This document shows positions 1 through 64,000 of a stretch of 64,000 nt of DNA, piece after piece. Numbering within the stretch: the stretch's first letter is position 1; the number at the start of each line of letters is the position of its first letter. Under the pieces are notes generated by a model. The model was not told the DNA's origin. It did not search any database and worked only from the letters and a program-made list of their open reading frames with translations. The translations under genes were made by a program, and so were the position numbers. The DNA lies in NCBI GenBank assembly GCA_964036295.1, contig OZ038471.1:1527001-1591000 (forward strand), read 5' to 3'. This DNA comes from Plumapathes pennacea. Lineage: Eukaryota; Cnidaria; Anthozoa; Antipatharia; Myriopathidae.

Positions 1-7968
<7,968 letters not shown>

Positions 7969-8138
7969 CGCTTAACAGACGAAAATCGCGATCAAGCACA
8001 AATCCTTGTTGCCTTCGGTCAGTTTGGAGCACGTGATTAGATTTCGCGCCAAAACCCTAAAGTGTCGCTAAAACTTCGGCTCCCTGTCGAATACTTACGA
8101 CGTCCTCCGACGATCTCCGAAGGGTGAGACGATTCAAG
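7969..8138. promoter_or_regulatory. Bidirectional MCM3 / BLOC1S5 promoter region
   Basis: Only 170 bp separate the minus-strand MCM3 ATG (7968) from the plus-strand BLOC1S5 ATG (8139), so both 5' UTRs and core promoters must lie here or overlap the genes. The stretch is GC-richer than its surroundings and lacks an obvious TATA box. It holds an E-box CACGTG (8030-8035) and a consensus E2F site (8042-8054). Promoter function is inferred from position and motifs. Confidence 0.75.
8042..8054. promoter_or_regulatory. E2F binding site (TTTCGCGCCAAAA)
   Basis: TTTCGCGCCAAAA matches the classical E2F consensus TTTSGCGCS extended by AAA. It lies 74 bp upstream of the MCM3 start codon. MCM genes are well-known E2F targets in animals, so cell-cycle control of MCM3, and perhaps incidentally BLOC1S5, is likely. 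Confidence 0.7.
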
Positions 8139-8603
8139 ATGGCGGGCGAAACAGTGGTGAAAGACATCGTTGGTGTTTACTCCCGATTGTTCGATCACAG
8201 AGCTGTTCTTCAAAATGAAAGCAAGATATTTGTTAGGGAGTTCGAAGGGAAGCGAAACGATCGCGAGGTAACGAGACTGGAAGGGTCAAAGAACAAAATC
8301 GACCAAATCAATCAAAGCCTACCAGTTTGTGTAGATCTATCACAGAAGCTTGTGGAAGTCCAAGAGCAGCTGAAGGAGGCGAAGCAGCTCTGTCACGGCA
8401 TTTTAGTTCGAGAGGAGCAGGAGCCAAATAATGAGAAACGAGAGGAAATGTTGAGAAAAATGCAAGAGGAATCGCAAGAGTTCCAAAAAGTGGTAGAAGA
8501 GTCAGAAAAACAGATCCAGAGAAGATTCTTGGAGAGGACACGACAGATAAAAGAGAAATATGGCGTGGAAGATACGAATGCAGGAGATTCACCAAAGCAA
8601 TGA
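8139..8603 (+). CDS. BLOC1S5: Biogenesis of lysosome-related organelles complex 1 subunit 5 (muted)
   Basis: Predicted subunit of BLOC-1, a cytosolic complex that sorts cargo from endosomes to lysosome-related organelles. It is a single exon of 154 aa starting MAGETVVKDIVGVYSRLFDH; an in-frame upstream GTG at 8124 is not a plausible start. The N-terminal block YSRLFDHRAVLQNESKIF followed by FVREFEGKR matches the family hallmark (human: IHSRLLDHRPVIQGETRYF then VKEFEEKR). The rest is charged and almost certainly coiled coil (about 60-145, many E/K/Q heptads), as expected for this all-helical subunit. The human protein has 187 aa, so this one is somewhat short at both ends. It is divergent from MCM3 and convergent with the EMI1 gene. 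A candidate poly(A) signal lies far downstream at 9283. Confidence 0.88.
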   Translation: MAGETVVKDIVGVYSRLFDHRAVLQNESKIFVREFEGKRNDREVTRLEGSKNKIDQINQSLPVCVDLSQKLVEVQEQLKEAKQLCHGILVREEQEPNNEKREEMLRKMQEESQEFQKVVEESEKQIQRRFLERTRQIKEKYGVEDTNAGDSPKQ

Positions 8604-8742
8604 GACTAAGAGATTACCCCTGGAATATTAACTATAGTTTTGTAAAGAAATGCATTGGAAATTTAGTAATCTTGGAGAACTTGAAGGAATTAATGTGCAT
8701 TGTAGTGATTTCCACTACCTTCTTTTATCAGAAGGGCTACAT

Positions 8743-8979
8743 TAAGGTGATGTTACACTGGTCGATTTGCAACGACGATATGCAATGATACGATGTTACG
8801 CTAAAAATCATTCAGGTGTAACACCCTATTGCGAACGATTTTTCGCGATGTTTGCAGTGCTGCAACGCATTGCAAGTTTTTGAAAGCGATTCAAAAACTT
8901 GCAACACCGTTACATGAATTTGAAGCAAATCGGCATTGCAAATCATTGTTGCAAATCGACCAGTGTAACACCAGCTTTA
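8743..8979. mobile_element. MITE, ~237 bp, in the BLOC1S5 3' flank
   Basis: A nonautonomous inverted-repeat element. The left end carries TGATGTTACACTGGTCGATT with TGCAAC following; the right end, reverse-complemented, reads TGGTGTTACACTGGTCGATT with TGCAAC following. About 32-bp arms have few mismatches. There is no coding capacity. A 134-codon frame covering it is chance. Confidence 0.75.
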
Positions 8980-9473
8980 CACATTATACAGTTAAGTTGA
9001 CAGGGGAAACGTTTGTAAGACATCGAGAGCCACAAAAGAATGCACCAGCAGCTATAATCAACATTAATTTTATTCAAATACTAATATTTCTCTCTCTGTT
9101 CACAAGACCAAGAATAATATCAATAGGTATCTACAAACTGTGCAAGGACTCTATACATCATGAGCAAAGAGAGAAAGAGATTAGGGAATTATTAAAACAT
9201 GAGTTAATCCTAGACCTTCAGCAAATCATGTAAACAGAGTCTTTAGTTCCCAAGACTTGCCAAAGTCATGGATTGGTTCTAAAATAAAATAAAGCACCAA
9301 GCCACCAATAACAGACTGTACATTCATATTTACAACAGTGATTGGACAGGTAACCAAGTCTAAAATGACTATCTAAGGCTAATGTAAAATATAATAATAT
9401 TTGTGGTAATACTATTTACACCTCTATTTACACCTAAAACATTGGTCTATCTAGTATATGTCCATAATATGCA
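8980..9473. other. Convergent 3' flanks of BLOC1S5 and the EMI1 gene
   Basis: A+T-rich sequence between two converging genes. A plus-strand AATAAA at 9283-9288 could end BLOC1S5 transcripts, and minus-strand AATAAA (TTTATT at 9069-9074) could end the EMI1 gene. I see no other gene. Confidence 0.5.
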
Positions 9474-11001
9474 TCAAAGCCTCCTGATCCTGTCTTTGCT
9501 CTTCTTACTGCCAACAATGTCCCCACTGGCCTTCCTAGACTGCAGTGTTCTTTTCATTTGTGTTGGGAGGAGTGCTAGGCCCTGGCACTCCCTTGTATTG
9601 TGACTGTCCATTTGTCTCAGACATTTTGAGCAAAACAGTAGCCCACATTTTTGACACTGACACTGCCCAGGCTGGGTTTGTGACGGAGAGGTGCACTTAG
9701 GACAGGGACGCAGGTCTGCTGAACTGGACACTACAGCAGCGTCTGGACGACGAGATGACTTTGTCCATTGCTCCTGTTTGTTGTGATTAAGACTGGAGAG
9801 TGGTGCTCTAACTGGGTTGCTAGCTGGTGGGAATCCTTTGGGTAATCCAATGTTCTCCTGCAGACAAATTAAAAATATATAGATTAGCTAACAGTATAAA
9901 CAGTATACCCTTACATAAATAAAGCATACTTTAACTGCAACCAAGCAAATAAAACAGCTGATCAATTGTGGGAGGAAGTGTGTGTTCATCTTCATGCCGA
10001 AACACTATTTTAGTGACCTATTTGGTGGCATGTCACTCACAAACACTTATAAGAAAATACAACAGAGTTTCCCAACTTTTAGAGCCCCCTTTTATACGAT
10101 GAGATGACAAGAGTATCAGCATAAAAAATGTTCTTGCTTCCTCTCTTGCAATCTGTTTCCATCTAATCTACAGCATTACTCTTTTCGTAAATCGATACAA
10201 AATGTACGTCTTGACAAGATGTTCGGAGCAAAAAACGTCCCGAGAAATACTTTCAATACTTTATGCCCCAGATAAACCTTGGAATCCTTGTTTACCATAT
10301 TCAAGAAAGAGTATGCCGCAATATATTCATTAAATTCAGCTGACCTTTCCCTTGAGAGAGCAGTGTTCTCTGCATTCTTTCAGACGCGCTTTCCATCTCT
10401 CTTGAATACGGCTTTGACACGTTACGAACATTCTCCACGCTTTGGAAACCGATGCAAATCTGAAAAACATAAACAGTAGTTTTGTCAGTAATATAAATTA
10501 AAGTTGACGTCGGAAACGTGATCGCGATTCGCGAGGGCCTAATTCAAATATTCCCGCCATCCAAACCAAATCGATTTCTACAGAACCTATCACAAACCTG
10601 CAAAGGTCGTCCCCCGTTAAAAAACCACATATTCTGTTGCATATCTGCCCGCAGTTTCTGTCCAACAACTCCGCTATCACATCGACTTTCTCCACGTTTA
10701 ATTTCTGTATGCCGATTATGCGATCCGCAGGATGCAGCGGCGAGCGTTCGGTTTTTATTTTTACCGATTCCTTTGGACGTTCGTCATCTCCGATTGCATT
10801 CCCATAGTCGAGCTTTGGTAGGTCACTAATCTCCGTAGACGAGAAATCATAGCTTGCCAGTCTCTCTTCAGAAGACGGTGGTGTGAGGAAGGTAGGTGAT
10901 GGCAACCGTTCCAGCAGTCCAGTTTTCTTCGCAAAGATCGTGCGATTACCGGGAGATTCCGGACTCAGAAAACAACTTGGAGTTTGAAGACGTTTTTCCA
11001 T
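9474..11001 (-). CDS. FBXO5: F-box only protein 5/43 homologue (EMI1/EMI2, APC/C inhibitor)
   Basis: Inhibitor of the anaphase-promoting complex ubiquitin ligase, controlling mitotic or meiotic timing. Exons are 10598-11001, 10345-10459 and 9474-9857, all GT-AG and in phase, encoding 300 aa. Visible elements are an F-box-like segment (about 115-160, ending LTGDDLCRFASVSKAWRMF), an RAPL D-box-like motif at 190-193, and a zinc-binding region beginning CPKC at 225-228 and continuing QCQKCGLLFCSKC...H..EC. The extreme C-terminus is KSKDRIRRL, matching the RL tail that docks EMI proteins on APC/C. The order F-box, D-box, ZBR, RL tail is that of vertebrate EMI1/EMI2. It is shorter than human FBXO5 (447 aa), mainly at the N-terminus, and I see no DSGxxS phosphodegron. 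Whether it is the 1:1 orthologue of FBXO5 or precedes the FBXO5/FBXO43 split is open. Confidence 0.9.
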
Positions 11002-11204
11002 CGCTGTTATGTCTTCACTGCTTCGTTCTGATCGTTGTGAACCCGTCTATAAGTTGATGTTATGAGGCAAAGAAATCCATACACACAAAACATTTGTTGT
11101 TGAATTTTGTGTCGCAATGCATTTTTGATTCAACCGCCCAAAACTGATGTGAGCGCATCAGCCAATCAGCGTCGAGGCTCCAACCAATGAGAGCGCTCCC
11201 AAAC

Positions 11205-11216
11205 TTCCCGCCAAAA
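11205..11216. promoter_or_regulatory. E2F-like site with CCAAT boxes upstream of the EMI1 gene
   Basis: TTCCCGCCAAAA lies about 204 bp upstream of the EMI1-type ATG at 11001. Two CCAAT motifs sit just proximal (11162-11166, 11184-11188). CCAAT plus E2F-like elements are typical of G1/S and G2/M genes, and vertebrate EMI1 is E2F-regulated. Function here is inferred. Confidence 0.55.
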
Positions 11217-11260
11217 AATACCGCTGAACGCGGCGGGGGCGCGAATCGGTCTTTCTGAAA

Positions 11261-12201
11261 GGTCGTGACTAAACTGGATACTCCAAAATCAGGTTTCCGA
11301 GTGAAGACTGGGACCAAAACAACGAGTTATCGGCGAAGTCGTCCGGAGCCGTTTACGAACATTGTGGACAAAAAAACGACCTCGGTTCGTCTGAAGCATC
11401 TAACACCGGAAGACAGTCAAATAAAATTCGGCACTGGAAAGGTTTTAGAAGGAAAAAATTAGCTCGGGGAGAAAATACTAAAGAAGAAAGGCTTGTTATG
11501 GCTGATCTGGCACAGATGAATATTGACACCGAAGATAAAAAAATCCCACCGCGTGAACTGTTCCGGAGAGCGATTGAAACGGCTTGTGTACGATCCTGTG
11601 TTTCTTGATCAGTCAAACTCCAGAAGACGAACGCATTCACGATAAGACATGCAATCAAGATTTAAGCATTCCGAGCGAAGGTGCGAAATGTCAAAAATCA
11701 CCACAGGGATGATAAGTAAATAGGAACATAGAAGCAAACAGTTATAGACGGATCAGATTTCCAACGTATCCTAAATTTATCCGTATTTACTGTATTAGGA
11801 TGCTTATATAGATAAGTTGTTTTTATCCAAAACCACTGTGTTCTCGAGCAAATGGCCGGCTGACTCGAAATTTTACAAATAAACAATAATATTGTCCTTT
11901 TCACGTTCACGACTACAATGCTTCTTGTGTATATCTGTTGACTGGTTACAGTTTCGACTCATGTCTTGAGCCGCTTCAGTTTTATTTGGAGTTGACCTCC
12001 ACGTCCGCGTAAAAGGAACACAGGCGGCGCGACGCGGCCAGCCGAACGGACTTGCTAATGCACGCCAAGAACTTTCAAAACATCAACGTCACTGTCGTAC
12101 TGTTTTCGGAACACGGTCCGAGCTGACGAAAATTTAATTTTTGATTCGGTCCCAGTTTCCTCTCGGAAACCTGATTTTGGAGTATCCAGTTTAGTCACAA
12201 C
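11261..12201. pseudogene. Decayed coding fragments flanked by a ~55-bp inverted repeat
   Basis: The segment at 11261-11315 recurs inverted at 12147-12201 with about 90% identity. Both translate to VTKLDTPKSGFR in the outward-to-inward direction. From the left copy a plus-strand frame continues for 65 codons to about 11462. It then appears to shift frame at an A-run near 11455 and continues as KEERLVMADLAQMNIDTEDK then KIPPRELFRRAIETA before a stop near 11607. I do not recognise the protein. The broken frame and partial duplicate suggest a pseudogene or first-exon relic. A real spliced plus-strand gene is less likely but not excluded. Confidence 0.45.
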
Positions 12202-12876
12202 CCTTTCTGAAAAGAATCTCGAAAGCGGCAATACAACTTTTACAAAGGAATTAAAGTGAACTGCCTTAGTTTAGTAAGGAATCTGAGCGAAAAAAATAAT
12301 CAGTCTGGTCTTCTGAAGGCTTCTTTTCTTTGCCAAGTGATCGTACTCAATGCATTTGACACAGCAATATTGCAGTCGCAAATAAAGTCCGGTTATTGGA
12401 AAAGTCAGCAGACTGGCTCACATCGCGTGTAGAAACTTCAAACAAAACCCGTGCCTTTTGAAAATGCCGTGCAAATTTTCGTAGTAGAACTTATGCTTGC
12501 GCGAGCGAAAATCACGCGAGCTTTTTGCCACTCAGTGATCGGAAACCAGCTTCTCCGCAGGTGATACTCTTGTGTTAAATCAGGCTGCTGCTTAATTGTC
12601 CGGACAATGTCAAAAGAAACCCACCGAGCTGCCAGTATCGTACTTCATGTAACATGTTTAGGAATTCTTGAAATCTATTTTGTCTGGAAGAGGGAGGAGG
12701 GGAGGGGTTTGGCAAATTCACAGACTTTTCCCCCCTCTCTCCTTGATTTCATTTAGTTAATCTTATGCAGTCTGGATACCTGGCAGAGACAACACAAATA
12801 CAGTGATTTAAAAATCCATAGTTTATGTGCCCAGAAAAAAACAAACCCAAGAGTAGTTATCTTGAAACAAAAAAAC
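12202..12876. other. Intergenic stretch downstream of PABPC
   Basis: I found no credible exon on either strand and no recognisable repeat, apart from purine- and pyrimidine-rich runs near 12690 and 12730. Confidence 0.4.
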
Positions 12877-12882
12877 TTTATT
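12877..12882 (-). terminator. Candidate PABPC poly(A) signal (AATAAA)
   Basis: AATAAA on the minus strand, about 87 nt after the PABPC stop codon and followed by a T/G-rich stretch in the sense direction. Confidence 0.55.
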
Positions 12883-12968
12883 TCAATAACTTGAACATAA
12901 TATCGTCACAGGCCAGTTAATAAAGGGGTAAGGTCAGATAAGTCAAATCCAATTTGTCTTTTTTTTTT

Positions 12969-17307
<4,339 letters not shown>

Positions 17308-17611
17308 TTACGATCACTTGTGGTTCTTCTTGGTTGAAACGTGTAAAGAAGCGCTGGAAATATTTTCGAGGTTTTGAGATTTTTTTGACCTTTTTGAAAT
17401 GTTTTAAACTTTTTATGTGTTTTTTGAACTTTTTTTCTGATTTTTTTGGGCGATTTTTAGCGTTGTAACGACGTAAAGTCCGCTAAAAAAACGCTTCAAA
17501 GCCTATTACAAGCACTCACACACCGACGCAAAGCAGTGAAGGAAGGAAGTTCGGCCACGCGTACTTTATACCGAATCAGCGGGGGCGCCCATTCCCTGTA
17601 GCAGGGACAGG

Positions 17612-17620
17612 ATGTCATTG
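17612..17620. repeat. Left 9-bp target-site duplication (ATGTCATTG)
   Basis: ATGTCATTG immediately precedes the left terminal repeat and is repeated exactly at 21458-21466 after the right terminal repeat. Confidence 0.85.
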
Positions 17621-18128
17621 GGTTGTGCCTAAATCGTACCAACGGGAAGGACAGCCGCGCAAGACTGAAAACGAGTTTAGACCCGATCGCCTCACGACCG
17701 AGAATCGGACGATGTCGGTAAATCCAAGATGGCTGTCTTCTGTGTATTTCATCGAACGATGAAATGAACAAGCCTTATCGAGTTAAGTGAAATAACATCG
17801 CTTCTTTTCATCATAGTTTTGACGATTATAATACATATTGAACCTCGTGGCGAACTAAACTGTAGAAAATGTGACGTGTCCTTCCCGCTGGTACGGTGTA
17901 ATCGTGTCGTACCAACGGGGAAGGACAGAGTGAAATAACTCGGCTATTTTAGTCGAGGATCATTTTAAGTGAAGAGTAAGTGTATCTTCTATAAAATCAA
18001 GTGGCCTCTCTTTCTTTGATGGTGATTTAGACAACTGAGGCGAACTAAACTGTGGAAAATGTGATGTGTCCTTCCCGCTGGTACGATGGAGTTCGATCGT
18101 ACCAGCGGGAAGGACAGCGGGAAATAAC
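17621..18128 (+). repeat. Left terminal inverted repeat of the Mutator-like element
   Basis: 508 bp, pairing with 20952-21457. It contains one single hairpin arm at the outer end (17634-17652) and full hairpins at 17878-17926 and 18068-18115. A third, more diverged hairpin (18269-18316) lies just inside the TIR. Confidence 0.88.
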
Positions 18129-18316
18129 CAGACTATCTTTAACCGTATCTTCAGTCGAGGATATACAGAGTAAAGTGTACCATCGGAAACTCAAGTAGAA
18201 TTGCTTGACTGAATTATATTTGACACAAAATGAGCCTCACAGTGAAGCAGAGTATAGTAAAGTGTGGTGTCCTTTCCGCTGGTACGCTTTCTTTGGATCG
18301 TACCAGCTGGAAGGAC

Positions 18317-19346
18317 AGAGTGGAATAACTCAATTATTTTAGCTTAGGATGTTAAGATTAAATATATAATCTCTCCTTTAATTGATGTCTCATACTGCTA
18401 TCAAAAAGACTACTGCAGGAAAAATGTTGACAGATAATTTTGCTGAGCTGCCTTCTTGGGTGCCTTGAAAGCTCACAAAGGAGGGCAGGAAGACAAACAG
18501 AACTTTATATATTATGTGTATGGTTGGGTTGATTACTGTGCGAATAAAGAAAAAAATATGTGACACAAGAGTGCTTGTAATGTGTCATTGTTTTACAAAT
18601 TGACCCCTTTCCCTCTACCCATTGTGCACAGATCATTCATGCACAAATAATACAAATTATCCCAACCCCATACAAGAACATGTTATGAGAATGAAACAGT
18701 TAAAATCATGACTTTACAATAACTTCAATGACTAAGAAATTACACATTTCCAAATTTATGGGTCACTATATTTATCTCATGGGATGCTCCTGGCATAAAA
18801 GATAATTTTTTTGGTGTAACTGACATTATACGAGACAACCTGAAATGTTCTGTACACACCTTCGGGCTGCCTTTTCTTATTATATGGTAATATTTGACCA
18901 TTCATATATTCAGTTACTGTCATGTCAGCAGTGTTGCTGAAATACCTCTGATGTTTATATTAAAAAGTCATGACCACTTATAATGTTAATATATACCAAG
19001 TATGAAAGGGATGTTCTATATGTACCATCACTATGTAAATCAAACCAACTGAGCAATTTGAAATAAAACCAGCTCGTGCTCACAAGGCAGGTATAAATAC
19101 TTCTAATCTGCTAACAATTCGTGCGGCATTACAACTACCACTTTAAGAAATATTGCAGCCCTGGAAATGCTATTTGAATATCTTTATTTTCTCGTTTATC
19201 AAAACCCGTAACTCGTCGATTTTCCAGCAACCGTGAAATACAGAAGTTATTAGGGGTTGGGACTGGGTTCTAGTTAAGGTAAAAACGCGCGAAAAGAAGT
19301 TTGACACGACTTTGTCAAAAGAACCTTGGTCAAAAGCGGCACGTTC
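18317..19346. other. Left interior of the Mutator-like element
   Basis: A+T-rich sequence with no credible exon. It lies between the innermost hairpin and the internal ORF. Confidence 0.5.
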
Positions 19347-19953
19347 ATGGATTCTCCTCTGACATCACCGGACATTTCGTCCTCCAAGTCTAAATTATTT
19401 GCATCAACGTGGGAAGAGATATGGAGGATCATTTCAGCGTACGAATCGGAGACAATCAGCAAATTTTGTGTTCGACGAGTGGATAAATCTTTCGGATCAA
19501 AAGGTCAGTCGATTTTACCGCATGTCAGTCTTTGACACCCTGATATCAAACAAAAAAATTATGCTCTCTGAAATGTTTTATGCATGTATATATTTAGCAG
19601 GATCTTTACAGGAGTACCAATGTGGAATAATTATACATTCTTCTTAAGCATTCTTGTGTGCAAAGTTTGAATAACATACGGAGGGGGTGGGGGTAGGGAT
19701 GGAGGAGGCTCGGGTCAGGAGCGATAAGCATTTTCATAAAATGTTCCATATCTTTTATTGCATTGCAACAGACTGGACTGGGATTTCACACCAATGCGTG
19801 CACTTTTGCAGCCCATGCACCAGCAAGATATCAATCCCGTTTGATGGAATACCCTTCCTTTACGTCGGAGAGAAAGAGATGTGGTGCCACCACGGACCAG
19901 ATAAAAATGCGAGCAAAAAAAGGAAGCGAAAAGAGAAAGCGATAAGCGAAGAC
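19347..19953 (+). CDS. Unidentified two-exon ORF inside the Mutator-like element
   Basis: The proposed exons 19347-19503 and 19772-19953 join in phase across GT-AG sites, giving about 113 aa. The first part reads WEEIWRIISAYESETISKF then CVRRVDKSFGSK. The second contains IPFDGIPFLYVGEKEMWCHH, then GPDKNASKKRKRKEK, and stops at a GTAAGC donor. The pattern IPF.G.PF...G...C.HG.D.N...K+++ resembles, from memory, a Cys/His DNA-binding-like N-terminal domain in transposon-derived animal proteins. I cannot name the family securely. No transposase catalytic region follows before the right TIR. It could be the truncated N-terminus of the element's own protein or captured host sequence. Confidence 0.4.
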
Positions 19954-20951
19954 GTAAGCCCCGTAAAGTCCTCTCTATTTCAACCCTGCATAGAGCAAAG
20001 GAGGCTAATCTAATGCAGTTGTGTTTTCTGTAGGCACAGGATCACGCATTTTTAAAAAGGAGAAACTACACTCAAGACTCCAAAAACTGGACAAACATTT
20101 GTACAAATCAAGTTTATTCAGGGACAATTCATCAAGTGGACATATTATCAGTGAAGTATGAAATTTGGAACAGACAAACAAAATCTTATCACGAATTTAA
20201 AAAAATGAAAGCACTTAACCTACCAATGGGAAAAATTAGATAGGTTTTTCAAACTGTAAAAAGTTCTCCTATAGTGTACAGTAAATTGCACAAAGAAAAA
20301 AGTTAGAAAACATTATTTCAAAAATGAATTACTTAAGATGTTTCAATGTCCACTTTCACAATTTCACTAGTATGCTGAAAACTACACAAGACTGGGATCC
20401 TTCCAGTTCTCACAGGTATGTAAAAGTGAATATTACGCATAACAGGGAGGATTAATATATGAAAGCAAGATTGGATATTGAAACTATGGAAAAAATTTCA
20501 ACAATGTAGAATCAGGGAACTTGTTACTTAAAAATTACATGTAGCAGGAGATTAACTCACTTTAATGCTGCATAACATTTTAAGAGGATATTCCCACACT
20601 GAGGACAAAAGCTGCTGAAGATATCCTTAAAGTGTCACTGTCTGCGGAATAAAACAATGGTGAAACAAGTTGCAGATTTTCTATCAATACAGCAGTTAAA
20701 AACTTGTTATTTACTTTTTCTGATGTCTTTTTTTTTTTGGTGTGTGCATCTGTCAAATCATAACATTGCTGTGCACTACTCTTTCTGAAAGCCAATGTAC
20801 ATCACACCAATCAAAAACATTATGAGAAATGCACATATAATAAATATTAATGAAGTTGTCTGCTGCCTGTTTGTTTGTCTGTCTGTCTATCCGGGGTCTA
20901 TCTATCCTTTTATAAGACGATAGTCTTTCCAAGAGCCTGTGAAGTAACTGA
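19954..20951. other. Right interior of the Mutator-like element
   Basis: A+T-rich, without a credible coding region. A possible 3' continuation of the internal gene was sought and not found. Confidence 0.5.
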
Positions 20952-21457
20952 GTTATTTCCCGCTGTCCTTCCCGCTGGTACGATCAACTCCATCGTACCA
21001 GCGGGAAGGACACATCACATTTTCCACAGTTTAGTTCGCCTCAGTTGTCTAAATCACCATCAAAGGAAGAGATGCCACTTGATTTTATAGAAGATACACT
21101 TACTCTTCACTTAAAATGATCCTCGACTAAAATAGCCGAGTTATTTCACTCTGTCCTTCCCGTTGGTACGACACGATTACACCGTACCAGCGGGAAGCAC
21201 ACGTCACATTTTCTACAGTTTAGTTCGCCACGAGGTTCAATATGTATTATAATCGTCAAAACTATGATGAAAAGAAGCGATGTTATTTCACTTAACTCGA
21301 TAAGGCTTGTTCATTTCATCGTTCGATGAAGTACACAGAAGACAGCCATCTTGGATTTACCGACATCGTCCGATTCTCGGTCGTGAGGCGATCGGGTCTA
21401 AACTCGTTTTCAGTCTTGCGCGGCTGTCCTTCCCGTTGGTACGATTTAGGCACAACC
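20952..21457 (-). repeat. Right terminal inverted repeat of the Mutator-like element
   Basis: 506 bp, the inverted counterpart of 17621-18128. Hairpins lie at 20964-21011 (perfect arms) and 21153-21200 (one arm mismatch). The shared short open frame (MFISSFDE.HRRQPSW) in both TIRs is a by-product of the repeat, not a gene. Confidence 0.88.
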
Positions 21458-21466
21458 ATGTCATTG
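21458..21466. repeat. Right 9-bp target-site duplication (ATGTCATTG)
   Basis: Exact copy of 17612-17620, directly abutting the right TIR end CACAACC. Confidence 0.85.
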
Positions 21467-21992
21467 GCGCTCAGCTCAGTTCCGGAAATACGTCATTCCT
21501 ATAAACAGAAGCTGTAACACGCTAACTTCCGGAGCAAAAGCGTTTGATGACACGTTCGCGCGGTTAGCATTGTCCTTTTTCAAAAACCCATAAGAAACAT
21601 ACATATAAAAGAACATTTTCTGCTGGCTATTGCCTTTTTTTCTTTTTGTCTTATTTACCCTTTGTCATCTTCTCGGTTGCTGTCATTGCCCATTGGTAAG
21701 GAAAAGTGAACAGTAAAATTGAAGACACACTTTAGAGACCTTTTACCCAACTGTGGATTCAATATCATATGTATAAAAACATGTGAAAACACACAAGCTG
21801 CATACAAGACCTGGACTGTCTGTGATCTACACAGTAAAATTCAACAGGTTGAGGTTCCACAGAATATAATTTTGATTCAAACTTTTCAAATTAAGATGGA
21901 CAGAGGAAGACAGTCAAGCAAAAAAACAATAACATTTGTATAAGCACCACAAATATTTGGGGAAATATTTAATCAAGATTTAATCAGATTAA

Positions 21993-22173
21993 GGGCCGGG
22001 TCGCACTGGAAAGTTTAGTCAATAACAACTCAGCATCTAGAGCAATACAACGGCTTCTTTAATGTTTGTTGGCAACTTCCAGACACATATTTCTGGTGAC
22101 AAACGCCGTTTGCACTTCAAATGATGCAAGTGTCGATGTTAATGTCGTTAAAGTTACGAGTGCAACCTGAGCC
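21993..22173. mobile_element. 181-bp MITE, copy 1
   Basis: The ends GGGCCGGGTCGCACT and (reverse-complemented) GGCTCAGGTTGCACT form imperfect 15-bp inverted repeats. A second copy of identical length lies at 31956-32136 in the same orientation, clearly related along its whole length (shared core: ATATTTCTGGTGACAA, ATGTCGTTAAAGTTACGAGT). Confidence 0.75.
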
Positions 22174-22807
22174 TTAGTTGCACTCCCAAATATGGCAGAA
22201 CTCATTCCTTTGTTGACCTACGTCCCAGTCTATTAGTATACACAAGCACTATCTCGTAATAGAATCTTTCAAGCCACTTGGGATGTTCCTTGTTTCAATC
22301 AAATACATACAACATATCAATCCTGACTGTATATTCTAGCGTAAGCCGAAACCTGACTATACCCCTGTTAGGACTCTAATGTAACTCCCAGCCTCACTTT
22401 GGTGCATTGTAGTTGTGGTGATTAAACATGGCTGCTTGTTGTGCCTGACCACTGATCCATGTGACTTGAGTGCCGAAAGACCGTAAAGATGGAACCTTCA
22501 CAATATGAAAATTCAAACATCAGTTTTACAGCTGAGGGCCTGGTTGCTCAAAAAATACAATTTGGCAAGTCCTGGGTTAAGGTCTAAACTTTGTTGTCAA
22601 TTTTAAGCCTGAAAATATTTCACCCATAAAACTACTTCTTGAGCTGTGCTTTGAGGCAGAACAAACTTTGCAGCTACTATATACTAAATCACAATTCTGC
22701 AGTTTGTTGACCAAAAGTATGAGAGAAAGACTTTTGTTATTCCTGGGATACGACATAATCAACCATTGAACAAATTAAGCAGGCCCATATCAAAAAATTC
22801 AGAATAT
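22174..22807. other. 3' flank of MPLKIP
   Basis: No credible coding exon on either strand. Presumably the 3' UTR and downstream flank of the minus-strand MPLKIP gene; I could not place a poly(A) signal. Confidence 0.35.
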
Positions 22808-23906
22808 CTATTCATTTCCAGTCATTTCTTTGTACTTTTTCTCCAGCCCCTTCCAAGGATCCTCCACCATTGAATGATTATAGTAGGCTTCTATGTTTCC
22901 TTCTCCTTCGTTATAACCTCCCCTGCCCTGTGGGGAAGAAAAACAATGTACCATTTTCATATGCAGGCACAGGATACAGAATGGGTTTGGCATTCTCTAA
23001 CATAAATTACAATTTTGAAAAAGGAATCATGACATGGGTACAGCTGCATTATATTGAACTGTTTGAATTATACCAAATTCTGAAAACCCTTAAGGCCTGG
23101 CAAAACGAGGACACATTGTGGCGGCAACATTGCTAGCGCGCGCATGTTTCCCAAATGTTGCCCCGTTTCGCCACGTGCAAAACATTTGTTGTGGACACAA
23201 ATGTGTGTCCTGGACACAAAAAATGTTTCTGAAAAACTTTAGAAACATTTGTTGTGTTCACGCAGAACGCAACAATGTTGCCGCACATTTTGCCACCCTG
23301 GAAACATCAAAGGACACAATGTTGCCGCCACAATGTGTCCTCGTTTTGCCAGGCTCTTACCCTATTTTAGACCAAAGTATATCTTTTTGTTTTTTTACAC
23401 TGTTTCAGGCCTGTTTCCCAAAATAAGCAAAGTCTACTATCCTGTTCCAGGCCAAAGAGACAAAATCTCCCTATGGCCTTATGGCAGGGGGGCAGGGGAT
23501 AACAGGTATAGTCCACTGAATGGGGTATCTTAAACGTCTTTTAGACAACTGGCCCCAAGGGTATTCTGCAGTATCCGAAGCTAAGTTGAGCTCCTCGTGA
23601 AAGGGAACTCAGATACGTACTGACCCTGTGTCCCCAGGGCCTTGAGCCCCTGGGTCCTGGGTGCCTTGTGCCTCTGAAGTCCGGTCTTCTCCGAGGCTGA
23701 AAATGCTGAGGAGGCATAAAGTTCGCCGCACCAGGTGGAGCAGGTACAAAGGGGCCCGAGGGGGAAGGATGGCGGAAGGCGGGAGGAAAGTATTGTCGTT
23801 GATCAGGAAAACGTGGTGCACCAAATGGCAGTCTGATGTTCCTTGGGGGTTGAGGGAGCCGATTAGGAAACGTGCGGTCACCAGGACGAGGAGGACGGCC
23901 GTACAT
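22808..23906 (-). CDS. MPLKIP: M-phase-specific PLK1-interacting protein homologue (TTDN1)
   Basis: Two exons, 23625-23906 and 22808-22927, join in phase 0 to 133 aa (human 179). In humans this small protein is tied to mitosis/PLK1 and to TFIIH stability and splicing, and is mutated in non-photosensitive trichothiodystrophy. Residues 1-94 are low complexity, rich in P, R, G and F (MYGRPPRPGDRTFPNRLPQP). The diagnostic part is at the C-terminus: IEAYYNHSMVEDPWKGLE at 106-123, aligning with human LENYFKPSMLEDPWAGLE. I chose the ATG at 23906; an upstream in-frame GTG is not a plausible start. The intron contains a MITE (23095-23354). The assignment rests mainly on the C-terminal motif plus the P/G/R-rich N-terminus. 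Confidence 0.82.
23095..23354. mobile_element. 260-bp MITE with perfect 38-bp TIRs in MPLKIP intron
   Basis: The left arm 23095-23132 starts GCCTGGCAAAACGAGGACAC, and the right arm 23317-23354 is its exact reverse complement over 38 bp. A related, more diverged copy lies at 48448-48706 in the first intron of the PAN-EGF-MAM gene. Confidence 0.88.
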
Positions 23907-26900
23907 GACGAGCACAAGCGAGCGATTTGTTCAAGAAGCTAAAGAAATTCATCCGCGTCCGCCATTTTAAAAGTCTTGGTTCCAGTCTCTGGCACGAGTC
24001 TCTTCACCAGGACAATCCGCGTGTAAGACTAACCAGACTGCATTTCGGCCTCGGTACCTACGTCAGTCAATCCAGCGTGGCTCACATGTCATCAGTTGAT
24101 GCTGGGCCCTCAGATGGATAGTTGCAATCGACTTTTAACACTTCTCTCTTTCAAATCCTCCTCCCTCCCCTCCCCTCCCCACAAAAAAGGCTGCCTCTGC
24201 CGCTTACTTGTTGTTACATTTGCTTACCTTCGGTTCCCGAGGCTACATCCAAAATTCGGTTACCTTCGGAAACTCAAAATACAATTTTTTTTCCTACCGT
24301 CCGTACCGTCGGTTACAGTTAGGTTGCCTTTGAGATTTATAGAGGAAAAACGTGAGCTAAGCACCTAAGTTTACGAAAGTATTTTTCTCTGAATGAAAAA
24401 ACGGTCATCTATTGCCCAGATTTATTGACTTCAAGCTGGCTCAATCACCCGACTTAAGAGAGCAGCTGAGCACACCTACAACCGGCTGAGTCACTTTCCA
24501 CCAGCAAAATTTCGTAATTTTTGTTAATAGACATCTAAAAAAGGCAATTTTTGTAGGCTAAACTGATCAAGAAGTGGCGAGGGGTCGCGCCCGGGCCACA
24601 CCCGAGCACTCTGCAAGATGATAACCCCACGAAGGAAAAAAAGGTCGAAGAAGCGAGGACTCCACAGTCTTGACAACATTTATAAGGCTCTGTTTTCGTC
24701 TTTTGACCGTTTCATTGCATCCGCAGACAAATTAACAAACCCCTCAAATGTCCAACTGCCCAATAAAACCTAAAAATTAAGCCGCGGACTAAATGAGTAC
24801 ACTCTATAAATAGCTGTGATAACGTCGTTATCGTTTTCAATCTTTTTTGGGCATTCAGCCTGGGGGGGTGTACTCCTCAAACTTTTGGGTGGGAGTGTGC
24901 CGCCCGGGACTGAAAACCATTACCCTATTTCAGACCAAAATTTGCGATTTTCGACCCTATTTCAGACCAAAATTCAGCAATTTTCGACCCTATTTCAGAC
25001 CAAAATTCAGCAATTTTCGACCCTATTTCAGACCAAAATGTGCAATTTTCGACCCTATTTCAGACCAAATATCAAAATCTCCGACCTTATTCTAGACCAA
25101 AGGTTAAAATCTATACTCTATTTCAGACTAAAATGCTGAAAATGATACTCTTTGGGGCGGCACATACCAAAATGACTCATATATGGGAGTTCCCCCCCCC
25201 CCCTCCCCCTCCGGGGCATTCAGTGCCCATTCAGTTACCCTGCGAGCAGAACCACCTTTCTCTCCCCCAAAGAAGCGAGAGGGAAAGAAAGGTGGAGGAG
25301 AGAAAGGTCCCCTTGACTGGACTGAGAAACTGGAACAGTTTGAGTTTTAAACATGGATTTGTGCTTAGGGCGAACATCTCGATATGGCAAAACTGTGTGG
25401 AATTAGTGATTAAACGCATCTTGTGTATTTCGTATCTCTAGTCTTTTTGTCTCTCGTCCGGCTCTTCCTAAGTTCGCTTATCACTAAATAGGCCTGTGGT
25501 TTCCAAGATGAAGCGATAGGGTATTTTTCTGTAGTATTTTATTGTCAACCAGTGAGATGAAAAATGGTAAAAAAAAAAAAAAAAAAAAAAAAAAACAGAA
25601 GGCAGACGAGTGGGTGTAAGATATCGCGTGCTGTGTGGCCGCTACTAGAACAGTTGTCCGATCTGTCGCTAAATTTCCGAAATTTCCTTCCCTAAACATG
25701 GGACAAATATTGGATTAGACTTAAAGCTAAACCTTTCTATGGTTAACCACATAACCCAAGCCCTTAAATGTCGTTAAGAACTAAAACTCGGTAGAAAATT
25801 AAGTAAAATTTAACCAGTTTCCTGATCTCACTTCTGGGGGTTCACTTTGCAAAACCCAGACTTTTGAGAGAAGCCAATGCATACAAGACAAATATAAAAA
25901 ATAATGAATCAATAAAATGACCCATGACTGACTAAATTACATTGCCTTTTCCAAACTTGCGCCGCAAAGTGTCAATCATAAAGCATGTATTTTGTGGCTG
26001 GTAGTTTTACACAGCTGCTCTAGCTTGCTCTGGACACAGAATATTTTTTGGACTGCACATCTCATATGATAATTTATTCTGAAAGTAAGGAAAACATTTT
26101 CGTGTATCCTGCTGCGGGTTGCCTTCTTCGAACCTCTTTTCATTTCGTTTCTTTTTTTCGTTCGGTGTGATATGCGGAAACGCTGGTGAAGAAATTAAGC
26201 TATCAAGAAAAGTAAAAACTTTGATGTCATCGGTGTAAACAAGCAGTGGCTTTCCTGCGCACCGCTGAACACTTTGAGGTTCGCTGATGAAAAGTTGCGG
26301 TTAATCCACCTGTTCTGAGTCTAGATTATACAAACTCCCCACAGGTTTAAGGTAGATCCATCAAGCTCGGACACCAAAACACTCGCAAAATCAAGAACCG
26401 CAGCGCTTATTACCAACAGGAAGGTTTTGCAACAAGGCACATGTTCACAGTCATATCAGTGCCACAGTCTTACAAAGGGCATTTAAATAACAAAGCCAGC
26501 CATGTGCCAACTGATTTTAAGTCGTTTATCACCACAGCGATGACGAAGAATAGCGATGAAGGCAATTAGAGCACATAAATAAATAACAACACGCTGTACG
26601 GAACTCGTCGAGAGAAGCAAGATACTTTTATGACGGGCACGCAAAAACTAAGCCACGAACAAAAAAGAAAAAAAAAAGAAACCCGCACGCGGCCCGCCTG
26701 TTGTAAAATGATCTGATTTAAAAAATAATAATAAATGACAGTTCCGCATTTTAGTTTGCGACCTTATTCGTGCACAATGTCACCTTTGTGATTCTGGAGA
26801 AGTTTGCTGAATCCACTGAAAAGCATAAAGAAGCGAGAAAGGTGGGGTAGTTTATATCATGCAAAGAAAAGACGGCGGATAACCACCTGGTCATATGTAA

Positions 26901-27111
26901 TTACCGTGTTGAGAGGAGCACGCGCTCCAGAAATTGCTGCGATTAGTCAACGGGATGAGCCAATCAGGAGTGTCCAAACGACAATAGGACAAACAGAAGG
27001 AGCTCATGGCAAAGTTCCGCGGAAATATACATGAATAGAGCGGGATTTAAGTGTCGCGCATCCCCAGCGAAACAATATCCTTTCTGAGATGCGAACCGTT
27101 GGCGGGACATT
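23907..27111. other. Intergenic region between MPLKIP and the K2P channel gene
   Basis: It holds the divergent 5' flanks of the two genes, the tandem repeat at 24921-25140, a C-rich run (25192-25212) and an A-run (25568-25595). I see no other exon that I can support. Confidence 0.45.
24921..25140. repeat. 32/33-bp tandem repeat
   Basis: About seven units based on CGACCCTATTTCAGACCAAA plus ATTCAGCAATTTT. Unit starts near 24955, 24988, 25021, 25053 and 25084 show the 32-33-bp spacing. Diverged relatives (CTATTTTAGACCAAAG, CTGTTCCAGGCCAAAG) lie at 23360-23460 in the MPLKIP intron. Confidence 0.85.
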
Positions 27112-28497
27112 ATGAAGCAACATAATTTGCGGGTCATCCTGTTGACTATTTGTTCCATTTCCTATCTTTTGGTTGGAGCTGCGATATTCAGCGCTCTGGA
27201 ATACGAAGATGATCAGAAGCGGCGTAAAGAGTTGAGGATTATTGAAAAAAACCTGCAAAAGACTTACAACATAAGCGATAGTGAAATGAAAAGATGGAGG
27301 ATGTATCTCAACAGAAAACCCAACCTGGATGCAAAATTGGAGCAGTGGAGCTTTGCAGGGGCCGTGTATTTCGCCACAACGGTGTTAACTACTATCGGTA
27401 AGAAATGTTAGGTTCGCTTTAAAATTGATCCACAGATTACGTAGGATATCTGACCGTCGCAATTAATGGTTGTAGAATACACTATTCGACGTTATTTTAG
27501 GAATCGACGCACCTTTACGAGAATCGGTTGATTTCGTGAGGGCCACACGCACTCAATGCGTACCACACTGATCGGGAGTTTTATTCCTTCTCGGTTTGAA
27601 CAGCAACAAGTCAAGCTAGAAGTGCGAAGCTCTCAGACAGACTAACCACACAGTATTATTAGGGCAGCTTTGGTGTAAACGAAACTCCGACTCTTTACTG
27701 CACATTTGACAAAGATATATGAAAATGCAGTTAGAAAATTATACATTTATGTACGTTTTTTCCTCACGCTACAGGTGCAAGAACTCGACACTCAAAATTA
27801 AAAAAAACTTTCTATTTATTCCTTAGGCTATGGGCATACAGTACCCGAAACGGTTCGAGGAAAGACGTTTTGCATGATATACGCTTCAATCGGTATACCA
27901 CTAACCCTCACCATGTTTCAAGCTATCGGCGAGCGCTTGAATGCTTTCTTAGCGTTTATGTTCCGTCGGATGAAACGAAGACTTGGAATGAAAGAGAACG
28001 AAGCTTCAAATACAACCAACCTGGTTGTTTTGTGTGGATTGTGTTCTATGGTTATTACCGTTTCCTCGGGAGCATTTATTTTCATGTATTTCGAGAAGTG
28101 GGACTATTTTCACTCGTTTTATTACTGCTTTATAACTGTCACGACGATTGGATTCGGTGACTATGTCGCGCTTCAGGACAGCAAAGTACACCTCTTCTCT
28201 GAAAAATATGTCGGATTGTCGCTGCTTTTTATTTTTTTCGGCTTGACAATCGTTGGCTCGGTGATGAACCAGTTGGCGATGAGGCTGTTGACGGCTAGCC
28301 AGCACAAGGACCCCACCGAACACTTAATTCACGGCGGTCCAAGATGCGATAAATGCTCGCTCACAACGATGGACGTGGAACACTTTGATGATTTTGAACC
28401 AGCACCGGACTATTCAACAACGCTATTGAGAAACTATGAAGAGGAAATCACTTTCTCGACTTACAAGACCCTTCAACACAAGCGCGCGTCGATATGA
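27112..28497 (+). CDS. Two-pore-domain potassium channel, TASK-like (KCNK family)
   Basis: A K2P background (leak) K+ channel of the plasma membrane. Exons 27112-27397 and 27827-28497 encode 318 aa. TM1 is near 8-28 (VILLTICSISYLLVGAAIF). Pore 1 has filter TTIGYGH (G96-Y97-G98, H99) and pore 2 TTIGFGD (G204-F205-G206). The histidine after GYG corresponds to the external pH sensor of TASK channels. DYVALQ after filter 2, GIPLTLTMFQAIGER after pore 1, and AMRLLT after TM4 (compare the TASK VLRFLT/VLRFMT gate motif) also point to the TASK (KCNK3/9) clade. The intron interrupts the first glycine codon of GYG (phase 1), a classic K2P intron position. The cytosolic C-tail is short and contains CDKCSLTT. 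The exact orthologue is not assignable by eye. Confidence 0.94.
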
Positions 28498-30495
28498 ACA
28501 GATAAAACACGAGAACTCTTATTTTCGCGTATATTAAGAGCAATCTGACATCTGAGTCATAACGATGAATCTGTCCGTGATGTACAATATTTTTATGGCA
28601 ATGTAAATAGAGATTATTTGATGTCTTTCGCCTTTATTCATCAAAGCAGTGAAACGTCGTTGCCGCGTGAAGGAAACTATAAAGGAGTACTACAAGAAAC
28701 AACACAAAGAGTATTAAAGGCAATGGGAAGACGAAAAACGTTTTCGACTCACTTCGACAATAGGATTTTTAATTAGCCAAATACGTTCGTTTGAAGCGGT
28801 CACAAGAGGAAGCAGATCGAAGAAAATTGTTTAGTTCGTACTTCTGTAAACCAAATCATCTATTTCATAAAAAATACTTTCGCTTTCGCGGCAAAAGAGC
28901 TTTACTCGCCGAATTGCGTCGAATCATGCACTATTTCCCTTTGTAGAAATGCCCGAATTCACCTGCTTCTGACATAAAAGTTTAATAACAATATGTAAGC
29001 ACACACGGGCGTAAAGCCAGTGTCGCCAATGGTTACCAACGTGTATCTCCATAAAAGAAGAAAAAAAAGGATCTAACTCGAAGGAAACGAACAAATTATT
29101 CAAGCATATGCTTTTTTAAGTGACCTAGTACATTATCAAGCAAAGTTCCTGCGACGAACAGGACTGATTTATTGTGAATATTTGATGTGCTCTAAGGCAA
29201 AAGTTTTAGCTACATTTTGTGCAGAGATCTATCCAATAGATGTGTATTTGTTTGCTTTATGGCCGAAATTTGTCTCTTTTAGAGCGAGCAACTCGACTTA
29301 CGCGAGGTATTTTTGATACTAAGTGCTTGCATATCACATGTATTAATAGAGAAATTAAAATAAACAAAACAAAGCCAAGAAAACCACAAATTTTAGAGAT
29401 TTAAAAACTATCCAGAGAAAGAACGAACTCATCCTTTTTAGAATAGAGTTAAACGAAAATAATACTGCTTTGCGTCGCTATGGTACACCTGTGCTAAAAT
29501 GTTTGTGAAAAGATTGGTAATCACGAATTGCCGTACAGATTGGTTTCCCAGACTTCAACACCACTTTAAGGACTTACTTAAAGAAAACGCTAATCGAAGT
29601 AGACGGAAAAGCTCGCCTAATTGCTTCTTCAAAACGAGCTATGACAATTTCTAAGTGTTATTCGCCTTCTGGCTGAAAAACAATATGGTAAATTAATAAA
29701 CTATTCTTCGTCAGGTGCCAAAGGAGCCAACGCACCCAAAATACACAAATTCAATCTCTCCCATGGAACAATTTTTGGCATGCAGAGTTCTGTTCTTTTT
29801 TTTAATAAAAAAAACTTGGCTCGAGTTGCGGAAACTAACAGCCATCATGTATTGAGTCTCTACTTTTCACGTATTTTTGCATTGGAGGGTTTCTTTGGCA
29901 ACTGTTTTGTTTGTGTAGAGAATGGTCTTAAATTTGCATGCACGAGAAAAAGCTTTGTATAAGCCAGTTTCAAGGCTGAAAACTTGAAACTATTTTTTTT
30001 TTAGACTTCTCATATCTTTTGCATACTCGAGCTAAGCCTGAAGTGAGAACCCAAATATCCGCGGTGAGCAAGTGCAAGGAAAAGATATCGCGACAGAATA
30101 AGATCTTAAAATGTTTACGACTTCATTGTGTGGTCAGAGAGAAGTGGAAAAAGGTCAAAACCACAATTTTAAATCAATCAATTTAGCGGATATAAGAAGG
30201 TTTGCATGCATGCATATTAAAACACGCTGCGATAAACAGCCCAGAGAACCTTCTGGGGGGTGAAATTGCAAATCAATGATCACATTACGGCGATTATCCC
30301 GACAAACAAAGTAAAACCTATTACAGGGCTTTAGTTATCAAGGCGCCAATGAGACGAAAATATTAAAATTAATAAACAATACCAGGTAAAAGTGTTTCCC
30401 CCTGAAATAAAATAAAACTATGAACTTTCCGCACACAACGTTAACTCTGAATGTACTCATTGAGAGATTTCGTTTAAGGGGTTACATTTTTACGA

Positions 30496-30856
30496 TGTTT
30501 CATTTAAAATTCACAAGTTCCTAGTTTTCCGTGATAATTAAAGTTTGCCTGGGGCAGTTTGTGCAGCCAGAGGGCGAGCCAAGCATTCTAATCTTGTTTC
30601 CGCCTGCGTTGTATTCGTTCAAGGAAAAATGAAACAAACATGCTTTAACAGTCACGTGGTTGAACAAAAAAAGGTATGATGTATGTCGACACGACCACGT
30701 CAAGTTGATGCAAAAAAAAAAGAGTAAAGTATCGTTATTTATACACGGCAAGTAATTCAGCAGAGCTGGTGGGGCCGTGTTTTTTAAACTCAACGTAAAT
30801 CTGTTAAAAATCCCAACTGGTCGAAGACTAGGAACTTGTGAAATTTAAATGAAACA
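30496..30856. mobile_element. 361-bp MITE-like element with 34-bp TIRs
   Basis: 30496-30529 (TGTTTCATTTAAAATTCACA, then AGTTCCTAG) and 30823-30856 are reverse complements over 34 bp with about two mismatches. I could not recognise a clean target-site duplication. Confidence 0.75.
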
Positions 30857-31955
30857 TGCGAAGTTTCGATTGCAATTAGTAATAACGAGAAACGGAAAAA
30901 ATGTCTGAACGCAGTGAAAAGACAAAATTTAGAGAGGCGGGCAACTTATTGTGAACGGCCGAGGCATATTATCATTAAGCTCGTGGCCATCATCATCACC
31001 ATTATCATCGTTTATATGTTATTAGCAATAAGCGGACAACCTCAGCATTCGTCATATGTTTCTAGGAATCAAGAAAAAGCCAAGCGGTTACTGATGAATC
31101 GGGCAGCACAAAATTAAAATCAGGTTAGCTGGAAGTTGTAAAATTATCTAGAGTTTGAAAGACTATTGACAAGGCGACTCTCTTCTTTCGATAGTGAAAG
31201 AGTAACGCGAAAACCTGTGTCAGGGGATTCAGTGTCACGCACAGGGGTGAATATGCCTATCTGTCACGCAAACCATCACTGCATGCATGAGATAAAGCAA
31301 CAATTTGTGTAGGTTACTCTTTGATTTTGCTGCATACAGGTTCGTTGCCATGACTGTGAGACCAGCTAAACTGATTTTGATGATGACCAATACGAACTAG
31401 GTGCAGAGATTATTAACTAAATTCTGTAAATCAGATGGAAGACCACTTCTGGCTGGTTTGTTACACATTCCTCTCCAAACAGCGTCCGACCTTCAAATGA
31501 AGTTCAATTTTCTCAGTCGAGAACACGGTAATTCGACTGAAGATTCCCAATAATATCAGGCGGAGTTTTCCTAATTTGTATAGGCAGCTGAAAGTAATTT
31601 ACGTTTAAATGTGGCTGAGGGAGAATAGACATTGCGCAAATTTGAATTCATGAAAGAAAAGAATATATACGCCGTTTACTGATTTGGCGCCCATTCTGTA
31701 GTTTGTATTAGGATGCACCTGTGAAGAGTTTCACCACGCGAACTGAGTCTCCTCGAATCTCGCCTCTTTTCAGTGCGTTTCCGTGCATATTGCAGAATCG
31801 TAGAAATTAGTTAAAAAAAAAACAAACAAACAAAAAAAACACGAAACTAAATAATGAGGGCATCGGTAATGATTTGAAACGACAGACAGCATGGCACCAA
31901 AAAAAAAAAAAAAAAAAAAGAAAAAGAAAAAGAAAAAAGAAAAAAAAATCACATA

Positions 31956-32136
31956 GGGCCCGGTCGAACTGGGAAGTTTAGTCGATAGTATCTCAGCATC
32001 GAGAGCAATAAGACGGTTTATTAAATTTTTGGTAGCAACTTGCTGACATATATTTCTGGTGACAAGCGCTGTTTGAACTTCAAATGATGAAAATGTCGAT
32101 ATTAATGTCGTTAAAGTTACGAGTGCGACCGAAGCC
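31956..32136. mobile_element. 181-bp MITE, copy 2
   Basis: Same family and orientation as 21993-22173. It begins GGGCCCGGTCGAACT and ends GTGCGACCGAAGCC. It is preceded by a long A-rich tract. Confidence 0.72.
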
Positions 32137-33621
32137 ATAGAGACGGACGCAAGCGCGTCGCACAGGTATCACGAAGGTCGTGGGTATCTTTGCAATTTCT
32201 TAAGTTGCATAATTGCGAAGGTCACTTTCAGACAAACGAACGGAAGAGATACGTATAAAGCAGGGAGATGTAGGGTTAGAGATTTAGAAATATCACCGGA
32301 CAGAGAGACACACGAGTATTGAGTCAGAGAAGATGAAGACATAGACGACATATATAATTTACTGCTCAATGAGTACAGACAGAAAACAAGTAGGTTACAT
32401 GGATATCTCTTATCAAACGTTTCCTCCGCGCGAGAAACTGAAACCCTACAAAATTGGGAACAGTTAATCCACCCATCTTCAGAACAACGCAAACTTGTTA
32501 TTTACACAGCTTAGTAAATACCAGCCACATTAGGAAGACAGGGACCAGGATGCTAATTTAAAACGACGGCCTTCAGTCGAAACTTAATAGCGGTGAGATT
32601 AAATCAAAATACAAGATCTAAACCGCCGCCAGACGAATCGGGTTGAACGCATCATGATCAAGGGGGCCGTGTGAACACGTCCCGAAATAATAATATAACA
32701 AAACTAATTAAAAATGAAGAGGAGAGTAAAAACAACTGCTAAATCGGTAAATATACTGTTGTTAAATAAGTGTGCGGTTAGCTTTTGTATTCTGCAATGC
32801 CAGAGCTCATAATACAAACTCTCCTTCGAACAAAATCTTCGAACATGTTTGAGTGATGTAATGAGAATTGATAGTTCAATCAGCTTTTAGTCAAATGAAA
32901 AGAGACCGAGGGAGAATTACTCCTGAGTTTATATGCTCGGACATGTTGCCATAACAAACACCACAACTGAATTTTGGAATTTGGCGAGACTTGATAATTT
33001 CTTTAAGATTATTTTCAGGAAGGCAACTTCTTAATCACAGTTGCACAAATTGGACCTTTTAAAAATCAGGAAAGAGTTCAGACAAAATATCCCAATTCGC
33101 CGACACATTATCAATGGCTCTTGCATTTAGCCCCAGTTACTCTTTAATTGAAAATGATAAAATTGCTGATCGTCTAATATATTGTCTCATAGGGTTTGTT
33201 GATGGCAAGCCTAAGTTTAAGCGCAAGAAAAAACAGCTGCTCTCGTAAGGGCGATCCGGAATGACGACCACGAAAATTGTCGTAACAATTAAGCCTCTCG
33301 ATTTCATATTAATTATTAGTTTTAATTATTAGTATTAGTGTTAAATGCTGGACCTAAAAAAATTGTCAGGCGCAGAAAGGTGGCGATCGACCGACCGTTA
33401 TGTAAACAAAATATGTGATTTGGACATTTGATCATGGCAGCTCGTACGGGGAGACTGGGTCGGAACGTAAGTGGTAAGCTGTTGCCCAGCCTCTCTCCCC
33501 TTTTAGCGATGCCATGCGAATCCCCAAGCGTTGTATCAGGGTTGTTAATTAAACAGGTTTCTCAACAAGCTTCGTCCATGACTATTTTTAACCCGAAGGA
33601 GGATTTCTTAGGATCTGGCTT

Positions 33622-33627
33622 TTTATT
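33622..33627 (-). terminator. Candidate PRPF6 poly(A) signal (AATAAA)
   Basis: Minus-strand AATAAA about 140 nt beyond the PRPF6 stop codon at 33765. Confidence 0.5.
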
Positions 33628-33764
33628 AGCCGTGTTCCAACCAGTTTTTCTATCCTTTCAGTCGGCTAACTTTCTCGTTCTTTTTCTGTGACTGTCAACA
33701 GCCGTTCGATCAAAAGTTTTGCTGATTTGCTCGATGGAACAGCCGAGCTTTCTGTATTATATTA

Positions 33765-47388
<13,624 letters not shown>

Positions 47389-48332
47389 TATCGTGACATC
47401 AGTTTGCTGCACTTTCAATATGGCGGAGAATTGATCGACTTTCTATCCAATGCTTCGTGTTAGGTATCACCCAGTACAATTCTGTATTACCGCTGGATTC
47501 TACAATCGGGGCGCAACAAATATTTAATAACGGCTTTCTTTTGACTGAAAGCCACCAGTAAATAGAAGTTCAATTCTCTGTGGGACTTTGATGGGATTCT
47601 TGCTCATTCGGAAGTCAGTTTAAAAATTAATAGTCCTGATCAAAATGACCCAATGTGTTAGGAAGACGTAATTTTAGAGCCGCAGACATATACTTAGAAC
47701 AAAATAGAAATACAGGCGCATGGTGTCCAAAACCACAAAACCCTTGCCATTTATTTGAAAATAGGCAACTTCGATTGTTTTTGTTCGATCTTATTTGGTT
47801 TTTTAATTTCATACGCGAAATTGGAGTTAGAAACCAAGCTGTGTTCTTTACGACCCACCGGGATAATTGTCAGTCGCCCTTAATTATATACTAAATAATT
47901 TAGAGATTCTCTACTTTGAAAATTATAGGCCAAGGTCATTTATGGCCTTGTAGATGTGGCGATTTATGTCGTTACACATCAGAAGCTGCATAAACACGTT
48001 GATCATAAAAAAATACAATCTTACTTTTGATTTCTCCACAGAAGAGTGGACTCCAAAAAAAAAAAAAAAAAAAAAAAAAAAGAAAAAAGACAGAAAAAAC
48101 AGCTTGGTAGAGTATGTCGCAAAATGTCTTATTACCTGCATTTGAGGATTAAATATTTAATGCAACATGTTTACACAAGTTTTATTGTAAATGGGGACAA
48201 ATAATATATATTGGGACTGTTCTGCTCACACCTACATGTATTATCAGTCTAGGACAACGGCCGACTTCGATCATGGGCAGGGAGCATACTTCACTGGAAG
48301 AAAAATCTTGTCATTCTGATGAGACTAGAAAC
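47389..48332. promoter_or_regulatory. Divergent upstream region of PRPF6 and the PAN-EGF-MAM gene
   Basis: 944 bp between two opposite start codons. Apart from a poly-A run (48055-48080) I see no clear TATA box, E2F or other motif. Promoter content is inferred from position only. Confidence 0.4.
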
Positions 48333-51300
48333 ATGCGTTTTCTGTTACATCTTGGAGTCCTCCTGATGTGTATCTCATCAGTTCACTCAAACGGTACGGC
48401 ATCGATTTTGTTCATTACATTGTGAGCTCTGTCCCAGTTTAAAGGTCTAGTGAAACGAAGACACATTGTGACGGCAACATTCGCTGCTAGCGCGCATGTT
48501 TCTCAATTGTTCCCCATTTTTCCACGCGCGAAACGTTTGTTACAGGCACAAATTTGTGCCCTGGACAAAAAACATGTTTCTGAAAAAGAAAGAAAAAAAA
48601 GAAAAAAAAAAGCAGAAACATTTTGTGTCCGCGGGGAGCGCAACAATGCTGCCGCACGTTTTGCCACCCTGGAAACATCGAAGGACACAATGTTGCCGCG
48701 ACAATGAATGAACGTCTCTGTCTGCAGATGCATGTCGCGAGACCATGTTTTCAGACCAAGTCAAAAACCGATCACTGAAAGGACACGTGATACGGGTTGC
48801 CATGGCAACTGATGACTTGCACTGTCAGATGCTGTGCTCCATTGAAGGCGCATGCTTGTCGTTCAACCTGGGACCTCTGAAGGGAGGACAACATCCGTGC
48901 GAACTGAGTAACTCTGATCACAGTCAACACCCAGAAGAGTTTAAGTACAGAGAAGGTTTTGTCTACAGATACGCAGCCTTGGTAAGCTGTTAAGGAAATG
49001 GAGAAGTATTGAATAAGAGTACTGAAAATGTAGAATAAGAACAGTATAAAGTAAGTCAAGTCTAACTATAGGATAAATATTGAGAGGATTTCGTCTGCAT
49101 ATCAGTTGCTTAGGAAAAAGGAAGTCGAGTATTTGATAAAAATACTGAAAATGTAAAAAAAAAAAAGAAAGAAATAGAACTAGAGACGAGAATTATGGTA
49201 CTATAAAGTAAGTCGAATCTAAAGAAATAGAAATAGTTTGAATATCAAGAGGGTTTTGTCTGCAGGCTGCATCTTCGGTAACTTTTAGGGACAAATAAAC
49301 ATCTTTCTAATTATATAAAGCAGAAACAAGGAATACGAACCGAAACAAGCCGCTAATATGTCCAAAACACAAAGCAGCGTAAAGTAAAGAACATGCAAAG
49401 GCATTTTGTAGACGACACGAGATTGAATCACGGACAGAAGTATATAAAACAAATACATCTACCTACCATTTTGTAGAATCTCTGTGGAGGTGTCAAGTGT
49501 TTATACAACGCCTCATGTCAAGTCGTCCAAGAAAAGAAGTCACCTCAATGTGTCTGTCCTCTTGGGTACACTGGAAAATACTGCAACACAGGTGCATACG
49601 TATAGGTGATGTTATAAGTGCACTGAAGCTTAAACCACACACACCAGAACCCAGAAATTCTGAAGCGCTCTGTCTATTTTCTTTTAATTGACTTCTTTGC
49701 TGTAATGATTAATATAGTTAAACTTTTTCCCTTTTGTATCAGATATCAACGAATGCGCCAGCAATCCTTGTCAAAATGGAGGAGAGTGTACTGATGCAGT
49801 GAATGGCTACACGTGTTCCTGTGCAAGTGGATGGGCTGGGGAACATTGCGCAAAAAGTATTTATGACAATTACGAACATTTGCTTGCTCGAAAAAAATAA
49901 TGTTTCAATTCAATCAAACAGGAAGTTACATTTGATGCTTTCTGTTCATTTTCAGATATCAATGAATGTGCCAGCAATCCTTGTCAAAACGGAGGGACTT
50001 GTAATGATGCAGTGAATAGCTACACGTGTTCCTGTGCAAGTGGATGGGAAGGAGTGCATTGTGCTACAGGTAAGAAAATCGTTGAACCTGTGAAACTGCG
50101 TGAAAAGTCGCTTTAAAACGGATGCAATAAAGCTGAATTGTTTCTATTTCTTTTTCATAAACACTCGAATAATTTCTCGTGTCTCACTGTTTTGTCGGCC
50201 GTTTTCTATTTTCGACTGCAGATACAAATGAATGTGCCAGCAATCCTTGTCAAAACGGAGGTGCGTGCACTGATGCAGTGAATGGCTACACGTGCTCCTG
50301 TGCAAGTGGATGGACTGGGGAACAGTGCACTACAGGTAAAAACATCGTTGATTTTGTGTACTACACAACCCGCATGTGCATCTTCATCTAATGATTCATA
50401 TTTTATTGAATATCATCGCAGATATTAATGAGTGCGCCAGCAATCCTTGTCAAAACGGAGGTGCGTGCAATGATGCAGTGAATAGCTACACTTGTTCCTG
50501 TGCAAGTGGATGGGAAGGAGTGCATTGTACTACAGGTAAGAATGTTACTTACGGGGCTTCTCTATTTCGTGTTCGATCCTGCGGTCAAATCCTCTCATTA
50601 TCAAACCAGAGGGAATATCAGAAAATTCCCGGAGCTTTGAGGTGAAATATATCATACAGAGTGGGTCGGGATACTGGCGAGCGTGATCCAGTTAATAATG
50701 TTAGAAAATATTAGATTACATACACCTTTATCTCAATTGTGGGTCAACTAAGAAATAACCTGGCTTTGGAATGAATGTGATGCTTTAAATTTACCTTTCT
50801 TCCTTTATGTGAGACATCGACGAGTGTGCCAGTAATCCTTGTCAAAACGGAGGCACGTGTACTGATGACGTGAATGGCTATACGTGTTCCTGTACAAGTG
50901 GATGGTCTGGAAACCAGTGTGCAACAGGTCTTGATATCGTTGCATTTGATTATGAATTTAGTATCCTACGTTTTTTAAATTTTTTCTTTCCATCCTTCTC
51001 TCGTCTGTTTTTCCGCACTTGTTTATTAGTTTTCATTTTCTTACTTCTTACATCTTGGCTTGCTAGCTTCTTTTGGCATATCTTTTTAAATCTTTTTTTA
51101 TATTGTAGAGATTTTGTGGAATTTCGACACGGATTTGTCCGGATTTGTCCAGGATTCAAACGATATATTCAACTGGACCAGAAAATCTGGTAAGACTTCA
51201 TCTCATCTTACCGGACCAGAGAGTGACCACAGCGGGGGAGGTGAGAAGGAGAGCAATTTCTGACTCATTGTAACAATGACATAGTCTTAGACACACAAAT

Positions 51301-54300
51301 ATACCGCACTACAGTCAGTCGAACTAAATTTGCGTTAGTGTGGCCGAGTAATAATTAACCTCGAAAGACTCATTCTACGGGGAGTCTCCGCTCGAAAGGG
51401 ATCCCGGGATAGAGGTATATTTTAAAGGGTTACCATTTCTACCCAAGAATAACATTTGAAAGGGTAAGGGGTTGAAAGCCTTGGCTTCAAGTGCCCCCCC
51501 CCCCCCCCCTCCCCCACCCTTCCTTCTTGCATATTGAACCTTGCTGGTGTGAACTTATTCCGGAATAGATTTGGACGGTAAAACAACTATTCAAGAATTT
51601 ACAACAAAGTACTTCCAAAACAAACAAATAAACAAATAAACAAACAACTGCGGTCTCGGGCCCAGTCTTAAAAAGGGACAAAGGAACGTAAACCATCATG
51701 TACACTGCGAGGGATATGGTAACTCAGTAAAAGGTATCATGGAATATTTCGAACTAAATTGAATGATTATTTTTCAAACTCTCAGGGAGTTACATGTACA
51801 TCGAGGCTTCAGTGCCGCGAGCTGAAGGCGATAACGCTAAGCTGATCAAAGTGATCACGCTGAACGGTCGCTCTTGCCTCTCCTTCTACTACAACATGTA
51901 CGGAGAAACCATGGGGTCAATCAAGGTCACAGTAGATGGGACATCTATTTATAACATGTCGGGTAACCATGGATACCAGTGGAAGTTCTTCCGTACTCAC
52001 CTGAAAGGCACTGGAGATAAACAGGTGCATGCATAAATGTTTTAACCCTTTAACTCCCAAGCTCAAAGTACAAATTCTCCAAAACATAAAATAAGAAAAT
52101 GTCTTAGTAATGAAAAGAGAATTTAAAATGTCTCGTCTTCCACAGCTCGTTTTCGAGGGAATCATAGGATCAGGATATACCGGGGATGCGGCAATTGACG
52201 ATGTTCATTATTTTGATTGCTATGGTAAGGATCAGTCAGAAATGTTTTGCTTTTTCAAGGTCGCTGGCTAAGACGGAGGGGACAAAAGCAAAGTAGTTAC
52301 AGCTTACACGTATTAATCAGAAATTGCTTCATGTTGTCGTTACTTTCTTTTTTGGTTTTGCACGGATACGAACGCGTGAGTTTACGAAACTACCCTCTTC
52401 TTCACCTTTGGCACTCGCAAAACTCTGCACCATAGTCGATGCTTCCTTTCACAAAGGACAGCTTTACGTGAACGCTTTAATGAAGACTAGCTACTGGATT
52501 TCACCAGTAACACAGAAGGCTCAACCACTGCACGAGTCCAACATCTTCCACAATCATTATCCGTATATCCATCGTAGAGACTCTTCATTGTATTAAATAT
52601 TTTATAAAACATGTTTGGCGACGTTAGACTTGTTTGGCCTTGCACCCCGTAAAGCATCGCCCAGCATATTGTTTTATCCAAAAATGTTGGACTTTTTGGT
52701 CGACCTCAAGAACGGGTTTGTTTCCATTTTCTCATGCCGATGCTCCGTGTGAAAACAGGTTTCCGTTAGCGCATAAGCAAGTTTGCCCTTTAATTTCAGA
52801 TATTGACGAGTGCGCGTCCAATCCTTGTCAAAACGGAGGCATGTGCAGTGATGACGTGAATGGCTACACGTGCGCCTGTGCGAACGGTTGGGGTGGGATG
52901 CATTGTACTACAGGTAAGAATATTTCGTTTTAGTAGTCGCACCTTTAGTTGCATTTGACAGTTTAGGAGTTGGAAATGAATATTGCTATTGTAGAATGTG
53001 TTCACTGAGAGCTTTCATTTGAGTTGTTGCAGCTTTAGTTTCATTTGACAGTTCAGAAGTTTAAAGTGAAACAATGCTAATAGGAAATGGTCATTGCGAG
53101 CTTTCACTTTAGTGGTCACACCTAAATTTAGGTTTCACTTGGCAGTTTGGGAGTTGGACATTCTTTAGTTGAGTTAGTTTTGCCTTGCGGTGAAAAAGTT
53201 AAGCGTGGGGTATGTGCATACTATAATTCTTTCTATAAAAAGAGGGTAAGCCCCTGTGAATCGCCCTTCATTGCTCTGAAAAAAATTCAGTAAAATTCTT
53301 TCCGACTTTCTAAGACTATCATCTGAAATTGAAAAGAATTTAAAGAACAGTCATAGACCCAGCGTTTACCATCAGTACGACTCAAATATACATTTGTATA
53401 CAAAGTATGTAACGATTATGGCGGGATAAACTCATTCATAGCTTTGAAAATAACTGCGATAATGTTCACTTCAATTTGTACTAACTTTGATTCTTCTTTC
53501 TTTTTAGAAATTGACGAGTGTGCCAGTAATCCTTGTAAAAACGGAGGCACATGCACCGATGCATTGAATGACTACAACTGTGTTTGTACAAGTGAATGGG
53601 TTGGGAAACAGTGCCAAAAAGGTACACTATAACAGCACAGCTTTGATTCCCGTTAACGTCCGTTTTTCGGGCTATTCTTGCAAGTGCTTAAGTTGCTTAA
53701 TAACTGCGAAGGTCACTTTTTACTGTTATGCTCTGTCTGCAGTTCATAAATCGTGCTTTATCAAAAAACATATAGAGCGCGGTTTTCGTATGACTGTCGA
53801 AAATCGAAGCCAAAGCAAGTACACCGCTATTCACAGCGGTCGTAAGAAACACTTTCAACCAATCACAGAGGCTGTAAGAAACACTTTCAACCAATCACAG
53901 AGCCTGTAAGAAACACTTTCAACCAATCAGAAACCAAAGTAATCCGCGTTTGGTTTTACGCTTTTTTTCTAGTTAAAAGAACCCAATACTTTTCTCAAAC
54001 AAGTCGAATGGAAATAGATTGCTCAGTTCATCTTCCAGGGCCTAAAATGGCGGATAAAGAATTTCATCGCGCAAAGACTGCTGTAGAGAGGACCCCTTTA
54101 AGCCTTTCACCGTTCAAAATGTATATTCTCCCAACCTTTGAAGAGGAAATATGAGTATGAGTGATATAGTGAGAATTGATAATTCAATCAGCTATTAGCT
54201 GAGCAAGATATCAAACGCTACGTTCTACTTGCTTTATGATATTTTGTGCTGCCAAAACTGAAAGAGAAAATTGAACTTGATCACTCTTGGGAATGAAAGG

Positions 54301-54815
54301 GTTAAGCTGAACCATTTCACGATGCTATCCTGTATTGACTTGGTACAATGGCTTATCAGCGTAGGCATCTTAATTGAAAACAAATAATTTAATGTTGTTG
54401 TTGTTATTTACTTCTGTTTGATACAGCTTTTGTTTTTCTCGCAGCGATTGAATGTGAGTCATCATACTCAGAATTGTCGGAGGCCAATCGTAACAAGTCG
54501 TACAGCGGTAATATCACGTGTGACAGTAACATAGTCACTAAATGGTACCGATTTACAGGGTCAGCGGGTTCCGAAATGGCTACAAGCTGTGTACCGACGT
54601 ATCACTGTGGTACGCATGCCCCTGGGTGGTTGAATGGTGCGCATCCAACAGTGGCCGAGGGGGTCGTGACCCGACAAGTGTGCTACCATTGGAAATTTAA
54701 TGATAACGATTGTTGTATGTGGTCCAAAAATATCAAAGTTATTAATTGCGAGCAGTTTTACATTTACGAGCTGTCGAAGCCACCTTGCTGTCAATGTCGC
54801 TACTGTTCCAACTAA
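48333..54815 (+). CDS. Secreted PAN-EGF-MAM-EGF-D8C mosaic protein
   Basis: Fourteen exons: 48333-48393, 48728-48981, 49477-49591, 49743-49856, 49956-50069, 50222-50335, 50422-50535, 50814-50927, 51109-51240, 51786-52024, 52146-52224, 52800-52913, 53508-53621, 54445-54815; 682 aa. Domains: signal peptide [22 protein letters not shown]/apple-like (about 22-105, [19 protein letters not shown]); EGF (106-143); five 38-aa calcium-binding EGFs (144-333, pattern D-I-N/D-E-C with [12 protein letters not shown], which fits the Asp/Asn hydroxylation consensus); MAM (about 334-483, starting [20 protein letters not shown], ending [11 protein letters not shown]); two EGFs; and a uromodulin-type D8C domain (560-682, [27 protein letters not shown]). 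Most domain exons are phase 1-1, typical of exon shuffling. No transmembrane segment or GPI signal is visible. An in-frame ATG at 48273 would put a hydrophilic stretch before the signal. Likely an extracellular adhesion or mucus-type protein; the precise role is unknown. Confidence 0.9.
48448..48706. mobile_element. MITE in intron 1 of the PAN-EGF-MAM gene (same family as 23095-23354)
   Basis: It shares GACACATTGTGRCGGCAACATT at the left end, the inner GCCACCCTGGAAACATC block and the GGACACAATGTTGCCGC right end with the copy in MPLKIP. It is more diverged and holds an A-rich insertion near 48585-48612. Confidence 0.8.
53842..53932. repeat. 32-bp tandem repeat, 3 copies
   Basis: GTAAGAAACACTTTCAACCA plus ATCACAGAGSCT occurs three times in a row in the intron before the D8C exon. 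Confidence 0.85.
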
Positions 54816-54874
54816 ATGCAGAGATTTTAAGCTTGTAAGAGTTTTTATTACACGACTTACCATTTTCGAGTGCA

Positions 54875-54880
54875 AATAAA
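54875..54880 (+). terminator. Candidate poly(A) signal (AATAAA)
   Basis: Plus-strand AATAAA 60 nt beyond the stop codon of the PAN-EGF-MAM-D8C gene. Confidence 0.6.
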
Positions 54881-57221
54881 GGCTCAAGGGAGTGCAAATG
54901 TAGGAGCGCATTGCACTCGTCAAGAACCAGATCAACTTGTTTATTAGCTTACGTGATCAATGTGTGCATGCAAAGCTTACAAACGTCATCTTTTGCATTT
55001 AATCTATTTTGCGCGAGGCTAGAACACCTGGCCCTGCTCCGTTTGTAGATGTAATCATATTGATCCCCCCCCCCCTGAAATGTGCTTTTTAAACTTCAAT
55101 AGCTAATGCAGCTGTAATTGCCTCGAGACTCGTGGTGTGTCAATTGATGATATTCTGATGCTTCGAGCATTAAGTAACTGAAAGAGAAACTAATGAAGTT
55201 GTCGGATCACTCGGGATTTAAAGGGTTAAATACTATTATTGCGGTGTTATCTCTGAAAATCAAAGCAAGCTTTGATTCAGTTCTAAAACTCAATTATCAC
55301 TTAATATTATCATATTTCACTTGTGTGTACCTCATGTAAACGTGATGTGTTGCAACAGTAATAAAAATGAGATGATCAAACATCCTAATTTTACTGTATT
55401 AACTGCAAAGGAAACAAATAAAATGACTACAATACGCTATTCCTGAATAAGAATAACAGATCAAATGCACAGAATACCAGTTCCCCCATAAAGACAGACT
55501 TTGCGCTATTCTGAAAACAGAATAACTCACGTGACAGAATGCGGCGAGCAAATACCAAAAAGAACACAATTACTGGCTATTCTGTCCATTCCGAATGAGT
55601 CTCTATTCCGTCGCTCTACTATACTATTCTGTTCATTCCGGAAATCCGTCTAAAAGCCGTGTTTTCCGGAATAGGTAGACGGAATGGTGCCCTGAATGTC
55701 GAACAGCAAAACACGTGCGTGAATCAAATACGCTTCTTCGCCCCCAAGGGAAAATTTTTAATGACGATTTGTCTACTCTAAAAATATGGCGAGCCTTCGC
55801 CAAAGGCAGAATTTTGAGCAAAGATTGCTATCAATTGATAGTTTAGACGATTACAAGGCAAAATTTACACGCGCTAAAAATTAAAATGGCATGGTACCCC
55901 GAAAAGTTAGCACCATGACGGCTTTCTTTTTTGGCACGGCACCTCCGAACCGTCTCCTGTAAACGGAGCAGTCCAAACTTTATTGAATAATTGGTGCCTG
56001 AAAGTTTAGGGGTTGCCTCGGAACGGGTAAACAATTTGGTAACCGTGCTAACTTTTGGGGGCGCCGTTTTAGCGCGTAAATGGGGTTAGATAAAAGACTA
56101 CATTGCTATTTAAATTCTGCAGTAAATTAATTTAGTTCTTGGATCCGCCTTAATTTAATGATGCTGTTCCCAATGTCAAGGAGAAAATACATTGTAATGT
56201 TACAATTTCATTCTTGAGAAATATAGACAGACTGAGATTAATCACATAGATACAAGGTACGTTATATAATGCGCATTTTATATATTTTAGTGATATATGC
56301 AGTTAATGTGGTCGGTACAAATGGCCAGGCAGAGACATGGGGTTTTACTTTGGAGTAATAACGTGACGTCAACAGGGAATCATTATCTCAAAGAAATATT
56401 TTGTTTATTTAATACTGCAAATTCCAATATGGGACCGTACGTTAAATAATGCGCATTTTATATATTTTAGTGATATATGCAGTTAATGTCCAGCACGAAT
56501 GGCCAGGCAGAGACATGGGATTTTACTTTGGGGTACATAACGTGACGTCGACAGGGAATCATTATCTCAAAGAAATATATTGTTTCTTTCATACTGCAAG
56601 TTCAAACATGGGACCGGTTTGACTATCACATGAGACCTTCCTCCACACAGAAGTAAAGGTGTTTATAATCATTTTATTATTTACAAGAATTTCCATTCAG
56701 TTATATGCAAAAGAGTTACACAATAATGTTAGTGAATGTTATATTGAGTAATGCAAATTTTGAGGTTATTTATGTACATGGCGTATATCAACCAAATGCT
56801 ACATTATGGGCTTATTGTTAAAGTTAATTCTGCAAAATGTACAATCTATAATCCAGTATAATTCAAACAACAGAGGTTCAGAGGTCCCGTAGCAAAGTAA
56901 AGTATACAAATAAATACACAAACATTCAAACAAATACATAAATCAAATAATGTTAGAAGTTAGAAGTTAATGTTAGAAGTTAAGTTTAAGTACCTGCTAT
57001 TGCCTTGGCCATTATTATTTTAAAAACTAAAACAGCTAGAGAAAAGTAACTCTCACAATACTACTGTCGATTTGCGAGACCTGAAGAGTAAATGCGTTCT
57101 AAAACATTCTTTCCTACAGGGCAATACGTGCATAAATTAAACGGCAACAGACAAAACACCATTCATTCGCTGATCATTTTAGACTTCAAAAACAGAAATG
57201 TTTTTTAGCAATTTCAGTGGT
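54881..57221. other. Intergenic region between the two convergent D8C genes
   Basis: A+T-rich with no supportable exon. It contains the 180-bp tandem duplication at 56257-56615. Beyond it lies a MITE (57222-57573) just before the D8C exon of the minus-strand gene. Confidence 0.5.
56257..56615. repeat. 180-bp tandem duplication
   Basis: Two adjacent copies starting GTACGTTA.ATAATGCGCA at 56257 and 56437. They share TATATATTTTAGTGATATAT and AATGGCCAGGCAGAGACATG with few differences. Confidence 0.92.
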
Positions 57222-57573
57222 GGTGCCGGGTCAAACGACGTACTTCAGACAAAACGAACTAAATTGAGCAAATTAAGTTCACATAAGATCGACATTTGAG
57301 TCAATTAAGTTCGACTGATTGTATTTGGATCGACAGAAGACGTACTAACGTCTGGTTCAGACGGAAGGAACGTACAAAGATCGTCTCGAAGTCAAACGTC
57401 GATCTTTTCATGAGTCGAACTAAATGCATCATTATAAACTGTGTTCTGAATTCGCTTGGACGGGATTGTGTTCGAAGATTAAGTTCGACGTTGACCCGAT
57501 AATCGAACCCTTAGGTCGACCTAAATTGCAATTTTGTTCGTCTCGTCTGAAATGCGTCGTTTGACCCGGGCCT
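57222..57573. mobile_element. ~352-bp MITE next to the D8C gene 3' end
   Basis: The left end GCCGGGTCAAACGACGTACT (then TCAGAC.AAACGAAC) pairs with the reverse complement of the right end, GCCCGGGTCAAACGACGCAT (then TTCAGACGAGACGAAC). Arms are about 38 bp with a few mismatches. The interior repeats AAGTTCGAC/GTCGAAC motifs. Confidence 0.78.
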
Positions 57574-57692
57574 TAGGTCACCAAGGCTGCTTGGAAATGC
57601 AATTGCTCACAACGTCGCAAAAACGGTGATCTCAATTTTTTTGCGCCTACTTTTCTGACTTCTCTCCACTTCACTCAGTGAAATCTCTCCAT

Positions 57693-60600
57693 TTACTCGG
57701 TACAGTAGCGAAGGCTACAGGCAGGCGGCTTCGACAGCTCGTAAATGTAATACTGCCCGCAATTTTTGACTCTGATATTGTTGGACCAAGTACAAGTATT
57801 GCTGGACCAGTGATAACACACTTGTCGGGTCACGATGCCCTGAGCCTCGGTTGGGTGAGCACCATTCAACCAACCAGGGGCATCCGTGGAGCATTGATTT
57901 GTTGCTGGCGCGCTTGTGGTCAGTTTGGAACCCGCTGACCCTGTAATTCGGTACCATTTAGTGATTAAGTCGCTGTCACAGATTGCGGAGCCACCGCTGT
58001 ACGATCTACGACGAGTAGAGTCTGAAATCTCTGTGTATGACGGACAATTAAGCACTACAACAAAAGAGACAGGATTCGTGTCGTTAGAATGGAAGGAGAC
58101 ACACCACCAATAATTAGATAAAGCCAGGTTACTGTGCAACAACTAATAAAAAACAAAATCTAAAATGTAGTGAATGGAGCAGTTTTTCCGATGGCTTTCC
58201 TAAAAAATATGCTTATACCGCCAATCACAAAGGCTATACGAAAATAAGAAAGAAACCAACACACACCAACAAGAAACCAAAGTAATTCGCATCTTGGTTT
58301 TTCTAGTTTGAAGACGAAACCAATCATGCAGCAGGGTGAAACGCCAAACCAAAGCTAGCACACGAGCACTTTCGACAACCATCCGTAAACGGATGTAAAA
58401 CTTAAACCGCGCATAATTCAGATTGTTTCATTCATAGCTTTACCAATGAGATGTGTGCATGACGGTGGAAGAGGGTTTATGTGTTGTGTTACATGATTTT
58501 GAAAGGATTAAATTCTCTAGTGCATAAAATGCTCTTTTGCTTTGACAGCGTGATCCGGTCCAGTCACAATCGTTAATGTCTGAGACAGAGGCAAGCATGA
58601 ACCAAGACAAACATTTTGAGTAGGACATAATTATAGCTATAAGACATTTTGAGAGTAAGACATGTGTATTGCAGTAGAAAGTCAAGACACACCCGTAGAA
58701 GTACAAATGGGTAAGGCGTTTTGAGAGTCTTTTTTTAATCTTTTTTCATTTCTTTTTTTTCTTTTTATATTTGTTTTTGTTTTGAGAGAATCTATTAGCA
58801 CTACGGAACATTCCTACGTCATCCAAAAAATGCACCAGACAGATGTTTGCGTTCACGAGTCTAATTCAAAAAAAGAAATTCTTTTAAATTTACTGATCAA
58901 CGCAGTTCCTTCAGAATAAGTTACAACCGGCTTCAGTCATTATTACCAGTCAGTTGGCATAACTTACTATATAATGTGACCTCATACTAATCAAGCACTG
59001 TGCACTATGAATATATTAATCATCTTACTTGTAGTACAGTGCACTCCTTCCCATCCACTTGCACAGGAGCACGTGTAGCTATTCACTGCATCATTGCAAG
59101 TCCCTCCGTTTTGACAAGGATTACTGGCGCACTCATCAATATCTGCGATGTTATTCATAAAAAGATAAATCGTTAGATAAAGATGCACATGCGGGTTGTG
59201 TAGTACACAAAATCAACGATACTTTTACCTGTAGTGCACTGTTCTCCAGACCATCCACTTGCACAGGAACACGTGTAGCCATTCACTGCATCAGTGCACG
59301 CACCTCCGTTTTGACAAGGATTGGACGCGCACTCAGTGATATCTGTAATATAAGAATAGAAAGAAAAAAGAGAGTAAAGCGTCGAGCTCATTTGTACGTG
59401 ATTTTGTTCTGCACTTGAGAATCCTACCTGTCTCACAATGATCCCCACTCCACCCCGGGTGGCACTCACAGCTGTAGCTCTGCTGTTTCCGGATGCAGGC
59501 TCCTCTATTCTGACAAGGTCCGCTGACACATCTGTCTAGATCTGTGAAAACAAGGAAATACTCTTTATAAAGGCGCTTACTTAGTTTATAATATTACACA
59601 CAAAATATATAAATCCGTTAAACTTACCATAAAAGTGCCACGCTAAAACCAACGTCCAAACCGAGTCCCCACTTGCTTTGAAATGAATTCCTCTGGAAGA
59701 AGCTGAAGGAGAGAAGCAAAAGGTGAAATTTTGTAGAATAATTTAACTTTATTATTATTCCTTGCCGAGGGCTTCGTTTGCCTGTGAAATCCAAATAAAC
59801 CTGATTTAAAAGTACAGATACTTGGAATTTAGTTCGATGTCTGAATCAGAATTAGTAGGTATATGTCGGGATTTATGGACCTTAAGAAAAATGTGCTAAT
59901 ACATTCGGTGCAAACTACAGACTTTAGCAATAAGTTAATATGTAACCAACAAACCTCCCCATTTGTTTCCAGACGCATCCTTGAGTATTAGAAAAGAACG
60001 TGGTTTGTCTGTCAAGCCCAGTCCCGTCACGGGTATCATGGGAATTTCTGTGGCCAGCAGAACTGTTTCGTATTCTCTTGCTTGTTGCCAAACGGATGCT
60101 GGGACTGCCACGCAGATACTGTCTGCTTCACACTTCAGATAAGCCTTTCCGTTTAAACTCACCCCGTACAGAGTCCGAGTTGACTTGTCGTATCCCAAGA
60201 TGCTCAGCAAATGCAAATCTGCGGCTGAGGAATAAACGTAAGGCCATTCATTGCTACAAAAGACACAATATGACGTTTGATAATAATGGCAACTATTGAC
60301 CAAAGATAAATCAGTCTGACTTTCCGGCCAAACTTTGGGATCACAGGTAGTGACTACCGTTTTCCGTTTTCGGGGGTATTGCATAGGGATATAATAAATT
60401 TTAGAAGCAAAGTCTTTTATTTTTCCTTGTTCACCGTGACGTCATATGGCACGAAGAAACGCTCACACATACCTGCCCACTCTATGCCATTCACTGTGAC
60501 GTAACAATGAGCACTTGAGCTGTCAATCAAACAAATACGTCACTAAAACTTAGAGAACAGTAGTTTTAACAGCAAACAAAGAAAACCAAAGAGAAATGGG

Positions 60601-63600
60601 CAGAAAGTAGAAAGACAAAGACGATTAGTTGAATGTATTTTCCGTCTCCTAATATATGGGGGCATAATAGGGATCAAGTGTTGCTGTTAATTCGCTGAGC
60701 AATGTATGAAAGGCCAAGTTATCCTTATTGTATGATATATTTCTGATGAGAAACTGAAGGAAAAAATTGATCACTCTTGGGAATGAAAGGGTCAAAGTAA
60801 CTTTATTTCTTGAATAAAGAATGCTCAGAAATCCAATATATTTGCGACTGATGAAGCATTCGAAGTTGACGATAGTTTTACCACTAACCCTGGGTTTTCT
60901 GCGTTGCAAACAAACATTTGCTTAGAATCAGGATCTACAAGAAAACTACGAATGTGGACGGGTGGCTGGTCTGCAAATAAAAGCAAATTATAGTGTTACA
61001 GTCCGGCTCACAAACAAGTCATTTCCTTTCAGAATTGTAAGATTACTTTAGGCAAATTATGGAAAACAAATAGAAGACGAATCTGAGAATTTGCCAACTT
61101 TTCTTTGTGTTATTTGAAACTTGGCAAAATGTTTATAAGTGTTAAAAAACTATAACTCACCCGGCTCCTTGCCAAGCGAGTTTCCATGCAATTCTGCTCG
61201 CATGCACATTCCTCCTCCGTAGTAGCGTGGTAGGAATCTGACGTGGCGAGCTGTCATTGGTTTTAGAATCTGATGCGTTACCACCATGTGTTCCACGAGA
61301 TTTCCAAGAAACATCTAAGGAAATGTTTCAGAACAGAAATGTCGAGAAACCCATTACTATATAATGTAAACCTGGCATTAAATAATGTTCTCCTTGCAAT
61401 GTTTGTCTTAACCATTTAGAAAACGAGTACAAAGATACAATGAAGATGTTTGCACTTTAGTTAACCTTATTTGCTCCATTTTGTTTGTAGTACGTCCACG
61501 CGCTGCCATCAATGCTGTGTTTCACGTAAAACGACTTCACGAAATCATGTTGACTGCCCACAGAGCCAACATACTTGGACTGTGTGGAAATCTATAAAAT
61601 CCCAAAGGAAGGGGAAAAATGCTGTTAGAACTCCTACTGAACAATTCTAGTTTTGAAATACCAAAGTACAGTACAGTGTGCCGTAACCATTCACAAATTT
61701 TTACACTTGAATATTTTTATACCGCACCATGCAATTTACACAGCTATTGCAAAAACGTGTAAACAGTTTCAAATTGCTAGCACTAAAGATTTAGAAGTTT
61801 CAACGATATTTTATTGGTATTGTGTGCAGTACTCACTTTTATAACCATGTGAATCGATCCCAGATCCACCTGAAGAAATTGGTTCTGATCATTGACAGCT
61901 GGGCACCAGGCCCCTCCTCCAAGCTGTGAGTTGAGCCTGGCTTTGTCCGCGCTGTGGTCTGGGTTAAGGGATGATGACGCACTAAGTTGATTGTGTCCAA
62001 TAACTCTAGATTCCAGGCCGAGCGCTGACAAATCTACGAGGAAATTGTTATCCTGACTCAGTAATTCCCGGCACTCAAAATCCGGCTAGGTCACATGACT
62101 AATTGTTGCAAAATAATGAGGCTATTGTATAATACTTACGTTCGTCCGCTGTCACGTGACATCCATATAGCTCGGTACGTACGCTGCCATCTTGACGAAA
62201 ATTGTTCGGAGTGATTCGGAAATACCGAGTGATCACGGGCGACTCAAGGTAGCCAATCAGCACTGATTCAGAATCAATACGTTGCTTGGATTTCTTAATC
62301 TGAAAAGTTTGAAACAAATGCATTAAAACACGTGCCAATAAATCGCTTGCAACTTTTCCCATACAAATCTCATCTTAAAGTTTCTGAACTTGAAAATGTT
62401 GCCAAACTCGATCTATAAATACTATAAACCTGAATTTGGCATTCGACATATTTTTCCACGCTCTATCCATTTTTAGCACTCAAAAGCCTGAAGTGACGTA
62501 TTTTCAGTCACGTGGTATATTTTGGTCACGTGACAAGCCTAACGCGAAGGGCTTATTTGTTACTTTATTCGATGATACTTTTGTTTTGAGATTTACATCA
62601 CTATACAAAAATCCGCAGCTATAATACACAATAGCATTTTTCCAAACTTTCCGCTCATAGGTTGAGTTAGCTGTAGTCGAGAATGCCAATAGCTCTCAGT
62701 ATAGTTCAATCTCGCTGATAAGTCTCGTCTTTATTTGGGAATCTTACCTTCAGATGCTGTTCATGGAAATACCGCCATTGCACAGCATTGTGACTGTGAC
62801 TGATCCTGAATGACTCAATGGAGGCATTGGAGCTAGGCCGGGCTTGGATGGCTACCTAGTGTGGTGGAATGATATTCAGAGTACATTTCAGTGCTCATTT
62901 ATAAGTTCTAACCTCTTAACGTCTTAAAGTCGACTATTTGCAGTGGACAGTAAGTAAGTAAGTAATGTCTTTATTTAACGAGGGTAGCACATAATAGCAG
63001 AGCTAATAAACGTGTGGCCCTCTAAAACAATCTTTCGTCGCTTAACTTTGCTGTTTCAAATCAAGTAAAAAAATGTTGCATGTGGCACTGGAATTCAATG
63101 TTCATAAAAAACGTACAACATGGTATGGTATACCTGAATAACTGTGGGTTTAAGGACAAATCACATCACAAATAAAAGACGGTTATTTGTCGTTCGCTTA
63201 CGATTCTAATGTCGACTGTGCCCATGAAATCGACCTGGAGGTATTGTCCTCTGTCCATAGCCGGGTCTCCGGTAGCTTGAGACCAAACTTTCTGCCCGTG
63301 GAGACCAGTCTGATACGGTCCGTACCCGGTGGCGCTGTCGGAATCTTTTTTCAATGACGAAACACTAAGCTGACTTTCTTTGATCCTTCCATCAGACATT
63401 CCCATGGGTCCGAATCCTTGACACCCTGAAATATCGCATTATATGCAAAAGAAAAATTTTAACGAGCTGGCTTTGCTTCTATTGCTTTGTGACGTGGCTT
63501 CGATGGTCATCCAATATCTTTTGAATGTGTGCTTCAGTTTCTGGATTTGTAATGCGAGGCAAGTAAGAGCCGTTCGGCCTTTATGCCAAAATTTCGGCAA

Positions 63601-64000
63601 TAGAAGAAATGTTTAACAAAAATCGGAGTATCACCCTGACCTAGTTTAGAAACTGGTTGTGAAACTGTCTGTAGGTGTTCACTGCCCTATAGTTTACAGA
63701 CCTGCAGTGTAAAAGTCAAACGTCGCCGACGAATGAACGGTCACGTGATCACGACAGAAATCATCCACGTGACGGTAGCTGAGCTGCGCAAACGCAGAAT
63801 TTCTGTGCAGCTTGTCTGGTTTGCTGTTTTTCTGTGAGTCGATTTTGTAAGAAACATCGAGGCTGATCTCGGAAACAGGCTCAAGTTTTGCAAACTGTCG
63901 AGAAAAAACAAACATGTCTTGTTTTTTAGTGAAATGCAACTTTGTTGGTGTCCGAAAACACGAAGTAGGGCAAAGGCTACTAGCACACTTTTTATTACGC
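57693..64000 (-). CDS. Discoidin-EGF-D8C extracellular protein (partial, 5' end beyond window)
   Basis: Visible exons, 5' to 3': 63702-63894, 63202-63425, 62748-62855, 62299-62140, 62033-61837, 61591-61466, 61314-61161, 60970-60889, 60519-60473, 60224-59955, 59702-59628, 59541-59428, 59342-59229, 59142-59029, 58054-57693; all in phase, 779 residues plus stop. Visible numbering: N-terminal piece (1-64); discoidin/F5-8C domain 1 (65 to about 228, [34 protein letters not shown]); discoidin 2 (about 229-387, [52 protein letters not shown]); an unassigned region (about 388-545); three EGFs (546-659); and a uromodulin-type D8C domain (660-779, [37 protein letters not shown]). The C-terminal EGF-D8C part is paralogous to the neighbouring convergent gene. 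Secreted or surface location is inferred; the signal peptide would lie beyond base 64000. Confidence 0.88.

Follow-up and report, generated by a model that had tools for sequence, protein, structure and literature searches.

A non-autonomous Mutator-like insertion beside a PABPC gene of Plumapathes pennacea and the transposase plan of its probable parent type

The stretch of DNA analysed here (the window, 64,000 nucleotides from the antipatharian Plumapathes pennacea) carries beside a PABPC gene a 3,837-bp element with long terminal inverted repeats (TIRs), and the question that it raises is what kind of transposon this is, how it came to lie there and whether it is whole. An earlier note had called it a complete Mutator-like element (MULE) with 507-bp inverted repeats and a perfect 9-bp target-site duplication (TSD). 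Inspection of the sequence bears out the insertion, with TIRs that measure 508 bp (left) and 506 bp (right): ATGTCATTG at 17612-17620 is repeated perfectly at 21458-21466, both copies abut the ends of the element (17621-21457), and immediately inside them the element starts GGTTGTGCC... and finishes ...GGCACAACC. The TIRs pair in three arms, 17621-17919/21159-21457 (299 nt, 99% identity), 17918-18093/20986-21161 (176 nt, 99% identity) and 18095-18128/20952-20985 (34 nt, 100% identity), and differ from each other by 4 substitutions and 4 gap columns. They contain a repeated 19-bp motif, which in the right TIR forms one full palindromic pair, one terminal copy and one altered pair, the alteration being a change in one partner that is private to the window copy.

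17612-17620, no strand: left copy of the 9-bp TSD, ATGTCATTG
17621-18128, plus strand: left TIR, 508 bp, 5' relative to the transposase gene
17635-17653, plus strand: 19-bp TIR motif CGTACCARCGGGAAGGACA, terminal single copy
17877-17927, no strand: 19-bp motif, palindromic pair 1
18067-18116, no strand: 19-bp motif, palindromic pair 2
18268-18317, no strand: 19-bp motif, palindromic pair 3, subterminal, beyond the 508-bp TIR
20952-21457, minus strand: right TIR, 506 bp
21458-21466, no strand: right copy of the 9-bp TSD, ATGTCATTG

Other TIR copies with different flanks, the check proposed in the earlier note, were sought in the host's own 290-Mb genome. A 21-base end pattern (at most 2 mismatches) occurs there 283 times (152 forward, 131 reverse), compared with 0 forward and 0 reverse occurrences of the reversed control. 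An exact 9-bp TSD flanks 24 of the 34 paired insertions examined (26 if one mismatch is allowed), exact duplications of 4-8 or 10-12 bp flank none of the 34, and in a control that re-paired the flanks of different insertions, none of 1122 pairings had identical 9-mers. Together, the reversed and re-paired controls exclude a chance match of the window element's ends. They also bear on whether an assembly artefact or a segmental duplication, rather than transposition, spread these copies: ten of the 34 insertions have no exact TSD, as such an origin would allow, and three of the ten have one flank sequence in common and may be copied or chimeric loci, but the 24 exact duplications, their distinctness from one insertion to the next, the perfect TSD of the window copy and the element-free units at one sibling insertion (L023) make this explanation extremely improbable. 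For L023, and for it only, an empty site shows cut-and-paste insertion: element-free tandem paralogous units are present there, and one of them has exactly one CCAACACCC. The 30-bp flanks have a G+C content of 52% compared with 41.5% for the window, yet the 1-kb flanks of 14 insertions lie at 39-45%, and we claim no target-site preference. The related element at C2:18170152-18177144, the sole one whose ends were examined in this way, has 67-bp TIRs beginning GGTCAG and no 8-11 bp duplication, and does not help the 9-bp rule.

The description of the transposon as complete holds for the insertion but not for its content. Compared with a longer sibling (C3), the window copy is collinear at 98-99% identity on either side of an internal deletion, and by its sequence it is a non-autonomous deletion derivative, of a kind typical of MULEs. 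Exactly the same deletion is common to four further insertions, and the resulting five 3.84-kb copies differ pairwise by 1-13 substitutions, and just 4 substitutions and 1 indel are unique to the window copy. The claim of recent movement is borne out by this small number of private changes, but the TIR identity on which it had been based is weak evidence of age, as all but one of the four substitutions between the TIRs also occur in at least three of the four siblings (two in all four, one in three; the window copy alone has the last), and dating by TIR identity was rejected. We put at roughly 95% the probability that the feature is a non-autonomous MULE, inserted by cut and paste and shortened from a ~9.9-kb parent type through a single internal deletion, a reading built on the ends, the TIRs, the 9-bp duplication, the deletion and its exact recurrence at five sites, all of which can be read off the assembly. 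What is left of the transposase gene in the window copy is as follows, the limits of exons 1 and 2 having been read by eye.

19347-19503, plus strand: exon 1 remnant, MDSPLTSP... to the GT donor at 19504
19772-19953, plus strand: exon 2, AG acceptor to GTAAGC donor, ALS2CR8 (PF15299) match with E 9.7e-10
20034-20085, plus strand: start of exon 3, truncated at the internal deletion
20085-20086, no strand: deletion junction, where ~6.1 kb of the C3 sibling is absent, with a 2-bp overlap between the two matches

The parent type is represented by one damaged copy of ~9.8 kb, the C3 sibling, and it is from this sibling, with one whole TIR and one truncated (its right TIR is without the last 168 bp), and not from the window copy, that the MULE catalytic domain comes. 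Read exon by exon, this copy encodes an ALS2CR8 domain (CaRF-type), then a MULE/ZSWIM RNase-H core and last a viral-tegument-like deubiquitinase (VTD) domain. The ALS2CR8 matches lie in three frames (E 3.1e-10, 2.2e-8 and 4.4e-10) and follow the profile order 8-55, 59-96, 173-233 ahead of the catalytic exon; the core matches the ZSWIM1-3 RNaseH-like profile (PF21056) with E 1.4e-13 (51.3 bits) and the MULE profile (PF10551) with E 1.1e-5, at 26.3 bits just under the cut-off of 27.6 in hmmscan, and in the genome scan PF10551 reached 28.8 bits, above that cut-off. The SWIM stretch of the C3 copy is interrupted by an in-frame stop and shifts frame, and sibling L021 is the only copy in which the SWIM finger (PF04434) can be read (E 2.5e-4; 21 bits, cut-off 19.6). 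Motifs conserved with related loci are CDFHRE (4/4 rows), TNNG-ERQN (3/3) and FM-D (5/5). In the genome we found a single catalytic exon and a single VTD domain of this family, and among the copies seen there none combines an intact parent gene with two whole TIRs. The original assignment to the MULEs is supported by the 9-bp TSDs and by the MULE-type catalytic domain of the longer C3 sibling, which shares its left end with the window copy.

The ALS2CR8 fragment in the window element and a candidate stand-alone ALS2CR8 gene at C1:3456373-3457935 might instead suggest a Pack-MULE-like element that had captured part of a host CaRF-type gene. However, the same exons precede the catalytic exon in the C3 sibling, so the fragment is the transposase's own N-terminus, and across the genome six of the eight ZSWIM1-3 RNaseH-like matches have an ALS2CR8 match at most 600 bp upstream on the same strand. 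Three of these six pairs are copies of one family and about four lineages show the pairing, and from this and the exon order in C3 the domain belongs to the transposase lineage. We therefore rejected capture by the window element, which we consider very unlikely; an ancient capture of ALS2CR8 in a common ancestor of these families is possible.

The C-terminal domain of the C3 copy matches Herpes_teg_N (PF04843; E 4.6e-7) and the solved VTD-family chain 8add_A (E 2.8e-11), in an alignment that brings the QC and D-S-H positions into register; by this homology, which covers the catalytic Cys and the Asp-x-His, it is a putative VTD deubiquitinase. Its occurrence in only one copy of the family, and the fact that VTDs are best known from Helitrons (according to the available portion of PMC9741609), would also fit a foreign insertion lying outside the family's transposase, for example one from a Helitron. 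Such an origin is improbable, though it deserves somewhat more weight than the other alternatives discussed here: the domain continues a 569-codon frame that starts within the SWIM region, and the lack of a VTD in L021 looks like a deletion with filler there, with duplicated bases at the junction. A related family in the same genome, moreover, has the same domain plan with another peptidase, Ulp1 (C48), C-terminal of the SWIM finger, along with a PHD finger; ten frames from related loci were scanned and three of them contain this finger.

This PHD finger also brings up Rehavkus or Foldback-type elements as an alternative to a MuDR-type MULE. For Rehavkus, the available part of PMC6446971 gives TSDs of 9 bp and TIRs of 26-400 bp, together with a PHD finger and, ahead of the 3' TIR, a minisatellite. 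The family of the window element resembles them in its 9-bp TSD and its long TIRs with internal repeats, and a tandem repeat, one not adjoining the TIR, lies within the open frame of C3. But no PHD finger was matched in the 7 frames scanned from the C3 copy, and the MULE and SWIM profiles do match, whereas the survey table of PMC6446971 gives Rehavkus a PHD and not a SWIM finger; we consider a Rehavkus or Foldback-type identity unlikely.

For the preferred MULE insertion, the transposase would have been supplied in trans by a parent-type copy to move the deletion copies. It would have bound the repeated 19-bp motifs of the TIRs, with the ALS2CR8 or the SWIM domain perhaps making the contact, and the DDE RNase-H core would have excised the element, with joining at a 9-bp stagger. 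The VTD domain of the parent protein may protect the transposition proteins from proteasomal degradation, a role suggested for Helitron VTDs in the accessible part of PMC9741609.

The insertion lies, as the earlier note had stated, 320 bp upstream of the PABPC start codon (ATG at 17301, minus strand); a match to polyadenylate-binding protein (E 1.6e-72 for the best chain) identifies the flanking exon.

17299-17570, minus strand: PABPC 5' region, flanking context outside the element, putative promoter
17301-17299, minus strand: PABPC ATG
about 17462-17350, minus strand: A-rich leader
17549-17538, minus strand: pyrimidine tract, putative transcription start site
17570-17565, minus strand: TATAAA

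By these features the element would stand 42 bp upstream of a TATA-like box in the putative PABPC promoter; a promoter scan on the PABPC side found nothing with a bacterial consensus, which is not apt for an animal. PABPC is presumably expressed at a high level, and an element in what is probably its proximal promoter offers a natural test of transcriptional effect.

In mechanism the window element is ordinary, and its interest lies in the transposase plan to which it leads, which unites a CaRF-type DNA-binding domain, a ZSWIM-type RNase-H core and a ubiquitin or SUMO peptidase, parts discussed only separately in the literature searched; the ALS2CR8-MULE-SWIM-VTD combination was not found in that literature. 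A tentative joint reading, to which we give somewhat less than even odds, is that of an animal MULE lineage with a CaRF-type domain before the RNase-H core and SWIM finger, in which the C-terminal peptidase was exchanged between Ulp1/C48 plus PHD (SUMO-protease type) and VTD, and from one such ancient transposase of which vertebrate CARF and ZSWIM1/3 would be domesticated pieces. If confirmed in further genomes, it would give CARF and ZSWIM1/3 a testable origin, place VTD deubiquitinases on a cut-and-paste element besides Helitrons, and suggest that DNA transposons repeatedly need to have ubiquitin or SUMO removed.

Vertebrate CARF (ALS2CR8) and ZSWIM1/3 are host genes, likened here through Pfam profiles alone, as the namesakes of PF15299 and PF21056, which match the N-terminal and catalytic parts of the transposase. 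Kaonashi are plant MULEs with an Ulp1-like (C48) peptidase; the related family described here is likewise a MULE with a C48 peptidase, whereas the family of the window element has the tegument-like domain in its place. With animal MULEs, among them MuDR-6_HM (HM standing for Hydra), the window element's family has in common 9-bp duplications, long TIRs, a MULE RNase-H core and a SWIM finger. The groups named in the available part of PMC6446971 are Phantom, Ghost (cnidarian members) and MuDR-6_HM, the last listed with an ovarian tumour (OTU) domain; its Table 1 gives no ALS2CR8, Ulp1 or tegument-like domain. The accessible portion of PMC9741609 comments on the fusion of cnidarian VTDs with transposon-associated domains and contains 0 occurrences of the word MULE. 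The parent type shares with the Helitrons that bear VTDs a domain of this family, C-terminal here and matching 8add_A with Asp-x-His aligned, but unlike those rolling-circle elements (PMC9741609, in the same portion) the host of the VTD here would be a cut-and-paste MULE.

Within the window, the Mutator-like (MULE) element begins with GGTTGTGCC and ends with GGCACAACC, and ATGTCATTG abuts it on the left and right, immediately outside both ends. An inverted-repeat search of the window gave terminal inverted repeats (TIRs) of 508 bp and 506 bp; with the matching flanks, these bear out the earlier note's claim of long TIRs with a perfect target-site duplication (TSD). Aligned with each other, the two TIRs show 4 substitutions and 4 gap columns; they are built of ~190-200 bp units, each around a palindrome of the 19-bp motif CGTACCARCGGGAAGGACA, whose pattern has 11 matches in the window, every one within the element.

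Features of the element, its PABPC flank and its long sibling (exon limits by eye from GT/AG signals; element limits from the window sequence)
17621-21457, element, 3,837 bp
19347-19503, remnant of transposase exon 1
19772-19953, transposase exon 2
20034-20085, start of transposase exon 3
20085/20086, deletion junction, where the two stretches matching the sibling overlap by 2 bp
17570-17565, minus strand, TATAAA
17549-17538, minus strand, pyrimidine tract
~17462-17350, minus strand, A-rich leader of PABPC
17301, minus strand, PABPC start codon
C3:6021597, C3 sibling (L027 and L039), ~9.8 kb, right TIR lost 168 bp before its end

The earlier note had proposed looking for other TIR copies and their 9-bp flanks, and these are plentiful. 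In the 290-Mb assembly, where the window occupies C10:1527001-1591000, the 21-base TIR end has 152 forward and 131 reverse matches at ≤2 mismatches, while the reversed 21-base end, used as a control, has 0 in either orientation. We retrieved 20 TIR loci, 13 of them with both outer ends, which with the window copy made 14, and hand-picked 20 further end pairs from the listed match positions, giving 34 insertions in all. An exact 9-bp TSD flanks 24 of the 34 (26 when ≤1 mismatch at 9 bp is allowed); exact duplications of 4-8 or 10-12 bp were found in 0/34, and flanks re-paired between different insertions matched in 0/1122 cases. Among the 10 insertions without an exact TSD, the TSD copies are one base apart in L015 and L064 and, by eye, apparently apart by a one-base indel in L012. 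L072, L076 and L084 have no 9-bp TSD and a common outer flank, TCGCCATGTTTCAT, and from this sequence look as if they were portions of a larger copied unit. No duplication was found at the ends of L010, L022, L060 and L066; one side of L010 carries 94 bases from the start of another TIR. In a further copy, a 374-codon frame (L017:5210-6331) resembles, by eye, a LINE-type reverse transcriptase, and the left TIR of L017 is also interrupted, by ~2.1 kb.

Element-free sites were found in the same genome for sibling insertions. L023 lies inside a local tandem duplication, and two adjacent units are element-free. The alignment of the joined L023 flanks runs through the insertion point in both: unit 1 (96.1% over 1,578 columns) has exactly one CCAACACCC, and unit 2 (95.7% over 2,016 columns) has CCAACACCT at the site. 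L009 and L020 both lie within one and the same minisatellite, and the joined flanks of L009 are likewise spanned, at 85-90% identity, by uninterrupted units of it.

Judged by alignment with other copies, the window element is a deletion derivative. Its bases 169-2466 and 2465-3837 match the C3 sibling, a long damaged copy of the parent type, on either side of ~6.1 kb absent from the window, and the same internal deletion occurs in four more insertions (L009, L010, L011 and L012). Any two of these five copies are 1-13 substitutions apart over 3,839 columns, and the window copy has 4 substitutions and 1 indel found in none of the others; of its four TIR-to-TIR substitutions, two are common to all 4 siblings, one to 3 siblings and one is private. 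The deletion form itself has therefore been mobile, and recently; a transposase produced elsewhere would have moved it. That the window element is a recently moved, non-autonomous MULE is well supported, and the earlier note's claims of MULE identity and recent movement hold on TSD length, the sibling's transposase domains and the few private changes.

The exon flanking the element matches polyadenylate-binding protein, and the TSD begins 42 bp upstream of the TATA-like box. Transcription of 5'-TOP genes starts in a pyrimidine tract. If initiation occurs in the tract seen here, the TIR would lie ~70-80 bp upstream of the predicted transcription start. Elsewhere in the window are a large minisatellite (2473-4636; 41-bp unit, ~53 copies, 88% matches), with three open minus-strand frames (707, 760 and 750 codons) that overlap one another and run across it, and a tandem array at 37128-37830 (52-bp unit, 13.6 copies, 96% matches).

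The window copy retains only exons 1 and 2 and the beginning of exon 3 of the transposase, with two introns that preserve the frame, and matches the CaRF-type domain ALS2CR8 (E 9.7e-10). Since the remaining exons correspond to those of the C3 sibling, this match is the N-terminus of the transposase itself. In the sibling, ALS2CR8 (PF15299) is matched in three frames (E 3.1e-10, 2.2e-8 and 4.4e-10) and followed by a ZSWIM1-3 RNase-H-like domain (E 1.4e-13) that overlaps the MULE match. The MULE profile scores 26.3 bits (E 1.1e-5) against a cut-off of 27.6 in the frame scan and 28.8 bits, above cut-off, in the genome scan, and is broad, as 3/14 known prokaryote control genomes match it too. Sibling L021 contains a SWIM finger match (E 2.5e-4); the corresponding stretch of the C3 sibling is disrupted by an in-frame stop and a frame change. 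CDFHRE (4/4 aligned rows) and TNNG-ERQN (3/3) are invariant, FMTD occurs in 4/5 rows with FMVD in the remaining one, and LLDATYKT occurs in 3/5, with LLDTTYKT in L047 and a later frame start in L048. The C-terminal domain matches Herpes_teg_N (E 4.6e-7) and 8add_A, a solved chain of the viral-tegument-like deubiquitinase (VTD) family (E 2.8e-11); the alignment to 8add_A pairs the QC and D-S-H positions. For the window element's family, the catalytic exon and the VTD domain were each found once in the genome; there are also two distant matches to VTD, on C12 and C7.

Related families occur in the same genome. Profile scans gave 99 ALS2CR8, 11 MULE and 8 ZSWIM1-3 RNase-H-like matches, the last with 0/14 controls matching; 6 of the 8 are preceded on their own strand by an ALS2CR8 match within 600 bp, and three of these six (C2:18172000, C3:5863940 and C5:15625798) are one family of ~95-99% identity. 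A domain scan of 10 related frames placed Peptidase_C48, the Ulp1-type peptidase, above cut-off in L036, L034 and L032 and below it in L037 and L035, and PHD above cut-off in L036, L034 and L037; L031 had no domain match. ALS2CR8, RNase-H, SWIM, C48 and PHD run end to end in one family at C2:18170164-18175578 (L041 and L036), of which C3:5862395-5867510 is a near-identical copy; a second family, on C8 (L047 and L032), has ALS2CR8 and C48. TIRs of 67 bp bound the C2 element (18170152-18177144), at whose ends no duplication of 8-11 bp was found. The strongest ALS2CR8 match (C1:3456373-3457935), possibly a host gene, spans the profile in three segments. At ~18 places on C1-C8, C10 and C12 there is an ALS2CR8 fragment (profile ~6-44, frames of 68-75 codons), and their near-equal extent and score would possibly make them another amplified non-autonomous family. 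At C7:16609827-16612613, two adjacent ALS2CR8 matches each run over profile 42-231 in a single stop-free stretch.

The architecture of the parent-type transposase is unusual; its novelty is provisional, because most subscription papers and Repbase lie outside the literature comparison. Among the matches listed, titles and abstract beginnings gave no link of CARF/ALS2CR8 or ZSWIM to a transposase or transposon: in the accessible parts of PMC10898136 both terms occur in unrelated places, and PMC5454887 has ALS2CR8 among genes silenced by LINE1 in cancer. In the portions of PMC6446971 covered, the MULE group table has no ALS2CR8, Ulp1 or VTD entry, and a term search of the text gave 0 occurrences each of CARF, ALS2CR8 and Ulp1; MuDR-6_HM is given an ovarian-tumour domain there, and Rehavkus a PHD finger, a 9-bp TSD and a minisatellite. 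According to the sections of PMC9741609 available, VTDs come mainly from Helitrons, and cnidarian VTDs fused to transposon-associated domains are remarked on.
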